This document shows, piece by piece, positions 1 to 64,000 of a DNA stretch of 64,000 nt (its first letter is position 1; every line of letters begins with the position of its first letter). Origin of the DNA: Acetobacterium woodii DSM 1030. Lineage in GTDB: Bacteria > Bacillota > Clostridia > Eubacteriales > Eubacteriaceae. A model generated the notes under the pieces. The model saw only the letters and a list, made by a program, of their open reading frames with translations, had not been told where the DNA came from and ran no database searches. Position numbers and translations under genes: made by a program. The stretch lies in assembly GCF_000247605.1 (NCBI RefSeq), contig NC_016894.1, positions 1,973,732 through 2,037,731 on the forward strand, in the 5' to 3' direction.

Positions 1-1267
1 ACAATTGCCAAGTGGTGCACAAGTTGCGTTTTTGACGGACAATTTTGAATTTGATCGTGAAGTAAAAAGTAAAAATGATTCATTGTATAAGGTTCCCTAT
101 GTTTGGGAGGCGATCTTTGAGCCGCCGGTTATTTTCTATACCCAATCCAGTAAACGTGATGGCGTTTTTCCGGTAAAGGACAAACGTATTTTGCAAAAGT
201 TTTATTTGGATAGCGATGAATGGTTTGCCATTCCGGTTAAAGTTGGTCGTTTGTTATCGATCGTCTATGTGCAAAAAGAATATCTGGCGTTGGGGGCTGG
301 TTTATTCAATTTATTTGAAATGGCTACGCCTGAAGAATTTACCAAGCAAAAGCCAGATGCCGTTGTTTTCTTTGGACTGGATAAATCCCTTTTTGAAGAA
401 GATGAAATGCTGGGATTTGTCACTAAAGAGGAAGATGTCTATTATGGATTGATTCCGGATAGTGCCGGGATCGATTATTTTGGTTATATGAAAAAAATAA
501 TGTTGACATTACATAATATTATTCAAATTGAAAAGAAAGCGATGCCGGTTCATGGGGCTTTTGCAAAAATTAGAGTTGGCGGTAAGAAATCGGCTAATAT
601 CATGTTGATTGGTGATAGCGGCGCTGGTAAATCAGAGACGCTGGAAGCCATCAACAAATTACCTAAGTCATTAGCTTGCGATTTTGACATTCTTATTGAT
701 GATATGGGTTCACTTCACTTTAATAAAGAAGGCGAGTTGATGGCAGTGGGAACGGAAATAGGGGCTTTTGTTCGTTTGGATGATCTCCAGCCGGGATATG
801 CCTACAGTACCATGGATCGCAGTATTTTTATGAATCCGAATATTGTTAATGCTCGCGTAATCGTTCCTCAGATGTCATATGAAGAAATATCAAAATCAAC
901 CCGCGTCGATTTTGTATTTTATATTAATAATTATGAAGAGATTAGTGAGTCAACGCCACCAATCGAATTATTCGCGGATTTAGACAAGGCGTACTCCGTT
1001 TTTTCGGAAGGAAAAAGGATGGCAAAAGGAACAACCGGAGAAGTTGGCATCACGACGACCTATTTTGCCAATCCGTTTGGGGCCGTTCAGTTAAAAGAAG
1101 AACATGAAAAAATTGCTAAAAATACTTTTAAAAAAATGACAGAAGTTGGCGTTGGCGTTGGAATGATTCGAACCCAACTGGGAATCCCCGGGTATGAGCA
1201 AAGTGGGCCTTTTGATGCAGCGCAAGCACTCATTCAGTTTATCGATGAGTTGAACAAATTGGATTAA
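1..1267 (+). CDS. PEPCK/HPr-kinase-like P-loop protein, 5' partial
   Basis: The reading frame is already open at the window edge (in-frame CAA TTG CCA from base 2), so the true start lies upstream and about 420 C-terminal residues are visible. The centre carries a phosphate-binding loop, GDSGAGKSET (around residues 203-212 of the visible part). That form is typical of the fold shared by HPr kinase and ATP-dependent phosphoenolpyruvate carboxykinase. An acidic DDMGS stretch follows and could bind metal. I recognise the fold, not a proven reaction. Clostridial proteins of this kind are often annotated as PEPCK-like, and a nucleotide-dependent kinase or carboxykinase-type role is an inference. 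The gene ends about 70 bp before the rubrerythrin gene, which has its own promoter. Confidence 0.6.
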   Translation, partial: QLPSGAQVAFLTDNFEFDREVKSKNDSLYKVPYVWEAIFEPPVIFYTQSSKRDGVFPVKDKRILQKFYLDSDEWFAIPVKVGRLLSIVYVQKEYLALGAGLFNLFEMATPEEFTKQKPDAVVFFGLDKSLFEEDEMLGFVTKEEDVYYGLIPDSAGIDYFGYMKKIMLTLHNIIQIEKKAMPVHGAFAKIRVGGKKSANIMLIGDSGAGKSETLEAINKLPKSLACDFDILIDDMGSLHFNKEGELMAVGTEIGAFVRLDDLQPGYAYSTMDRSIFMNPNIVNARVIVPQMSYEEISKSTRVDFVFYINNYEEISESTPPIELFADLDKAYSVFSEGKRMAKGTTGEVGITTTYFANPFGAVQLKEEHEKIAKNTFKKMTEVGVGVGMIRTQLGIPGYEQSGPFDAAQALIQFIDELNKLD

Positions 1268-1277
1268 TTAAATATCT

Positions 1278-1305
1278 TTGCATTCAATGAATGCTGGTAT
1301 ATAAT
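1278..1305 (+). promoter_or_regulatory. Sigma-A-like promoter of rubrerythrin with a palindrome in the spacer
   Basis: TTGCAT (1278-1283), 16-bp spacer, TATAAT (1300-1305). The inverted repeat GCATTC-aat-GAATGC (1280-1294) overlaps the -35 and the spacer, a plausible operator position. It does not match the PerR or Fur consensus well. Confidence 0.55.
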
Positions 1306-1340
1306 ATAGATAATTTTATATCATGATAAGGGAGGAAAAA

Positions 1341-1937
1341 ATGGGTAAATTACAAGGAACACAAACGTTAGTTAATTTAATGGCGGCTTTTGTTGGAGAA
1401 TGCCAGGCGAGAATGCGCTATACTTATTTTGCATCAATTGCTAAAAAAGAAGGGTATGTTCAAATCAGTAACATTTTCACGGAAACAGCTGGTAATGAAA
1501 AGGAACACGGTGAACTATTTTATAAACACATTGCCGAGAACGAATACACCGTTGGTAATGCAGTCGAAATTCCAGTGAATGCGACTTTCCCTGTTGCGCT
1601 TGGGGATACAAAAAATAATTTATTACATGCAGCTTCCGGAGAAAATGAAGAATGGAATGAACTTTATCCTAAATTTGCTGAGATTGCTAAAAAAGAAGGA
1701 TTTGATGAAATTGCTCAAACCTGGCTTGAAGTTATTGTTGCTGAAAGAGCACATGAAACGCGTTATTTAAAATTGGCGGCTAATATCGAACTGGGACGAA
1801 CTTTCAAACGTTTTAGTGAGGTTAAATGGAAATGTGGAAACTGTGGTTACATTCATATCGGTTCAGAAGCACCCGATGAGTGTCCAGCCTGCAAACATCC
1901 ACAAGCTTATTTCGAATTATTTGCTGAAACTTACTAA
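1341..1937 (+). CDS. Rubrerythrin family protein
   Basis: 198 aa. A ferritin-like four-helix di-iron domain fills roughly residues 1-150, with the expected Glu/His ligands (GECQARMRY, ETAGNEKEH, EVIVAERAHE). A C-terminal rubredoxin-like knuckle follows, CGNCGY and CPACKH (about residues 167-187), binding one iron through four cysteines. Rubrerythrins reduce hydrogen peroxide in the cytoplasm of anaerobes using electrons from rubredoxin or NADH oxidoreductases. I chose the ATG at 1341 because GGGAGGAAAAA sits directly upstream; an in-frame ATG at 1323 lies before that ribosome binding site. The gene is monocistronic between its own promoter and a strong terminator. Confidence 0.93.
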   Translation: MGKLQGTQTLVNLMAAFVGECQARMRYTYFASIAKKEGYVQISNIFTETAGNEKEHGELFYKHIAENEYTVGNAVEIPVNATFPVALGDTKNNLLHAASGENEEWNELYPKFAEIAKKEGFDEIAQTWLEVIVAERAHETRYLKLAANIELGRTFKRFSEVKWKCGNCGYIHIGSEAPDECPACKHPQAYFELFAETY

Positions 1938-1966
1938 GCTGAAACTTACGATAAGAATAATAACAA

Positions 1967-2007
1967 AAAAGAAACGGAGCGTTTTCGCATCCGTTTCTTT
2001 TTTTTGT
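1967..2007 (+). terminator. Rho-independent terminator after rubrerythrin
   Basis: A 12-bp stem (AAAAGAAACGGA / TCCGTTTCTTTT), an 11-nt loop and a run of T. The A-rich 5' arm means it may also end the convergent transcript from the minus strand. Confidence 0.88.
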
Positions 2008-2021
2008 TTATTAACTTAAAA

Positions 2022-3140
2022 CTATTTTTCAAAAGGAAATTGATATTGGGTCAAGCCAAGTTCGGCTTTTATATCCAGAATATCTTTAATTAAGGCATCA
2101 TTGACCGGAGTCCCCTTATCTTTTCGGTCCAGCCAGGCATCATATTCTTTTTCACCAGCTGTGTAAATGCGTTCTTGCCCAGGCATTTTTTCGGAAGCGC
2201 GTAGATCGCGCAGAATATCACCGGTGATTTTTTTAAATGATTCCGGTTCGGTGAAATTTTCAATATTAATGGCAATAAAGAAATGGCCTAAATGATAAGG
2301 TTGCGCTTTGCCGTTGGCATCAAAACCCAGCAGGCCCTTTAAAAAAGATCCACTTTGCAGTGCAGCCGATAATATTTCGACAAAGGTGGCATAACCATAA
2401 CCTTTATAACCGCCAGTTTCTTCGCCAATTCCGCCGAGCGGGGTCAGTGCTGCTTCACCTTTAACCAGATCGATCAGGATTTGCTTGGTATCGGTACGGC
2501 TATTGCCTTGACGGTCAATCACCCAGCCATCAGGCAGCTCCTTATTTTCACGATCATATACTTCTATTTTACCGCGTTGAGAAACGGATGTTGCACAATC
2601 TAAAACGAATGGAAATGGCTCATCACTGGGAACCCCTACCGTAATCGGATTGGTGCCCAGCATGTTTTCAACGCCAAAAGTTGGCGCAATTGACGGACGG
2701 GCATTTGTCCCCGTCATCCCGATCATGTTGTTTTCAATTGCCATCAGCGGATAATAACCGGCAAAACCATAATGGGTGGAGTTTCGAACAACGGTCATTC
2801 CCATGCCATAAATTTTCGCTTTATCAATGGCCATTTGCATGGCTTTTTTACCAATTACATGACCCATGCCATCGTGACCGTCAATAACCGCCGTGGTAAA
2901 AGTATCTTTAACAATTTCAAACTCGGTCACAGGGTTTTGGATACCTTTCTTAATCCGGTCATAATAGATCGGTTTTAAGCGGCCAATTCCGTGTGAATCA
3001 ATGCCCCTTTTATCGGAGGTGATCAGGATATCGGCACAGATTTTGGCATCCTCTTCGGGAACACCAATACCTTTTAGGGCATCGGTCATGAAGGATTCCA
3101 GAACATCAAAAGGGATACGATAGGTGGTTTCATCTTTCAT
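2022..3140 (-). CDS. Ldh-family (malate/L-lactate/ureidoglycolate-type) NAD(P)-dependent dehydrogenase
   Basis: 372 aa, the usual length of the Ldh_2 (type-2 malate/lactate dehydrogenase) family, unrelated to Rossmann-fold LDH. Family motifs visible are ITSDKRGIDSHGIGRL near residue 46, NSTHYGFAGYY near 122, GTNPITVG near 164, DCATS near 182 and a glycine-rich GGYKGYGYA near 244. Members reduce or oxidise 2-oxo/2-hydroxy acids with NAD(P); the substrate cannot be read from sequence. The start is supported by GGAG 9 nt upstream. It lies downstream of the racemase-like gene on the same strand, with a half MITE between them, so cotranscription is likely and a joint role in amino/hydroxy-acid metabolism is possible. 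Confidence 0.88.
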   Translation of the reverse strand: MKDETTYRIPFDVLESFMTDALKGIGVPEEDAKICADILITSDKRGIDSHGIGRLKPIYYDRIKKGIQNPVTEFEIVKDTFTTAVIDGHDGMGHVIGKKAMQMAIDKAKIYGMGMTVVRNSTHYGFAGYYPLMAIENNMIGMTGTNARPSIAPTFGVENMLGTNPITVGVPSDEPFPFVLDCATSVSQRGKIEVYDRENKELPDGWVIDRQGNSRTDTKQILIDLVKGEAALTPLGGIGEETGGYKGYGYATFVEILSAALQSGSFLKGLLGFDANGKAQPYHLGHFFIAINIENFTEPESFKKITGDILRDLRASEKMPGQERIYTAGEKEYDAWLDRKDKGTPVNDALIKDILDIKAELGLTQYQFPFEK

Positions 3141-3167
3141 TAATAATTCTCCTTGTATTCATTTTCT

Positions 3168-3246
3168 TAGGTATTTGCGAAATTAAAAAACGTCAAACAA
3201 TGGTTGCTTTAGGTGCAGTTTCCACAAACAAGTTTGTCGCGTTAGG
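3168..3246. repeat. Truncated copy (left half) of the ~170-bp MITE-like element
   Basis: Starts with TAGGTATTTGCGAAATTA and follows the left half of the copy at 59053 through ...TTTCCACAAACAAGTTTGT, then stops matching just before the stop codon of the racemase-like gene. The central hairpin and right half are missing. Confidence 0.8.
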
Positions 3247-3249
3247 TCA

Positions 3250-4371
3250 TTAATTGTCAACTACTACAATTGTTTCAAGATAAGCTGAGGTAGCAGCGTG
3301 AAGTGCACCCGCATAGTCGCAACGTAAGCTGATGATATCGCCAACTTCATAAGAAATTGCGGCGTCGGTAACGTCAATAACCAAATGATCAGAACTCGAT
3401 CCTTCGATGGTTAGTCCCGAAAGAAGGGGAAAGATATGATCGGTGTCAGTATCTTGTCGGCCTAATCCGCAGATGGCCCGTTGGCGAATGCCCTTATCGG
3501 TAAAATTGGGGATCTCGCCAAAGGCATTTCTGCCGATTTCTCCAATTGGGTAGGTGGGTTTATTCTGCAGTTCCAGAATTTCAACGTCTAAAATAAAAGC
3601 ATCCTGATGGAGATAGTCATAGCTGTGATAATAGGCCGATTCCCGACCAAATAGGATAACATCGCCTAATCTGAGATTGTTGATTTCGGATGGAAGGGTT
3701 TTATTATCAATTAGATAATAGGCACTTGAGTTACCTCCGGAAATAATTTCACAAGATTGTTTATATTTTTCTTTGATCATTTTTTCGACTTTAAAAAAGG
3801 CACCAAACGTGTGCGGGGTAGGGATCGTTGCGCCGACACAGGTGGCATTGGTTGCGATGCCTCGCAATTCGATCTGTTCCATTGATAAAATTTCCTGAAG
3901 ATCCTGATCCAATTTTTTAAAAGAAGCCGAAATTAAAGTTTCAACTTCGGGGGTGGCAAGATTTCCATCACCAATAAAAAGACCTTCGCGAAGATCGCCA
4001 AGATCAAGCATATATAGGATTCCGTGCGATTTACCTTGGGCTTTGGCAGCTTCGTTTAAGCGTCGAATGGTTTTTATTTCGCTATTTAACGAGAGATTGG
4101 CATAAGCAACCGTATGGTTAACTTCGCTGGGCATAGGCACTCGAATCAGCCATTTTTCGCAAGCAAGCGGGGCTAGGTTTTTAAGATTTTTTATTCGCGA
4201 ATCACCAATTGCGGTGGCGCCGCCATCTAAAAATGCCTGGGCGATTTCCAGATTTCCACCAGTACATTTAGTGATTGCGGTAATCTTAACGCCAAGCTGG
4301 TTTGCCCGTTGAGTAATAGCTTGGGTGTTTTCTAAGATTTTTTTCTTGTTGATTTTAAGTAAGGGATACAT
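3250..4371 (-). CDS. Alanine/ornithine racemase-family PLP enzyme
   Basis: 373 aa from the ATG at 4371, which has GGAG at good spacing (an upstream in-frame start would add 19 unlikely residues). An N-terminal alanine-racemase-type TIM barrel carries the PLP lysine in ITAITKCTGG (about residue 34). Barrel motifs include GDSRIKNL, LDLGDLREG and ISGGNSSAYY, and a beta-domain forms the C-terminus. The pattern resembles the clostridial alanine/ornithine racemase group rather than classical Alr. It would interconvert L- and D-forms of an amino acid in the cytosol; ornithine, alanine or another substrate is possible. A promoter (TATACT/TTGTGC) lies directly upstream, back to back with the leuS promoter. 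Confidence 0.8.
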   Translation of the reverse strand: MYPLLKINKKKILENTQAITQRANQLGVKITAITKCTGGNLEIAQAFLDGGATAIGDSRIKNLKNLAPLACEKWLIRVPMPSEVNHTVAYANLSLNSEIKTIRRLNEAAKAQGKSHGILYMLDLGDLREGLFIGDGNLATPEVETLISASFKKLDQDLQEILSMEQIELRGIATNATCVGATIPTPHTFGAFFKVEKMIKEKYKQSCEIISGGNSSAYYLIDNKTLPSEINNLRLGDVILFGRESAYYHSYDYLHQDAFILDVEILELQNKPTYPIGEIGRNAFGEIPNFTDKGIRQRAICGLGRQDTDTDHIFPLLSGLTIEGSSSDHLVIDVTDAAISYEVGDIISLRCDYAGALHAATSAYLETIVVVDN

Positions 4372-4401
4372 AAAATGCTCCTTTGTTATTTTCTGTTCTT
4401 C

Positions 4402-4430
4402 AGTATACCATAAGCGAAAAAAAAGCACAA
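4402..4430 (-). promoter_or_regulatory. Promoter of the racemase-like gene
   Basis: Read on the minus strand: TTGTGC (4430-4425), 17-bp spacer, TATACT (4407-4402), about 30 bp upstream of the ATG at 4371. Confidence 0.6.
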
Positions 4431-4434
4431 ATGA

Positions 4435-4463
4435 TTGACAGGTACCACCCCCTTCTTTATAAT
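4435..4463 (+). promoter_or_regulatory. Perfect-consensus sigma-A promoter of leuS
   Basis: TTGACA (4435-4440), 17-bp spacer, TATAAT (4458-4463). The -35 box is 4 bp from the -35 box of the divergent minus-strand promoter. Confidence 0.85.
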
Positions 4464-4490
4464 TAATGATGAAGATCGTTAGGTGACAAG

Positions 4491-4526
4491 AAAAATTCGT
4501 CTCTTGCAGGGAACGAATTTTTTTTT
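4491..4526 (+). terminator. Terminator-like hairpin in the leuS leader (possible attenuator)
   Basis: AAAAATTCGT (4491-4500) pairs with ACGAATTTTT (4513-4522), followed by more T. It lies only about 25 nt after the expected transcription start and 160 nt before leuS. No T-box stem I or antiterminator consensus is visible on this strand. Confidence 0.6.
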
Positions 4527-4683
4527 CGCAGTGACAAATGGCTGGCGAGCCACAAAAAATCAGAAGACTGTTTTTAAATTTCGCTACACAGAATGATGAA
4601 ATTAAGTACGTCGGTCATTATAAATTCAGGAGAAAAAATTAATTTTGGCAAATAACAAATACCAACGAGCAAATGGAGGAAAT

Positions 4684-7095
4684 ATGTCAACATATGAACA
4701 TAAAAAAATAGAAGAAAAATGGCAAAAGCATTGGGAAGAAAATGAGACCTTCCGGATGGAAGAAAACTCTGACAAAGAAAAGTTCTATGGCCTGGTTGAA
4801 TTCCCGTATCCATCAGGGGTTGGTCTTCATGTTGGACATGTTCGGGCGTATACATCACTGGAAGTTATTGCCAGAAAACGTCGGATGGAAGGTTTTAATG
4901 TGCTTTTCCCGATTGGTTGGGATGCTTTTGGACTGCCAACCGAAAACTATGCGATTCAAACCGGGCGCCATCCTCGAGCCGTTACCGATGAAAATATTGC
5001 CGTATTTACCAATCAGCTTAAACGGATTGGTTATGCCTTTGACTGGGATAAAGAAATCGATACAACCGATCCCAAATATTACAAATGGACACAATGGATT
5101 TTTTTACAATTGTTTAAACATGGACTGGCTTTTCGAGATCGGACTTACGTAAATTTCTGCAACGGTTGCAAAGTCGTTTTGGCTAATGAAGATTTCCGCG
5201 ATGGAAAATGTGATCGTTGTGGCAGTGAAGTAGTCCAAATGGAAAAAGATGTATGGTTTTTAAAAATTAGGAACTATGCTGAAGAATTACTTAAAGGTTT
5301 GGATGATGTTAATTATCTGCCGCGGATTCGTTTGGAACAGGAAAATTGGATTGGTAAATCGGTTGGTGCCGAAGTTGATTTTACGATTGCCGGTTATGAT
5401 AAAAAGTTACGGGTATTTACGACGCGACCTGACACGCTGTTTGGGGCAACTTTTATGGTTATTGCGCCAGAACATCCTTTGATAGAGGATCTTTCGGAGT
5501 CGATTACAAATATGGCGGAATTGATTGATTATCAAGATCAGGCTAAACGAAAAACGGAGTTCGAACGTGTCCAATTGGCAAAAGAAAAAACCGGGGTGCG
5601 AATTTTAGGGATTCAAGCGATTAATCCGGTGACAAACTCGGAGATACCTATTTTTATTGCTGATTATGTCATGATGGGTTATGGTACTGGCGCCATTATG
5701 GCGGTACCAGGTCATGATAATCGAGACTGGGATTTTGCGAAAAAATTTGATTTGCCGATCATTGAAGTTATCAAAGGTGGAGATGTAAGCGAAGCGGCGT
5801 ATACCAACACTGATTCTGGTAAAATGGTGAACTCCGGCTTTTTAAATGGGCTGGAAGTCAAAGATGCGATTCAAAAAACGATTGATTTTCTGGAAAACGA
5901 AAAGCTGGGAAAACGGACGATTAATTATAAAATGAAAGATTGGGCCTTTAATCGGCAACGATATTGGGGTGAACCCATTCCAATTATTCATTGTCCCAAA
6001 TGTGGCATGGTGCCAGTGCCGGAAGCAGAATTGCCGCTGGAATTACCAGTCGTTGAAACTTATACGCCTACGGATACTGGTAAATCACCACTTGCCAACA
6101 TCCCGGAATGGTACCAAACCACTTGTCCTGTTTGTGGCGGGGCGGCAGAGCGGGAAACGGATACGATGCCGCAATGGGCTGGTTCCAGTTGGTATTTTTT
6201 ACGATATTTTGATAATAAAAATGACGAAGCTTTTGCATCTGAAGAAAAACTAAAATATTGGATGCCAGTAGACTGGTATAATGGCGGAATGGAACATGTC
6301 ACGCGACATCTCTTGTATTCCCGGTTCTGGCATCAATTCCTGTTTGACATTGGTTGTGTGCCGGTAAGAGAACCTTATGCTAAACGAACCGCACAGGGTT
6401 TGATTCTTGGTAATGATGGCGAAAAGATGTCTAAATCCAAAGGTAATGTCGTTAATCCGAACGATATAATTGAGGAGTTTGGCGCCGATACTTTGAGAAC
6501 CTATATCATGTTTATTGGTGATTATGAAAAGTCAGCACCATGGTCAGACAATGGGGCAAAAGGTTGTCGTCGTTTTCTGGATCGCGTATGGAAACTTCAA
6601 GATATGGTGAGTGCTGAAGCTGGTTATGGAAAAGCATTGGAATCAACAATTCATAAAACCATTAAAAAAGTTAATGATGATTATGAAGAAATGAAATATA
6701 ATACGGCGATTGCCGCATTGATGACGTTAGTCAATGAGTTTAACCGAGAAAATGAATTGACCCGAGATGCTTTTAAGACTTTTTTGCAGTTGCTTTATCC
6801 CGTAGCACCTCATGTTACTTCAGAAATATGGGAAAATATGGAAATGGGTGGAAATTTAGATGATGCCCCCTGGCCGCAATACGACGAAGCTAAAACAGTT
6901 GATGATGTTATTGAAATGGCCGTTCAGATTAATGGTAAAGTACGTGGCACAATCACCATCCCGGTTGATGCCGACAAAGAAGCGGCAAAAGCGATTGCGC
7001 TTGCTCATGAAAATATTTTGGCTTATACGCAAGGAAAAACGGTGGTCAAAGAAATTTATGTACCCGGAAAGATTTTTAATATTGTGGTAAAATAA
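4684..7095 (+). CDS. leuS: Leucyl-tRNA synthetase
   Basis: 803 aa class I aminoacyl-tRNA synthetase that charges tRNA-Leu with leucine. Visible landmarks are the HIGH-type motif HVGH (residues 49-52), a zinc-binding CNGC...CDRC insertion near residues 160-180, the CP1 editing domain with TTRPDTLFGATF, a second CPKC/CPVC pair near 445-490, and KMSKS near residue 581. The usual C-terminal anticodon-binding and LeuS domain follows. I start at the ATG at 4684 because GGAGG lies 5 nt upstream; the in-frame start at 4645 would add 13 residues with no Shine-Dalgarno. The gene sits behind a consensus promoter and a leader hairpin, and rnhA follows after 3 nt, so the two are cotranscribed. Confidence 0.97.
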   Translation: MSTYEHKKIEEKWQKHWEENETFRMEENSDKEKFYGLVEFPYPSGVGLHVGHVRAYTSLEVIARKRRMEGFNVLFPIGWDAFGLPTENYAIQTGRHPRAVTDENIAVFTNQLKRIGYAFDWDKEIDTTDPKYYKWTQWIFLQLFKHGLAFRDRTYVNFCNGCKVVLANEDFRDGKCDRCGSEVVQMEKDVWFLKIRNYAEELLKGLDDVNYLPRIRLEQENWIGKSVGAEVDFTIAGYDKKLRVFTTRPDTLFGATFMVIAPEHPLIEDLSESITNMAELIDYQDQAKRKTEFERVQLAKEKTGVRILGIQAINPVTNSEIPIFIADYVMMGYGTGAIMAVPGHDNRDWDFAKKFDLPIIEVIKGGDVSEAAYTNTDSGKMVNSGFLNGLEVKDAIQKTIDFLENEKLGKRTINYKMKDWAFNRQRYWGEPIPIIHCPKCGMVPVPEAELPLELPVVETYTPTDTGKSPLANIPEWYQTTCPVCGGAAERETDTMPQWAGSSWYFLRYFDNKNDEAFASEEKLKYWMPVDWYNGGMEHVTRHLLYSRFWHQFLFDIGCVPVREPYAKRTAQGLILGNDGEKMSKSKGNVVNPNDIIEEFGADTLRTYIMFIGDYEKSAPWSDNGAKGCRRFLDRVWKLQDMVSAEAGYGKALESTIHKTIKKVNDDYEEMKYNTAIAALMTLVNEFNRENELTRDAFKTFLQLLYPVAPHVTSEIWENMEMGGNLDDAPWPQYDEAKTVDDVIEMAVQINGKVRGTITIPVDADKEAAKAIALAHENILAYTQGKTVVKEIYVPGKIFNIVVK

Positions 7096-7098
7096 AAA

Positions 7099-7563
7099 AT
7101 GAAAGTTATTCATTTATACACCGATGGGGGTTGTCGCGGGAATGGCAAAGATGGCGAAAATCTTGGCGCTATTGGCGGTCTGCTGATTTATCCCGAAAAA
7201 AATGTTATAAAAGAATATCAGCGAGCCTACGAAAACACGACCAATAACCAGATGGAGTTATTGGCGGTAATTGAAGGTTTGAAACTTCTAAAAGAGCCTT
7301 GTGAAGTTCATATTTATAGTGATTCTGCCTATGTTGTTAATGCCTATTTGCAAAATTGGATTGGCGGATGGAAGGCGAAAAACTGGACAAGAGGAAAAGC
7401 CGGAGCCTTAAAAAACAAGGAAATTTGGATGGAATTGGATCAGCTGGTTAATAGCCATCAGGTAACCTTTCATAAAGTTAAAGGTCATGCTGAGAATCCT
7501 TACAATAATCGTGCCGATTTATTGGTGAATCAGGCGATGGACGAATATAACCATATGGATTAA
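7099..7563 (+). CDS. rnhA: Ribonuclease HI
   Basis: 154 aa, the normal length for RNase HI. The catalytic acidic residues are visible in YTDGGCRGN (Asp8), NNQMELLAV (Glu ~53), YSDSAYVVN (Asp ~74) and NNRADLLVNQA (Asp ~141); KVKGHAENPYNN supplies the conserved histidine loop. It cleaves the RNA strand of RNA/DNA hybrids (R-loops, Okazaki primers). It starts 3 nt after leuS and ends at a strong bidirectional terminator. Confidence 0.95.
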   Translation: MKVIHLYTDGGCRGNGKDGENLGAIGGLLIYPEKNVIKEYQRAYENTTNNQMELLAVIEGLKLLKEPCEVHIYSDSAYVVNAYLQNWIGGWKAKNWTRGKAGALKNKEIWMELDQLVNSHQVTFHKVKGHAENPYNNRADLLVNQAMDEYNHMD

Positions 7564-7568
7564 ACTAA

Positions 7569-7605
7569 AAAAAGACTTCAATCTAAAACGGATTGAAGTC
7601 TTTTT
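7569..7605. terminator. Bidirectional terminator between rnhA and degV
   Basis: A 15-bp perfect stem (AAAAAGACTTCAATC / GATTGAAGTCTTTTT) with a 7-nt loop. It has A- and T-runs on both sides and serves the convergent rnhA (+) and DegV (-) genes. Confidence 0.9.
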
Positions 7606-7625
7606 AAATTATATTTTTTTATCGA

Positions 7626-8471
7626 TTAAAAAGCCATTAACAGACCTTTATCATTTGAATAATAAGTGGTTAAGCCATGCATGGGAAAAATATAAATTTC
7701 TTTGAGATTAAAGCGTTTTTCTAAAAGATCTTTGAGAATTTCAGCTTGACTCAAGTTATTACAATGAGTGATGACCACCGGAAACTGAGGGTGGGTTTTA
7801 ACTTTTTCTTCAACCATGTTGGCAAGGTTGGAAAGGGCTTTTTTAATACCTCTTGCTTTTGATACCAGTTGGATTTCACCATTATTATCGGAGCGAAAAA
7901 TGGGCATAATCGAAAGGGCTGAAGCAACAATACCAGCAACACGATTCATGCGACCACTTTTAACAAGGTTGGAGAGATCCTGAAGCAGAAAACGAAGGTT
8001 CAAGGTTTCTTGATAGCTGGTAAGTTTTTGACAAATGGTTTCGAAATCCATTGTACCAGCTTTAATAAAATCACGAAGCTGCATGATCACTAAGATCATA
8101 AAGGGCGATGTGGACAGGGTATCAAATAGGCTGATTTTTAAACTGTCATCTTCTTCAAGGACCATGTTTTTGGCAACCCGGGCACTATTATAAGTACCAC
8201 TTAAGCCCGAGGTCATGGCAATGACATAGCTTTCTTTATTCTTTCGAAGTTCGACAGCAAAATCTTCGGGTGATGGGCAAGCTGAAGATGAAGCTGTTTT
8301 ATGAGCTTTCATAGCGGCTATGAGCTCTTTTGTATTGAGGCTTTCATCATCTATGAACTCATGATCGCCAACAATTATTTTTAACGGAACAATTGAAAAA
8401 TCGATACCGTCCTTTTCTAAAAAATTTATAGGCAGATCACAAGAGCTATCGCTGATAATTCGTGGTTTCAT
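7626..8471 (-). CDS. DegV family protein (fatty-acid-binding)
   Basis: 281 aa, typical DegV/FakB length. Family signatures are IISDSSCDLP at the N-terminus, TASSSACPSPEDF near residue 60, AMTSGLSGTYNSA near 85-97, LSNLVKSGRMN near 165 and the end FPMHGLTTYYSNDKGLLMAF. DegV/FakB proteins bind a fatty acid and, where a FakA kinase exists, present it for phosphorylation into phospholipid synthesis. No fakA is in this window, so the partner is unknown. It stands alone on the minus strand. Confidence 0.9.
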   Translation of the reverse strand: MKPRIISDSSCDLPINFLEKDGIDFSIVPLKIIVGDHEFIDDESLNTKELIAAMKAHKTASSSACPSPEDFAVELRKNKESYVIAMTSGLSGTYNSARVAKNMVLEEDDSLKISLFDTLSTSPFMILVIMQLRDFIKAGTMDFETICQKLTSYQETLNLRFLLQDLSNLVKSGRMNRVAGIVASALSIMPIFRSDNNGEIQLVSKARGIKKALSNLANMVEEKVKTHPQFPVVITHCNNLSQAEILKDLLEKRFNLKEIYIFPMHGLTTYYSNDKGLLMAF

Positions 8472-8700
8472 ATTTGTCCTCTTTCAATCTTTATACGTTA
8501 AGCTGGATTTATATCTAACGATAAGTTGAGCTGGATAGTACAGCTTCGTGCTTAACTAATTTATTACACAAGATAAGGAATCGATCTCAATTGATTGGTT
8601 GATAAATTGAATGATTAAATTAGCAGTTAGTTTTAGATGCTTTACGTAAATAAGAAAATAATGATTTGAAATTATAATCTCATTTATATAATAATAACCT
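8472..8700. other. AT-rich intergenic region with no gene seen
   Basis: About 230 bp between the DegV start and the glycosyltransferase terminator. It is AT-rich with stop codons in all frames and presumably holds the degV promoter. I see no RNA gene or repeat. Confidence 0.5.
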
Positions 8701-8730
8701 AAAAAGCTTAAAAATATTTTTAAGCTTTTT
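8701..8730 (-). terminator. Perfect 30-bp palindromic terminator
   Basis: AAAAAGCTTAAAAAT / ATTTTTAAGCTTTTT. It overlaps the stop codon of the minus-strand glycosyltransferase gene. Confidence 0.75.
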
Positions 8731-9865
8731 ATAAAGAGTTTGTCCGATAAGAAAAAGTATTGTTTGAATTTAACTGTTTTAATACGTCCTCGGTAATCAG
8801 GGTCGTTGAATGACCGTTATCAATACGGCTAAGGCAATTTTTCATTGAAAAACGTTTGATTTCATTGTCTTTTAAGGCATCAATTGCAAGGTAAAGTTCG
8901 GACATATTATTAGCCACAACAGCAGCGCCTTGTTGTTTAAACCATGAAGCGTTTTCACCTTCTTGACCGGGGGTAGGATTATATAGAATAACGGGTATTT
9001 TTTTAGCGACGACTTCGCTGAGTGTTATTCCGCCCGGTTTGGTTACCATTAAATCACCAATCGAATAAAATTCATGAATGTTTTCGACGAAACCGAATAT
9101 TCTTGTGTTAATAAAATTTTCGGCTTCTAATTCATTACGGAGATTTTGGTTTTTTCCGCAAATGACAACAGTTTGCAAATTATCAATCGTATCGGTGCGT
9201 TGACAGAGTTCATTGATATTCTTAAGAACACCATAGGTGCCGGCAAAAATGATCAGTGTAGTTTTGGTAGGATCTAACTGGTATTTATTTATAATAGCCA
9301 AGCGGTTTTCTTTATTATAAAAAGCATCTCTAATCGGAATACCAGTTTTTAAGATCTTTTCTTTGGGAATGCCCTCGCTGATAAGGGTATCTTCAACATT
9401 TTCACAAGCCACATAATAACGATCTGTATCTTGATGAATCCATGGCTTGGGGATACAAAAATCGGTTACTACCGTAAACAGTTTAATATTGGGATAGTTA
9501 TCTTGTTTAAGAATCGATGAAATTGTGTAGGCATAGGTGTTGATAATACAATCGGGTTTAAACTCATCAATCATTTTGAGTAAGGTTTTTTCAGTTAAGT
9601 GCCACAAATTATACATAAATTTTTTATGTGCATTCTCTTCAACGTCATAATAGATGCGTTCGTAAAAACTGCTTCCAATCGAATAAGAAAGCAGGTACGA
9701 TTTTTCAATCATCCGATTAAGCATAGGATTGGTTTTATCAAACAAATCCTCAATAGAGACATGATGACCCTGGGCCTCAAAGCTCTCTTTAAGAGTTTGG
9801 GCTACCATCGTATGGCCAGACCCGTGAGAACAAGTTAAAATTAATATTCGTTTTGGTGCTAACAT
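8729..9865 (-). CDS. MGDG-synthase-family glycosyltransferase (diacylglycerol or cell-envelope lipid)
   Basis: 378 aa GT28-type enzyme. An N-terminal MGDG synthase domain carries the glycine-rich loop LTCSHGSGHTMVA near residue 10. The C-terminal nucleotide-sugar site carries GTYGVLKNI near 210 and MVTKPGGITLSEVVAKKIP near 295, which is the diphosphate/uridine-binding KPGG..SE loop. Relatives such as UgtP transfer glucose or galactose from UDP-sugars to diacylglycerol at the inner face of the membrane. Exact donor and acceptor are not decidable here. I start at the ATG at 9865 (AAAGGA upstream); the in-frame start at 9895 adds 10 residues without a ribosome binding site. Confidence 0.87.
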   Translation of the reverse strand: MLAPKRILILTCSHGSGHTMVAQTLKESFEAQGHHVSIEDLFDKTNPMLNRMIEKSYLLSYSIGSSFYERIYYDVEENAHKKFMYNLWHLTEKTLLKMIDEFKPDCIINTYAYTISSILKQDNYPNIKLFTVVTDFCIPKPWIHQDTDRYYVACENVEDTLISEGIPKEKILKTGIPIRDAFYNKENRLAIINKYQLDPTKTTLIIFAGTYGVLKNINELCQRTDTIDNLQTVVICGKNQNLRNELEAENFINTRIFGFVENIHEFYSIGDLMVTKPGGITLSEVVAKKIPVILYNPTPGQEGENASWFKQQGAAVVANNMSELYLAIDALKDNEIKRFSMKNCLSRIDNGHSTTLITEDVLKQLNSNNTFSYRTNSL

Positions 9866-9990
9866 GGTAAACCGTCCTTTCTTAAAAATCTTCAAATAAT
9901 TACATATTATTATTCTAGTTATAATTGATTAGATTTCCATTAGAAAAAAATAATACTAGATTATTGTGATGATTAATATAACAAAAGCGT

Positions 9991-10773
9991 TTACTCGTCA
10001 ACCTCGATCCCCAAAATACAAATATCATCTGATGGCGGTTGATTTCGTTTAAAGTTGTGACAGGCGTCGACGATGTTGTTGCCGATTGAGTTAATTGGCA
10101 AGTTGGCATTTTGCTTGATGATGGCGGAAACACGTTCAATCGAGAATTCTTCGAGATCAGGATTTTTTGCGTCAATGAGACCATCGGTAAAGAGAAATAG
10201 TTTATCACCTTTGGAAAACTTAATGCGCATGTCAAAATAGTGCATCGAATCCATAAATTGCTGTAATCCTAACATCGGAAGGTTCGGTTTAAGCAACTCA
10301 ATCTGTTGGTTCGATTTTAAAAGAATCGCATTAGGATGGCCGGCATTAGCAAAATATAAGAACTGATTCCGGGGGTCTAAAATCAGTGCAATCGCCGTGA
10401 AAAAGGTGTTATCCATTTGTTGGCTGATATCCGATTCAATTTGTTTAAGAATTAAACTTGGTGATTGATTAATCCGACGATCTTTCATTGTATAAGAATA
10501 ACTCAGTTTGATCATACTGGTAATCATCGCGGCATCAATACCATGACCAGTTGCATCGGCAATTAGGAGGCAAATTTTATCGTCATCCATAAAGTGAAAA
10601 TCATAAAAATCGCCTCCGACTTTCCGAAAAGGTTTGAGATAACTAAAAAAATGATAGTAATCAGATACAAAGGAGCCAGGGGCTGGAATAATTTTGCGTT
10701 GCAGGTTTTGCGCAAATTCGAGTTGTTTATCGTAAAGTGCTACAAGAAATTCATAATTATTTGATCGATCCAA
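9991..10773 (-). CDS. SpoIIE/RsbU-type PP2C serine phosphatase
   Basis: 260 aa. The whole protein is a PPM phosphatase domain with metal-binding aspartates in KVGGDFYDFHFM (about residue 52), IADATGHGIDAAM (about 73) and QPPSDDICIL near the C-terminus. FANAGHPNAILL and LFLFTDGLIDA are further family blocks. Such phosphatases usually dephosphorylate anti-anti-sigma factors in partner-switching pathways. No sensor domain is fused and no STAS or anti-sigma gene lies beside it, so its target is unknown. AAGGAGG precedes the ATG. The adjacent minus-strand glycosyltransferase starts about 125 bp downstream. Confidence 0.88.
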   Translation of the reverse strand: MDRSNNYEFLVALYDKQLEFAQNLQRKIIPAPGSFVSDYYHFFSYLKPFRKVGGDFYDFHFMDDDKICLLIADATGHGIDAAMITSMIKLSYSYTMKDRRINQSPSLILKQIESDISQQMDNTFFTAIALILDPRNQFLYFANAGHPNAILLKSNQQIELLKPNLPMLGLQQFMDSMHYFDMRIKFSKGDKLFLFTDGLIDAKNPDLEEFSIERVSAIIKQNANLPINSIGNNIVDACHNFKRNQPPSDDICILGIEVDE

Positions 10774-10852
10774 ACGGCGACCTCCTTTAGGTTGATTTCA
10801 TTTATTATAACATAATATTTTTGACTTGTTATGTCGATTTCTGTAAAAATGA

Positions 10853-10881
10853 TTGAAATTATCGGTACTTACCCTTATAAT
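10853..10881 (+). promoter_or_regulatory. Sigma-A promoter of the small P-loop gene
   Basis: TTGAAA (10853-10858), 17-bp spacer, TATAAT (10876-10881), 32 bp before the ATG at 10913. Confidence 0.75.
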
Positions 10882-10912
10882 GAACTTATCAATATGAAAT
10901 GAGGTGTCTAAA

Positions 10913-11323
10913 ATGATTGAATTTGTATACGGTTCAAAAGGAAGCGGCAAAACAAAAAAAATGATAGATATGGCAAACACGGCGCTTGAGACCTGTGAAG
11001 GGGATATCATTTTTCTTAACGACAGAGACAAATATCGAGTAAAAGTAGATACTAAAATCAGATTTACGAACTTGGAAGAGTTTGGCATTGTTGGAACTGA
11101 TCAGCTTTTTGGTTTTATTAGTGGCGTAATTGCTGAAAATTATGATGTTAAAATTGTTTTTATTGATAATACATTAAGACTGATCAATTATCAATCACCA
11201 GAGGATATTTGTGAAATTGTTGAAAAAGTTCAACAAATAAGTGAAAAACATGAAATAAAATTTGTGCTTAGTCTGAGTTGTGAAAAAGCAGAACTTCCGG
11301 AATGTGTCACCAAATTAATATAA
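10913..11323 (+). CDS. Small P-loop protein of unknown function
   Basis: 136 aa beginning with MIEFVYGSKGSGKTKKM, a Walker A motif at residues 7-14. IVFIDN near residue 80 could act as Walker B. No further domain is visible, so it is a minimal NTP-binding module. Similar short proteins occur in Clostridia and are usually annotated as hypothetical or ATP-binding; I do not recognise a specific role. The ATG at 10913 fits GAGGTG upstream; an in-frame GTG at 10904 lies within the Shine-Dalgarno. A promoter precedes it and a weak terminator follows. Confidence 0.75.
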   Translation: MIEFVYGSKGSGKTKKMIDMANTALETCEGDIIFLNDRDKYRVKVDTKIRFTNLEEFGIVGTDQLFGFISGVIAENYDVKIVFIDNTLRLINYQSPEDICEIVEKVQQISEKHEIKFVLSLSCEKAELPECVTKLI

Positions 11324-11329
11324 AAGTTT

Positions 11330-11366
11330 AGGCGAACCTGATTGTAATAATAAGGTTCGTCTCTTT
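11330..11366 (+). terminator. Weak terminator after the small P-loop gene
   Basis: A stem of about 10 bp (AGGCGAACCT / AGGTTCGTCT, one G-T pair) with a 13-nt loop and a short T-rich tail. Confidence 0.55.
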
Positions 11367-11391
11367 AATCTACTAAGGAAATTAATAACTT

Positions 11392-12312
11392 ATGACTGAT
11401 AACCGTTACAACATTTATTCCGTTTGGCTTAAAAAAAGATATGGTGAAAAAGTATATAAACTACCGATCAGTATACCAGTGACTTGTCCTAATCGTGACG
11501 GATCAAAAGGTATTGGCGGTTGCATTTATTGTGGCGAAAAAGGCGGAGGAAATGAATCCTTGTCGGACCAGTTGTCGGTTTCTGAACAAATAAAAAAAAA
11601 CATGGCTTATATTGGTAAACGTTATAATGCTAAAAAGTTTATCGCTTATTTTCAAAGCTTTTCTAACACCTATTGTGAATTAACTGATTTCGAAAGTTGG
11701 GTTAAAGAAGCGATCTGGCCGGATGTTGTGGAAATCGCGATTTCGACCCGGCCGGATTGTATTACCGATGACCAGCTGAAATTTCTCCAAATGATAAAAA
11801 AAGAAAAAAATATCGAAGTGACCATCGAATTAGGTTTACAGAGCGTCAATGAACGAACCCTTAAGATTATTAGACGTGGTCACACGTTGGATGATTATTT
11901 AAAAACGATGGAGCGGATCAAAGAAGCGGAGCTTTTATCCTGTACACATATGATCTTAGATTTACCTTGGGATCAGGAAGATGATGTTGTTAACGCGGCA
12001 AAAATTCTTTCTGAAAAGGGGACAGACTTTGTAAAATGTCATAGCTTGTATGTTGAAAAGAACACCATTTTAAAAAAATGGTACGACGAAAAAAAACTGG
12101 TGTTATTATCAAAAGAAGATTATATCTTACGGGCAATTTTGTTTTTGGAACATTTAGATCCGAACATTGTAATTGAGCGTCTTATTGGCCGAACGCCAAA
12201 AGAAGATAGTGTTATTACCAATTGGAACACCAGTTGGTGGAAAATCAAAGATGAGCTTGATGCTCAAATGAAGCAAGAAAATAACTACCAGGGACGTAAA
12301 TTTCTGGGATGA
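11392..12312 (+). CDS. TIGR01212-family radical SAM protein (YhcC-like)
   Basis: 306 aa. The iron-sulfur cluster cysteines are in TCPNRDGSKGIGGCIYCGEK (about residues 28-47), with the extended spacing typical of the TIGR01212/YhcC group rather than a plain CxxxCxxC. AYFQSFSNTY, ISTRPDCI, ELGLQSVNERTL and HMILDLPWD are conserved core blocks. The enzyme is a predicted S-adenosylmethionine radical protein of undefined substrate. It sits 20 nt upstream of the alarmone synthetase gene, probably in one transcript. Confidence 0.88.
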   Translation: MTDNRYNIYSVWLKKRYGEKVYKLPISIPVTCPNRDGSKGIGGCIYCGEKGGGNESLSDQLSVSEQIKKNMAYIGKRYNAKKFIAYFQSFSNTYCELTDFESWVKEAIWPDVVEIAISTRPDCITDDQLKFLQMIKKEKNIEVTIELGLQSVNERTLKIIRRGHTLDDYLKTMERIKEAELLSCTHMILDLPWDQEDDVVNAAKILSEKGTDFVKCHSLYVEKNTILKKWYDEKKLVLLSKEDYILRAILFLEHLDPNIVIERLIGRTPKEDSVITNWNTSWWKIKDELDAQMKQENNYQGRKFLG

Positions 12313-12331
12313 ATAATATGAGGTAATCACC

Positions 12332-13135
12332 TTGGGAACAAAATATTGGCAAGAATTTCTTATTCCTTATCATCAGGCAGTTGATGAGATTGTATTAAAA
12401 TTTACGAGTTTAAAAGAACAATACGAAAAAATTGGCGAATATTCACCGATTGAATCGGTTTATGGTCGCGTTAAAAGCGTCTCCAGCATATTGGAAAAAA
12501 TCCATAACTATGGGGTTGATATTGAATCTTTGGAAGAAAACATCCAGGACATCGCCGGGGTTCGGATAATGTGTCAGTTTGAAGCAGATATCTATGAGGT
12601 CGTTGAGTTAATCAAAAAAAGATCTGATTGTGATATGGAAATCATTAAAGTAAAGGATTATCTCAGTGAAGCTAAAGCCAGTGGTTATAAAAGCTATCAT
12701 CTAATTATTCGATACCCTGTTTTTAGCGTAGCGGGAAATCAGACGATTTTGGTAGAAATTCAAATTCGGACTTTGGCGATGAATTTTTGGTCTATCATTG
12801 AACATTCTTTAAATTATAAATATAAGGAAAATATTCCGGAAACGATTAAAAGACGGCTGGTTAATGCCGCAAATGCCGTCAATGAAGTTGATCGGGAGAT
12901 GTCTTCGATTCGCGAAGAAATACAAAATGCGCAGCGTTTATTTGGTCTTAAATCAAGTTCGGTGACGAGCATTATTGATAATATCGGATATTTATATAAG
13001 TTGAATCAGGGCGAGAAAGCTTCTCAATATGAAAAGATTTTTGATGATTTATTTGCACAGGAAGATATTATTCAATTAATTCTGTTACGAAAAGAGCTGG
13101 AATCCGAAGTAAATAAGATTGAAGCTGAAGTTTAA
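12332..13135 (+). CDS. Small alarmone synthetase (GTP pyrophosphokinase, RelQ/SasB-type)
   Basis: 267 aa with only the RelA/SpoT synthetase domain and no hydrolase HD domain. Motifs are YGRVKSVSSILEK near residue 44, IQDIAGVRIMC near 69, ASGYKSYHLIIRYP near 111 and VEIQIRTLAMNFWSIIEHSL near 137. It would transfer pyrophosphate from ATP to GTP or GDP to make (p)ppGpp, as SasB/RelQ does in Firmicutes. The start is TTG, with GAGGT 7 nt upstream. The C-terminus is helical, like the tetramerisation helices of SAS proteins. Confidence 0.88.
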   Translation: MGTKYWQEFLIPYHQAVDEIVLKFTSLKEQYEKIGEYSPIESVYGRVKSVSSILEKIHNYGVDIESLEENIQDIAGVRIMCQFEADIYEVVELIKKRSDCDMEIIKVKDYLSEAKASGYKSYHLIIRYPVFSVAGNQTILVEIQIRTLAMNFWSIIEHSLNYKYKENIPETIKRRLVNAANAVNEVDREMSSIREEIQNAQRLFGLKSSSVTSIIDNIGYLYKLNQGEKASQYEKIFDDLFAQEDIIQLILLRKELESEVNKIEAEV

Positions 13136-13152
13136 GAATATTAAAAATTTGT

Positions 13153-13180
13153 TTGTGATAAAAGGACAATATGTTATAAT
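13153..13180 (+). promoter_or_regulatory. Promoter for yebC, upstream of the MITE
   Basis: TTGTGA (13153-13158), 16-bp spacer, TATAAT (13175-13180). The MITE begins 21 bp downstream of the -10, so the yebC 5' leader would contain the element. Confidence 0.6.
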
Positions 13181-13201
13181 AACAAACTGTAAATGATAAA
13201 A

Positions 13202-13371
13202 TAGGTAATTGCGAAAGTGCCATGAGCTTTGGGCCCAGTTTCGCACGAAACAATTTCTACACGGTACGGCGGACAGTTTGATGAACTGTTCGCCTACACG
13301 TTACGAAATCGTTTGTGGAAACTGCACTCAAAGCAACCGTTGTTTGATGTTTTTAATTTCGCAATTGCCTA
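13202..13371. repeat. Full-length MITE-like element (170 bp), copy 2
   Basis: Terminal inverted repeats TAGGTAATTGCGAAA and TTTCGCAATTGCCTA, with an inner perfect-arm hairpin (GGACAGTTtgatgAACTGTtC type) in the middle. No ORF. It is flanked on both sides by the exact 10-bp duplication AATGATAAAA (13192-13201 and 13372-13381). Its reverse complement matches the copy at 59053 along its whole length. Confidence 0.9.
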
Positions 13372-13397
13372 AATGATAAAAATCAAGGAGGTTGTCG

Positions 13398-14135
13398 ATG
13401 TCTGGACATTCAAAATGGTCGACTATTAAACACAAAAAAGGAAAAGCAGATGCAAAACGAGGTCAAATATTTACCAAGTTAGCAAAATATATTGCTGTCG
13501 CATCCCGGGAGGGTGGCAGTGATCCCGATATGAATGCAAAACTGAAAGAGGCAATCATAAAAGCTAAAGCTGCAAATATGCCAAATGATAATATTGATCG
13601 GGCGATAAAAAAAGGTGCCGGTGAATTGCAGGGCAGCGTTTATGAAGAAATTACTTATGAAGGTTATGGCCCCGGGGGCGTCGCGGTGATTGTGGAAACA
13701 TTAACTGACAATAAAAACAGAACAGCTGGGGATGTGCGACATGCATTTGATAAAAATGGCGGAAATCTCGGAACCAGTGGTTGCGTAGGTTTTCTGTTTA
13801 CTAAAAAAGGACAAATCTTTATTGAAAAAAATGATGATTTAGATGAAGAATCGCTAATGATGGTGGCTTTGGATGCAGGTGCCGAGGATATTGAAACAGC
13901 CGATGAAGGTTATGAGATCAGTACTGAACCAGCAGATTTTGGTTCGGTTTGTGATGCCTTGAAAGAAAACGGTTATGAACTTGTTTCGGCTGAAATTGCC
14001 ATGATACCATCGACTGAAGTTGAATTAACCGAAGCTGGTGATGTCAAAAAAATGTTAAAAATGATTGATATGTTTGATGATAATGAAGATATTCAGTCAG
14101 TTTGGCACAACTGGGTTGGTGAGGAAGATGAATAA
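13398..14135 (+). CDS. YebC/PmpR-family protein
   Basis: 245 aa, normal for the family. It starts with [20 protein letters not shown], the invariant family N-terminus, and keeps [14 protein letters not shown] and [19 protein letters not shown]. Members have been described as DNA-binding regulators and, for some paralogues, as ribosome factors that relieve proline stalling. Which applies here cannot be read from sequence. The ATG at 13398 has AAGGAGG upstream. The 170-bp element lies between promoter and start. The stop overlaps the next gene start by 8 bp. Confidence 0.93.
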
Positions 14136-14817
14136 AAAAAGCTTTTTTAAGCGAACCAAAGATGTTTTCCTGTATCTTATTTTAACTGTCTTTTTAATAT
14201 TTTTGACATCTTCGTTTGTAATCGAAGATGTTTATTCGGCGGCAGATCAACTCTCAATGGAGGAAAAAGGAATTTCAGATGTGTTTTCCATTGCAATTGG
14301 TGTCAAACCGACAAATATAGTTACTAATACTGGAAAAACGAATGGTGATGAAAAAACGTCAGAAATAAAAACCGATGATGGAACGACGATTGTTATTAAT
14401 GAATATAGTCTTGGTGATACCAATGATGAGATCCTTGATTATCAACAAATCTTGTATTCGTTAGGATTTTTAATTAGTCCGCCGTCAAATCAGTTAACTG
14501 AAGAAGTACAAACGGCAATAAAAACATATCAGGCCATGAAAGGTCTTGATCAGACAGGAAAATTGGATCGTTCAACAATTATTTCGTTGGTTGCTGAAAA
14601 TGTTAAATTTGAAAAAGGCGATAGCGGCAAAGTTTTACAAACCTATCAACAAATTCTGGTTAATCAAAAATATCTGGCGGCGGAATCGGCGAATGGGACT
14701 TTTGATGACAAAACTGAAGCAGCGGTCAAGTCTTTCCAAAAAGATAAAGGCCTCAACGAAACCGGAAAAATCGACGCAAAAACAATGAAAGCTTTAGATG
14801 CATTAAGAGGAAATTGA
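14128..14817 (+). CDS. Exported protein with two peptidoglycan-binding (PG_binding_1) repeats
   Basis: 229 aa. An N-terminal hydrophobic segment (about residues 13-32) after a lysine/arginine-rich start marks it as a membrane-anchored or secreted protein. Two PG_binding_1 repeats follow at about residues 95-150 and 155-225, each ending in the signature [13 protein letters not shown] or [13 protein letters not shown]. No catalytic domain is attached, so it probably only binds cell wall. The start at 14128 (GAGGAAG upstream) overlaps the yebC stop by 8 bp, suggesting translational coupling. A strong terminator follows at once. Confidence 0.85.
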
Positions 14818-14825
14818 TATTAAAT

Positions 14826-14855
14826 AATAAAGCCGCCACTTATGGCGGCTTTATT
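14826..14855 (+). terminator. Rho-independent terminator
   Basis: A perfect 12-bp stem AATAAAGCCGCC / GGCGGCTTTATT with a 6-nt loop, directly after the peptidoglycan-binding protein gene. Confidence 0.85.
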
Positions 14856-14865
14856 GCGCTTAAGG

Positions 14866-14893
14866 TTTACAAAAAATATCTATTTGATATAAT
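14866..14893 (+). promoter_or_regulatory. Promoter of the NAD(P)HX repair gene
   Basis: TTTACA (14866-14871), 16-bp spacer, TATAAT (14888-14893), 46 bp before the ATG at 14940. Confidence 0.65.
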
Positions 14894-14939
14894 GACAAAA
14901 GAAGAAAGTTTATTTTCACCATGGGAAAAGAGGAAAGAA

Positions 14940-16433
14940 ATGAAAGTTGTCACACCAAAAGAAATGGCGATTATGGATCGACATGCCATTGCCAATGGTA
15001 CCCCGGCCATTGAACTGATGGAACGAGCCGGAATTGCTTGTGTAAAAATTATTATGAAAGATCTTAATGAAGATGCTCAGATTGTTATTCTGTGTGGTGC
15101 GGGTAATAACGGTGGAGATGGTTTGGTAATTGGTCGTTTATTAAATGAAGCGGGATTTATTGTACATTTGTTTTTAACGGAACCTGAAACAAAATTATCA
15201 GAAGATAGCCACGTTAATCTCAATCGACTAAAAGAAAAAGCCATTCCGATTCGTTATCTAATCGAAGAATCAGACTTTGAAGATTTTTTTATTATTTTAA
15301 AACGAGCAACTCATATTATTGATGCGATTTTTGGGACTGGTTTGGTAGACAAAGATATCCCTGAAAAATATCATCGTATTTTTGATTGCGTAAATGCATT
15401 TGAAAAAGAAAAAATCGCCATCGATATTCCGTCTGGTTTACGTGGTGATATTGGCCTGAATATTGGCAATGCAATTTTTGCCGATAAAACCATTATGATA
15501 CAAAATTATAAAACAGGCTGTTTATTGAATGACGGCCCTGATTATGCGGGGAATATTGTCGTGGTTGATATTGGGATCGATGAAAATAGTATTCCCAATG
15601 AAAAATATTATACACAGGAAAGTGATCTGAAATTTCCTGAAAAACGAAAAAAGAATACCCATAAATATGATTATGGTTCAGTAGTTATTATTGCCGGTTC
15701 CAAGGGGATGAGCGGCGCTGGAATTTTAGCGATTGAAGGCGCTTTAAAAAGTGGCGGCGGGTTGGTTACTTGTTATGTTCCACAAGATATTTACATGCCA
15801 GTTGTAGCCAGAGCACCGGCAGAAGCTTTAATTAAAACCTACGATTGCAATATCACTTTTGACGACATCAAAAATGATCGAAAAAAAGTAATTCTGGTAG
15901 GGCCTGGGATTGGCCGGGCAAAGAATTATAGCTTTATTTTGGAACATTTACTGGAAGGGTCATTGCCGGTGGTGATTGATGCCGATGGGATTCATCATCT
16001 GGCCGTTGTTGGCGATGCCTTAAAAGAATCTAAAACACCGGTTGTGATTACCCCGCATTTTGCTGAATTTTCCAAGTTGATTGATGTGCCACGGGAAGAT
16101 ATTTTAAAAGATCCGATTGGATATGGGCAAAAGTTTGCAATGGAATATCAGGTCGTCGTTGTCCTTAAGGGGTATCGCACCATGGTGTTTGGGACAAATG
16201 GTGAAATCTGGTTTAATTCTACTGGAAATCCGGGTATGGCAACCGGTGGTAGTGGCGATGTATTAGCTGGGATGATTGCTGGAATAGCAGGGCAGAATGT
16301 CGATTTGTTTGAAGCTGCCAGAGCCGGTGTTTATTTTCATGGAAAAGCTGGGGATTATTATGCTGATCAATTTGGAGAGAGTACACTAACTGCCCACAGT
16401 ATTATAACCTCGCTAAAACATGTTTTGAAATAA
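14940..16433 (+). CDS. nnrD: Bifunctional NAD(P)HX epimerase / ADP-dependent NAD(P)HX dehydratase
   Basis: 497 aa. The N-terminal half (about 1-210) is the YjeF_N epimerase, with CGAGNNGGDGLVIGR near residue 53 and DAIFGTGL near 125. The C-terminal half (about 220-497) is the ribokinase-like dehydratase, with KYDYGSVVIIAGSKGMSGA near 238, VIDADGI near 345 and NPGMATGGSGDVLAG near 430. Together they repair hydrated NADH and NADPH. I use the ATG at 14940 (GAGGAAAG upstream, promoter and terminator just before); the longer frame would run back through both into the previous gene. Confidence 0.95.
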   Translation: MKVVTPKEMAIMDRHAIANGTPAIELMERAGIACVKIIMKDLNEDAQIVILCGAGNNGGDGLVIGRLLNEAGFIVHLFLTEPETKLSEDSHVNLNRLKEKAIPIRYLIEESDFEDFFIILKRATHIIDAIFGTGLVDKDIPEKYHRIFDCVNAFEKEKIAIDIPSGLRGDIGLNIGNAIFADKTIMIQNYKTGCLLNDGPDYAGNIVVVDIGIDENSIPNEKYYTQESDLKFPEKRKKNTHKYDYGSVVIIAGSKGMSGAGILAIEGALKSGGGLVTCYVPQDIYMPVVARAPAEALIKTYDCNITFDDIKNDRKKVILVGPGIGRAKNYSFILEHLLEGSLPVVIDADGIHHLAVVGDALKESKTPVVITPHFAEFSKLIDVPREDILKDPIGYGQKFAMEYQVVVVLKGYRTMVFGTNGEIWFNSTGNPGMATGGSGDVLAGMIAGIAGQNVDLFEAARAGVYFHGKAGDYYADQFGESTLTAHSIITSLKHVLK

Positions 16434-16445
16434 TTAATTTAAGTA

Positions 16446-16474
16446 AAAAAATCCTGGGTTTTCCAGGATTTTTT
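16446..16474 (+). terminator. Rho-independent terminator after nnrD
   Basis: A 12-bp stem AAAAAATCCTGG / CCAGGATTTTTT with a 5-nt loop. Confidence 0.9.
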
Positions 16475-16589
16475 GCAGTATATTATGAAATTTAACTAAT
16501 TTAGGTTATAATTATCGCAATACCATTAAGTTGTTGTTTGATGATCAAGGACAATGCAAAATTAGCAGATCATCTTAAGAAAGGTAATT

Positions 16590-17783
16590 ATGATCGATCT
16601 ATTAATTAAAAAGTTGATTAAAAATTATAAAAACACCGGTAATCCACAGGTTCGTGAGAATTATGGAAAACTTGCCAGTATTATGGGAATTGCGACAAAT
16701 TTGTTTCTTTTTAGCATTAAAATTACGGTTGGGTTGATATTTAACAGTATTTCGATTATCGCCGATGCAGTTAATAATCTTTCGGACTCAGGAGCTTCTT
16801 TAGTGACCCTTGTTGGCTTTAAATTATCGGGAAAACCAGCCGATCAGGATCATCCCTATGGTCATGAGCGGATGGAGAATATTGCTGGTTTGGTGGTTTC
16901 GTTTATTATTCTTTTTTTAGGATTACAGTTGATACAAAGTTCCATCGGAAAAATCGTAGCTCCGGAATTGCCGCAATTTAGTTCGATTACTATTGTTGTT
17001 TTAATAATCGCAATTTTAGTTAAGGTTTGGCAGTTTTGGTTTTATCAAAAAATTGCCAAAACGATTGATTCAATGACTCTTCTGGCAACAGCAACTGATA
17101 GCCGAAATGATATTATGGCGACGTCGGCAGTGTTAATTGCCGCAATGATAACCTTTATTACCGGTTTTGATTTGGATGGTTATATGGGTGTTGTTGTTGC
17201 GATTTTTATTGTTTTTAGTGGTATCAATTTGGTTAAGGAAACAATCAGTCCATTGCTGGGAAGCGCGCCATCAAAAGATTTGATCGATAATATTTATCAA
17301 AAGATATTAAGCTATGAGCATATTATTGGTCTTCATGATTTGATCGTACATAGTTATGGCGCCACCAAAATTTATGCTTCAGTTCATTGTGAAGTGCCAG
17401 CTGAACTTAATTGCTTGGTCAGTCACAGTGTCATCGACCAGATTGAACGGGATTTTCTTAAAGAAATGGACATCCATTTAATTATTCATATGGACCCGGT
17501 GGTTATTGATGACAAAGAAACAAACGATTTGAAAAAACAGGTTGAAACAGTTATTTTGTCGATTTCACCTGATATTCATATGCATGATTTTCGTGTCGTA
17601 TGGGGATTTAATCATGCTAATATAATTTTTGATGTAGCCGTTTCTTATGACTTTCCGTGGAGTAATGCTGAATTAATTCAAATGATTTCGGATGAGATAT
17701 ATAAAATTAATGATTCTTACCATGCGGTGATAACGGTTGATCACAGCAATTATGTACCGAATGAGAACGATTTTGAATGTTAA
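16590..17783 (+). CDS. Cation diffusion facilitator family transporter
   Basis: 397 aa. Six transmembrane helices span roughly residues 30-210. The metal-site residues are in ADAVNNLSDSGASL (N/D of TM2) and TATDSRNDIMATS (TM5), and the family loop DHPYGHERMENI follows TM2. Two cytoplasmic metal-binding-type domains follow, the last near residues 310-395. CDF proteins export Zn2+, Fe2+, Mn2+ or Co2+ with proton antiport. The TM2 pair is N/D rather than H/D, which in relatives argues against strict Zn2+ specificity, but this is inference. A GAAAGG ribosome binding site precedes the ATG. Confidence 0.9.
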   Translation: MIDLLIKKLIKNYKNTGNPQVRENYGKLASIMGIATNLFLFSIKITVGLIFNSISIIADAVNNLSDSGASLVTLVGFKLSGKPADQDHPYGHERMENIAGLVVSFIILFLGLQLIQSSIGKIVAPELPQFSSITIVVLIIAILVKVWQFWFYQKIAKTIDSMTLLATATDSRNDIMATSAVLIAAMITFITGFDLDGYMGVVVAIFIVFSGINLVKETISPLLGSAPSKDLIDNIYQKILSYEHIIGLHDLIVHSYGATKIYASVHCEVPAELNCLVSHSVIDQIERDFLKEMDIHLIIHMDPVVIDDKETNDLKKQVETVILSISPDIHMHDFRVVWGFNHANIIFDVAVSYDFPWSNAELIQMISDEIYKINDSYHAVITVDHSNYVPNENDFEC

Positions 17784-17907
17784 AAGAATAAACCAAATTT
17801 TAATATTCAATCGACATTCAAAGATAAACATTTTATTTTTGATTTTTTAGTATATAATATAATGAAAGAAAAATTAAAACAGTCAATTAGGAGTAACATA
17901 AATCGAA

Positions 17908-19320
17908 ATGAGTACAAAAAAGAACAGCAGTAAACCGAATATTGTTAAAACATTTCATATAAAAACTTTCGGATGCCAAATGAATGAGAATGATTCAGAA
18001 AAAATTTCTGGAATGCTTAAAGCTCTGGGTTATCAGGAAGAAACAGATGTTAATAAAGCTGGCCTGGTTATTTTAAATACCTGTAGTATACGTGAGAATG
18101 CCGATGAACGCGTTTTGGGGAATATTGGTGCGTTTAAAACGGTAAAAAAAACAAATCCAGATTTAATCCTGGCAGTATGCGGTTGTATGATGCAACAACC
18201 AGAAATTGTCAATCAGATTGTCACAAAATATCCTCAGGTGGATTTAATTTTTGGAACGCATAATCTACATCAGGTTCCAGAACTGCTCAATAATTACCAA
18301 GTTAATGGGAATCGCCTGATTGAAGTATGGGAAGATTCGGATACGATTGTCGAAGATCTTCCGGTTGATCGTAAGTATCCGTTTAAAGGGTTTGTGACGA
18401 TTATGAACGGCTGTAATAATTTTTGCACCTATTGTATCGTCCCTTATACCAGAGGGCGAGAAGTCAGTCGACAACCAGACAAAATTTTTGATGAGGTCAA
18501 TAAACTGGTTGATGATGGCTGTATTGAAATAACGCTGTTAGGCCAAAATGTTAACTCCTATGGGAATGATCTTGGGGATGCGGTCAATTTTGCTAAACTA
18601 TTAAGAGAATTAAATACCATTGATAAGCTCAAACGGATTCGCTTTATGACTTCCCATCCCAAAGATTTGACGGATGATGTGATTGACGCAATTGCCGAAT
18701 GTGACAAGGTTTGCAATTATATCCATCTGCCGATTCAATCCGGAAGTACGCGTATTTTAAAAGCAATGAATCGCAAATATACGCAGGAGAACATTTTAGA
18801 TCGAGTTAATAAGATCAGAGAAAAGATTCCCGGGGTAGCGATTACCACTGATATTATTGTTGGTTTTCCCGGAGAAACAGAAGCCGATTTTTTAGAAACA
18901 TTAAAAGTTATCAAACGTTGTCAATTTGATTCAGCTTTTACTTTTTTATATTCGATTCGGACAGGTACTCCGGCGGCAACGATGGCCGATCAAATTCCCG
19001 ATGAGGTTAAACACGATCGGATTAATCGAAGTTTAAAAGTACTTCATCAAATCAGCCATGATATTAATCAAACTTATCAGGATCAGATTGTCGAAGTATT
19101 AGTCGAAGAAACGAGTCGGAATAATGCCAAACGGATGACGGGACGAACCAGAACCGGCAAGCTGGTGAATTTTCCGGGAAATGAATCAGACATTGGAACT
19201 GAAATAATGGTGAAAATTACTGAGGCAAAAACCTTTAGTTTAGATGGTGAAAAAATTGGACAGGAGGGAATCCATGGCGCAACTCACACCGATGATGATG
19301 CAATATCTGCAAATTCATGA
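17908..19320 (+). CDS. miaB: tRNA-2-methylthio-N6-dimethylallyladenosine synthase
   Basis: 470 aa methylthiotransferase that adds a methylthio group to i6A37 in tRNAs. The UPF0004 domain binds the auxiliary cluster with FGCQMNE (about residue 24), NTCSIREN (about 60) and CGCMM (about 93). The radical SAM domain has CNNFCTYCIVPYTRGRE near residue 170. A TRAM domain ends the protein, and the MiaB-type LGQNVNSYG block is present. The last 47 bp overlap the start of mutS, indicating tight coupling of the two genes. Confidence 0.95.
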   Translation: MSTKKNSSKPNIVKTFHIKTFGCQMNENDSEKISGMLKALGYQEETDVNKAGLVILNTCSIRENADERVLGNIGAFKTVKKTNPDLILAVCGCMMQQPEIVNQIVTKYPQVDLIFGTHNLHQVPELLNNYQVNGNRLIEVWEDSDTIVEDLPVDRKYPFKGFVTIMNGCNNFCTYCIVPYTRGREVSRQPDKIFDEVNKLVDDGCIEITLLGQNVNSYGNDLGDAVNFAKLLRELNTIDKLKRIRFMTSHPKDLTDDVIDAIAECDKVCNYIHLPIQSGSTRILKAMNRKYTQENILDRVNKIREKIPGVAITTDIIVGFPGETEADFLETLKVIKRCQFDSAFTFLYSIRTGTPAATMADQIPDEVKHDRINRSLKVLHQISHDINQTYQDQIVEVLVEETSRNNAKRMTGRTRTGKLVNFPGNESDIGTEIMVKITEAKTFSLDGEKIGQEGIHGATHTDDDAISANS

Positions 19321-21919
19321 GGAGGTCCCAGATGCCCTCCTTTTCTTTCGTTTGGGAGATTTCTATGAAATGTTTTTTGATGATGCCTTAACGGCCTCAA
19401 GAGAGTTGGAAATCGCTCTGACTGGCCGGGATTGTGGTTTAGAAGAACGGGCACCGATGTGTGGGGTACCCCATCATGCGGCTCAAAATTACATTACCCG
19501 ACTAGTTGAAAAAGGTTATAAGGTTGCGATCTGTGAGCAGGTTGAAGATCCCAAAGATGCGAAAGGAATTGTTCGCCGAGAAATTATCCGGATTATTTCG
19601 CCCGGAACTATTTCTGATGGTAAATTACTTGAGTCAAAAAAAAATAATTATCTGATGGCGCTTTATCTGGAAAAAAATGCGCTGGGGATGGCCAGTCTGG
19701 ATGTGTCTACCGGTGATTTTTTTGTCACACAGATCGAAGCAAAAACACGAGAACAATGGATCGCACAACTTTCGGATGAACTTGGCCGACTTTTGCCTGC
19801 CGAGGTAATTCTCAATTCGGCAATGTTTAAAGATGAACAGGCGTTGGGACTTGTAGAAAATAGGTTTGGAATTTTGGCGAGCCTTTATCCTGAAAAATAT
19901 TTTAATGTTAAAAATGGGAGCAAGCGAATCACTGAACAGTTTAATGTTTTTGCATTGGGGGCACTGGATCTGGAACATCGAGAGTATGCCATAGCGGCGG
20001 CCGGTGCGTTGCTTCAATATTTAGATGAAACCCAGAAACGGGTACTGACGCATATCAAAACAGTCCGCTATTATAACAGTAACGATTTTATGGTATTGGA
20101 TTTATCGACACGACGGAATCTGGAATTAACTCAAACCCTGCGAACGCTGGACAAAAAGGGAAGTTTATTAGGCGTCTTAGATAAGACGGTTACCGCAATG
20201 GGCGGCCGAACCCTGCGCCGCTGGGTGGAAGCGCCACTGTTAAATAGAGCGCGTATTCTTGAACGTCAAGGTTGTGTTGAGGCTTTTTTTACAAATGCAG
20301 CTCATTTGCCAAATTTCAAAAACATCATGACCCGGGTTTATGATCTGGAACGGCTTTGTGGTAAACTGTCTTTTGGAACGATTAATCCAAAAGACTTATT
20401 GGCCCTGAAACAATCCTTGAGCACGTTGCCACTAATTAAAGATTTTGTGGAGTTATTGGATTCTGATAAACTGCGACATCTTTTTGATACGGATGACTTA
20501 CTAACAGATATTTGGGAATACATTGAAAAATCGATTGATGATGAAGCACCGATGGTGATTAAAGATGGTCACGTCATTAAAACCGGATTTCATCATGAAA
20601 TCGATACTTTTCGGGAAGCCGCCGAAAAAGGTCAGGACTGGATTCGAGAATTGGAATGTCAGGAACGGGAACGAACGGGAATAAAAAATTTAAAAGTGAA
20701 ATATAATCGTATTTTTGGGTACTTTATAGAAGTAACAAAAAGTAACATTGCCCAAGTACCGGAAGATTATATTCGTAAGCAAACTTTAGCCAATGCCGAG
20801 CGGTATTTCACCCCAGAACTAAAAGAAATGGAAAACAAAATTTTGGGTGCTCAGGAAGGCTTGCTTCGCTGTGAAACTCAGGTATTTCAGGAAATACGGG
20901 ATGAGTTACTGAAAGAGATTCCCAGAGTCCAACAAAAAGCCAGAGAAGTAGCTGAATTGGATGCCATTTATTCGTTGGCAAGTGTGGCGATTACGAATCA
21001 CTATGTCTGTCCGCAAATTACTGAGGATAAAATAGTGCAGATTCATAATGGACGACACCCGGTTGTGGAAGATATGGTTGGGAACCAACATTTTATCGGC
21101 AACGATTGTACCATTAATGATGACGATCAACGAATGTTGATCATCACCGGACCGAATATGGCTGGTAAATCGACTTTTATCCGACAGGTGGCAATCATTA
21201 CGCTTTTAGCTCAAATCGGCTCTTTCGTACCGGCTGACTCAGCCAGCATTGGAGTGGTCGATCGGATTTTTACGCGGGTTGGTGCCAGCGATGATTTGGC
21301 CAGCGGACAGAGCACTTTTATGGTGGAAATGACAGAGGTAGCCAATATTTTAAAAAATGCGACAAATCGCAGTCTGGTTATTCTGGATGAAATCGGTCGT
21401 GGAACATCTACCTTCGACGGGATCAGTATTGCCTGGGCGGTGGTGGAATATTTGCATAATGAAGATAGCATTGGTGCCAAGACCTTGTTTGCAACACATT
21501 ATCACGAACTGACTGAACTCGAGACGTTAAAACCTGGGATTAAGAATTTTAGCATCCGGCTCAAAGATACGCCGGATGGGGTTATTTTCCTAAGAAAAAT
21601 TATTCCCGGTCCGGCGGACCAGAGTTATGGCATTGAGGTGGCAAAACTTGCCGGTTTTCCCGTTGCGGTGACGCGACGGGCGCAAGAAATTCTTGGACAC
21701 CTTGAATCAGGGGAAGATACCTATCGACAGGAACTTTTAGTCAAAGAACCGCCAGTTTTAGTGGGCGGAAAAGGTAATCAGCTAAATTTCTTCGATGTGG
21801 CAAAAAGTATGACACCCGAAGAAGAAGCAGCGTTAGGGATTATCCGTGATCTGAAAATTGATGAGATGAGTCCTATCGAAGTTATGAATGTGATTGATCA
21901 GCTACGCAAAAAAATATAA
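19274..21919 (+). CDS. mutS: DNA mismatch repair protein MutS
   Basis: 881 aa, the usual length. The mismatch-binding Phe-x-Glu motif is in GDFYEMFF (about residue 27). The core, clamp and ATPase domains follow, with Walker A GPNMAGKST near residue 626, the DEIGRGTSTFDG block near 705 and FATHYHEL near 740. It recognises mispairs and, with MutL, starts repair; no mutL is present in this window. I start at the ATG at 19274 with CAGGAGGG just upstream, inside the 3' end of miaB in another frame. Confidence 0.97.
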   Translation: MAQLTPMMMQYLQIHEEVPDALLFFRLGDFYEMFFDDALTASRELEIALTGRDCGLEERAPMCGVPHHAAQNYITRLVEKGYKVAICEQVEDPKDAKGIVRREIIRIISPGTISDGKLLESKKNNYLMALYLEKNALGMASLDVSTGDFFVTQIEAKTREQWIAQLSDELGRLLPAEVILNSAMFKDEQALGLVENRFGILASLYPEKYFNVKNGSKRITEQFNVFALGALDLEHREYAIAAAGALLQYLDETQKRVLTHIKTVRYYNSNDFMVLDLSTRRNLELTQTLRTLDKKGSLLGVLDKTVTAMGGRTLRRWVEAPLLNRARILERQGCVEAFFTNAAHLPNFKNIMTRVYDLERLCGKLSFGTINPKDLLALKQSLSTLPLIKDFVELLDSDKLRHLFDTDDLLTDIWEYIEKSIDDEAPMVIKDGHVIKTGFHHEIDTFREAAEKGQDWIRELECQERERTGIKNLKVKYNRIFGYFIEVTKSNIAQVPEDYIRKQTLANAERYFTPELKEMENKILGAQEGLLRCETQVFQEIRDELLKEIPRVQQKAREVAELDAIYSLASVAITNHYVCPQITEDKIVQIHNGRHPVVEDMVGNQHFIGNDCTINDDDQRMLIITGPNMAGKSTFIRQVAIITLLAQIGSFVPADSASIGVVDRIFTRVGASDDLASGQSTFMVEMTEVANILKNATNRSLVILDEIGRGTSTFDGISIAWAVVEYLHNEDSIGAKTLFATHYHELTELETLKPGIKNFSIRLKDTPDGVIFLRKIIPGPADQSYGIEVAKLAGFPVAVTRRAQEILGHLESGEDTYRQELLVKEPPVLVGGKGNQLNFFDVAKSMTPEEEAALGIIRDLKIDEMSPIEVMNVIDQLRKKI

Positions 21920-21935
21920 GGTGATAGGGGAAATC

Positions 21936-24068
21936 ATGAAAACCAAAGAATTAAAACGAATCGTAAAACGTTTAATGAATGACAAAAAATATAAACAAAT
22001 GACATTTGATCAATTAGCGGAGTTTATTGGCCTTTCGAAAAAAAAGGATCGACAAATGCTGACGCATGTATTAAAAGAGCTGGAGATTAAAGCCAAAGTA
22101 CAAAAAGATCACAATGGAGAATATAAAAAAATAGACAATTCACCTAAAATTATTGGGGTATTGAAGGGAAATCAACGTGGTTTCGGTTTTGTGATCCCTG
22201 ACTACAGTATTTTTTCGGAAGATGTGTTTATTCCGGAAAAAAATTTGCATGGAGCAATGGATACCGATACTGTTTGGGTCAGATTGACATCGAAACCGGG
22301 GGAGAAAAAGCCCGAAGGTGAGATTATCAAAATTATTGAGCGCGGTCATAAAAAAATTATTGGTCGTTATGAAAAAGGTAAAGGATTTGGTTTTGTGATC
22401 CCCGATAATGATCGTCTCTGCAAGGATATTTTTATTCCTGAACGACGGGGGAATAAGGCTGTTAATGGAGATAAAGTGGTGACGCAAATTCTTTCCTGGC
22501 CGGATAAAGGAAAAAATCCTGAAGGTGAAATTCTTGAAATATTAGGCAATAAAGACGAGCCTGGTATTGATATTCTTTCGGTTTTGAAAGAATATGATAT
22601 TCCGATCGAGTTTTCGCATGAAGTCGAACGTGAAGTCAACCAACTAAATGATCGGATTAGTCCCAGTGAACTCGAAAAACGGAAAGACCTTCGAAAAGAA
22701 GTTATCTTTACGATTGATGGTGATGATGCCAAAGATTATGATGATGCGGTTTCGATCAAGAAAAAGAAAAACGGCAATTTTGTTCTCGGTGTACATATCG
22801 CCGATGTAAGCCATTATGTGAGATTTGGAAGCACCCTTAACAAAGAAGCGCAGGAACGCGGAACCAGTGTTTATGTAATTGACCGGGTCGTCCCGATGTT
22901 GCCATTTAAATTATCTAATAATATTTGTAGTCTTGTTCCGGATAAAGAACGCTTAACCTTTAGTTGTGAAATGGAAATTGATAAAAATGGCCAAGTCGTT
23001 GATTATGATATTTTCAAATCGGTTATTTGTTCGAAATCGCGGATGACCTATAAAAAAGTTGCAGCACTGTTAGACGGGCGACAGGATGAAGCAAAAGAAA
23101 TTAAATCGTTTACTGATGAGCTTATTTTAATGAATGAACTTCATGAGATTTTAAGGGTAAAACGGCGACTAAACCGGGGCGCCATTAATTTTGACTTCCC
23201 GGAAGCTAAACTCTTATTGGATAAACAAGGTTTTCCTGAAAAAGTAATGATTGATGAGCGATTGGTTTCTCATCGAATGATTGAGGAATTTATGTTGGTT
23301 TGTAATGAAACCATCGCTGAACATATTTCTAAACTTGATGTCCCTTTTATCTTCAGAAATCACCCGGAACCACATCCTGAAAAATTGGCGGCTTTTCGGA
23401 AGTTTATTAACCGCTATGGTTTTAAACTCGGAAAAAAGGATGATCAAATTCCTACTGGCCATGACTTCCAGAAACTGGTTAAGGATATTGAAGGGGCTAA
23501 AGAAGAACGGGTAATCACGTTATTGATGTTACGGACAATGCAGCAGGCAGTTTATGAAGGACATAATCTGGGCCACTATGCATTAGGGGCGAGTTTTTAC
23601 ACCCATTTCACGTCACCAATCCGACGATACCCGGATTTATTAGTCCATCGTTATTTAGCAAAAGCAATTAATGGCAAAATGAATAAAAAATCCATGGATT
23701 ATCTTGAAGCAAACATTGAAAATATTGCCAAACATGCTTCTGAAACGGAAAGACGTGCTGAAAACATTGAACGCGAAATCACCAAACTTAAAATGACTGA
23801 ATACATGACCCGACACTTGGGGGAAGAATTCGAGGGCCGAATTAGTGGCGTCACATCATTTGGTTTCTTTGTTGAACTAGACAATACCATCGAAGGACTA
23901 GTCAGACTTCAAGATCTGAAAGATGATTTTTATAACTATGATCCTGAGCTACATCAGCATATTGGTGAACATCGTGGAAAAATATACTGTCTTGGTCAGG
24001 CCATAAAAATCAGAGTTGTTAAAGCAGACGTTGGTTCGAAACAAATTGATTTTGAACCGGTTGAATAA
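21936..24068 (+). CDS. rnr: Ribonuclease R
   Basis: 710 aa 3'-to-5' exoribonuclease. An N-terminal winged-helix region comes first, then two cold-shock domains that repeat the motif GFGFVIPD (near residues 85 and 150). The RNB catalytic domain has TIDGDDAKDYDDAVSI (about residue 265) holding the metal-binding aspartates and ends near FTSPIRRYPDLLVHR. A C-terminal S1 domain starts near GRISGVTSFGFFVEL. RNase R degrades structured RNA and works with tmRNA-SmpB on non-stop mRNA, which fits the neighbouring smpB and ssrA. The ATG at 21936 has AGGGG upstream. Confidence 0.95.
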   Translation: MKTKELKRIVKRLMNDKKYKQMTFDQLAEFIGLSKKKDRQMLTHVLKELEIKAKVQKDHNGEYKKIDNSPKIIGVLKGNQRGFGFVIPDYSIFSEDVFIPEKNLHGAMDTDTVWVRLTSKPGEKKPEGEIIKIIERGHKKIIGRYEKGKGFGFVIPDNDRLCKDIFIPERRGNKAVNGDKVVTQILSWPDKGKNPEGEILEILGNKDEPGIDILSVLKEYDIPIEFSHEVEREVNQLNDRISPSELEKRKDLRKEVIFTIDGDDAKDYDDAVSIKKKKNGNFVLGVHIADVSHYVRFGSTLNKEAQERGTSVYVIDRVVPMLPFKLSNNICSLVPDKERLTFSCEMEIDKNGQVVDYDIFKSVICSKSRMTYKKVAALLDGRQDEAKEIKSFTDELILMNELHEILRVKRRLNRGAINFDFPEAKLLLDKQGFPEKVMIDERLVSHRMIEEFMLVCNETIAEHISKLDVPFIFRNHPEPHPEKLAAFRKFINRYGFKLGKKDDQIPTGHDFQKLVKDIEGAKEERVITLLMLRTMQQAVYEGHNLGHYALGASFYTHFTSPIRRYPDLLVHRYLAKAINGKMNKKSMDYLEANIENIAKHASETERRAENIEREITKLKMTEYMTRHLGEEFEGRISGVTSFGFFVELDNTIEGLVRLQDLKDDFYNYDPELHQHIGEHRGKIYCLGQAIKIRVVKADVGSKQIDFEPVE

Positions 24069-24089
24069 TCAAGAAAACTATGTTATAAT
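24061..24089 (+). promoter_or_regulatory. Promoter for smpB and ssrA
   Basis: TTGAAT (24061-24066), 17-bp spacer, TATAAT (24084-24089), overlapping the last codons of rnr. Confidence 0.65.
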
Positions 24090-24121
24090 TACAGACTAGC
24101 GATGAAACAGAGGAGTTGCGC

Positions 24122-24580
24122 ATGGGAGAAAATATTAAGATTGTGGCCAAAAACAGAAAAGCACGTCATGATTTTCTCATTGAGGATACATATGAAGTTG
24201 GATTAGTTTTAGCCGGAACGGAAGTAAAATCGATCCGCGCCGGAAAAGTTAGTCTGAAAGAAAGTTTTGCCGATATTTTTAATGGCGAAATTTTTGTTTA
24301 TCAAATGCATATTGATCCTTATGAACAGGGAAATATTTACAATAAAGACCCATTGCGGATTCGAAAACTCTTGATGCATAAACAGCAGATTAGAAAGTTG
24401 ATCGGGTTGAAGCAACGAGAAGGGTACACTTTGGTACCTTTAAGCCTGTACTTCAAGGATGGCCGGGTTAAAATGGAACTGGCTCTGGCCAAAGGCAAGA
24501 AGCTTTATGATAAGCGTCATGCCATTGCCGAACGGGATTCTGACCGCCGGATTCAAAAAAGTATGCGGCATCATAGCTAG
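24122..24580 (+). CDS. smpB: SsrA-binding protein
   Basis: 152 aa. The protein has the OB-fold blocks [29 protein letters not shown] and [28 protein letters not shown] and the basic C-terminal tail that enters the ribosomal mRNA channel. It binds tmRNA and delivers it to stalled ribosomes. The ATG at 24122 fits the upstream GAGGAG; an in-frame TTG at 24116 is too close. The tmRNA gene begins 10 bp after the stop. Confidence 0.97.
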
Positions 24581-24590
24581 TTAATTATTT

Positions 24591-24990
24591 GGGGGTGTAC
24601 TGGTTTCGACGGGGGTTTTGAAGCTTGAGTAGCGAGTCGATGTTGCTGATCATCGTAAAAAGTGGCACTTAAATATAAACGCAAAAACAGAAAAAAGTTA
24701 CGGGTTAGCTTTAGCAGCGTAATTACGCTCTAAAGTTTAATACTAAGACTTCGCAGCATAATTAATGCTGCACGCCTCCCATCTCAACCTGTGGTTTTGG
24801 GTTTCGGCGTTCATTGAAGCAGGGAACCGTTTTAGGTAGTGCCTCGCACCTTTAACGATCAAGAGGCTGGTTCACTCTTTTCTTTGTCATTGGAGAAGAG
24901 GGGGAATGAGAAAATAAGCAATGACTGCACTCGGAGAAGCTCCTGTGAATGGATTTTCGGACAGGGGTTCGACTCCCCTCACCTCCACCA
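24591..24990 (+). ncRNA. ssrA: Transfer-messenger RNA (tmRNA)
   Basis: About 400 nt. The 5' GGGGGTG pairs with the 3' CACCTCC followed by the encoded ACCA, forming the tRNA-like acceptor stem, and GGTTCGACTCCCC is the T-arm. The reading frame 24681-24722 encodes the tag AKTEKSYGLALAA before TAA. Several GC-rich pseudoknot stems follow (24730-24930). It lies 10 bp after smpB and probably shares its promoter; a terminator follows at 25016. Confidence 0.97.
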
Positions 24991-25015
24991 ATGTGAAATA
25001 AGAGCAACTTACTTA

Positions 25016-25047
25016 ACGGCTGATTAGCAATAATCAGCTGTTTTTTT
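25016..25047 (+). terminator. Terminator of ssrA
   Basis: An 11-bp stem ACGGCTGATTA / TAATCAGCTGT with a GCAA loop and a run of T. Confidence 0.88.
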
Positions 25048-25107
25048 GTAGGATAAGGTGTTGAATTAATATTTTCATATGGGATGGCATTAAGAAGATA
25101 TATGCCC

Positions 25108-26428
25108 GGTAGTGTCAATGATTTTTCGCAAAAATGGAAACAGTCATTAGGAAAACAAAAATCACCCAACAATTGAATCATTTTCCAGAAGTACCATTTC
25201 TTTCAGATGATCCATGTTCATGTAGTGTTTCACACCCCATTTTGAGCCGACAACATGACGTAGCCTGGCACAAACAAGCATTAACGCACTCTCAAGCGCC
25301 AATGGCTTTAGTCCGTCGTTTTATTTCCCGATTCAGCCGTTCAATGGTATTGTTTGTTTGAATTCGTGTCCAGTGCTGAGATGGAAAACCCATATAAGTT
25401 AAGGCTTCATCAATGCCATCTTCGAGTTTTTTGGCCGCTGCAGACAGCTTCATTTCCCGGAGTTTTTGGGCGACCTGCTTTGCCTTTTCCTGAGCGTGAA
25501 TGGCTTTAAGCATCATCGATACGGTCTTCATTTTATTGCGTGGCGTGATTGAAAAGATGTTGCGGTAGAAATGGACAGTGCAACGTTGATACCGGGCGTC
25601 TGGAAAAACTTCGGGAATGGCGTTAAGCATGCCAAGGTTTTTGTCTCCAATGATCAGTTGAACCCCTTTGAGACCTCGGCTTTTCAGCCAGACAAAGAAT
25701 TCATGCCAGCTGTCGTGATCTTCCTTCATTCCTTCTGCGGTGCCAATAATCTCGCGACAACCGTCTTCGTTAACACCGATGGCAATCAGTACAGCAACGT
25801 TCTGAATTTCACCAACCCAGCTGCGTTTCAGATAAATCTCATCGACATAAACATAGGGATAGTTCCCGGACAGTGGTCGGGAACGCCATGTTTCAATGTG
25901 CCATAGGCTTTTTTATTCGGATTGCTGATGGTGCCCGGGGATACCCTGGTTCCCCACAAGGCTTCGGTAATATCTTTCACACGACAAACTGAAACACCGG
26001 CCAGATACATTTCAATCAGCGCTTCCTCCACTGAGCATTCCCGGCGTCGGTAGCGCTCAATGATTGCCGTTTCAAAGGGGATTCCCTTGAGTTTTGGCAC
26101 TTCCAAGGTCACTTCGCCCTGTTGTATGAAAATTCCAGTTATAATGACCGGAACGATGGCCTTTACGTCCTTCACTTCTTTCATACTTATCGGCATTGAT
26201 CAGTACATCTGCTTCCTGATCCAGCATGGCATTGAGCGTTTCTTCGACGCTGTTTCTCACCAGATCACGTAATTCATTATGGATAATTTCCTGGTTCAGT
26301 TGTATAATATTCTCAGACATGGTTTTAGCCTCCTGGTTTATATTTGGTTGTGGTGACTTTATTCTACAAAACTGCTATAGATCATGTCTGTTTTTCATTA
26401 TTCATTTTTGCGAAATATATTATACGTT
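25108..26428 (-). mobile_element. IS256-family insertion sequence, inactive
   Basis: 1,321 bp, the canonical IS256 size, bounded by the direct repeat ATATATGCCC (25098-25107 and 26429-26438). Imperfect inverted ends share TTTCGCAAAAATG (25124-25136 and, inverted, 26404-26416). The single transposase gene is on the minus strand and broken. The element lies about 60 bp downstream of the ssrA terminator. Confidence 0.85.
25160..26320 (-). pseudogene. IS256 transposase, at least three frameshifts
   Basis: Translation begins at 26320 (MSENIIQLNQ, preceded by an AGGAGG-type site) and keeps the IS256 N-terminus up to about 26115. There the frame shifts, continues as VTLEVPKLKGIPFETAIIERY to about 25885, shifts again to VYVDEIYLKRSW and QLIIGDKNLGML, and shifts a third time near 25305 just after TNNTIERLNREIKRRTKAIGA. 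DDE catalytic blocks are present but split between frames, so no functional enzyme is made. One break looks like loss of a single C in what should be a GGCCAC codon pair. The product would have been the DDE transposase of this element. Confidence 0.88.
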
Positions 26429-26508
26429 ATATATGCCCCCTCTTATCAGTATAAGTTAGAATCAGAATGTGATATAATATGTAACCTAAAATAAGTAAAA
26501 AAGGGGCT

Positions 26509-28038
26509 GTGAGTGTGAAAAACAGAACATATATTGCCATAGATCTGAAAAGTTTTTACGCTTCGGTGGAGTGTATCGAACGTCAGCTTGATCCATTGAC
26601 CACAAACTTGGTGGTAGCCGACGCTGCTCGAACAGAAAAAACCATTTGCCTTGCGGTGACGCCTGCCCTGAAAGCCCACGGTATTTCTGGTAGAGCAAGG
26701 CTGTTCGAGGTGGTGCAGAAGGTAAGAGCAACCAATGCCCAGCGACAGCGATATGCACCAAATCGCATTTTTACAGGTTCCTCTTATGATGATGCTCAAC
26801 TTAAATCATCACCGGAACTGGAACTGGATTACATCGTTGCCCCGCCTCGCATGGAGCTGTATGTTGATTATAGCACACGTATTTACAATGTATATCTCAA
26901 ATATATCGCTCCTGAAGATATTCATGTGTATTCCATCGATGAGGTTTTCATGGATGCGACAAATTATTTGAATACCTACAAGCTGACTGCTCGTGAACTG
27001 ACCATGAAAATCATTCGGGATGTATTGAAAACCACGGGCATCACAGCTGCAGCGGGCATCGGTACAAATTTGTATCTCGCCAAGATTGCTATGGACATCG
27101 GAGCTAAGCATGTCAAACCAGATAAAAACGGTGTACGTATTGCTGAGCTTACCGAGATGAGTTATCGTCAATCCTTATGGGACCATCGACCGCTGACCGA
27201 TTTCTGGCGAGTAGGCAAGGCTACCGCCAAAAAGCTCGAGGCTCACGGCCTTTTAACGATGGGCGATGTGGCCAGGTGTTCCCTCGGAAAAATAGGTGAT
27301 TTCTATAATGAAGCCCTGCTCTACAAGCTGTTTGGCGTCAATGCGGAGCTACTCATCGATCATGCCTGGGGCTGGGAACCATGCACCATTGCAGATGTTA
27401 AAGCCTATAAGCCAACCACTAACAGCATTAGCTCCGGCCAGGTCTTACAGTACCCTTATCCCGTCGATAAAACCAGGCTCATTGTAAGGGAGATGGCCGA
27501 TCTTCTGGCCTTGAATTTGGTTGACAAGCAAATGGTAACGGATCAGTTGGTACTAACAGTCGGTTATGACATCCAAAATTTTCAGGACCCAGAGCTCAGG
27601 CAATCGTATAAGGGTGAAGTCACCACAGACCACTATGGCAGGCAGCTCCCTAAACATGCCCACGGCACCGAGAATCTTGGCAGATACACGGCCTCGTCCA
27701 AGTACATAATTGATGCGGTTACAATGCTCTTCGATCGCATAATAGATGAGCGACTGCTGGTGCGTCGGGTGAATATATCCGCAAACCATGTCATCCCCGA
27801 AGCATCTGCGCCCAAAGCTGCTTCATACGAACAACTCGACATTTTTACTGATTATGCTGCCTTGGAAAAGCGGCAGGCAGCGGAAGAAGCAGAGCTTGAA
27901 AGAGAGAAAGTGATGCAAAAATCCATCCTGGACATTAAGAAAAAATTCGGCAAAAACGCAATCCTCAAGGGCATGAATCTGGAAGAAGGGGCCACCACCA
28001 GGGATCGCAATGATCAGATCGGAGGACATAAAGCATAA
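26509..28038 (+). CDS. Y-family DNA polymerase, UmuC/UvrX type
   Basis: 509 aa error-prone translesion polymerase. The catalytic palm has AIDLKSFYASVEC (Asp ~11) and VYSIDEVFMDAT (Asp-Glu ~140). ITAAAGIGTNLYLAKIAMD near residue 180, the helix-hairpin-helix DFWRVGKATAKKLEAHG near 230 and a little-finger domain follow. The C-terminus (about 430-509) is long and charged, ending beyond the usual core. GTG start (26509 or 26515) with AAGGGG upstream. This subtype travels on phages and integrative elements with a YolD partner, which here overlaps it by 1 bp. No clear SOS box was seen upstream. Confidence 0.9.
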   Translation: MSVKNRTYIAIDLKSFYASVECIERQLDPLTTNLVVADAARTEKTICLAVTPALKAHGISGRARLFEVVQKVRATNAQRQRYAPNRIFTGSSYDDAQLKSSPELELDYIVAPPRMELYVDYSTRIYNVYLKYIAPEDIHVYSIDEVFMDATNYLNTYKLTARELTMKIIRDVLKTTGITAAAGIGTNLYLAKIAMDIGAKHVKPDKNGVRIAELTEMSYRQSLWDHRPLTDFWRVGKATAKKLEAHGLLTMGDVARCSLGKIGDFYNEALLYKLFGVNAELLIDHAWGWEPCTIADVKAYKPTTNSISSGQVLQYPYPVDKTRLIVREMADLLALNLVDKQMVTDQLVLTVGYDIQNFQDPELRQSYKGEVTTDHYGRQLPKHAHGTENLGRYTASSKYIIDAVTMLFDRIIDERLLVRRVNISANHVIPEASAPKAASYEQLDIFTDYAALEKRQAAEEAELEREKVMQKSILDIKKKFGKNAILKGMNLEEGATTRDRNDQIGGHKA

Positions 28039-28457
28039 TGGGTTCATATGATGATATTATCGACCTGCCTCATCACGTTTCGGCTACCCGCCCCCATATG
28101 CCAATTACCGATCGAGCGGCGCAGTTTTCGCCCTTTGCAGCACTTACCAAACATGGGGAAGCTATCGTGGAAACAGCTCGGCTCACATGGGAGCGCAAGG
28201 AGCTGACTGAGGATGCCAAAGCAGATATCGAACTGCGGTTGAATCTGCTGGCCAAACAGATTGCCAGGCAGCCCCAAGTCTCCATCACATACTTTCAGCC
28301 GGACGAGATGAAAGACGGTGGCAGCTATATCACCGTCGCTGGTATAGTCATAAAGATTGATGTTTATGATCATATAGTTGTGATGCTGGACAAAACCAAA
28401 ATTCCTATCAAGAATATCTTTGAAATAAATGGGGAAATGTTTGCGGGGATGGACTGA
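28038..28457 (+). CDS. YolD-like protein
   Basis: 139 aa. Its conserved start is DRAAQFSPFAALTKHGEAI, and the C-terminus ends in beta-strand-rich repeats (GIVIKIDVYDHIVVMLD) typical of YolD. It overlaps the polymerase stop by 1 bp (TAATG), so it is translationally coupled. YolD proteins are encoded with Y-family polymerases and are thought to act as UmuD-like partners; the activity here is inferred only from that link. Confidence 0.85.
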   Translation: MGSYDDIIDLPHHVSATRPHMPITDRAAQFSPFAALTKHGEAIVETARLTWERKELTEDAKADIELRLNLLAKQIARQPQVSITYFQPDEMKDGGSYITVAGIVIKIDVYDHIVVMLDKTKIPIKNIFEINGEMFAGMD

Positions 28458-28505
28458 GTTAGATGCTTTGCAGCTCTGGCTGATTCCAGTACAAATAGAA
28501 ATTTA

Positions 28506-28757
28506 TTGTACCGATATCAAAATAAAGTCGATTATATTGAAGATTTATTCATCAACGTGGAATTACCTGGTAGCTCATACGGAAGAAATAAAACCGAGCC
28601 ACGATGTTTTGAAAGATTTTCAGGCAGGGGAACAAAAGAGTTTGTTAAGGTGTATAGAACGATAGAAGAAATCAGGCCAGAGGTGATAAGAAATACATTG
28701 GCTCACATTTGCATTGAAGAAAATAGTGAAGTAGATGTGATTTTTAGTGTAGAGTAA
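28506..28757 (+). CDS. Hypothetical protein, possible gene remnant
   Basis: 83 aa from a TTG with no good ribosome binding site. The frame is open further upstream to about 28460 without an ATG. Composition looks coding (balanced, charged, with ELPGSSYGRNKTEP and PEVIRNTLAHICIEENSEVD) and a terminator follows, so it is probably real or the tail of a lost gene. I do not recognise the family. It sits between the polymerase/YolD pair and the Wadjet-like operon. Confidence 0.4.
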   Translation: MYRYQNKVDYIEDLFINVELPGSSYGRNKTEPRCFERFSGRGTKEFVKVYRTIEEIRPEVIRNTLAHICIEENSEVDVIFSVE

Positions 28758-28824
28758 AAGTTTGAAAAAAAGATTAAATGCTCATAAATGTGTAAAGAAA
28801 AATAAATATATAATCTAAATATTT

Positions 28825-28862
28825 ACAGCGAATCATCATTATGATTTGCTGTTATTTTTTTT
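28825..28862 (+). terminator. Rho-independent terminator
   Basis: A 12-bp stem ACAGCGAATCAT / ATGATTTGCTGT (one mismatch) with a 4-nt loop and a T-run. It closes the polymerase/YolD region. Confidence 0.8.
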
Positions 28863-29110
28863 GCCTAAAAATCAATTAATACCTTGAAATCGAATGCAAT
28901 CAAGCTTAAAATTAAGGATAAATATAAAGGATACAATTTGAAAGTTTTTACTTCAAAAGCTGTGGAAGATAGTCAGCATTGCAATTAAAGCAATAAAATA
29001 TGTATTTAAGAGAAGCTGTAAATGATGTTTTGGCCCTTAAAATTAGGGGATATTTAAAGAGAAAAAGTGCGCTCGTTATTTTCGATATACATTCAGAGAA
29101 AGGGGAAACA

Positions 29111-30526
29111 ATGTTTTTATTTGAAGATGCACAATATGACCGTTTCTTTAATCCGCTATGCTGTAAAAATAGGAAACTTTATTATGAGTGTATTTTAAAG
29201 ATCATCGAGTCATCAAAGCGAGTATCGCTACTTTATGAACAAGATGTCAGAGATAGCCTGATCCTTTATCTGCGAAACAGTAACATTTCTGTTGATCAAG
29301 AGGATGACATCTTCAATAACAATCGGACCGAAAGTGAAAACGCCAGTGCAATTTTAAGATATTTTCGGGATTGCAGCTGGATCTCTGAACCGGAAATCGG
29401 GCGAAATGGTGATAATATTGCGACTGTGACACCCTATTGTCGAAAGTTGATCGATGCGATTGAACGCATTTTCAAACGCGAAACCCGCGGCGACTTGACC
29501 AACCACATCTTTTCAATTTATGACACTTTAAAATCAGCCTTAGAACGTGATCATGGTCGGACCATTCGACCTTATTCTAATATCCTATTACCGCTTCTTG
29601 ATAGTGTTTCTGATTTGAAAAGCGAACTATTTAGTTTAAAAGACAGTATACGGACGATCATGCGAATTATCATCGATATTTCAGAGGTCAACAAATTTGG
29701 CCAGTTTTTCATCAAAGATGAAATGCTGAATATCTTTTTCAAGGATTACTTTTTTATCAAAAGGGATGGCTTGATTCCAGGATACATTGCTGAAATAGAA
29801 AAAATGCTGAGACAGGTTGTTAATATAGACGTGTATGGCAAAATGATCAGTGAATATGAGAGCCTGAAAAATGTTGATTCGTATCAAGCTAAGGTGGTAA
29901 TCGATAGCCAATTTGATGTTATCAGAGATTTTATTTATCATGACTATGCTCACGAAATGGATTATATCGATAAAAAAATCAATAACTATTACAACCTCTA
30001 TTCAACGCGAATGCTAATGGTTTTGAGTAACAATACCAATATTCAAACCTACTTAAATGACCTGTTAATGTGCTTAAAAGATATGGATACGGAAAACAGA
30101 CAAAGGGCACTTGCTCAAATATCTGAAGGATATCACCTTTTGTCTTATCAGTACATTGGGAATAAATCTATTGAGAGAAGACGCAAGCGCAATCCCAATA
30201 TCAAACGCGGGGCAATTATTCCTTCTATTTTAACTGCGGAAGAAAAAATAAAAATGACGCAGGACGTTTTAGAAAACAAGGACCGATATAGTGTTGACAA
30301 AGTTGCCCACTACTTTAAGAATTTGCTTCAGGATCGGAATTGCCTTACCACCAGCGAAGTAAACATTAAAAACAAGGATGATGTATTAATGATGGCATCC
30401 AGTATTATCTATTCAAATTCAAACGATTTCCCTTATGGTGTCAATTTTTTGGATGGAATGATTGAAACCGATTTGGCTAGTATCAGCGATATTTGTGTAA
30501 AAAGGAAGACTGAAGAAAATGAGTGA
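29111..30526 (+). CDS. jetA: Wadjet JetA-like protein (kleisin-type)
   Basis: 471 aa. I start at the ATG at 29111 because AAAGGGG lies at ideal distance and the N-terminus FEDAQYDRFFNPLCCKNRKLYYEC resembles the conserved start of JetA proteins; the frame is open back to 29000 without that support. The protein is mostly helical with no catalytic motif, as expected of the kleisin subunit. In Wadjet, JetA bridges the SMC-like JetC with JetB to extrude DNA loops and detect small circular plasmids. Gene order jetA-jetB-jetC with 8- and 4-bp overlaps supports the call more than local motifs do. The downstream operon is truncated, so the system should not work. Confidence 0.75.
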   Translation: MFLFEDAQYDRFFNPLCCKNRKLYYECILKIIESSKRVSLLYEQDVRDSLILYLRNSNISVDQEDDIFNNNRTESENASAILRYFRDCSWISEPEIGRNGDNIATVTPYCRKLIDAIERIFKRETRGDLTNHIFSIYDTLKSALERDHGRTIRPYSNILLPLLDSVSDLKSELFSLKDSIRTIMRIIIDISEVNKFGQFFIKDEMLNIFFKDYFFIKRDGLIPGYIAEIEKMLRQVVNIDVYGKMISEYESLKNVDSYQAKVVIDSQFDVIRDFIYHDYAHEMDYIDKKINNYYNLYSTRMLMVLSNNTNIQTYLNDLLMCLKDMDTENRQRALAQISEGYHLLSYQYIGNKSIERRRKRNPNIKRGAIIPSILTAEEKIKMTQDVLENKDRYSVDKVAHYFKNLLQDRNCLTTSEVNIKNKDDVLMMASSIIYSNSNDFPYGVNFLDGMIETDLASISDICVKRKTEENE

Positions 30527-31187
30527 TATTAAACTTGAAATTTCAATAAAAGAAGATAATATCGATTTATTTAAACGGTGTGTTCGGAAACTCCTAGATT
30601 CGACGTTTATTGTTGGTGAAAAGGACGAACGACTTTATAAATTTATCGCTAGAGAATCGAACAGGCAGGATATTTCCGACTATTTAAGAATGGCCGGTTT
30701 TGATGTACTAGTTGATACAAATGTCAAAATTGCTATGCTTAAACCTTATGAAGCGGATCTTGAAGTAACTGGGCTTAAAAGAAGTAATGTTGTCACCTTT
30801 ACAACAGAGCAATATCATCTGCTATTAGTGCTCTGGTCTGTGTATTTAGAAAACCTTGGATATAACGAAGAAAATCTGGTTATGCGTGGCGATCTGATTG
30901 ACAAAATTAAAGCTTATGCTGTTGATATTGATAAACGCAAATTGTCGACAGCTCTGGCACTGTTTAAAAAATACAGTTTGATTAATTTCGATGAGAAGGA
31001 TAAGACAGAAGAAGCCATTATTACTTTGTATCCGTCACTCCAATTTGGATGGGATATTGTCCAGTTCAAAGAAATATCAGCACAATATTTGAGTGATGTG
31101 CCGTCATACGAAGACAGCGAAGGTTTATGCGACGATCAGGATGAGTACATAGATGAAGAACAGATCGAAGATATGGAGGAAGAATGA
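30519..31187 (+). CDS. jetB: Wadjet JetB-like protein (MukE/KITE-type)
   Basis: 222 aa, overlapping jetA by 8 bp and jetC by 4 bp (ATGA). Winged-helix-like segments and an acidic C-terminal tail (DDQDEYIDEEQIEDMEEE) are visible. Size, position and the VTFTTEQYHLLLVLWSVYLE block fit the JetB (DUF4194/DUF6063-type) subunit that sits on the kleisin. It has no enzymatic motif of its own. The assignment rests mainly on operon context. Confidence 0.72.
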   Translation: MSDIKLEISIKEDNIDLFKRCVRKLLDSTFIVGEKDERLYKFIARESNRQDISDYLRMAGFDVLVDTNVKIAMLKPYEADLEVTGLKRSNVVTFTTEQYHLLLVLWSVYLENLGYNEENLVMRGDLIDKIKAYAVDIDKRKLSTALALFKKYSLINFDEKDKTEEAIITLYPSLQFGWDIVQFKEISAQYLSDVPSYEDSEGLCDDQDEYIDEEQIEDMEEE

Positions 31188-31801
31188 TTAAGTTAAAAGC
31201 CATTCGGCTGATTAATTGGTATGGTTTTAACAACGTCACGATGCCGATTGGGGACTTTACATTAATTGCCGGCCAAAACGGAAACGGAAAATCTGTGTTA
31301 CTGGATGCTATCAAATATGCGTTATATGGAGATACGGTGTTTAACAAATCAACGGAAAATACCGGCAGTCGAACACTGCCTTCTTATACTCGAGGTTTTA
31401 AAGATGCTACATCAGGTACTTGTATCCGGCCTGCCGATCAATGGCCAACGATTATCACGCATATTGTACTGGAAATGTTTGAAGAAGAAATGGAAAGAAG
31501 TTTTGTCCTTGGCACTGTTATTGAAACTAACCTTACCAATAATACTAAAACAAATCGGTATATTATTGAAGAAGTTAATCTCTGTGATTTAAATCACACC
31601 TATATCGAAAATAACGACCTTATGTCCTATAACGGTAAGGAGCTTCAGAAAAAGTATAGTCTTAAGTTACTGGATGCCACAGACGGAACCGTCAAGTTTA
31701 TGCAGCGAACCGGTGTAAATTTTCACATTATTTCGGACTGGATTAATCACAATAAATCGGATGAAAAAGAACCAAATAATGCGAAAATAATGGCGTGTTG
31801 A
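31184..31801 (+). pseudogene. jetC: jetC fragment: SMC-like ATPase N-terminus cut by a transposon
   Basis: About 205 residues survive of a protein that is normally about 1,000-1,100 aa. The N-terminal ABC-type head is clear: KLKAIRLINWYGF followed by Walker A GQNGNGKSVLLDAIKYALYG at about residues 30-49. The coiled coil, hinge, signature motif and Walker B are missing. Reading frame and homology stop near 31790, where the end of the three-gene transposon begins (TGTTGAAAG). No jetD (toprim nuclease) and no 3' part of jetC appear anywhere else in the window. Confidence 0.82.
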
Positions 31802-31877
31802 AAGTATAATTCCAGTTTTTAATCACATAATCACGCTTTATTTCTCCAGAAAAAAAGGGAAATAACGCCGTCAGGCG

Positions 31878-32678
31878 CTAAATCCCAGCTTCCGCAGAAG
31901 CGGCAAAAACAATCTCTTCATCGATGAGATCACGCTGCTTTTGAAAGGCAAGAATCAGACATTGAGTCACCAGATTACCAACTAATCGTGGGTAACCACC
32001 CGTTGAAGACGAAATGGCCTCATAAGCGTTCTCGTTGATCAGATTCCGTGAAACACCAGCATGCTTAAACCGGTGTTTGATGTAGTCCCTGACCTCATCC
32101 GGGGTCAATGGCGAAAAATGAAAGCGGGTCACCAGTCGCTGATCAAGCGACCGGTTCTGGTTTAAGGCCAGACGGTTGGCCAAAGTCGGTAAACCAGTAA
32201 GAATCAGAATAAAAGGATTGCGTTTATCCATATCAAAGTTAAAAATGATGCTCAGATCGTGAAGAAACTGAGCGGAAGCCGACTGCATCTCATCCAGGAT
32301 AAAGACCGGGGTGATGCGGCGCTTATCATAAAGATCGGTAATGGCGTTCTGAATCTGAAAGAACAGCTCCACTTTGCGGAATCGGGGTTGTTCCCCCAGC
32401 GAAAACGCCAGCCCCCGGTAAAAATCCATGGTTGTGCCGGAAGACATCGGGAAATACATGACCTTATATAAGGACGGATTCAGGGTGTCCGCAAAGACCC
32501 GAAGCGTTGATGTTTTACCAACCCCGGGGTCCCCGGTAATCAGACCAAACCCACGGGTCGTTTTGAGATAATCCAGGCGGGCCAGCACTTCCTTGTAAGC
32601 TTCCGACTGAAAGAGCATCGCTGAATCAATCCCCTTGTCAAAGGGTGCCTGCTGGAATCCGAAAAATGATTTATACAT
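31878..32678 (-). CDS. ExeA/TniB-like AAA+ ATPase, transposition helper
   Basis: 266 aa from the ATG at 32678, which overlaps the transposase stop by 8 bp. Walker A is GDPGVGKTST (about residue 45), Walker B is VFILDEMQ (about 125), and a sensor region and arginine-rich RSLDQRLVTRFHF follow. The N-terminus YKSFFGFQQAPFDKGID is characteristic of ExeA-family proteins. By analogy with TniB, MuB and IstB it would bind target DNA and activate the transposase. The gene is intact. Confidence 0.85.
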   Translation of the reverse strand: MYKSFFGFQQAPFDKGIDSAMLFQSEAYKEVLARLDYLKTTRGFGLITGDPGVGKTSTLRVFADTLNPSLYKVMYFPMSSGTTMDFYRGLAFSLGEQPRFRKVELFFQIQNAITDLYDKRRITPVFILDEMQSASAQFLHDLSIIFNFDMDKRNPFILILTGLPTLANRLALNQNRSLDQRLVTRFHFSPLTPDEVRDYIKHRFKHAGVSRNLINENAYEAISSSTGGYPRLVGNLVTQCLILAFQKQRDLIDEEIVFAASAEAGI

Positions 32679-33930
32679 GCGGCACACCGCCTAAGGAACT
32701 GTAGCTGATGGGATTGTTATTGCGTTTGGCAACCGCATTGTCCTTCATAATGACTTTATTACAGGTATAAATCCGGACACTGTTTTCATAGATATAGATT
32801 TTATCCGGGGATTCATTGGGGTAACGGATATCCACGCTCTTACCAATAAACATCGGCGACGCTTCCAAAAGGGCGTTGTGCATCGAGATGGTGGCATCCG
32901 ACTTGACCTTCCGGGTCACCCGGATCAGAAAGGCTTCATCAATGATCCGGGGATCCGAAAAATGCTTAATCCGGTCACTCCCCCGCATATAGAAGACCAT
33001 CGGTGCTTCATTGATGGACGAATGAACCTTGTGATGATAGTCCCGAGCCAGCCAGGCCTCAAAGCGTTGGTTAAGGACATCAAGATCCATTAAGTCAGCA
33101 TCCGTCAAAAGTGGATAGAAACGGCTGCGGACCGTTTTGAAGAAGCGCTCAATTTTGCCCTTGCTTTTTGGATCATAAGGCTTGGTATTGACCAGCGCTA
33201 TCCCCAGGGTGGCACAGGAAGTATTGAGTTGGTGGGAACGGAAAATCTTGCCATTATCCGCATAAAGCATGGTGGGCTTACCGCAGGTAAGTAAAGCAGA
33301 TTTAAGGACATGAAGGAGATCTTCATTCTTTTCAGCCAGCATGAACTGAGCCCCGGTAATCCGCCGGGAAGCGTCATCGATAAAAGCAATCAGATAAGTT
33401 TTGCGCTTTTTGCCGTTAAGGGACAGATACGGGCCGTGGGAGACATCGGTCTGCCACAGGGTGTTGATGTCAATATGAGCAAACCGGCGGCGGTCCGACG
33501 TATCGATCGCCGATGGCTTTAACAGCTGATGTTTTTTGAGCAGCCGATACACCGTCGAATAGGAACAGTCGGAGCTGGTGAAGTGACCTTCGTAAATGAG
33601 CCATTCCTGGAACAACTTTACGGATAAATGGATGTTCTCATTTCTCAGCTTAAGCAACAGCTTCACTGATTCCGCCGGTAAAGCCCGGGACGACCCTTTG
33701 TCTGTCCGAACCTTCGGCTTGAGCGCATCAAAACCATGGCGCCGATAGAGCCGGTGCCATTCCAGCAGGGTTTTGCGGTTGTAAGTGCGGATGCCATAAT
33801 GGGGAACATCATGGGTTTTTGCACTGATCTCATCCAGATAAGCCGTGTGCGATGAGACGGTATCCGTGAGTAACGGTGCAATCAGGCCATAGCGAAATAA
33901 AGCAATCAGTTCTTTGTCTTTTTCAGTCAT
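32671..33930 (-). CDS. DDE integrase-type transposase (TniA-like)
   Basis: 419 aa. An N-terminal helix-turn-helix region (about 1-130) precedes an rve integrase core with WQTDVSHG (first Asp ~170), MLYADNGK (second Asp ~227) and KGKIERFF (Glu 36 residues later), giving a complete DD(35)E triad. A C-terminal Mu-type beta-barrel with KSVDIRYPNESPDKIYIYEN follows. It catalyses cut-and-paste or replicative strand transfer. The gene is intact, so the element could still be mobile if both ends are. Confidence 0.88.
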   Translation of the reverse strand: MTEKDKELIALFRYGLIAPLLTDTVSSHTAYLDEISAKTHDVPHYGIRTYNRKTLLEWHRLYRRHGFDALKPKVRTDKGSSRALPAESVKLLLKLRNENIHLSVKLFQEWLIYEGHFTSSDCSYSTVYRLLKKHQLLKPSAIDTSDRRRFAHIDINTLWQTDVSHGPYLSLNGKKRKTYLIAFIDDASRRITGAQFMLAEKNEDLLHVLKSALLTCGKPTMLYADNGKIFRSHQLNTSCATLGIALVNTKPYDPKSKGKIERFFKTVRSRFYPLLTDADLMDLDVLNQRFEAWLARDYHHKVHSSINEAPMVFYMRGSDRIKHFSDPRIIDEAFLIRVTRKVKSDATISMHNALLEASPMFIGKSVDIRYPNESPDKIYIYENSVRIYTCNKVIMKDNAVAKRNNNPISYSSLGGVPHV

Positions 33931-34076
33931 TGTAAAAACCTCCGATTTTAAAAATATGAGGTTTTAAGGATCCATAAAACCAGGTAAGTAGAGCATAACG
34001 GATCAATCGATAAAAGGCAAAGCAAACGCTGTGTGGGATAAACAGGACTTCAAAAAAATGCGGAAGGATGGTACAA

Positions 34077-34613
34077 TTAATGTGCCATAAATCCTTTCTT
34101 AAAATGATCGTGATATCTTTTGCCGAAGATGTGGGGCTTCCCCACTGAGTAGACCATTTCAAGAAGCTTTATGGCTTTTTTATGCCAAAAATCAGGAAAG
34201 ACGAGTAACGGATCATGGCAGATGCGAAAATACTCAATCAGCCGATTCATACAAAGTAGAAAACGTCGGGTGATAAAGTGCCGATGCTGAGGCGCTAAAG
34301 TATTGGCTGAAGGAATTCTGTTAAAGAAGGCCCAAAGCAGTTCCAATAGAAAAGGAAGGGCCAGTTGAAAGCCGGGATGGCAAAAGGAAGGCAGGATACT
34401 GACCGTTTTGCCGCAATGAATGCAGTAATGGCGCTGTACCGGAATGGAAAAGACATCATCATACCAGATGATGTGCCGGTGATAGACACCATGAAGATGG
34501 AGCCGCCGGCGCGAATAACAATGAGGGCAGCTGTCAATGCGGATTTTTTCAGATATGTGAAATTCTGTGATGTAATCTAACGGATGGCCAGAAAAGTGTT
34601 CCAGATGAACCAT
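34077..34613 (-). CDS. DUF6431-type zinc-ribbon protein
   Basis: 178 aa. Two CxxC pairs, CPHC (about residue 29) and CIHCGKTVSILPSFC (about 63), make a zinc ribbon like the one at the N-terminus of ISL3 transposases. The rest is helical and His/Phe-rich. It is the first gene of the transposon, with TAAGGAAGC upstream of the ATG and a 146-bp gap to the transposase. A role in end binding or regulation is an inference from position; the family has no established function that I know of. Confidence 0.72.
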   Translation of the reverse strand: MVHLEHFSGHPLDYITEFHISEKIRIDSCPHCYSRRRLHLHGVYHRHIIWYDDVFSIPVQRHYCIHCGKTVSILPSFCHPGFQLALPFLLELLWAFFNRIPSANTLAPQHRHFITRRFLLCMNRLIEYFRICHDPLLVFPDFWHKKAIKLLEMVYSVGKPHIFGKRYHDHFKKGFMAH

Positions 34614-34734
34614 GGTTTTTGCTTCCTTATCGTGATTAATGTTTAATCATTATATCATAGTTGATAAGACCGATTCATCCAGAATAATTTGACTAAATCA
34701 GGACTGTTTTGACACTTATAATTTGCTAATTAAC

Positions 34735-35122
34735 ACTTAATCAATTCAGAAAATGTTCCCTGATGATCCTGGATGAGTTTCTGCTTGTCCCTGCTACAGA
34801 TACCCGACAACGTGATCTGCTGGAGCTGATGGAATCCCGTTGTGGCCAAACGTCCACGATTTTCTGTTCTCAGTTTACTGCCGAAGGTTGGCATGAACGC
34901 CTGGGCAGCGGTGCTCTGGTTGATTCGATTCTTGACCGCATTGTCCCATCGGCCTACACGATGATCATTGATGGCGATGTTTCGATGCGGCAAAGAAAGC
35001 GCAACATAAAATAATTCAAGCAATATGGGAGCCATTTAGGCACTGGCTCCCTCTTTCGGAGCAATGGCTCCGTACAACGGATCATCTGGCTCTATTTCAG
35101 GAGATTGGGTGGCTCCGCCACC
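34735..35122 (+). pseudogene. IS21-type istB fragment and element tail
   Basis: The frame 34763-35014 encodes the last ~83 residues of an IstB ATPase: Walker B MILDEFLLV, then LLELMESRCGQTSTIFCSQF and SILDRIVPSAYTMIIDGD. The N-terminal half with Walker A is missing, cut next to the end of the three-gene transposon. A GC-rich tail with short inverted repeats (35035-35122) looks like the 3' end of the same IS21-type element, and the ISL3 element is inserted in it. Confidence 0.75.
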
Positions 35123-36892
35123 GGTTCTTCCGCAAAAATCCGTCTGTTAAGCTATTTACTAAACCTGAAGTGATATAATAAAAGCATCAAATAGCTAGAA
35201 AGGGTGGTAAAAATGGATTCACCAAATACCCTGATTTTGGATCATTACTTCCCATCCGATGTTTTAAAGATCACGGAAGTAATTGAAACTGATAAAATCA
35301 TTATCCATATGAAATCTCTTTCCAGAACCTGTATCTGTCCCAGGTGCCACCAGACACTTAATCATTATCACGGTACCTATACAAGAAAAGTTCAGGATCT
35401 TCCAATACTGGGAAAGAATGTTCAGCTCCGGATTAAAGCCCATGAGTACATTTGTGACAATGAAGCGTGCTCGGTTAAAACCGTTGCTGAAACATTTAAT
35501 GATTTTCTCAATGCAAACCGAAGAATGACTCAGCGCTGTGAAGATTTCATCTGCTTGCTGGCAATGGAAACCAGTTGTGAAGGGTGCGCACGGATCTGTC
35601 AGGCAATGAACCTTTATATCAGTGGAGATAGTGTGATCCGCTTTCTTACAGAACATTATGAGGCTCAGCCGGTTCCAGTTTGTAGTGAAACGATTGGTGT
35701 CGATGATTTTGCCTTCAAAAAAAGAAGCCGATACGGAACTGTGATTGTTGATGAAGCCACACACAAACCGGTCGCGGTTCTTAATGGTCGTGACAGCAAC
35801 ACGCTCAAGGCCTGGCTGCGGCAGAACAGACAGGTCAAGCGCATCACTCGAGACCGTGCCGGGGCCTATGCTTCCGCTATTAGGGAAATACTTCCTGATG
35901 CCATGCAGATTGCAGACCGGTTTCATCTTCATCAGAATTTGCTGGAGGCCGTTCAGAATGCACTCAAATCAGTTGTTCCGGCTGATATAAAAATACCGAT
36001 CGATCAGGATCATTCTGATAAGCAACAACCGAAAGAAAAAACGGCAGAAGGTTTTAAAAAAAAATGATCCACTGGTAAAACTGGACAGCTATAATGAAAA
36101 CAAAGTCCAACTCTACAAGGCAATAAAAGACCATGTTGATGCCGGTTTCAGTTCCCGACAAATTGCAAAAATCCTCCATTGCAGCAGAAATACGATTCGC
36201 AAGTATATGAATGGCGATTTTGATGCATTATGTCGCCGGGAACTGCTAAGCGGTGCTGATCGTTATTATGATTACATTATGAAATCATTGGCTTCCGGGA
36301 TGATCCGCAAAGACATCTATCGAGAGATAAAAAAACAGGGCTATTCAGGACAAGTGTCCACCGCATATGACTATATGAACAAGCTGATTGAGGCCCACGG
36401 CATTGAAATTGCTGTTTATCGAAGCGCTTCGATTGAATCCATCAGCCGAAAGAAGCAGTTGAGCAAATTTGATCATGTTACCCGGAGAAGTATCTTCCGT
36501 TTTCTCTGGATGAATGATGCCGTTTTATCCGGGTATCGTGAATGCCTGATGGAGAAATATCCAATTATCGGCGAACTATACAAATGCATCAAAGAATTTC
36601 GCCGGATTTTTAAAGAAAAAAGTTTACCCCAACTGTATCTGTTTATCGACAGATACAAAAAATCAAATGTAAAGGAGCTGGCGATTTTTGCCGCCGGACT
36701 GGAAAAAGATCTCGAAGCAGTTGAAAATGCTGTTATCAGTGATTTATCAAACGGATTTGTGGAAGGGGTCAACAACAAACTTAAAATGATAAAACGAACC
36801 ATGTATGGTCGATGCGGTCAAAAATTATTGACGGCCAAATTGATGTATGATCCACATTCAAAACCCGGATAACGGATTTTTGCGGAAGAACC
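35123..36892 (+). mobile_element. ISL3-family insertion sequence with intact ends
   Basis: 1,770 bp. The 21-bp perfect terminal inverted repeats begin GGTTCTTCCGCAAAAATCCG. The 8-bp target duplication CCGCCACC is exact on both sides (35115-35122 and 36893-36900). It is inserted in the GC-rich IS21-like tail just upstream of fic. The transposase gene is split by a frameshift at an A9 run. Confidence 0.93.
35204..36872 (+). pseudogene. ISL3 transposase in two frames (shift at A9)
   Basis: Frame 1 (35204-36067) carries the N-terminal zinc ribbon (CICPRC...CDNEAC) and most of the DDE_Tnp_ISL3 domain (ETIGVDDFAFKKRSRYGT, RDRAGAYASAI, DRFHLHQN), ending in FKKK and TGA. Frame 2 continues as [19 protein letters not shown] through the helix-turn-helix insertion to [18 protein letters not shown], ending at 36872. 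The junction is a run of nine A (36056-36064): removing one A restores a single 556-residue transposase. It may be a disabling mutation, or slippage at the A-run may yield some full-length enzyme. The intact ends argue for a recent insertion. Confidence 0.85.
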
Positions 36893-36901
36893 CCGCCACC
36901 C

Positions 36902-36919
36902 CGTAATATCCATATTACG
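36902..36919. promoter_or_regulatory. Palindrome upstream of fic (possible operator)
   Basis: CGTAATAT-cc-ATATTACG, perfect 8-bp arms, ending 16 bp before the fic ATG and just ahead of its GAGGTG ribosome binding site. Confidence 0.45.
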
Positions 36920-36935
36920 AGGTGAAAACAAGCAA

Positions 36936-37870
36936 ATGGATTATAGTCCGCCGTATACGATAACAGATAGAACCGTTAATTTAGTTTCAAAGATAACGGA
37001 AATAATTACGTATATTACAATTGTTGACAATATGGACAGCAATCCAAGAGTGAGAAGAGATAATCGAATTCGTACAATTCATGCTTCTTTAGCAATTGAA
37101 AATAACTCTTTATCTTTGGAACAAGTAACTGACATTATTAATGGAAGAAGGATTCTCGGTGCGCCAGATGAAATATGTGAAGTGAAAAATGCTTTTGAAG
37201 CATATAAGATACTTTTAAAAATGAATCCATTTTCAATTAATGATTTATTGCAAGCTCATAAAATTTTAATGAATGATTTATCAAAAGAATCCGGAATCTT
37301 TAGAAGTGGTGGTGTTGCTATATTTGCAGAAGATCATCTGGTTCATATGGCTCCACTGGCTAATCAGGTTCCGCATTTGATCCAAGATCTGTTTAGCTGG
37401 GCTAAAGAAGCAGAAGTGCATCCGTTAATTAAAAGTTGTGTTTTCCATTACGAATTTGAGTTTATTCATCCGTTTGCCGATGGAAATGGACGAATGGGGA
37501 GAATGTGGCAAACTTTACTACTTTACAAGTGGAAATCACTATTTGGTTGGCTGCCTATCGAAACGCTTATTAGAGAACGTCAGGATGAATATTCCAAAGT
37601 ACTTGGCGAATGTGATCATCGAGCAGATTCAGGACAGTTTGTTGAATTTTTGTTAGAAGCAATTTATGATGCGCTACAAGATGTTTCAAATACCGGATAA
37701 GTTACCGATCAAGTTGAAAGATTATTAAAGGTGATCGGTGATGATGCCTATTCGACAAAAGAACTGATGGAATTATTAGGTTTAAAACATCGGCAAACCT
37801 TTAGAGATAATTATTTATTACCGGCAATGGAAAAAGGAGGATTGGTATGGTGTAAGTATATTTACTTAAA
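36936..37870 (+). pseudogene. Fic-family AMP-transferase with in-frame stop
   Basis: The first ORF (36936-37700, 254 aa) keeps the full Fic core: HPFADGNGRMGR near residues 178-189 with the catalytic His, and the class II auto-inhibitory motif SLAIEN near 51-56. A TAA at 37698-37700 interrupts the frame. The same frame then continues as VTDQVERLLKVIGDDAYSTKELMELLGLKHRQTFR, the normal winged-helix C-terminus of this Fic group, and loses similarity near 37850. Fic enzymes transfer AMP from ATP to target hydroxyls. The catalytic core could still fold, so activity of the 254-aa form cannot be excluded. The ISL3 element sits 36 bp upstream. Confidence 0.8.
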
Positions 37871-38020
37871 TAACTATTTTAAAGCATTCAAGTTAAAATT
37901 CTGGGGGCGGTAGTTTAAGTCGGCGGATTTCTTTTCACAGTCAGGTACACTTAACTTGACCAAAAAGGTGGAAGTGGGGACAGAACACGGAATCGGAAAC
38001 ATCAAATAAACCATAAGGGG
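37871..38020 (+). other. Intergenic region with no gene seen
   Basis: About 150 bp between the decayed Fic C-terminus and the methyltransferase gene. It has stops in all frames and no convincing promoter or repeat. Confidence 0.4.
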
Positions 38021-38026
38021 ATGCAA

Positions 38027-38971
38027 ATGGAAACAGAACGGTTCATTTATAATTTGAATTATCCGATTTATGAAAAAGAAAGTTGTGAAATTGAGGTGCG
38101 CGCTCTTTTTCAGTTTGAGTTGAAAGAAAAAGTCTTTTTTGAAAGTAGAAAAGTTCATCCTTCGATAAGTCCATTTTTAAAAAGCAGGTTAGAAATTATA
38201 TACAAGGCTTCCACATTTTTAGAACTGATAGAGTTGATAGCGAAAGATAGGATAACAGCATCAGATTTCATGGTTAAATATATGGAATTGGGAATAGCTG
38301 ATCCGCATTTCAAGAAAAGACGAACGTATTGCAAAGCAATAGGTCTTGCTATTGAGGGGCTTGCTTGTTATACTTCACCTAAAATTTTATTTGGAATTAC
38401 TTTTTACAAGGGGTACTGGTACTTTGGAAGATTAACAGAGAAAAGTATTAATTGGAAAAAGCACAATAAGAAACCGAATTCGTATTCCAGCTCGATCGGT
38501 CTAAGTACTGCAAAAGTTCTTATCAATATTGCTGGGAATGGAGATACATCCAAACGATTAATCGATCCATGTTGTGGCGTCGGGACGGTATTATTAGAAG
38601 GTATTTGGGCAGGATATGATATTATCGGGTGTGAAATAAATAGCAAAACTGCTGAAAATGCACGAAAAAACTTGCGTTATTTTAACTATGAAGCAAAGGT
38701 TATTACTGGAGATATTCAGGATATCGATGATCGTTTTGATGCGGCCATTGTAGATCTTCCATATGGGAATTTTAGCCTTAAAAATGATGAAAATCAATTA
38801 AAAATCATTAGGAATGCGATAAGAATTTCAAAAAAAATCGTATTGGCTTCAGCAGAAGATATAAGAGCGGAACTAACGCGGGAAAATCTCAAAATTATCG
38901 ATCATTGTAAAATTGGGAAAAATAAAAATGGTGATTTTTTGCGTTATATTTGGGTATGCGAAGTAGGATAG
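38027..38971 (+). CDS. TRM11-like SAM-dependent methyltransferase
   Basis: 314 aa. The C-terminal half is a class I methyltransferase: motif I IDPCCGVGTVLLEGIWAGYD near residue 185, acidic motif II CEIN, and catalytic motif IV VDLPYGNF near 240. The DLPYG form is typical of TRM11/RlmK-like N2-guanine RNA methyltransferases. The N-terminal ~130 residues are not a clear THUMP domain. Substrate RNA is not known; in a defence-rich island a protective or repair role is possible but unproven. I prefer the ATG at 38027 for its spacing from AAGGGG; the ATG at 38021 is too close. Confidence 0.75.
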   Translation: METERFIYNLNYPIYEKESCEIEVRALFQFELKEKVFFESRKVHPSISPFLKSRLEIIYKASTFLELIELIAKDRITASDFMVKYMELGIADPHFKKRRTYCKAIGLAIEGLACYTSPKILFGITFYKGYWYFGRLTEKSINWKKHNKKPNSYSSSIGLSTAKVLINIAGNGDTSKRLIDPCCGVGTVLLEGIWAGYDIIGCEINSKTAENARKNLRYFNYEAKVITGDIQDIDDRFDAAIVDLPYGNFSLKNDENQLKIIRNAIRISKKIVLASAEDIRAELTRENLKIIDHCKIGKNKNGDFLRYIWVCEVG

Positions 38972-39017
38972 ATGAATAGTAGTGGTCGGTGACTTGTATC
39001 GGTTTACCGGTTATTTT

Positions 39018-39046
39018 AAACCCACAGTCGTCAGGCTGTGGGTTTT
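39018..39046 (+). terminator. Rho-independent terminator after the methyltransferase
   Basis: A 10-bp stem AAACCCACAG / CTGTGGGTTT with an 8-nt loop and a short T-run. Confidence 0.82.
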
Positions 39047-39192
39047 GTCAGTTATGAGAGCTAATAAAAATTTGATGAAAATAAAACGGTCGGTAGACGA
39101 ATTTTGGAATGATCAGCCTAATGTAGAAAAGTTTTGAAATAGAGCAGGAGTGTGCATACGATAATGTAATTATAAAAAATTACAAATTTATA

Positions 39193-39221
39193 TTGTAGAC
39201 CAATTTTATTTCTGATATAAT
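39193..39221 (+). promoter_or_regulatory. Promoter of the type I restriction locus
   Basis: TTGTAG (39193-39198), 17-bp spacer, TATAAT (39216-39221), 40 bp before the half-size hsdS gene. Confidence 0.65.
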
Positions 39222-39260
39222 TCTAAATATAGAAAAGTAATTTGCGAAAGGCACAAATAA

Positions 39261-39851
39261 ATGAAAAAATTTAACAAGGTTGTTGATTTTGTCAGTGGCA
39301 CACCTCAGTTTAGAATTACCGAGAGTTTTGATGAGCAGTCGCCGATCTATACCTTTTATAGTCAGACCGATTTATCGGAAGATCTAATTGGTATCATAAC
39401 CGAAGATATTGATAAAAAACGCGTTCGAACGAAAGATGACGTGAATACACTTTGTACAGGTGATGTTCTTTTCAGCTTAATATCAGGGAGTGCTGCAGTC
39501 ATCGGGGCAGCTCATCAAGGCTATCTTTATACTCAAAACTTTGTTAAATTGATACCTGAGGAAAAAATTGACCCTCAATTTCTTGTTTATTTGCTTAACG
39601 AAAACAGCGTCATCAAAAAACAATTGCTGATCGGTTTGCAAGGGTCACAGGTCTTAAAATACTCCTTAAAACAAATAAAAGATCTCGAAATCCCGATATT
39701 GCCCCATTTAGAAAAACAGAAAATAATCGGTGAAATATATTTTAAACAATTGCGCGTGCAAGCCTTAAAAAATCGGGTCGCCAAGCAGGAAATGATGATA
39801 CGATTACAGCAACTGGAGGAGGTAACCAAGCATGACCGAGAATCAATTTGA
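39261..39851 (+). CDS. Half-size HsdS-like specificity protein (one target-recognition domain)
   Basis: 196 aa with a single target-recognition domain (about 1-140; TLCTGDVLFSLISGSAAVIG, YLYTQNFVKLIP) and one conserved helical spacer (LPHLEKQKIIGEIYFKQLRVQALKNR region). A full HsdS has two of each. It overlaps hsdR by 20 bp, so the two are translated together. Half subunits can dimerise to read symmetric sites, or this may be an accessory specificity or modulator protein kept beside hsdR. GAAAGG precedes the ATG. Confidence 0.8.
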   Translation: MKKFNKVVDFVSGTPQFRITESFDEQSPIYTFYSQTDLSEDLIGIITEDIDKKRVRTKDDVNTLCTGDVLFSLISGSAAVIGAAHQGYLYTQNFVKLIPEEKIDPQFLVYLLNENSVIKKQLLIGLQGSQVLKYSLKQIKDLEIPILPHLEKQKIIGEIYFKQLRVQALKNRVAKQEMMIRLQQLEEVTKHDRESI

Positions 39852-42800
39852 AACAGAATTAATCGAGTATATCACCAGTGGGACGATCGCTAATGCTGGG
39901 AAAAACAGTACGAATGATACGACCGGGGTGGGGGAAAAGCCGGCCGATTATGTGGTTAAGACGAAACTATGGCAATATGAACCGTCGATCAAAACAACCG
40001 AGGCGCTATGGGATAATTTTAAAAAAATTCTTGAGCAGCATAATCAAAAAACTCTGATGCAACCCCTCAGCGTGGTGGAATTTGGCCAGGTCAAGAAAAT
40101 CATTTCTGATCTGCGCACTCCCTACGAAGCCGGTCAGTTTTTGTATGGTCTGAATGGGGTCTCGCAAATTGAGATTGATTTAGACGATGGCCGGCATGCT
40201 TTCCTGACAGTTTTTGATCAAAAGCAAATCGGCGCCGGCGATACGGTCTATCAGGTGGTTAATCAGATCGAACGACCGGCGGTAATCACTGGCAAGCAAA
40301 AGCGTCGTTTTGATACCACCCTGCTGATCAATGGGCTGCCGATTATTCAAATTGAAGAAAAATGTGATACCCATGATGTCAATGAAGCTTTAAACCAGAT
40401 GCATCAATATATGGACGAAAATCAGTTTCGTGATATCTTCTCGACCTTACAGATTTTGGTGGCGATTACTCCCAACAACGTCAAGTACATGGCTAATACC
40501 ACGGCTGACAAGTTTAATAAGGATTTTGCCTTTAACTGGCAGCGCAAAGAAGATAATACCATTGTCCGTAACTGGAAGGAATTTGCCGATGCGATGCTGA
40601 GCATCCCGATGGCTCATCAGATGGCGACCAACTACATGATTTTAGATGGCACCAAGAATAAACAAATGCTCAAGGTGATGCGTCCCTATCAAGTCTATGC
40701 CACCCAAAAGGTGATTGACGGCATCAAACAGATTGATTTTGATGGGGGTGATAATAAAGTGGGTTACATTTGGCACACCACCGGATCGGGCAAAACGATC
40801 ACCAGTTTCAAGACCGCCTGGCTGGCCAGCCGGATGCCAAAGGTCGATAAAGTCGTCTTTGTTGTGGATCGCATTGCGCTAACAAAACAGACTAACGAGA
40901 ATTATCAGGCATATGACCCGGATGGTGATGTCAGCGATGCCACCCGGTCGGGAACGGTTCAGGGCACTGAGAACACCACCGATCTTAGTCGCAAATTAAA
41001 AAGCAAGGACAATCATATTATTATCACCTCGGTTCAAAAACTGGGGACCCTGGTTAATCGCAAGAATTTTAAGGCCCCCGATAAAAATATTGTCTTTATC
41101 GTTGATGAAGCACACCGCAGCACCGGAGGCGATAATTTTGCGACGATTCAAAAGGCCTTTAAACGATCGGCCTGGGTGGGTTATACTGGGACACCGATGT
41201 TTGATGAAAGCACGACCGGTCTTCGTTCTGAGGATATTTTCGGGCCGCTGCTGCATGCCTATACCATTCGTGAAGCGATTGCCGATCGCAATGTGCTGGG
41301 TTTTAAAGTCGATTTTGAAACGACCATCAATGAAGAGCAAATGAAGTCAGAGTATTTACCGTCCTTTTTTCAAAGCCGTTATCCCCAGTGGAGCGATGCC
41401 CAGATTCAGACAAAAATTGACAATCTCACGGATGAAGATATTGATGATACCATCGAACCCAGCTTTTATGATGAGAATCCCAAGCACATTGCTTTAGTGG
41501 TTGAGGATATCTTTAAAAACTGGCGTAACCGTTCCAATGAAGGCAAATATAACGCCATCTTGACCACTCATGTCGGCGGCGGCAAAGCCAGCACCCCGAT
41601 GGCGATGATGTATTTCCATGAGTTCCAGCGGGTCAATGTTAAAAACAAAGAAAATGGCAAACAAACCCTCAAAGTGGCCGTGACCTTCAGCCAGAATACC
41701 TCAAATAATGAGACCCAATTAGCCACCAACAAAGGTTTATACGAAGCGATAACGATCTACAATCAGGAATTTGGCACCAGCTTCGGGATGGATGATGTCG
41801 CCGGTTATACCCAGGATGTCGCCAGTCGCTTAAACCGCACCGCCACCGACAAAAACTTTCTCGATCTGGTGATTGTCGTGGATCAGTTGTTGACCGGTTT
41901 TGATGCCCCTGAACTCAATACGCTTTATGTTGACCGGACCTTAAGAGGGGCCGCTTTAATTCAAGCTTATTCACGCACTAACCGGATTGCCGATATGCAG
42001 GAAAAACCCTGGGGTAGGATTGTCAATTACCGCTGGCCGGCGCAAAACGAACAACTGATGAATAAGGCTCTGGCCATTTATGCCAATAAGGATTCAGCCA
42101 ATCTATCCGAAGATGAGCGTAAAAAAAACATCGAAGATGACGGGATCATCGCCAAACCTTTTGAAACCGTCTTTACCGAAGTCGAAGCCGTGGTGGAACA
42201 ATTAAAAGAGCTGACCGATACCTTTCAGGCAGTGCCACCCAGTGAAAAGCAAAAAGAGCAAATGTTACAGCTGTTAAGACAGTATAATATGGGGATGTCC
42301 AAACTCAAACAATATGATCCGGAAACCGTCGACGGTGAAAAAAGCGGTTTTAATTACGATCAGCCGGATGATTTAATAAAAGCCCTGGGGATGACACCGG
42401 CCGAAGAAACGATGCTGACCACGGTCTTAAGTAATGAGTTACGGCAACAGATCGCCAAAGTGAAAAAAGTACCTTTCTATCAGATCGAATTGCGGATGAC
42501 CCATGTCAAAGATGTTAAGATCGACTATGATTATCTGACTGAGTTGTTAGAAAAATTACTCAACCAGGTCCATGACAAAAAGCACCAGGCAGCGGTTGAT
42601 ACCAAAGCAAAAATCGATCAGTTTGCCAATGGTCTGGATGACCGAAATTATGCCAGTAAGATTAAAAATGCCGCCAAAACAATTTTTAACGGCCATTACG
42701 TTGTTGAAAAATATCCGGCCCGATTAAGTGAGAGCGATCCCGTCATTCAAGCTGCCAATGCCGTCAGTCTTGATCGCCAATTTCAGGATTTCCGCATTAA

Positions 42801-43038
42801 ATGGGGCATCATTGACATCATTACCAGCGCTCAGATGCGGGAGCTGTTCGGCCGGCACCGTTACGGTCAGCAGGATCTCGATGATCATGGTCAGATTCGG
42901 GACATCATTGCCAAAGCCAGCAGCGATTATCAAACCCTGGCTCACGATCAAAAAGTCCAGGGCTTATCAAAGATTAAGTACCGCAATGGCTTGCGGGAAG
43001 CCCTGTATGAATTGGCGGATGAGTTGACGGAAAGCTAG
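39832..43038 (+). CDS. hsdR: Type I restriction enzyme, endonuclease/translocase subunit HsdR
   Basis: 1,068 aa. The N-terminal nuclease domain has the NGLPIIQIEEK block, whose ExK matches the PD-(D/E)xK active site (about residue 170). Two RecA-like motor domains follow, with Walker A HTTGSGKTITS near 314, VDEAHRS near 424, SRMPKVDKVVFVVDRIAL, and motif VI AYSRTNRI near 715. A long helical C-terminus docks on the methylase. It translocates and cleaves DNA whose sites are unmethylated. No frameshift is seen. AGGAGG precedes the ATG. Confidence 0.95.
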   Translation: MTENQFETELIEYITSGTIANAGKNSTNDTTGVGEKPADYVVKTKLWQYEPSIKTTEALWDNFKKILEQHNQKTLMQPLSVVEFGQVKKIISDLRTPYEAGQFLYGLNGVSQIEIDLDDGRHAFLTVFDQKQIGAGDTVYQVVNQIERPAVITGKQKRRFDTTLLINGLPIIQIEEKCDTHDVNEALNQMHQYMDENQFRDIFSTLQILVAITPNNVKYMANTTADKFNKDFAFNWQRKEDNTIVRNWKEFADAMLSIPMAHQMATNYMILDGTKNKQMLKVMRPYQVYATQKVIDGIKQIDFDGGDNKVGYIWHTTGSGKTITSFKTAWLASRMPKVDKVVFVVDRIALTKQTNENYQAYDPDGDVSDATRSGTVQGTENTTDLSRKLKSKDNHIIITSVQKLGTLVNRKNFKAPDKNIVFIVDEAHRSTGGDNFATIQKAFKRSAWVGYTGTPMFDESTTGLRSEDIFGPLLHAYTIREAIADRNVLGFKVDFETTINEEQMKSEYLPSFFQSRYPQWSDAQIQTKIDNLTDEDIDDTIEPSFYDENPKHIALVVEDIFKNWRNRSNEGKYNAILTTHVGGGKASTPMAMMYFHEFQRVNVKNKENGKQTLKVAVTFSQNTSNNETQLATNKGLYEAITIYNQEFGTSFGMDDVAGYTQDVASRLNRTATDKNFLDLVIVVDQLLTGFDAPELNTLYVDRTLRGAALIQAYSRTNRIADMQEKPWGRIVNYRWPAQNEQLMNKALAIYANKDSANLSEDERKKNIEDDGIIAKPFETVFTEVEAVVEQLKELTDTFQAVPPSEKQKEQMLQLLRQYNMGMSKLKQYDPETVDGEKSGFNYDQPDDLIKALGMTPAEETMLTTVLSNELRQQIAKVKKVPFYQIELRMTHVKDVKIDYDYLTELLEKLLNQVHDKKHQAAVDTKAKIDQFANGLDDRNYASKIKNAAKTIFNGHYVVEKYPARLSESDPVIQAANAVSLDRQFQDFRIKWGIIDIITSAQMRELFGRHRYGQQDLDDHGQIRDIIAKASSDYQTLAHDQKVQGLSKIKYRNGLREALYELADELTES

Positions 43039-43108
43039 AAAAAGGGGATTGTGGTTGGTGCAAAAAATGCACTGACCACTCAACCCAGCGCAATTGTATA
43101 AAAAATAG

Positions 43109-43219
43109 ATAAAGACCGATGATCCTGATGAATGGTCTGGAAAAGTGGGTATTTCCATTTTGGAAACGACCACTGAAAATGGGGCATTTACAGTAAAAAA
43201 AGTATCAACGATTCGTTAA
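43109..43219 (+). pseudogene. Short coding-like remnant after hsdR
   Basis: A 36-codon open stretch reading DDPDEWSGKVGISILETT then TENGAFTVKKVSTIR and TAA, preceded by a TAG and lacking a start codon. The composition looks like the C-terminus of a real protein, so this may be what remains of a gene deleted between hsdR and the next gene. The family is not recognised. Confidence 0.3.
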
Positions 43220-43239
43220 TACTTGGGAGTGAGGAGAAG

Positions 43240-43268
43240 TCAGTGATCTAGAATTTCCAGATCACTGA
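43240..43268. promoter_or_regulatory. Perfect 10-bp hairpin between hsdR and the orphan gene
   Basis: TCAGTGATCT / AGATCACTGA with a 9-nt loop and no T-run. It lies 46 bp before the TTG start of the next gene, so it could be an operator, a processing hairpin or a weak terminator. Confidence 0.45.
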
Positions 43269-43314
43269 AACAGAACGATCAGAAAAAATGAAATAATTGA
43301 ATGGAGGGGGAAAA

Positions 43315-44517
43315 TTGCCAAATAAAATTAACAATAAAATCAGTCCCAAAGGATTCGAAGGATCAATTCTGACCCAGAATCAGGAAGCCCCGGCGGATGT
43401 GGTAAAAAAAAAGAATGTTGTTGAAAATGAAATTGTCCTAAATGCGAAATTTTATCATGAAATAATATTATTGATTGTTAAAAATGCAATTAAAAGTAAA
43501 TTGACAGGCAATGGATTACAAATTGGTGATAAAAATGGAATGGACGTATTTTTATCTACAAATATTGTGTTCGATAGTGCCGTATTCATATATGAAAGTC
43601 TCAAATATTTTGAAAAAAACAACAAGGAACTGCATATAAAGATAATTGATTCTTTGAGTGCTGATGATTTGAAGAAAATCAAAGATGTAAGAAATAATAT
43701 GCATTTGTATAATAAAAAAGGATCCTATCAAGCGAAAGCTACACAAATTATCGAGGATAGAATGGAGGAGTTTGGGTTTGATTTGGATGAAGAGTTTAAT
43801 CAGTTTAAAAATGATATTAGTTTTTTATCTTATCTAGATAAAGACAAGTGCATGTTTATTGGTTGTGATTATTATATACATCATTATACGCAAAAATATG
43901 ATGGTAATGATTTTAGTAATCTAGCTGAAATTGTCAGCTCTACACTTATAAATATTATAAAGCTTAGCAATAAAAAAGTATCTCTACCTTCCGTTAAGTT
44001 TAAAAAATTTAATTTCAACATATCTCTAAATGATGGAAAAAGCGGTGAGGTTTTAAAAGCTGATAATATTGATGAAAAAACTAATTTTCGAATATTGTTA
44101 TGCCTAACAGTTGCGAGCTGGTCTTATTTGTTGTACTTTAAAGTGATTAATAGTGAGACAATGTTTGATAATCCTAAATCAAGATGGGTTGTTTTGAAAA
44201 ATCTTGCAATAAAATATGATGAAATATTTGATAGTATTGAGAATTTAATGGAGTATTCTTTGGAAAAGGACAAACTTAATGACCTATTTAAGAATTCAAA
44301 AGTAGATTTTGAAAATAAAAAATATAGAGAGTTAATTCAAATAATACGAAATACAGTTCATTATAATAATGATGATCTTTTAGAAGATATGGATTATTAT
44401 AACAGTTTGAAAATAAAGTATGGTCTCACAATAAGCGATTTTAAGGGTATCTTTTTATATATTGAAGAAAACTTGAAAGCTCTCATTTGTACGTTGCAGT
44501 ATTTCACTGGAAATTGA
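43315..44517 (+). CDS. Unrecognised 400-aa protein inside the hsd locus, HEPN-like motifs
   Basis: 400 aa from a TTG with GGAGGGGG directly upstream. It is markedly AT-rich next to hsdR and hsdM, suggesting separate acquisition. No signal peptide is obvious and the predicted structure is mainly helical. Two similar motifs occur, VRNNMHLY near residue 127 and IRNTVHYNN near residue 346, each after a helix. RN-x2/3-H signatures of this sort recall HEPN RNases, but the spacing (Arg+4 His) is one short of the usual RxxxxH, so I do not claim the family. Its position between hsdR and hsdS is a frequent place for accessory defence genes. Confidence 0.6.
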   Translation: MPNKINNKISPKGFEGSILTQNQEAPADVVKKKNVVENEIVLNAKFYHEIILLIVKNAIKSKLTGNGLQIGDKNGMDVFLSTNIVFDSAVFIYESLKYFEKNNKELHIKIIDSLSADDLKKIKDVRNNMHLYNKKGSYQAKATQIIEDRMEEFGFDLDEEFNQFKNDISFLSYLDKDKCMFIGCDYYIHHYTQKYDGNDFSNLAEIVSSTLINIIKLSNKKVSLPSVKFKKFNFNISLNDGKSGEVLKADNIDEKTNFRILLCLTVASWSYLLYFKVINSETMFDNPKSRWVVLKNLAIKYDEIFDSIENLMEYSLEKDKLNDLFKNSKVDFENKKYRELIQIIRNTVHYNNDDLLEDMDYYNSLKIKYGLTISDFKGIFLYIEENLKALICTLQYFTGN

Positions 44518-44642
44518 TTTTATTGACTCCTCAACGATAGGGTAACGATATAATTTTAGATAGCTCGGTGAACAGTTTAAAAAAACAGGTGGATTATTTT
44601 AATAGCACTTAATCAGAATATTAAGCGGTTAGGAGAGCAGCA

Positions 44643-45833
44643 ATGAGTGAAAAAAAGAAGAAGGTGCCGCAGTTGCGGTTTCCGGGGTTTAGCGGGGAGT
44701 GGGAAGAGCGGAAGCTTGGGGATCTACTCTCAGAAACCAGACGTCCAATTAAAATGGAAGATGATATAGAATACCAACTAGTCACTGTTAAACGTCGAAA
44801 CGAAGGGGTTACTTCGAGAGGTTTATTTAAAGGAAAAGATATTCTGGTGAAAAATTACTTCGAATTGAAACATGGAGATTATGTCATTTCAAAACGACAA
44901 GTAGTACATGGTGCGAATGGAATTGTACCTGAGTACCTTGATGGGGCCATCGTCTCAAATGAATATTTAGTTTCCGTTGGAAATAAAAAGATAACAACAG
45001 ATTTTTTAACTATAATTTCAAAACTGCCCAGTATGTACAAAATGTTCTTTCTTAGTTCTTATGGGATTGATATTGAAAAACTTGTTTTTAATGTTGAAGA
45101 TTGGAAAAAAAGAAAAATTTTTATTCCACCAGTACCAGAGCAAAAAATAGTATCAACATTTTTCTTAATTCTTGATAATGCTATTGCACTCCAACAGCGC
45201 AAGCTTACCCATTTGCAAGCTCGGAAAAAAGGGCTGCTGCAAAAAATGTTCCCCAAAGATGGCGAGCTATTTCCGGAGCTGCGTTTTCCGGGGTTTACGG
45301 ACGCTTGGGAAGAGCGGAGGTTGGGGGAAGTCGTGCAGATTACAATGGGACAATCACCAAATTCTGAAAATTATACACATAATCCTGATGATCACATACT
45401 TGTTCAAGGCAACGCTGATATGAGAAATGGTCAAGTCTTTCCTCGTGTTTGGACTACTCAGGTGACGAAAAAAGCGGAAAAAGGCGACTTGATTTTGAGT
45501 GTTCGAGCTCCGGTTGGTGATATCGGGAAGACTTACTATGACGTTGTTTTAGGTCGTGGAGTTGCAGCGTTAAAAGGTAATGAATTTATTTACCAATCAC
45601 TTGGAAAAATGAAACAAAATGGTTATTGGAACAAATTGAGTACAGGTTCAACTTTTGAAGCTATTAATTCAAATGATATTAGAGATGCACTTCTCATGAT
45701 GCCAAATATTGAAGAACAAGCCAAAATCGGTGCTTTCTTCAAACAACTCGACGATTCAATCACCCTCCACCAGCGCAAACTGGACCACCTCCAAACCCGC
45801 AAAAAAGCCTTATTGCAACAAATGTTTGTCTAA
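44643..45833 (+). CDS. hsdS: Type I restriction-modification specificity subunit HsdS
   Basis: 396 aa with two target-recognition domains (about 15-150 and 215-350), each followed by a conserved helical spacer (QQRKLTHLQARKKGLLQKMF and LHQRKLDHLQTRKKALLQQMF). Each half begins with the same block, LRFPGFSGEWEERKLG and LRFPGFTDAWEERRLG. The two domains set the bipartite DNA target of the enzyme. The AGGAGAG site precedes the ATG, and hsdM follows 24 bp later. Confidence 0.95.
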   Translation: MSEKKKKVPQLRFPGFSGEWEERKLGDLLSETRRPIKMEDDIEYQLVTVKRRNEGVTSRGLFKGKDILVKNYFELKHGDYVISKRQVVHGANGIVPEYLDGAIVSNEYLVSVGNKKITTDFLTIISKLPSMYKMFFLSSYGIDIEKLVFNVEDWKKRKIFIPPVPEQKIVSTFFLILDNAIALQQRKLTHLQARKKGLLQKMFPKDGELFPELRFPGFTDAWEERRLGEVVQITMGQSPNSENYTHNPDDHILVQGNADMRNGQVFPRVWTTQVTKKAEKGDLILSVRAPVGDIGKTYYDVVLGRGVAALKGNEFIYQSLGKMKQNGYWNKLSTGSTFEAINSNDIRDALLMMPNIEEQAKIGAFFKQLDDSITLHQRKLDHLQTRKKALLQQMFV

Positions 45834-45857
45834 ACTGCAAAACGAAAGGATCATATC

Positions 45858-47459
45858 ATGTCAAACAATAATTTACAATCCATCACCAGTAAACTCTGGG
45901 CCATGGCCAACGAGCTGCGGGGTAATATGGACGCCGGCGAATTTAAAAACTATATTCTGGCGTTCATGTTCTACCGTTATTTATCGGAACATCAGCAGGA
46001 TTATCTGCTCTCCAATCATGTTATTGATGTCGCTGCCGGGCAAACTATTAACGAAGCTTTTAAAGAACAGGCCAGTGGCGATGATCTGGCCGATTACCTC
46101 GATGATATTTCGGCCAGCCTGGGTTATGCCATTGCCCCGGAGGACACCTGGGTTTCGTTGACCGAAAAAATTGCCAACAGCCAGGTGATCCCCAGCGATT
46201 ATCAGACAATTTTTGACAACTTCAACCGCAATGCTGAGTTAAATAAAGAAGCCGCCCAGGATTTTTCCGGCGTCTTTAATGATATCAATCTCGGCGATTC
46301 CCGTCTGGGAGCATCCACCACCGCCCGGGCGAAATCGCTGAACAATATTGTCAAGCTGGTTGATGAGATTGACTATCATGGCACCGACGGCAAAGATGTG
46401 TTGGGCGAAATCTACGAATACTTAATCGGTCAATTTGCCGCCAGTGCCGGGAAAAAAGGGGGCGAATTCTATACCCCCCATCAGGTCAGTCAGATCCTGG
46501 CCAAGCTGGTGACGGCCGGGGTGACGGTGTCCGACACAGCATTTACTCTGTATGATCCAACTATGGGGTCGGGATCGCTGTTGTTAACTGTCCGGAGTGA
46601 ATTGCCAGGCGGCGATCACCCCGGGGCGATTAAATTTTACGGCCAGGAATTAAACACCACCACCTACAACCTGGCCCGGATGAATCTGATGATGCATGGG
46701 GTTTCCTTCAACAATATGACCCTGCACAATGCCGACACCTTAGAAAGTGACTGGCCCGATGGTCCGGATGCCAAAGGGATTGATCAGCCTCGGAGCTTTG
46801 ATGCGGTGGTCGCCAATCCGCCCTACTCGGCCAAATGGGACAATCCTGAAAGCAAACTAAAAGATCCCCGTTTCAGCGAATACGGTAAACTGGCTCCGGC
46901 ATCAAAGGCCGACTTTGCCTTTATTCTCCACAGCCTTTATCACTTAAACAGCACCGGCACGATGGCGATTGTCCTACCTCATGGGGTCTTGTTCCGGGGT
47001 GCTGCTGAGGGTAAAATTCGCCAGACCTTAATTGAAAAGAACGTTCTTGATACGGTAATTGGTCTGCCAGCTAATTTATTTTACGGCACCAGCATCCCGA
47101 CGACGATTCTGGTCTTTAAGAAAAACCGCCAGACTAAGGATATTCTCTTCATTGATGCCAGCAATGATTTCGAAAAAAATAAAAATCAGAATAATTTGAG
47201 TGACAACCATATCAATAAAATTATCGACACCTTCAAAACCCGCCAGGATATTGAAAAATATGCCCATGTCGCCTCAATTGACGAAATCCAGGCCAATGAT
47301 TATAACCTGAATATTCCCCGGTACGTTGATACCTTTGAAGAAGAAGCGCCGATTGATCTGGATGAAGTCAATCGCTTGTTGGCCCAGGATAACGCCGAAA
47401 TTGAAGAATTGGAAAAAGAAATCAATGAGCAGCTTAAACTTTTAGGGGTCGAAGTCTAG
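45858..47459 (+). CDS. hsdM: Type I restriction-modification methyltransferase HsdM
   Basis: 533 aa N6-adenine methylase. The HsdM N-terminal helical domain (about 1-150) is followed by the catalytic domain with SAM motif DPTMGSGSLLL near residue 233 and catalytic NPPY near 320. GEFYTPHQVSQILAKL near 200 and GTSIPTTILVFKK near 410 are further family blocks. With HsdS it methylates the target; with HsdR it forms the restriction complex. It ends with a charged coiled-coil-like helix. Confidence 0.96.
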   Translation: MSNNNLQSITSKLWAMANELRGNMDAGEFKNYILAFMFYRYLSEHQQDYLLSNHVIDVAAGQTINEAFKEQASGDDLADYLDDISASLGYAIAPEDTWVSLTEKIANSQVIPSDYQTIFDNFNRNAELNKEAAQDFSGVFNDINLGDSRLGASTTARAKSLNNIVKLVDEIDYHGTDGKDVLGEIYEYLIGQFAASAGKKGGEFYTPHQVSQILAKLVTAGVTVSDTAFTLYDPTMGSGSLLLTVRSELPGGDHPGAIKFYGQELNTTTYNLARMNLMMHGVSFNNMTLHNADTLESDWPDGPDAKGIDQPRSFDAVVANPPYSAKWDNPESKLKDPRFSEYGKLAPASKADFAFILHSLYHLNSTGTMAIVLPHGVLFRGAAEGKIRQTLIEKNVLDTVIGLPANLFYGTSIPTTILVFKKNRQTKDILFIDASNDFEKNKNQNNLSDNHINKIIDTFKTRQDIEKYAHVASIDEIQANDYNLNIPRYVDTFEEEAPIDLDEVNRLLAQDNAEIEELEKEINEQLKLLGVEV

Positions 47460-47480
47460 GGTGAAAGAATAGAAGAAAGG

Positions 47481-47505
47481 TCTAGTTAATTGGTGATTAA
47501 CTAGA
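47481..47505. other. Perfect inverted repeat after hsdM
   Basis: TCTAGTTAAT-tggtg-ATTAACTAGA, 10-bp arms with a 5-nt loop. It may stop or stabilise the hsd transcript; no T-run follows. Confidence 0.5.
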
Positions 47506-47574
47506 CGATAACGCAGAGCTGAATACCAGCGAAATTTTTGATAGCTTAAAAAATAAGGGGGCAAAAGGATCAAT

Positions 47575-50500
47575 ATGGAAAATTCAATTAAAAAAAGAAT
47601 AACGCAATGCTTATTTATCGGAATCGGGTTGTTTATAATGGTCGGACTGTTACCGCAGACGGCCCTAGCAGCAAGTCATACCATATCTGACGGCGAGACG
47701 TTGAGCATTGCAACCGGTGTTTTAACAAAAATGGATAGCTCGACTCAAACGCTGACGATATCCGCAGGCGATACAGTTGAGGTCGATGCTGGTGCAACAG
47801 CATCGCTGACCGGTAGTCAAAATGTTCATATCATTTGTGATCCGGGCGTAACATTAACGCTTGATTCGGTGACAAGTGACGTCAGTGGACGCGGTGGTTG
47901 TGCCCTCAGTTTTTCAGGCAGCAGTAACACCCTGATTTTAAGTGGGACAAATACACTTAAAAGTGGTGAATACGAACCAGGTATCCAGGTTGAAGACGGC
48001 ACAGAAGAAGGCTGTACAGAAATCGAAATAAAGGGAACTGGCAGTCTTAATGTGAGTGGCGGACAATCCGCTGCCGGGATCGGCGGCGGTTCTGTTTGGC
48101 AATGCGGTACAATTACAGTATCGGGGGGAACGGTCACAGCAACCGGTGGAAATAATGGTGCCGGCATCGGTGCCGGAGAAAATAAAGATGGCGGGACGAT
48201 CACACTATCGGGAGGAACAATCAATGCAACTGGCGGAGGTGATGGTGCTGGTATTGGCGGCGGCTCTAAAGGAGCTGGCGGAGAGATTAGCATCACCGGC
48301 GGTATGGTCACTGCAACTGGCGGTTCTAATGGTGCTGGTATCGGTGGCGGAAATAATGGCGCAGGTGGCACGATTACCATATCGGGAGGGACGGTCGCTG
48401 CAACCGGTGCATGGCAAAGTGCCGGGATCGGCGGTGGTTCTAAAGGAACTGGTGGAGAGATTAGCATCATTGGTGGTACGGTCACTGCAAGCGCTGGCGA
48501 ATATGCTGCCGGTATCGGTGGTGGTATGGAAAGAAATGGCGGCACGGTTACCATATCGGGAGGGACAGTTACGGTAATGGGTAATCATCAAGGTGCTGGG
48601 ATCGGCGGCGGTTCTGCGGGACATGGCGGTACGATAACCATATTAGGGGGGACGGTCACTGCAACTGGTGGACAATCTGGTGCCGGGATCGGCGGTGGTT
48701 TTTTGGGAGATAGTGGTACAATTTCAATAAAAGGCGGTACTGTATTTGCCAAGCAGGGCAGAGGCGGAGATAATGATATTGGCCATGGTTATAATGGCTA
48801 TGATAATTCAACTGTTTTTAGCGGTGATGCCCTGGTATTTTTAGCCAACGATGCTTGTGTTATATCTGATGGATCAACCCTTACTCATTTTCCAAAATCA
48901 GGGCCACTTTATGGCTTTAGCCTACCAGACGGTTGGTCTGATGCTGGCATATATGCACCGTCATATTCTTTGCTATATGACGATAATGGTGGTACTGGCT
49001 CTAAAAATGAAAAAGCTCCTCGGGATAAAACGATAACAGTCGAAGATTCTAGTGGTTTAAAAAATCAGGGTTATACGTTTAAAGAGTGGAACACAAAAGC
49101 AGACAGCAGCGGAATAAGCTATGCACCAGGTGACAGTATTATAATGTCAGGTGATTTAACGCTGTATGCTATTTGGACGCTTGAAATGGCAGCGCTGGTC
49201 GATAGCATAAGCCCAGCTGACGGCATTGCGCCAATTGATGGTAATGTGGTCATTACTTTTAACAACAATAATATGGATACCACAGTAACTGGCACGGTTA
49301 TGATGAACGGCACTACGCTCAGTGGTGGATCTTGGTCAAACGGTAGTCAAACCTATACCATTCCCTATTCCGATTTAGGCTACTATCAAAGCTGCACGAT
49401 AGCAATTTCCGGATTTAAAAATACCAATTATATAACGATGGAACCTGCCAGCGCCAGCTTTACCACTGAAGCACCGGCTGATCTTTTAAATCTCGCCGTT
49501 AATACGGGCATCTTGAGTCCGACTTTTGATCCGGATACAGTTGTCTTCAGCGTGGATGCCACCGGCATTGACAGCATCGGCATTACTGCGAAGACAATTG
49601 ATCCGAGTGCCAATCTGACCATTAACGGCGTGGGAGCAACCTCTGGTAGCGAAACAAATGTAAGCCTCGATAACAGCACCAATCTGATACCGATTGTCGT
49701 AACTGCCCAGGACGGCAGTCAGAAAGCTTATATTATCTCAGTCAAGGGAAGAGGCAACGACGGTAATTTAATCATCAATGCCAATTTAGCCAGCCTGTCT
49801 CTTAATGCTGGCTTATTAAGTCCGGGCTTTAACCCAGGAACCACCACTTATTACGCCAATGTGGGCAGTAATGTGGATGCAATTGAGCTGACTGCATCAG
49901 CGTTAGACGAAAAGGCCGTCATGCTTTTAAACGGAGTCATTTTAAGTCAGGGAGGTTCGCAAACAATCCCGCTTTCTCTTGGAAATAATGAAGTAGAGCT
50001 GATGGTTATTACCCAGGACGCAAGCACTAAAACCTATAACCTGACGATTAATCGCGAGGCCAATGAGGCAACCCTTTCGAGCTTGACGCTTTCTCAGGGG
50101 GTGCTTTCACCTGCCTTTGCAACCGCGACCACCAGCTACACAACAACCGTTGAAAATGCTGTTGACAGCCTGACGGTGACGCCTACAGCAACGAATAGTG
50201 GGGCAACCGTCACTGTTAATGGACAGGCTTCATCAGTTCCTGTTAATCTGACCGTGGGCAGCAATATTATTACGATTGAGGTGACTGGCAGCGATAGTGT
50301 TTCCACCATAACTTATACCGTTGAAGTGACGAGACAGGAACCAAAAACCAAGGAAATTGGCTGTAGTTACCAGACTCATGTTGAAAACATCGGCTGGCAG
50401 GGTTTTGTATCTGATGGCGAGATCAGTGGGACGGAAGGACAGAGTCTAAGGCTTGAAGGCATTAAAATAGAACTTGATGATCAGGAAAATCTTGGAATAG

Positions 50501-50808
50501 AATATGCAAGTTATGTTGAAAACATTGGTTGGCAGGGGTTTGTATCTGATGGCGAGATAAGCGGGACAGAAGGACAAGCACTGCAACTGGAAGCGATCAA
50601 AATTAATCTGACGGGTGAAAATGCCGACAAATATGATATTTACTATCAGGTTCATGCTCAGAATTTCGGCTGGCTGGATTGGGCCCGAAATGGGGAAGCT
50701 GCCGGAACGGCCGGGCTGGGCTATCGACTGGAAGCGATTAAGATTGTGGTTGCCCCTAAAGGTCAAGCGGTACCAGGTGATACGCAAGAACCATTTGTAC
50801 AGAGTTAA
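47575..50808 (+). CDS. Large secreted surface protein with Gly-rich, InlB, cadherin-like and ChW repeats
   Basis: 1,077 aa. A signal peptide (about 1-33, hydrophobic core then ALAA) is followed by eight or so copies of a ~25-residue Gly-rich unit (GGTVTATGG...GAGIGGG, about residues 155-390), probably a beta-helix. An InlB/Flg_new-type repeat ends GDLTLYAIW near 540. Next come an Ig-like domain (about 545-640), three cadherin-like beta-sandwich repeats (about 640-925; LSPGFNPGTTTYYANVG form) and three ChW repeats (about 930-1060; HVENIGWQGFVSDGEISG). ChW repeats are clostridial cell-surface modules. No enzymatic domain is visible, so it may be an adhesin or cell-wall-associated scaffold. Confidence 0.85.
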   Translation: MENSIKKRITQCLFIGIGLFIMVGLLPQTALAASHTISDGETLSIATGVLTKMDSSTQTLTISAGDTVEVDAGATASLTGSQNVHIICDPGVTLTLDSVTSDVSGRGGCALSFSGSSNTLILSGTNTLKSGEYEPGIQVEDGTEEGCTEIEIKGTGSLNVSGGQSAAGIGGGSVWQCGTITVSGGTVTATGGNNGAGIGAGENKDGGTITLSGGTINATGGGDGAGIGGGSKGAGGEISITGGMVTATGGSNGAGIGGGNNGAGGTITISGGTVAATGAWQSAGIGGGSKGTGGEISIIGGTVTASAGEYAAGIGGGMERNGGTVTISGGTVTVMGNHQGAGIGGGSAGHGGTITILGGTVTATGGQSGAGIGGGFLGDSGTISIKGGTVFAKQGRGGDNDIGHGYNGYDNSTVFSGDALVFLANDACVISDGSTLTHFPKSGPLYGFSLPDGWSDAGIYAPSYSLLYDDNGGTGSKNEKAPRDKTITVEDSSGLKNQGYTFKEWNTKADSSGISYAPGDSIIMSGDLTLYAIWTLEMAALVDSISPADGIAPIDGNVVITFNNNNMDTTVTGTVMMNGTTLSGGSWSNGSQTYTIPYSDLGYYQSCTIAISGFKNTNYITMEPASASFTTEAPADLLNLAVNTGILSPTFDPDTVVFSVDATGIDSIGITAKTIDPSANLTINGVGATSGSETNVSLDNSTNLIPIVVTAQDGSQKAYIISVKGRGNDGNLIINANLASLSLNAGLLSPGFNPGTTTYYANVGSNVDAIELTASALDEKAVMLLNGVILSQGGSQTIPLSLGNNEVELMVITQDASTKTYNLTINREANEATLSSLTLSQGVLSPAFATATTSYTTTVENAVDSLTVTPTATNSGATVTVNGQASSVPVNLTVGSNIITIEVTGSDSVSTITYTVEVTRQEPKTKEIGCSYQTHVENIGWQGFVSDGEISGTEGQSLRLEGIKIELDDQENLGIEYASYVENIGWQGFVSDGEISGTEGQALQLEAIKINLTGENADKYDIYYQVHAQNFGWLDWARNGEAAGTAGLGYRLEAIKIVVAPKGQAVPGDTQEPFVQS
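48050..48740 (+). repeat. Tandem ~75-bp coding repeats in the surface protein
   Basis: About eight degenerate units of 75 bp (with one half-size phase), each encoding GGT(V/I)TATGG...GAGIGGG. High similarity between units makes slippage or recombination and copy-number change likely. Confidence 0.85.
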
Positions 50809-50918
50809 TAAGTCTTAATGATAAGAAAAAAAAAGAGGTTTTTTACATCCAATTGGCAGACAGATGGAGTGTTTGAATTTTGCGTATTTTAAAAACATAA
50901 AACAGGAGGAGAGCTGCA

Positions 50919-51281
50919 TTGAATCATATACAGGAGAAAATGGAAAAAGAAGTTGTCTCATTAATATTCCGTGAATACCCTGATCTGCGGGATCAAATCA
51001 ATAAGGCCCGCGTTATTGACCGGGAATTTACTGGCGTGGGATTCTTTACTAATTATCACAACGATGATATATTATGGGAAGAAGAAATGATAATCTCTGA
51101 TGTCGGCGCTATACTCAATAATAATATTGAGGTTGGGTTTGTATTTTTCATCAGAGAAGAAGGAGCGCGTTTCCTTGAATGTTATATGTATGGGGATCCT
51201 TTCCCAGATCAGATTGAATCTTACGAAGTTTTTATCTATGAGAAATTTCCAGGCGATGTCTATAAAGTCCCTAAAAAGTAA
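50919..51281 (+). CDS. Hypothetical small acidic protein
   Basis: 120 aa starting at TTG with AGGAGGAG 7 nt upstream. Visible text is EFTGVGFFTNYHNDD, EVGFVFFIREEGARFLECYMYGDPFP and EVFIYEKFPGDVYKVPK. The mix of short strands and acidic surface resembles immunity-type proteins that accompany surface toxins, but no toxin domain is present in the neighbouring surface protein. Family not recognised. Confidence 0.65.
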   Translation: MNHIQEKMEKEVVSLIFREYPDLRDQINKARVIDREFTGVGFFTNYHNDDILWEEEMIISDVGAILNNNIEVGFVFFIREEGARFLECYMYGDPFPDQIESYEVFIYEKFPGDVYKVPKK

Positions 51282-51398
51282 ACTTGATTATTGATGAATT
51301 GCCATCTGGTATTAACAGATTCAGATTTCTGGGATGTCACCATACTAAATGTGTTAGGAAAATGGTTAAAGCAAAGAGCTTAATGAGGAGCGTAAAAC

Positions 51399-51800
51399 AT
51401 GAAAAAAACAAACGTTAATTTGGCAATTGAGTTCATTAATGCAATTGATGAAGGTAAGTGTGGAGATGAACTGGATCAGTTTTATGATCCTTCAGTTGTA
51501 CAAACCGAATATCCCAATTTGCTTTCAAAAAAAATTGTTGAAAGAACATTAGATGACATAAAAAAGGCATCAATTAGTGGGAAACAGGTAATTTCAAAGC
51601 AAAAGTACGAAATCATAAGATCTTTTGCATGCGGTGAAAGTGTTATTGTCGAAGTGATCTGGACGGGAACACTCGCAATATCTTTGGGAAAACTGAATCC
51701 GGGGGACGAGATGAAAGCTTTTTTTGCGCAGGTGTTTGATTTTAAAGACGGAAAAATAATTTGTCAGCGAAATTATGATTGTTTTGAAAATTTTCTATAG
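51399..51800 (+). CDS. SnoaL/NTF2-like protein
   Basis: 133 aa. The pattern (long first helix AIEFINAIDEGKCGDELDQFYDPSVVQTEYP, then antiparallel strands ending FFAQVFDFKDGKIICQRNYDCFENF) is that of the SnoaL-like cone-shaped fold. Such proteins bind or turn over small molecules; no specific substrate can be given. GAGGAG precedes the ATG. Confidence 0.75.
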   Translation: MKKTNVNLAIEFINAIDEGKCGDELDQFYDPSVVQTEYPNLLSKKIVERTLDDIKKASISGKQVISKQKYEIIRSFACGESVIVEVIWTGTLAISLGKLNPGDEMKAFFAQVFDFKDGKIICQRNYDCFENFL

Positions 51801-51873
51801 GATTATGTAAAACAAAAATGTAATTAATCATAGAAAGCTATAGTCATGGCATATAACTGTGGCTCTGCCGGAA

Positions 51874-52029
51874 ATGAACGATTTATCGCATCAACCCGCT
51901 ATTTTTAGAAGTGGTGGTGTCATATTGGCAGGAGATTATCTGGTTGACATGACTCCATCGGTTAATCAGGTTCCATATTTGATAAAAAATCTGTTTAACT
52001 GGGCAAAAGAAGTAAAAGTTCGGCCGTGA
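51874..52029 (+). pseudogene. Relic of a Fic gene (mid-segment only)
   Basis: A 51-codon stretch, MNDLSHQPAIFRSGGVILAG then DYLVDMTPSVNQVPYLIKNL, FNWAKEVKVRP and TGA. It matches residues ~115-160 of the Fic gene at 36936 (IFRSGGVAIFAEDHLVHMAP). The catalytic HPFxDGN motif and both ends are gone, so it is not functional. Confidence 0.85.
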
Positions 52030-52137
52030 ACTTGAAGTTTTATTAAAACGATAAAATATTTTCGAACAAAAAAGTCCACTTAAGTCAATCGTTCAGTTGA
52101 TCAAATTCATATAATATCGTTTTGTATTGAATCAAAC

Positions 52138-52237
52138 AATTCCTTATGGATAATTTATTGGTTCAATTGTATAATATATTCAGGTATGGTTTTAGTCTCA
52201 TGTTTATCTTTGATTGTGGCGACTTTATTTGACCAAA
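52138..52237 (-). pseudogene. Relic of an IS256 5' end
   Basis: About 100 bp matching the transposase start and leader of the IS256 element at 26280-26370 (TTATGGATAATTT, GGTTCAATTGTATAATAT, ATGGTTTTAGTCTC, TTGTGGCGACTTTATT). On the minus strand it would read M-x-x-YIIQLNQ before a stop. It abuts the RelA/SpoT-domain gene. Confidence 0.85.
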
Positions 52238-52264
52238 TCTATTTTTGGAAAGGAAAGCGCATCA

Positions 52265-53254
52265 ATGAAAAAATTAAATGACTATTTATACGCAGGTGAC
52301 ACCGTTCTTAAGATTTTACAGCGATATTCTGAAGACTTGAAACGCTCGGCGAAGGAAACGCATAATCAGATTGACCTTGTCCACTGTAATTTTCTGCTTC
52401 AAATTGCGGAACTCTGGCAGCACAACGACTTTTTGGCTTCACAATCGCAACGGATTCGAGAATTTTACAAACATATGGCCAACGACTATCCGTTTCTGGC
52501 TTTTACTTTTAAGGGGCGAATTAAATCGCTGATCCGTGCAGAAGCAAAATTTAACGGTTATATTGTTGAATATATTTATGATTATTATAGTGAACACGGC
52601 GATTACCCATCGCTTCCTGAATTAAAAAATGCCTTAAATTGTTTTCGGGACCTGATTGCCTACCGCATTGTGATTTCGCTGCCAAAATGTCATTTAAAAG
52701 CAGGTGAAATTTGTGCAGATGAAGAAATAAAATATTTATACGAGGTTGCCAATCAGTTACTTGATTTTCTGGAGGAACGAGGATTTACCGCCGAACTGTC
52801 TTCATTAAAAGGACAGAAAAAATCGCCTTTGTTACATGAAAGCGTCAGCCCGTATTATAAGGATTATATCGCCAATTCAGAACCGAATGGCTACCGTTCG
52901 CTACACATAACATTTTATGATAATATTGCCCGCTGCTATATAGAAGTGCAACTGCGGACCAAAGAAATGGACGATTTTGCCGAAATCGGCCCGGCTAATC
53001 ATTTAGGTTACGAGAAAAAACAGGAAAGTGAAAGAGCCAGACGAGATGTGATTCCTCAAGGCGAAAATATTTATTTTGATGATGCCTATGAAAGGGGAAT
53101 CATCTTGCAACAACTCGAACTGGCAAAACTGGATGTAAATATGTTTTCAGCCATGGATAATTCTCTAATCAATGATGGCTGCGGTCTTTACCGCGGCAGA
53201 CTGATTCTTCCATACGAGCATCTGTCAAGATTCCAAAATGACCTGATTGATTAA
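52265..53254 (+). CDS. RelA/SpoT-domain protein (orphan alarmone-synthetase-like)
   Basis: 329 aa from the ATG at 52265 (GGAAAGGAAAGC upstream); the ORF runs on upstream to 52214, but that part is IS256-relic sequence. The RelA_SpoT synthetase region holds CFRDLIAYRIVISLP near residue 130, SEPNGYRSLHITFYD near 210 and CYIEVQLRTKEMDDFAEIGPANHLGY near 230. The N-terminal ~100 residues are helical and not a hydrolase HD domain. It would make (p)ppGpp or a related nucleotide. It is clearly different from the small synthetase at 12332 and sits in an IS-flanked context, so a toxSAS-like or defence role is possible. Confidence 0.78.
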   Translation: MKKLNDYLYAGDTVLKILQRYSEDLKRSAKETHNQIDLVHCNFLLQIAELWQHNDFLASQSQRIREFYKHMANDYPFLAFTFKGRIKSLIRAEAKFNGYIVEYIYDYYSEHGDYPSLPELKNALNCFRDLIAYRIVISLPKCHLKAGEICADEEIKYLYEVANQLLDFLEERGFTAELSSLKGQKKSPLLHESVSPYYKDYIANSEPNGYRSLHITFYDNIARCYIEVQLRTKEMDDFAEIGPANHLGYEKKQESERARRDVIPQGENIYFDDAYERGIILQQLELAKLDVNMFSAMDNSLINDGCGLYRGRLILPYEHLSRFQNDLID

Positions 53255-53290
53255 TGGGTGCGAAGCAGTGACCATTGACTTCAAAAAAAT

Positions 53291-53343
53291 AAAAGGCAAG
53301 ACACGTTACGAAAGATTAAATCGTAAGGGGTCTTGCCTTTTTT
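53291..53343 (+). terminator. Terminator after the RelA/SpoT-domain gene
   Basis: Outer stem AAAAGGCAAGAC / GTCTTGCCTTTT with an inner smaller hairpin (GTTACGA / TCGTAAG) and a T-run. Confidence 0.85.
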
Positions 53344-53449
53344 AATAAAGCCGTGGGGATGAACAAAAATCAGCAATAAAGAATGACGGTTTTAAAATGA
53401 AACGACGTATTTTTTGTATCAATCGCTGACTTGTTTCAATAACGATTGT

Positions 53450-54274
53450 TTACCTGCTTTTTTCTGAGCGGGCAAAAAGAAAGGTACCGATAATCAAGCA
53501 AATCACGGTCAACACGACAATAGCAATAAAGTTTACTACCGGATTAAACAAGACAACGCTCGCATATTCGGGAGTTCCGGCATAAACTACCGCGCGAACG
53601 AGGTCAAGGCAGTATGTCATCGGCATGGCATGGCTTAAGATATACAAAATACCACTGGAATTATTAATGGGAATAATCGCGCCGGAAAGAAACATCTGCG
53701 GCATGGTGATAAGCATCACGGCAATATTGGCGGTTTTATTGCTTTTGATAAGTCCGATGATGATCATTGCTAACGCCCCCCCCGAAAGACACATCAGTGG
53801 CGATAGGATTAGAATCATCAGTAGCTGTCCGGGATTGAGGGTAATTCCCATGATGAGCCCAACAATTAAAGTGCCAGCCATACTGATAATAGCGCCAAAG
53901 GATGAGCCGAAAATTTTACCGATCACGATCGCATAACGTGAGACCGGAGAAACCAGCATCTCCTGGGTGAAATCCGTAGTATGGTCTTCGACCAATGACA
54001 TCATTCCGGTAGTTGTGACCATAAAAAGCATATTAACCATCATCCCGACCATCATAAATTTGTTATAGTCGAAATGGAGGCCTCCCGTCATATTCTCGGC
54101 AAGGCTACCGCCTAGCATCCCCATCATGATCAGTGGCATGGCGAGACTCATAATAATGGTACTGGGCGACCGAAGCGCCAGTGTGATGTCTCTTAGGGCA
54201 ATCGTGATAACAGCGTTGATTTCACGTCTGATTCTTGATTTTCGTCTTCCATTTGTTAAAGAAATTTCATTCAT
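53450..54274 (-). CDS. ABC-2 type transporter permease
   Basis: 274 aa with six predicted membrane helices and the ABC-2 membrane block (DFTQEMLVSPVSRYAIVIGKI, then LSGAIIPINNSSGIL and AMPMTYCLDLVRAVVYAG), as in daunorubicin-resistance type exporters. It overlaps its ATPase by 4 bp (ATGA). Together they form an exporter for a drug, lipid or polysaccharide-like substrate, not identifiable here. Confidence 0.88.
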   Translation of the reverse strand: MNEISLTNGRRKSRIRREINAVITIALRDITLALRSPSTIIMSLAMPLIMMGMLGGSLAENMTGGLHFDYNKFMMVGMMVNMLFMVTTTGMMSLVEDHTTDFTQEMLVSPVSRYAIVIGKIFGSSFGAIISMAGTLIVGLIMGITLNPGQLLMILILSPLMCLSGGALAMIIIGLIKSNKTANIAVMLITMPQMFLSGAIIPINNSSGILYILSHAMPMTYCLDLVRAVVYAGTPEYASVVLFNPVVNFIAIVVLTVICLIIGTFLFARSEKSR

Positions 54275-55212
54275 GCGGCACCTTCTGTCTTGTTAATGTA
54301 ATCTACATAAGCATCCTCGAGCGATGGTTCTTTAATTTCTAATACTGTCAATTTGGTTTTAAGCCGGGAAATAATTTCCTGTGGGGTTCTGTTCTGATAA
54401 GGAACGATAATATGCGTATCTTTTTTGTGGAACAAGCCCAACTCCGAAAGTTCGTTTGTCAAGCTCATCTGATCTTCGGCATCCAGAATAACTTCTTTGC
54501 GCAGTAGACTTCTTTTCATTTCTTCCGGCGAGCAGCAGCTGGCAATCTGTCCTTTATTGATAATGCATACCTGATCGACATGTTCAGCCTCGTCGATATA
54601 ATGTGTGGTTAAAAATACAGTTGTTCCGTATTCTTTACGGACATTATTAATGTATTCCCATAGACTTCGACGGCTGACCGCATCCAATCCTTGTGTTGGT
54701 TCATCAAGAAACAAAACGGCCGGGGTATGCATGAGGCTGCGGATAATCTCCAGTTTGCGTTGCATGCCGCCCGACATTTTTTTGACGGGCTTAAAGATGG
54801 TATCCCGAATTCCAACAATCTCAGCAAGTTCCATAACACGATCTTTATACTCCTTAGGCATAAGACGAAAACTGGGACGATAACTATACATCCCATACAA
54901 ACAAGCATGGAAACGAATATTTTCTTCCGCCGAGAGTTGTAGATCGAGGCTGGGTTTTTGGAAGATAATTCCAACCTTATCCCGTACCTTTTTTGCTTCC
55001 TTCTCAATGTCATAACCGGCAATCGTTACGAGGCCAGAAGTTTTGGCCAACGTGGTGGTCAGGATCGAAATGGTAGTGGTTTTTCCAGCTCCATTGGGAC
55101 CGAGGAAAGCAAAAAACTCGCCTTCATTCACATTAAAACTGACCCCTTTAACAGCTGGTGTTTTAGCTTTGTCATATTGTTTTATCAGATTTTCTACTTG
55201 AATCATCGACAT
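54271..55212 (-). CDS. ABC transporter ATP-binding protein (DrrA-type)
   Basis: 313 aa. Walker A GPNGAGKTTT (about residue 38), signature MSGGMQRK (about 145), Walker B VLFLDEPTQGLD (about 165) and the H-loop TTHYIDEAE (about 200). The C-terminal extension after residue 230 is typical of the drug-exporter group. The ATG at 55212 has AGGAGG 8 nt upstream. It precedes the permease and follows the two-component genes by 110 bp on the same strand, so coordinate control is likely. Confidence 0.93.
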   Translation of the reverse strand: MSMIQVENLIKQYDKAKTPAVKGVSFNVNEGEFFAFLGPNGAGKTTTISILTTTLAKTSGLVTIAGYDIEKEAKKVRDKVGIIFQKPSLDLQLSAEENIRFHACLYGMYSYRPSFRLMPKEYKDRVMELAEIVGIRDTIFKPVKKMSGGMQRKLEIIRSLMHTPAVLFLDEPTQGLDAVSRRSLWEYINNVRKEYGTTVFLTTHYIDEAEHVDQVCIINKGQIASCCSPEEMKRSLLRKEVILDAEDQMSLTNELSELGLFHKKDTHIIVPYQNRTPQEIISRLKTKLTVLEIKEPSLEDAYVDYINKTEGAA

Positions 55213-55322
55213 AAAAATAACCTCCTGTTTATTTACTTCGAAATTAGTTTAACAAAGTAATTTAAACGCAAGATAAATGGTGTTTAAACTGAGTGTAAAC
55301 ACGAAAAAAAGTTTAGTGTTCT

Positions 55323-56387
55323 TTAAACAGAAGGTAGCTTCGGCAGGGTAATTGTAAATGTGGTACCCTTATTGATTTCGCTTTGCGGAGTAATCTGACC
55401 TTGATGCAATTCGACAATTTTCTTGGCGAGGGAAAGTCCGAGTCCGTTCCCGCCGAGAGCTCGATCGCGGGATTTATCAACTTTATAAAAGCGCTCAAAG
55501 ATATGGATTTGATCTTCTGGCTGGATACCAATACCGGTATCGATAATTTGACAGCACACTTTTGTTTGATCGGACGTCAATATAACGTGAATCATGCCAC
55601 CTTCCGGTGTGAATTTGATCGCATTATGAAGAATATTAACCCATACTTGAGACAGCAGGCCCTCATCACCAGGGATTGATAATTTTTCCAGATCGACTTC
55701 CATCGCAATATCTTTAGAGTTCCATTGTGGTTCTAACATCAGGACGACTTCCTCCAACTGCTTGTCGAGCCTGAAGGGGATAAAAGATAACGGTTCGCCG
55801 CCAGTTTCCAGGGCTGATAGTTTCAGCAGATTATCACTTAAAGCGGATAATCGTTTGCTTTCGGTTTCAATGATGTCTAAATAGCGATTTTTTTGTGCGG
55901 GTGTCAGCGTATTATTTTTTAATAAGGCAGCAAACCCGCTGATGGAAGTCAGCGGTGATTGGATCTCATGAGAGACGTTGGAAATAAAATCCTGCCGTAA
56001 TTGTTCCATCGAGCCGAGTTCTTTGGCGATTTTATTGATGCCTGCGACCATATCGTTGTGGTGGTATTCGTCCCGGGGCTCAATAAAGACATCGAAATCC
56101 CCTTGGGCGATTCTTGTCATCGCGTTTATTAATTCATTTTGCATAAGATGATGTTGTTGGATACCTTTTGAATATTTGTTAGCGATTAATCTGGAAATAG
56201 ATGCCACACTTATAATTAAAACCATCCCAATGAGGCCTGAAATAATATGAGACCAAAATTCCGAAGGCGTGCCGGTCCAGTGGTAAATTATCAATGTAAG
56301 TCCATATCCGGCGGCAAAAGAGCAGCCTAAAACAAAAAAAAGTATAATGAATGAGATTGCGGCAGGAGGCCGTTTAGGTTGTTTCAT
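55323..56387 (-). CDS. Sensor histidine kinase
   Basis: 354 aa. Two membrane helices (about 12-35 and 45-67) enclose a very short extracellular loop, then a HAMP linker, an H-box SNVSHEIQSPLTSISG (His ~140) and a HATPase domain with N, G1 (IIDTGIGI) and G2 (GGNGLGLSLAKKIV) boxes. The tiny sensor loop suggests sensing within the membrane, as in cell-envelope stress kinases. It overlaps its regulator by 4 bp. Confidence 0.92.
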   Translation of the reverse strand: MKQPKRPPAAISFIILFFVLGCSFAAGYGLTLIIYHWTGTPSEFWSHIISGLIGMVLIISVASISRLIANKYSKGIQQHHLMQNELINAMTRIAQGDFDVFIEPRDEYHHNDMVAGINKIAKELGSMEQLRQDFISNVSHEIQSPLTSISGFAALLKNNTLTPAQKNRYLDIIETESKRLSALSDNLLKLSALETGGEPLSFIPFRLDKQLEEVVLMLEPQWNSKDIAMEVDLEKLSIPGDEGLLSQVWVNILHNAIKFTPEGGMIHVILTSDQTKVCCQIIDTGIGIQPEDQIHIFERFYKVDKSRDRALGGNGLGLSLAKKIVELHQGQITPQSEINKGTTFTITLPKLPSV

Positions 56388-57061
56388 GTGAGCACCTCCA
56401 GCCGGTATCCCAGCCCCCGAATGGTGGTAATTTTAAAACCGGTCCGTTGCTCAGGAAAGCGGTCACGGAGCCGGTTTATATGGACGTCCAACGTGCGTTC
56501 GTTGCCCTCAAAATCAATGCCCCAGATATCTTCAATCAACCGATTACGCGAAAATGTTTTGCCGGGAAAACTCGCCAGCTTGAAGAGCAATTCAAATTCC
56601 TTCATTGGAATATCTTCGTGTGAACCATCTGTGGTGATGCTGTAGCTATTTTTATCGATCGTGATATTGCCAATTTGGATGATCTGGGATGCTTCAATTT
56701 TATAACGCCGCAGCAGTGCCTGGACGCGGACAACCAACTCATCGCCTTCAAAAGGTTTAGTCAGATAATCGTCGGCGCCAAGTCCGAAACCTTTCACTTT
56801 GTTAGCAAGCTCACCTTTGGCGGTCAGCATTAAAATGGGCATATTTTCGTAGTCAGAACGCAAATGACGACACAGTTCAAAGCCGTCCATGTTTGGCATC
56901 ATGATATCGATGATTGCCAGATCAGGGTTATCAATATCGATATTTTCTAGTGCTTCACGTCCGTCTACGGCCTCGCATACTTCAAATCCATTGTTTTGAA
57001 GCAATGCAATGACAAGTTCGCGGATGTTCGCATCATCGTCAACAATCATAATTTTACTCAT
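56384..57061 (-). CDS. OmpR-family response regulator
   Basis: 225 aa. The receiver domain has acidic DDD (9-11), phosphoacceptor Asp in LAIIDIMMPNMDG (about 54) and Lys in DDYLTKPFEGDEL (about 105). A winged-helix DNA-binding domain follows (RTLDVHINRLRDRF, TTIRGLGYRLE). GAGGTG precedes the ATG. It likely controls the ABC-2 exporter downstream. Confidence 0.94.
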   Translation of the reverse strand: MSKIMIVDDDANIRELVIALLQNNGFEVCEAVDGREALENIDIDNPDLAIIDIMMPNMDGFELCRHLRSDYENMPILMLTAKGELANKVKGFGLGADDYLTKPFEGDELVVRVQALLRRYKIEASQIIQIGNITIDKNSYSITTDGSHEDIPMKEFELLFKLASFPGKTFSRNRLIEDIWGIDFEGNERTLDVHINRLRDRFPEQRTGFKITTIRGLGYRLEVLT

Positions 57062-57322
57062 CGTTTATCACCTCGATTAAATTATATCATGCCGATGTAA
57101 ACGGAGATTAAACGAAGCCAAAATAAATTTTTAATTTCTGATTATTTCAGACATGGTGATACCCATTTTTGACTTTGTTGTCGCTCAGCTTGTAAATTTC
57201 TATCAAAAGCAGTACAATAAATTGGTAATTGTGGGCTATCTAACTCAAATAAGCATTGTTTAAAGGTTTGATTGGTTGGACGGACAATATTGAAAGAAAA
57301 GAGTAAGGGGCGATGAAAATAA
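57062..57322. promoter_or_regulatory. Divergent promoter region between two two-component operons
   Basis: 260 bp of AT-rich sequence between the minus-strand regulator and the plus-strand regulator. It must hold both promoters; I see no strong consensus and no repeat pair that clearly marks a regulator site. Confidence 0.45.
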
Positions 57323-58012
57323 ATGAAACAAATATTTTTAGTTGAGGATGATCAGGCCATTGCGAAAAACCTGATCCGTTTGCTCCGTTCGGAAGGGTTT
57401 AGTGTTATTCACGCTTCGACGCGAAGCGATGCCTTGGCCGCCCTGATCGGGAATAAATTTGACTTAGCACTGATTGATATTTCTCTGCCTGACGGAAATG
57501 GCTTTACGGTTTGTACGGAAATTAAAGCAAAACAAGATGTTCCGGTTATCTTTTTGACGGCTTCCGGCGACGAAGCAAGTGTTGTTACCGGGCTGAATAT
57601 GGGTGCGGACGATTATATTACCAAGCCGTTTCGTCCCCGTGAATTGATTGCCCGAATTGGATCTGCTCTGCGAAAAGGCGGACGTTTGGGGTCAACGTTT
57701 GAAATTCATGGGCTTTATGTCGATACGGCTAGTAGCATTGTGAAAAAAAACGGCACCGAAGTTTTTCTTTCGGCATTGGAATATCGACTGTTGTTGGTAT
57801 TTGTTAATAATCCCAAAAGCATTATCACGAGGGGGCAGCTGCTGGATGAATTATGGGACGCGGCGGGCGAGTTTGTCAATGACAATACCTTAACCGTGTA
57901 CATCAAACGCTTACGGGAAAAGATCGAGACCAATCCCGCCCGCCCGCAAATTATTTTGACTGTTCGTGGGACCGGGTATCGATTAGGAGGCGATGCGGAT
58001 GTTTCGAAATAA
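57323..58012 (+). CDS. OmpR-family response regulator (second system)
   Basis: 229 aa. Acidic EDD (8-10), phosphoacceptor Asp in LALIDISLPDGNGF (about 52), Lys in DDYITKPFRPREL (about 101) and a C-terminal winged helix (NTLTVYIKRLREKI, TVRGTGYRLGG). The group is close to VanR/BceR-type regulators, which usually govern antibiotic-response ABC transporters. It overlaps its kinase gene by 14-20 bp. Confidence 0.93.
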   Translation: MKQIFLVEDDQAIAKNLIRLLRSEGFSVIHASTRSDALAALIGNKFDLALIDISLPDGNGFTVCTEIKAKQDVPVIFLTASGDEASVVTGLNMGADDYITKPFRPRELIARIGSALRKGGRLGSTFEIHGLYVDTASSIVKKNGTEVFLSALEYRLLLVFVNNPKSIITRGQLLDELWDAAGEFVNDNTLTVYIKRLREKIETNPARPQIILTVRGTGYRLGGDADVSK

Positions 58013-58988
58013 CGAGGTACGGCGATTTGCAATGATGTTTACCTTAATGGCCGTGGTCACGATAATACTGGGTTTTATAATCAATACTACCGCGGGAATT
58101 CTTGCTATCGCTTCTGCCGCCGCCTTTGGCACGGCGTTTTTTTTATTTACCAAAGCCCGATACAAAAGCATCGCGCAGATATCAGATCAAATTAATCGGT
58201 TGCTCCATAACACCGACAACGTATATATTGGGCAATCGGAAGAAGGGGAACTTTCTATTCTGGATAGCGAAATAATAAAAATGACGGTGCGGATTCGGGA
58301 GCAAAATGAGGCGCTAAAAAGAGAAAAAGAACACCTTGCCGACTCACTGGCCAACATCGCCCATCAACTTCGTACCCCACTCACATCGGTAAACTTGATT
58401 GTTTCATTGCTAGAAAAAAGTCCAAATGAAAATGATCGGAAAGCGTTGCTGCGCGAAACCGAAGAATTGCTGGTTCAGATGGATTGGCTACTGACTTCTT
58501 TATTGAGATTATCGCGTTTGGATGCAGGCATCGTGGTATTTCAAAGTGAGCAGATCGAGGTTAGTAACTTGATTAAAACGGCGCTTCGTCCATTTCTGAT
58601 TTCTATGGAATTGCACAATATTGATTTACAAGTAGATACCCCTAAAGCGATGATGATTCAAGGGGATTTCGGGTGGCTTTCGGAAGCAATTCAGAACATT
58701 TTTAAAAATTGCCTGGAAAGCGTCGGCGAGAATGGGAAGATTGAGATTATCAGTAAATCGAACCCATTGTTTACCGAGATTACTATCCACGACAATGGTG
58801 CTGGTTTTGACAAAGCAGATATATCCTGCCTGTTCGACCGCTTTTATCGGGGGAAAAATCCTCAGGCGACCGGATACGGGATTGGATTAGCGCTTTGCAA
58901 AATGATTATAACTCGACAGGGCGGAACGATTACCGCCCAAAATCACCCGCAGGGTGGGGCAATCTTTGCCATTCGTTTTCCTAAGTGA
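57999..58988 (+). CDS. Sensor histidine kinase (second system)
   Basis: About 329 aa from the ATG at 57999 (AGGAGG upstream; an ATG 6 nt earlier is also possible). Two membrane helices fall in the first 50 residues with almost no external loop. The H-box is NIAHQLRTPLTSV (His ~120) and the HATPase domain has N box QNIFKNCLE, G1 HDNGAGF and G2 GYGIGLALCK. The short sensor form fits kinases that read the state of a partner FtsX-type ABC transporter, here encoded next in the same direction. Confidence 0.92.
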   Translation: MFRNNEVRRFAMMFTLMAVVTIILGFIINTTAGILAIASAAAFGTAFFLFTKARYKSIAQISDQINRLLHNTDNVYIGQSEEGELSILDSEIIKMTVRIREQNEALKREKEHLADSLANIAHQLRTPLTSVNLIVSLLEKSPNENDRKALLRETEELLVQMDWLLTSLLRLSRLDAGIVVFQSEQIEVSNLIKTALRPFLISMELHNIDLQVDTPKAMMIQGDFGWLSEAIQNIFKNCLESVGENGKIEIISKSNPLFTEITIHDNGAGFDKADISCLFDRFYRGKNPQATGYGIGLALCKMIITRQGGTITAQNHPQGGAIFAIRFPK

Positions 58989-59052
58989 CAAATCTCTCAC
59001 CGGAAAGTCACCGAGTTGTCAGTTGAATGTTCTATTATATGGGTAAACCATG

Positions 59053-59223
59053 TAGGTAATTGCGAAATTAAAAAACATCGAGCAACGGTTGCTTTGGGTG
59101 CAGTTTTCACAAACAATTTTGTAATGTGTAGGCGAACAGTTCATCGAACTGTCCGCCGTACCGTGTAGAAATTGTTTCGTGCGAAACTGAGCCCAAAGCT
59201 CATGGCATTTTCACAATTACCTA
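59053..59223. repeat. Full-length MITE-like element (171 bp), copy 3
   Basis: TAGGTAATTGCGAAATTA ... TTCACAATTACCTA, with the same inner hairpin as copy 2 but in the opposite orientation. It is flanked by GGGTAAACCATG (59041-59052) and GGGTAAACAATG (59224-59235), a 12-bp duplication with one mismatch. It lies between the kinase and the ABC transporter gene. Confidence 0.9.
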
Positions 59224-59253
59224 GGGTAAACAATGTGAAAGGAGACTCACATA

Positions 59254-59937
59254 ATGGAGTTTTTAAAAATTGAAAATTTATGCAAAGTTTACGGCACGAA
59301 CGAAAACCAAGTTACCGCACTTGATCATGTTTCACTAACAATTGAAAAGGGGGAATTTACCGCAATCATCGGTTCTTCAGGTTCCGGGAAATCCACGTTG
59401 CTTCATATTATCGGGGGTGTCGATGTGCCGACAAGCGGAAAGGTATATTTGGATGGGCAGGATGTCTATGCCCAAAGCAATGAAAAACTCGCTATCTTCC
59501 GCCGGCGCCAAGTTGGGCTGATTTACCAGTTTCACAACCTTATTCCAACTCTAAATGTGGTCGAAAATATCAGTTTGCCGATTTTGATGGACAAACGTAA
59601 GGTTAACGAGGAACGGCTTGATGATTTGCTTCAGTTGCTGGGGCTAAAAGACCGCAAAACACATTTGCCCAATCAGCTTTCGGGCGGTCAGCAGCAGCGG
59701 GTTTCCATCGGTCGCGCGTTGATGAATGCTCCGGCAGTCATGCTTGCCGACGAACCAACCGGTAGTTTGGATAGCCGTAATGGACATGAAATCATCAATC
59801 TGCTAAAATTAAGCAATCAAAAATTTCGACAGACACTGCTTCTGGTCACCCATGACGAAAATATTGCTCTCCAGGCAGACCGCATTATCGGCATCTCAGA
59901 TGGCAAAGTCGTGCGCGACGAACGGGTACGGCCATGA
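59254..59937 (+). CDS. ABC transporter ATP-binding protein (MacB/BceA-type)
   Basis: 227 aa. Walker A GSSGSGKSTL (about residue 39), signature LSGGQQQRVSIGRAL (about 140), Walker B VMLADEPTGSLD (about 162) and H-loop LVTHDENIA. The length and the QQQRV form are typical of LolD/MacB/BceA ATPases that drive mechanotransmission or antimicrobial-peptide transport with FtsX-type permeases. AAAGGAG precedes the ATG. Confidence 0.93.
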   Translation: MEFLKIENLCKVYGTNENQVTALDHVSLTIEKGEFTAIIGSSGSGKSTLLHIIGGVDVPTSGKVYLDGQDVYAQSNEKLAIFRRRQVGLIYQFHNLIPTLNVVENISLPILMDKRKVNEERLDDLLQLLGLKDRKTHLPNQLSGGQQQRVSIGRALMNAPAVMLADEPTGSLDSRNGHEIINLLKLSNQKFRQTLLLVTHDENIALQADRIIGISDGKVVRDERVRP

Positions 59938-62504
59938 ATATTTTTAATAAAGTTACCCTGCAAAGCATGAAAAAAAGCCGTACTCGAACGGTTGTGACGA
60001 TTATCGGCGTGGTTCTGTCCGTTGCGATGATTACTGGTGTTGCCACCTTTGGTGTTTCACTGCTTTCCTATCTAACCAATGGTGCGGCCCAGAAATACGG
60101 CGCTTGGCATGTTGAATTTGTAGACGTTCCGGCTTCTTTCGTTTTGGAACAAACGCATGACGAGAGAATCGCTGATACTACGACATTTGAAAATATCGGG
60201 TACGCAATGCTTGATGGTGGAAAAAATCCTGACAAACCATATCTTTTTATCGCCGGATTCAACGAAAAAGCTTTTAATGATTTGCCCATCAACCTAATTT
60301 CCGGTCGGTTGCCTGAAAACAGCGGGGAGATTCTTGTTTCCGGGAGTGTTGCGGCTAATGGCGGTGTTAAATTTGCGATCGGGGACACGATCACACTTAC
60401 GGTCGGCAATCGTCTAAGTGGCAATGAAATGCTTAGTCAACAGGACCCATACGTGCATGGAAGCGAAACATTTGCACCTCAAGACGAGCGAACTTACACG
60501 GTTGTTGGCATCTATCAAAGACCTGGCTTTGAGGAATCTTTTGCACCGGGGTATACGTTGATAACAACCGCCGATACCCAAGACCAAGTGGACAACTTCA
60601 GCCTCTTTGTCACGCTGAAAAACCCACGAGGAGTTCATGCTTACGCAAGCGAAACAGCCGGAAACTATCGTTATGTTTTTAACGACAATGTATTGCGTTT
60701 TATGGGCCTTTCGGAGGATAATCTGTTCAACACGTTTTTGTACGCAGTAGGCGGCATTGTGGTCATCATCATCATGATCGGCTCGATTTTTTTGATTTAT
60801 AATGCCTTTACCATCTCGTTAAATGAACGCACCCGGCAGTTTGGGATTCTCTCGTCAGTTGGTGCTACGGCCAAACAGCTACGAAATTCAGTGTTGTTTG
60901 AGGGTCTTTGTATTGGCGTTGTGGGGATTCCGATTGGTGTTATTGTCGGCATCGGCAGTGTTGGACTGGTAATCTCCGTGGTCGCGCAGAATTTTGGCAA
61001 CGTTATGTACAGCAACGTCCCGTTGATTTTGACCGTGTCCATCCCGGCTATTATCGCTGCGGCGGTGGTCAGTTTAGTTACGATTTTAATTTCGGCTTAT
61101 CTTCCCGCGCGAAAGGCTGCAAACACACCCGTGATGGAGAGTATTCGCCAAACCAATGCTGTCAAAATTGAATCTAAAGCCGTAAAAACTTCAAAACTAT
61201 CTCAGCGACTTTACGGTTTAGAGGGAACTCTGGCGCTAAAGAATTTCAAAAGAAATAAAAAACGCTATCGTAGTATCGTGTTATCACTTGGCTTAAGTAT
61301 CGTATTGTTTGTATCGGCCAATGCTTTTGTAATGGACATGCAACAGGCGTCGACAATGGCCGCAGCCGTTACTACTTATGATATCGGTTTTGCCACTCAG
61401 GATATGGATGATAACGAAATGTTGTCGCTTTACAATCAATTAAAAACTGCCGATGATGTTTACGAAAGCTCATATCAAGCGTTAATGACATACTCATGTG
61501 CGGCCAAGGCAAGCGATCTTAGTGATGCTTATTGGGAAAATGCCGGTTCGCACGGACCTGATGAAACAGTCAACCTGCCTATGGACCTTCAGTTTCTAGA
61601 TGATAGGAGTTATTTGAACATGATCGCCAGTTTGGGTTTGCCAGCTGAAGAATACACGGGACCAAATGCGAAATTGGTAGCAGTCGCTAAAATGGAAGGT
61701 CAGGCCAATGTTGATCAGCTTAATGATCTGTTCACGCAATCTGCTCTGGATTTTACTATCGCACCCCAAATAAATGGCGAACCGCAGATGGAACAGGGTC
61801 GAAACATAAACTTGACGTTTGTTGAGACTGTACCGCCAGATACTCTTCCGGTTCCGGGAAACTCCGGAACGGAGAATTCGTTCTTTTTTAGAGTAATGGC
61901 CCCTTATTCGCTCAAAGATCAGTTTGAAACACCCGATACCCAGGTAGTTGTTAAGGGTTTAACCTTTCGTTCAACGAATCCTACCCAGTCAACGGCTGAA
62001 ATGGAAACGATGATACAGGGGGCGGGAATTACAGCCAATTATAACCTCTATAACACGTATAAAATGATGGATGAGAACCGCAATTACATCTTCATCGTTA
62101 ACGTGTTTGCGGATACTTTTATCATTATGATTTCGTTAATTGCGGTTGCTAATGTGTTCAACACGATTTCGACGAATATCAAGCTACGCCGACGGGAGCT
62201 GGCGATGCTCCGCTCGGTGGGGATGTCTGATCGCGATTTTCAAAAGATGATGAACTTCGAATGTGTTTTTTATGGTCTGCGGGCGCTACTCTTTGGGCTT
62301 CCCATTGCGGCGATTGCTTCGTGGTTGATTTACAAAGGGATGGTTCTCGGTGGGATGGATGCGATCGTATTTGTGTTCCCATGGAACAGTATGGCAATCA
62401 GCGTCCTCAGCGTCCTCTTTGTGGTGTTTATAACCATGCTGTATGCCGTTAGCAAGATAAAAAAAGAAAATATTATCGACGCCCTGCGGGATGATATGAC
62501 TTGA
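59934..62504 (+). CDS. FtsX-like ABC transporter permease
   Basis: 856 aa, overlapping the ATPase by 4 bp. A first helix (about 20-42) is followed by a large periplasm-facing domain, then helices around 260-400, a second extracellular domain and helices around 710-850. FtsX blocks appear twice (NAFTISLNERTRQFGILSSVG; STNIKLRRRELAMLRSVGMS). This is the usual MacB/FtsX topology for an exporter or resistance transporter, perhaps for a peptide, run by the preceding two-component system. Confidence 0.92.
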   Translation: MNIFNKVTLQSMKKSRTRTVVTIIGVVLSVAMITGVATFGVSLLSYLTNGAAQKYGAWHVEFVDVPASFVLEQTHDERIADTTTFENIGYAMLDGGKNPDKPYLFIAGFNEKAFNDLPINLISGRLPENSGEILVSGSVAANGGVKFAIGDTITLTVGNRLSGNEMLSQQDPYVHGSETFAPQDERTYTVVGIYQRPGFEESFAPGYTLITTADTQDQVDNFSLFVTLKNPRGVHAYASETAGNYRYVFNDNVLRFMGLSEDNLFNTFLYAVGGIVVIIIMIGSIFLIYNAFTISLNERTRQFGILSSVGATAKQLRNSVLFEGLCIGVVGIPIGVIVGIGSVGLVISVVAQNFGNVMYSNVPLILTVSIPAIIAAAVVSLVTILISAYLPARKAANTPVMESIRQTNAVKIESKAVKTSKLSQRLYGLEGTLALKNFKRNKKRYRSIVLSLGLSIVLFVSANAFVMDMQQASTMAAAVTTYDIGFATQDMDDNEMLSLYNQLKTADDVYESSYQALMTYSCAAKASDLSDAYWENAGSHGPDETVNLPMDLQFLDDRSYLNMIASLGLPAEEYTGPNAKLVAVAKMEGQANVDQLNDLFTQSALDFTIAPQINGEPQMEQGRNINLTFVETVPPDTLPVPGNSGTENSFFFRVMAPYSLKDQFETPDTQVVVKGLTFRSTNPTQSTAEMETMIQGAGITANYNLYNTYKMMDENRNYIFIVNVFADTFIIMISLIAVANVFNTISTNIKLRRRELAMLRSVGMSDRDFQKMMNFECVFYGLRALLFGLPIAAIASWLIYKGMVLGGMDAIVFVFPWNSMAISVLSVLFVVFITMLYAVSKIKKENIIDALRDDMT

Positions 62505-62547
62505 TCTGCCAGACGATGGGCGTGAGGCTGCATTTTTTTAAAAAAAA

Positions 62548-62576
62548 TTGATATTGATTCATTTATTTGGTATAAT
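62548..62576 (+). promoter_or_regulatory. Promoter of the L25/Ctc gene
   Basis: TTGATA (62548-62553), 17-bp spacer, TATAAT (62571-62576), with a leader of about 110 nt before the ATG. Confidence 0.7.
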
Positions 62577-62694
62577 TAGAATAACATAGTAAAAAATATT
62601 GATAAAAATAGTTCGTTAGATTTTAATTGAAATTGACGAAATAAACAATATCAACAATACTATGTGAGAGTTTATCAAGAGAGGAGACAATAAT

Positions 62695-63318
62695 ATGAAT
62701 GAAAAAGTAACAATTGCAATTGAAAAAAGAGAAATGGCCAGTGGCAAAGCAGGTAAAAAACTTCGAAAAATAGGTTACATCCCTGGAGCGATTAATCGCA
62801 AAGGTCAGGACTCAGTTTCAGTAAAAATAAAAACAGATGAATTAATGAAAAACATATCCAAATATGGGAGAAACTATTTATTTACGCTCGATCTTGGTGG
62901 GAACGAATCATATGCTGCAATGATAAAAGAAATGCAACATTCACCAATAAAAGGTGAGGTTTTAAATGTCGTTTTTCAGGAGGTATCAGTTACTGAACCA
63001 ATTAAGTTAAATCTTAATATTAAAATAGTTGGTAAAGAAGCCTTGGATTTAAAAAAACTTCATCCAGTCCAGCAAATGGACAAAATACATGTGACTGGAT
63101 TACCGCAGGATATTCCAGATTTCATTGAAATTGATGTAACGGATCTTAATCTGAATGACAAAATATGTGTCGGTGATGTTAAATTTCCTAAAGGAATTGA
63201 ATCTGAAATTGAAGCGGATAAAATAGTATTAGTGATCAATGAAACAAAATTAGATGATTCGAGTGCAGAAGATGAATCTGATGACAAAACCACTGAAGCT
63301 GTGTCTGAAGAAAACTAG
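62695..63318 (+). CDS. 50S ribosomal protein L25 / general stress protein Ctc
   Basis: 207 aa. The N-terminal L25 domain (about 1-92, binding 5S rRNA) has EKREMASGKAGKKLRKIGYIPG, and the TL5-type beta domain (about 93-185) has DIPDFIEIDVTDL. The C-terminal tail is acidic. GAGGAG precedes the ATG. A terminator follows. Confidence 0.93.
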   Translation: MNEKVTIAIEKREMASGKAGKKLRKIGYIPGAINRKGQDSVSVKIKTDELMKNISKYGRNYLFTLDLGGNESYAAMIKEMQHSPIKGEVLNVVFQEVSVTEPIKLNLNIKIVGKEALDLKKLHPVQQMDKIHVTGLPQDIPDFIEIDVTDLNLNDKICVGDVKFPKGIESEIEADKIVLVINETKLDDSSAEDESDDKTTEAVSEEN

Positions 63319-63368
63319 TAAAGCTTGTTGACTCATGTACAGGTAATAATATTAATTAGACAATCGTA

Positions 63369-63414
63369 AATAACACCCTAACTCATTGATCAATGGGTTA
63401 AGGTGTTATTTTTG
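63369..63414. terminator. Long hairpin terminator after L25
   Basis: Near-perfect stem AAATAACACCcTAACtCATT with its complement, a 3-nt loop and a T-run. It probably also stops the convergent feo transcript. Confidence 0.88.
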
Positions 63415-63435
63415 TGTAATGCTTAAGTTGTTTTT

Positions 63436-63570
63436 CTATTTGTTGCAATGATTACTCCGAGAACACTCAGAGCAACCATTACAGCTACCACTTTTTTGTT
63501 TTTTTAAAATTTGAAATAAAGCAAATATTAAGGCCCCAATTACCATTGAGCCGATAATTAAAGTAGCCAT
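63436..63570 (-). CDS. Small Cys-rich FeoB-associated membrane protein
   Basis: 44 aa. A hydrophobic helix (residues 3-22) precedes a basic KKQK segment and the cysteine cluster CNGCSECSRSNHC. It lies 13 bp downstream of feoB on the same strand, the position and layout of the FeoB-associated Cys-rich membrane protein family. It is thought to aid ferrous iron uptake; no further detail is visible. Confidence 0.85.
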   Translation of the reverse strand: MATLIIGSMVIGALIFALFQILKKQKSGSCNGCSECSRSNHCNK

Positions 63571-63583
63571 TTTTTATTCCTTT

Positions 63584-64000
63584 CTACTCAGTAACCAGAG
63601 CTGGAGTTTCTTTATGAGCTGGACGAGCAAGCAGCCAGACAACAACGGCAATAAGAGCAAGTGCAATAAAAGTCTGCCCATTAAAGCTTTGTTTTAAAAT
63701 AATTAAGCTACCGATTTGATTAACAATATAAGCAGTGATGTAGGCAAGCGTTGTTTGATATGCAAGCGTGATCCAGGTCCATTTCCAACTTCCCATCTCC
63801 CGTTTAATTGCCCCGATAGCGGCAAAGCAAGGCGCGCACAGCATGTTAAAAATAAGAAAGGCAGCGGCGCTTACGACAGTAAAATCAGCAGCAACACGGC
63901 TCCAGATTTCGACACCATCTCCGGCGACTTCGGAAAAACCATAAAGCACACCAAAAGTACCGACAACATTTTCTTTCGCAACTAGTCCGGTAATTGTTGC
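63584..64000 (-). CDS. feoB: Ferrous iron transporter B, C-terminal part (runs off the window)
   Basis: The last ~139 residues are visible. They include the conserved GLVAKENVVGTFGVLYG, MLCAPCFAAIGAIKREM and a final helix ending before RPAHKETPALVTE. The frame is open to base 64000, so the N-terminal GTPase domain lies beyond the window. FeoB is a membrane GTPase that imports Fe2+, with FeoA partners. The first visible codons are not the true start. Confidence 0.92.
   Translation of the reverse strand, partial: ATITGLVAKENVVGTFGVLYGFSEVAGDGVEIWSRVAADFTVVSAAAFLIFNMLCAPCFAAIGAIKREMGSWKWTWITLAYQTTLAYITAYIVNQIGSLIILKQSFNGQTFIALALIAVVVWLLARPAHKETPALVTE

Follow-up and report, generated by a model that had tools for sequence, protein, structure and literature searches.

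A MITE family of Acetobacterium and the insertion sequence sharing its ends lie just before Shine-Dalgarno sequences

In Acetobacterium woodii DSM 1030, a short hairpin element separates the promoter from the Shine-Dalgarno sequence (SD) of a gene which we take to be yebC, and this arrangement raises the question of how the element came to lie exactly there and whether it serves the gene. The locus is part of a stretch of 64,000 nucleotides (NC_016894.1, positions 1,973,732 to 2,037,731), called here the window. Read directly in the sequence, the element is 170 bp long, has the ends TAGGTAATTGCGAAA ... TTTCGCAATTGCCTA, which match at 14 of 15 positions (one mismatch), and is bordered on both sides by an exact AATGATAAAA; counting the terminal TA of the element, the duplication extends to 12 bp, TAAATGATAAAA. 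The order of the region is TTGTGA-16-TATAAT, AATGATAAAA, element, AATGATAAAA, AAGGAGG and ATG (Table 1). Since two promoter-like sites were found near yebC versus 1.9 in shuffled sequences, the support for the promoter is its conservation in relatives: a regular expression recovers it 37-44 nt before the ATG in 14 of the 15 other readable members of the genus, the exception being G009. From the position of TATAAT, whose last base is 13180, a transcription start near 13187 would be expected. An earlier, sequence-only reading had described positions 13153-13400 as the yebC 5' leader; the element does occupy a leader position, between promoter and AAGGAGG as that reading had it, but the interval begins with the promoter and not with the leader. 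The same reading had taken the 10-bp duplications as the mark of an insertion, and the comparison with relatives bears this out. The yebC leader could be read, by a regular expression for the start, in 16 of 17 genomes including this one (G002 was unreadable), and because the site is empty in all 15 others, the element is an insertion, which lengthened the leader of this genome by 180 nt.

Table 1. Coordinates of the features discussed, as positions within the window.
Feature	Position	Strand	Remarks
MITE copy, one-armed, degenerate (third copy in the window)	3168..3246	-	AAGGAG and the ATG of a gene on the minus strand follow outward from its left end
Promoter TTGTGA-16-TATAAT, TG before -10	13153..13180	+	-10 TATAAT at 13175-13180
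Left target-site duplication AATGATAAAA	13192..13201	.	Single copy in the empty sites of relatives
MITE, 170 bp, imperfect hairpin, ends TAGGTAATTGCGAAA / TAGGCAATTGCGAAA	13202..13371	+	The genome contains at least 139 such copies
Right target-site duplication AATGATAAAA	13372..13381	.	Read in the sequence
yebC Shine-Dalgarno AAGGAGG, the motif beside the insertion	13385..13391	+	
yebC	13398..14135	+	ATG at 13398, 26 nt past the element; orthologues found in 17 of the 19 genomes of the genus
MITE copy (second copy in the window)	59053..59223	-	12-bp duplication GGGTAAACCATG / GGGTAAACAATG

The yebC element belongs to a large family. In the genome (4,044,777 bp, single contig), candidate places were merged into 135 clusters, and a profile search of the 119 stretches fetched from them gave the count of non-overlapping copies in Table 1, which is a lower bound: 115 are near-full-length (131-182 bp) and 24 are partial, the latter being excluded from the target counts below. 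A DNA search with the MITE gave at least 56 matches, palindromic double matches included (202 candidates, 40 scored), and its 16-base core has 130 matches at up to two mismatches versus 2 in the control. Among 61 genomes searched, the MITE was matched in 18, every one of them in the genus Acetobacterium, and a search of plasmids with it gave no match. Target duplications are recognisable in 96 of the 115 near-full-length copies, versus a mean of 1.15 when flanks are mismatched, and measure 10-12 bp in 88 of these 96. The copies thus show the attributes of a MITE: short length, no transposase gene, terminal inverted repeats, a target-site duplication and, as described below, ends in common with an autonomous element. 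Within the window, the second copy is followed by GAAAGGAG at 59237-59244 and by the ATG, at 59254, of a gene that appears from its translation to encode an ABC transporter ATPase. A lone end-like sequence at 57353-57367, with 3 mismatches, is within chance expectation.

The position of these copies obeys a common rule. Scoring as motif any AGGA, GGAG, GAGG or AAGG located 8-25 nt outside an element end, on either side, we found it in 111 of the 115 near-full-length copies (on both sides in 5), whereas 26% of random positions carry it in a control window three bases wider; in 103 copies the motif is 13-18 nt from the end. In nine relatives (60 copies fetched, 59 aligned near-full-length, 58 with both flanks), the motif accompanies 56 of 58 copies, and the enrichment reaches p = 4e-59 in this genome and 2e-30 in the relatives. 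An SD followed by an ORF of 40 codons or more that starts within 60 nt is present at 94 of the 115 copies and at 54 of the 58 in the relatives, and in 89 of the 94 a distance of 22-32 nt separates element and start codon. The position just before an SD is therefore the rule for the whole MITE family, the motif being absent at 4 of the 115 own copies and 2 of the 58 in relatives. Orientation is not part of the rule, with 38 of the 94 copies directed with the target gene and 56 against it. A co-directional ORF lies upstream of 68 of the 94 target genes, and because 18 of these 68 end within 22 nt of the element, insertions inside probable operons do occur. The first 12 bases outside the copies are 82% A+T, and coding sequence is largely spared: in the empty sites which the duplications allowed us to model, an ORF of 100 codons spans 7 of 104. 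Judged by reading, one of the seven (L117) appears to be a clear insertion into coding sequence, at codon 537 of 569, and of the other six, four look like the target gene extended upstream beyond its start and two like chance ORFs.

By pairing exact end positions in five relatives with transposase positions, we found an insertion sequence (IS) of 1760 bp that shares the ends of the MITE and codes for a transposase of 485 aa. Two identical copies are present in A. wieringae DSM 1911, one 99.7% alike in A. fimetarium DSM 8238, and two more, 97% and 95% alike, in metagenome-assembled genomes; the IS is intact in A. wieringae and A. fimetarium. Its left end, TAGGTAATTGCGAAA, is that of the MITE, with 15 of 15 bp shared between the MITE consensus and the IS both of this genome and of A. 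wieringae, and its right end reads inwards TAGGCGTTTGCAAAACGCC, which 17 of the 115 MITE copies share over 15 of 15 bp. All five IS copies lie directly before an SD, and three have duplications of 11-12 bp (L270 has none, and the L271 copy begins where its contig does). As in the IS1182 family, the transposase combines DUF772 (40.1 bits, cut-off 23.1) with DDE_Tnp_1 (23.9 bits, cut-off 23) and has NF033551 (IS1182) as its best NCBIfam match, but it reaches 60.8 bits there against a cut-off of 270, so that the IS is better described as IS1182-like only. Residues D149, D290 and E427, invariant in 12 homologues, probably form the catalytic triad; the structure model is poor (pLDDT 61). A protein search with the transposase gave matches in 10 of 19 genomes of the genus. 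In A. woodii itself, one IS copy (G000:C1:1106821-1108497, 1677 bp) has a broken reading frame and a 10-bp duplication, GAACACCAGT, with GAAAGG and then the ATG of a 138-codon ORF outward from its right end, and a second, near 1286540-1287598, is truncated. The shared ends suggest that the IS probably mobilised the MITE in trans. Against this stand the lack of an intact IS copy among those found in A. woodii and another genome of the genus, G014, which has 10 IS matches but no MITE match; the ten are 85% alike to the transposase, none is broken and three stand in a row at 1018857-1023833, which makes this IS a candidate for one that is still mobile.

The IS follows the same target rule, in other genera too. 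Genome contigs were scanned and 20 IS loci obtained; L307 was set aside, its 38% match covering part of the protein, and three had an unreadable right end (L293, L301, L305). The 16 that were scored comprise four of the Acetobacterium copies described above and others from, among them, Dethiosulfatibacter, Cellulosilyticum and a Lachnospiraceae genome. The right flank carries the motif in 15 of the 16 and an SD with an ORF in 12; one locus has GAAAGGG and no gene (L298), and L294, with a 12-bp duplication, lacks the motif. Because the motif is found on the side of the left end in 1 of 11 loci, it is the right end that the IS turns to the motif, an orientation that is fixed for the IS and not for the MITE. 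On a Butyrivibrio plasmid, the outer one of tandem IS copies stands before GGAGG and ATG, and on a Roseburia plasmid a copy stands beside AAAAGGAG, by our reading inside coding sequence. Phage contigs, found by the right end of the IS alone, have the motif in 12 of 12 cases and an ORF of 40 codons in 10 of 12.

Of the 21 near-full-length copies lacking an SD with an ORF, 17 still carry the motif (16% in the control for that window, p = 8e-11), and 12 of these 17 lack any start codon with 15 codons after it. One such motif, AAAAAGGAG, belongs to a terminator-like repeat (L065), a GAAAGGG lies in a probable terminator (L134), and the L117 insertion stands beside an antisense GAAAGG late within a coding sequence. 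The presence of the motif even where there is no gene makes recognition of SD-like DNA the best explanation of the pattern, and we consider it likely that the MITE is moved by the IS1182-like element, whose transposase picks a purine-rich DNA motif that is mostly an SD. The target would be a motif resembling AAAGGAGG, presumably read as DNA and, in these genomes, most often an SD. Insertion would duplicate 10-12 bp of AT-rich DNA ending about 3-6 bp before the motif, and because the duplicated DNA ends there, the element would come to lie between the promoter, or the upstream gene, and the SD. The dozen bases preceding the SD would be restored by the duplication, so that the site could be hit again. 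With coding sequence, start codon and SD all left intact, the cost would be low and copies could accumulate; at yebC, the leader has gained 180 nt, a strong hairpin among them, and the SD remains accessible by prediction.

SDs are used more often than expected if the motif alone decided. Sites that carry the motif in non-coding DNA, with AT-rich sequence upstream, number 82 at SDs and 67 elsewhere, whereas the occupied ones number 94 and 17; targeted SDs also match the anti-SD better, with a mean of 5.79 versus 4.98 (66 versus 177 genes of the same stretches, p = 3e-6). This preference for SDs, and for the stronger ones, would be expected if the initiating ribosome, the anti-SD rRNA or the transcription bubble, rather than DNA sequence, led the transposase to its sites. 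Such guidance is unlikely in view of the motif sites without a gene, the antisense motif late in a coding sequence at L117, the Roseburia plasmid copy beside AAAAGGAG and the insertions inside operons. Yeast Ty elements home to tRNA genes, and the idea that a clostridial transposon family homes to ribosome-binding sites through the expression machinery, as their bacterial counterpart, is equally improbable; if true, such homing would be a safe haven, with more than 100 gene leaders colonised and almost no gene broken. Selection could also act alone on insertions made at AT-rich sites without any motif preference, those between promoter and SD surviving as the least harmful. The A+T content of the flanks and the sparing of coding sequence agree with this, and the excess of SDs over other motif sites fits purifying selection. 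The rest of the leader should tolerate insertion too, however, so that the spacing of 13-18 nt between motif and end in 103 of 115 copies is not accounted for by harm; the motif is moreover present where there is no gene, and the IS loci turn one end to it. Selection as the sole cause is thus quite unlikely.

The element had further been proposed to sequester the ribosome-binding site, to affect the stability or processing of the transcript and to be a candidate for domestication as a regulatory RNA. Folded alone, it does form a strong hairpin (-73.6 kcal/mol, z -8.4, none of 200 shuffles as good), but the predicted accessibility of the yebC SD does not fall, being 0.74 with the element and 0.63 without it (start at 13187 assumed), which speaks against sequestration; over 93 copies the predicted medians are 0.48 and 0.44 (p = 0.57). 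Attenuation is not supported for yebC, with no terminator-like site in 13000-13500, and in the window the tmRNA was the sole Rfam match at the gathering threshold. The comparison of leaders that confirmed the insertion also showed it to be specific to one of the 16 readable species, so the locus is not conserved as a cis-regulatory RNA would be. Nor is covariation beyond chance: in a consensus fold of 106 copies, double changes in the hairpin number 27 against a mean of 19 and a maximum of 28 in shuffles, and RNAalifold gives a poor structure for the copies. A Pfam scan of 93 target proteins, all of the 94 except one that is 45 aa long, found no family in more than three, among the 25 commonest of 143 families. 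Mismatches seem to lean weakly to the gene strand (G-T versus A-C 52:101 in the same orientation and 50:149 in the opposite one), a comparison that is confounded by subfamilies. In A. woodii, 581 transcription starts have been mapped, and that study ties 5' UTR structure and the SD to translation efficiency (PMC8407422); this, the hairpin in its leader position and the lean of the mismatches are what favours a hairpin kept for the control of yebC and other targets, a role made very unlikely by its occurrence at yebC in a single species, by 93 targets without functional theme, by covariation within the range of shuffles, by unchanged predicted accessibility and by the use of both orientations. 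The yebC element is, on a conservative reading, a tolerated insertion, and yebC expression is probably little changed, although the long hairpin could possibly bring about RNase III cutting or an altered mRNA life.

Comparison with known repeats shows where this family stands apart. MITEAba12 of Acinetobacter is likewise a short MITE whose ends match the IS probably moving it, ISAba12, but the available part of its description reports 9-bp duplications and no target nucleotide trend besides AT-richness (PMC6382973), whereas the Acetobacterium MITE has 10-12 bp duplications and keeps a fixed spacing to an SD-like motif. The Correia, ERIC and BOX/RUP repeats are also transcribed, palindromic and able to affect mRNA cleavage or expression; unlike here, no fixed SD spacing is mentioned in the portion available (PMC3049150). 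The 5' UTRs of A. bakii have been studied as well (PMC6239172), and the accessible parts of this article and of PMC8407422 make no mention of the MITE family. In a full-text literature search, whose coverage leaves out most subscription journals, we found no MITE or IS with SD targeting. What is new here is the target, i.e., insertion a few bases before ribosome-binding sites. The harm that a transposon does to its host is set by its choice of target, and a reader of SD-like sequences would land where promoter and start signal are spared and where duplication restores the target, which would account for the tolerance of some 140 copies. How a DDE transposase recognises its target thereby becomes open to direct test, and the element might serve as a tool for inserting DNA immediately upstream of ORFs. 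Leaders may also differ between Acetobacterium species, a genus used in biotechnology, through recent insertions.

Other transposases were screened as partners of the MITE. PF01609 matched, in this genome, only a transposon with a 535-aa product and other ends, which was rejected; it is a DUF772/DDE transposon with nearly identical copies at G000:C1:658109-661852 (L175) and 3782551-3786294 (L176), insignificantly similar to the IS transposase (BLASTP E 0.056), and its flanks read as terminator-like rather than as SDs. The PF01609 loci of the genus yielded no paired ends, and the PF06782 profile had no match in this genome, its control likewise being without a match anywhere. In the window, an IS256-type transposase gene (PF00872) at 25298-26323 on the minus strand adjoins the tmRNA; it was rejected as well, being broken into three frames and flanked by a different, inverted TTTCGCAAAAATG repeat unlike the MITE ends. 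MITE or IS copies also occur head to tail at one SD (L057 at 53902-54252, L328 in G014, L309/L311 on the Butyrivibrio plasmid pCY360), separated by a short duplication, a pattern expected if every insertion restores its target; at L057, the second copy sits between the copy at 53902 and the SD. Finally, inverted pairs of ends only 52 bp apart, which are possibly minimal derivatives, were seen at G010:C1:327573-327624, G005:C10:90876-90927 and 322258-322309, and G009:C62:7491-7542.
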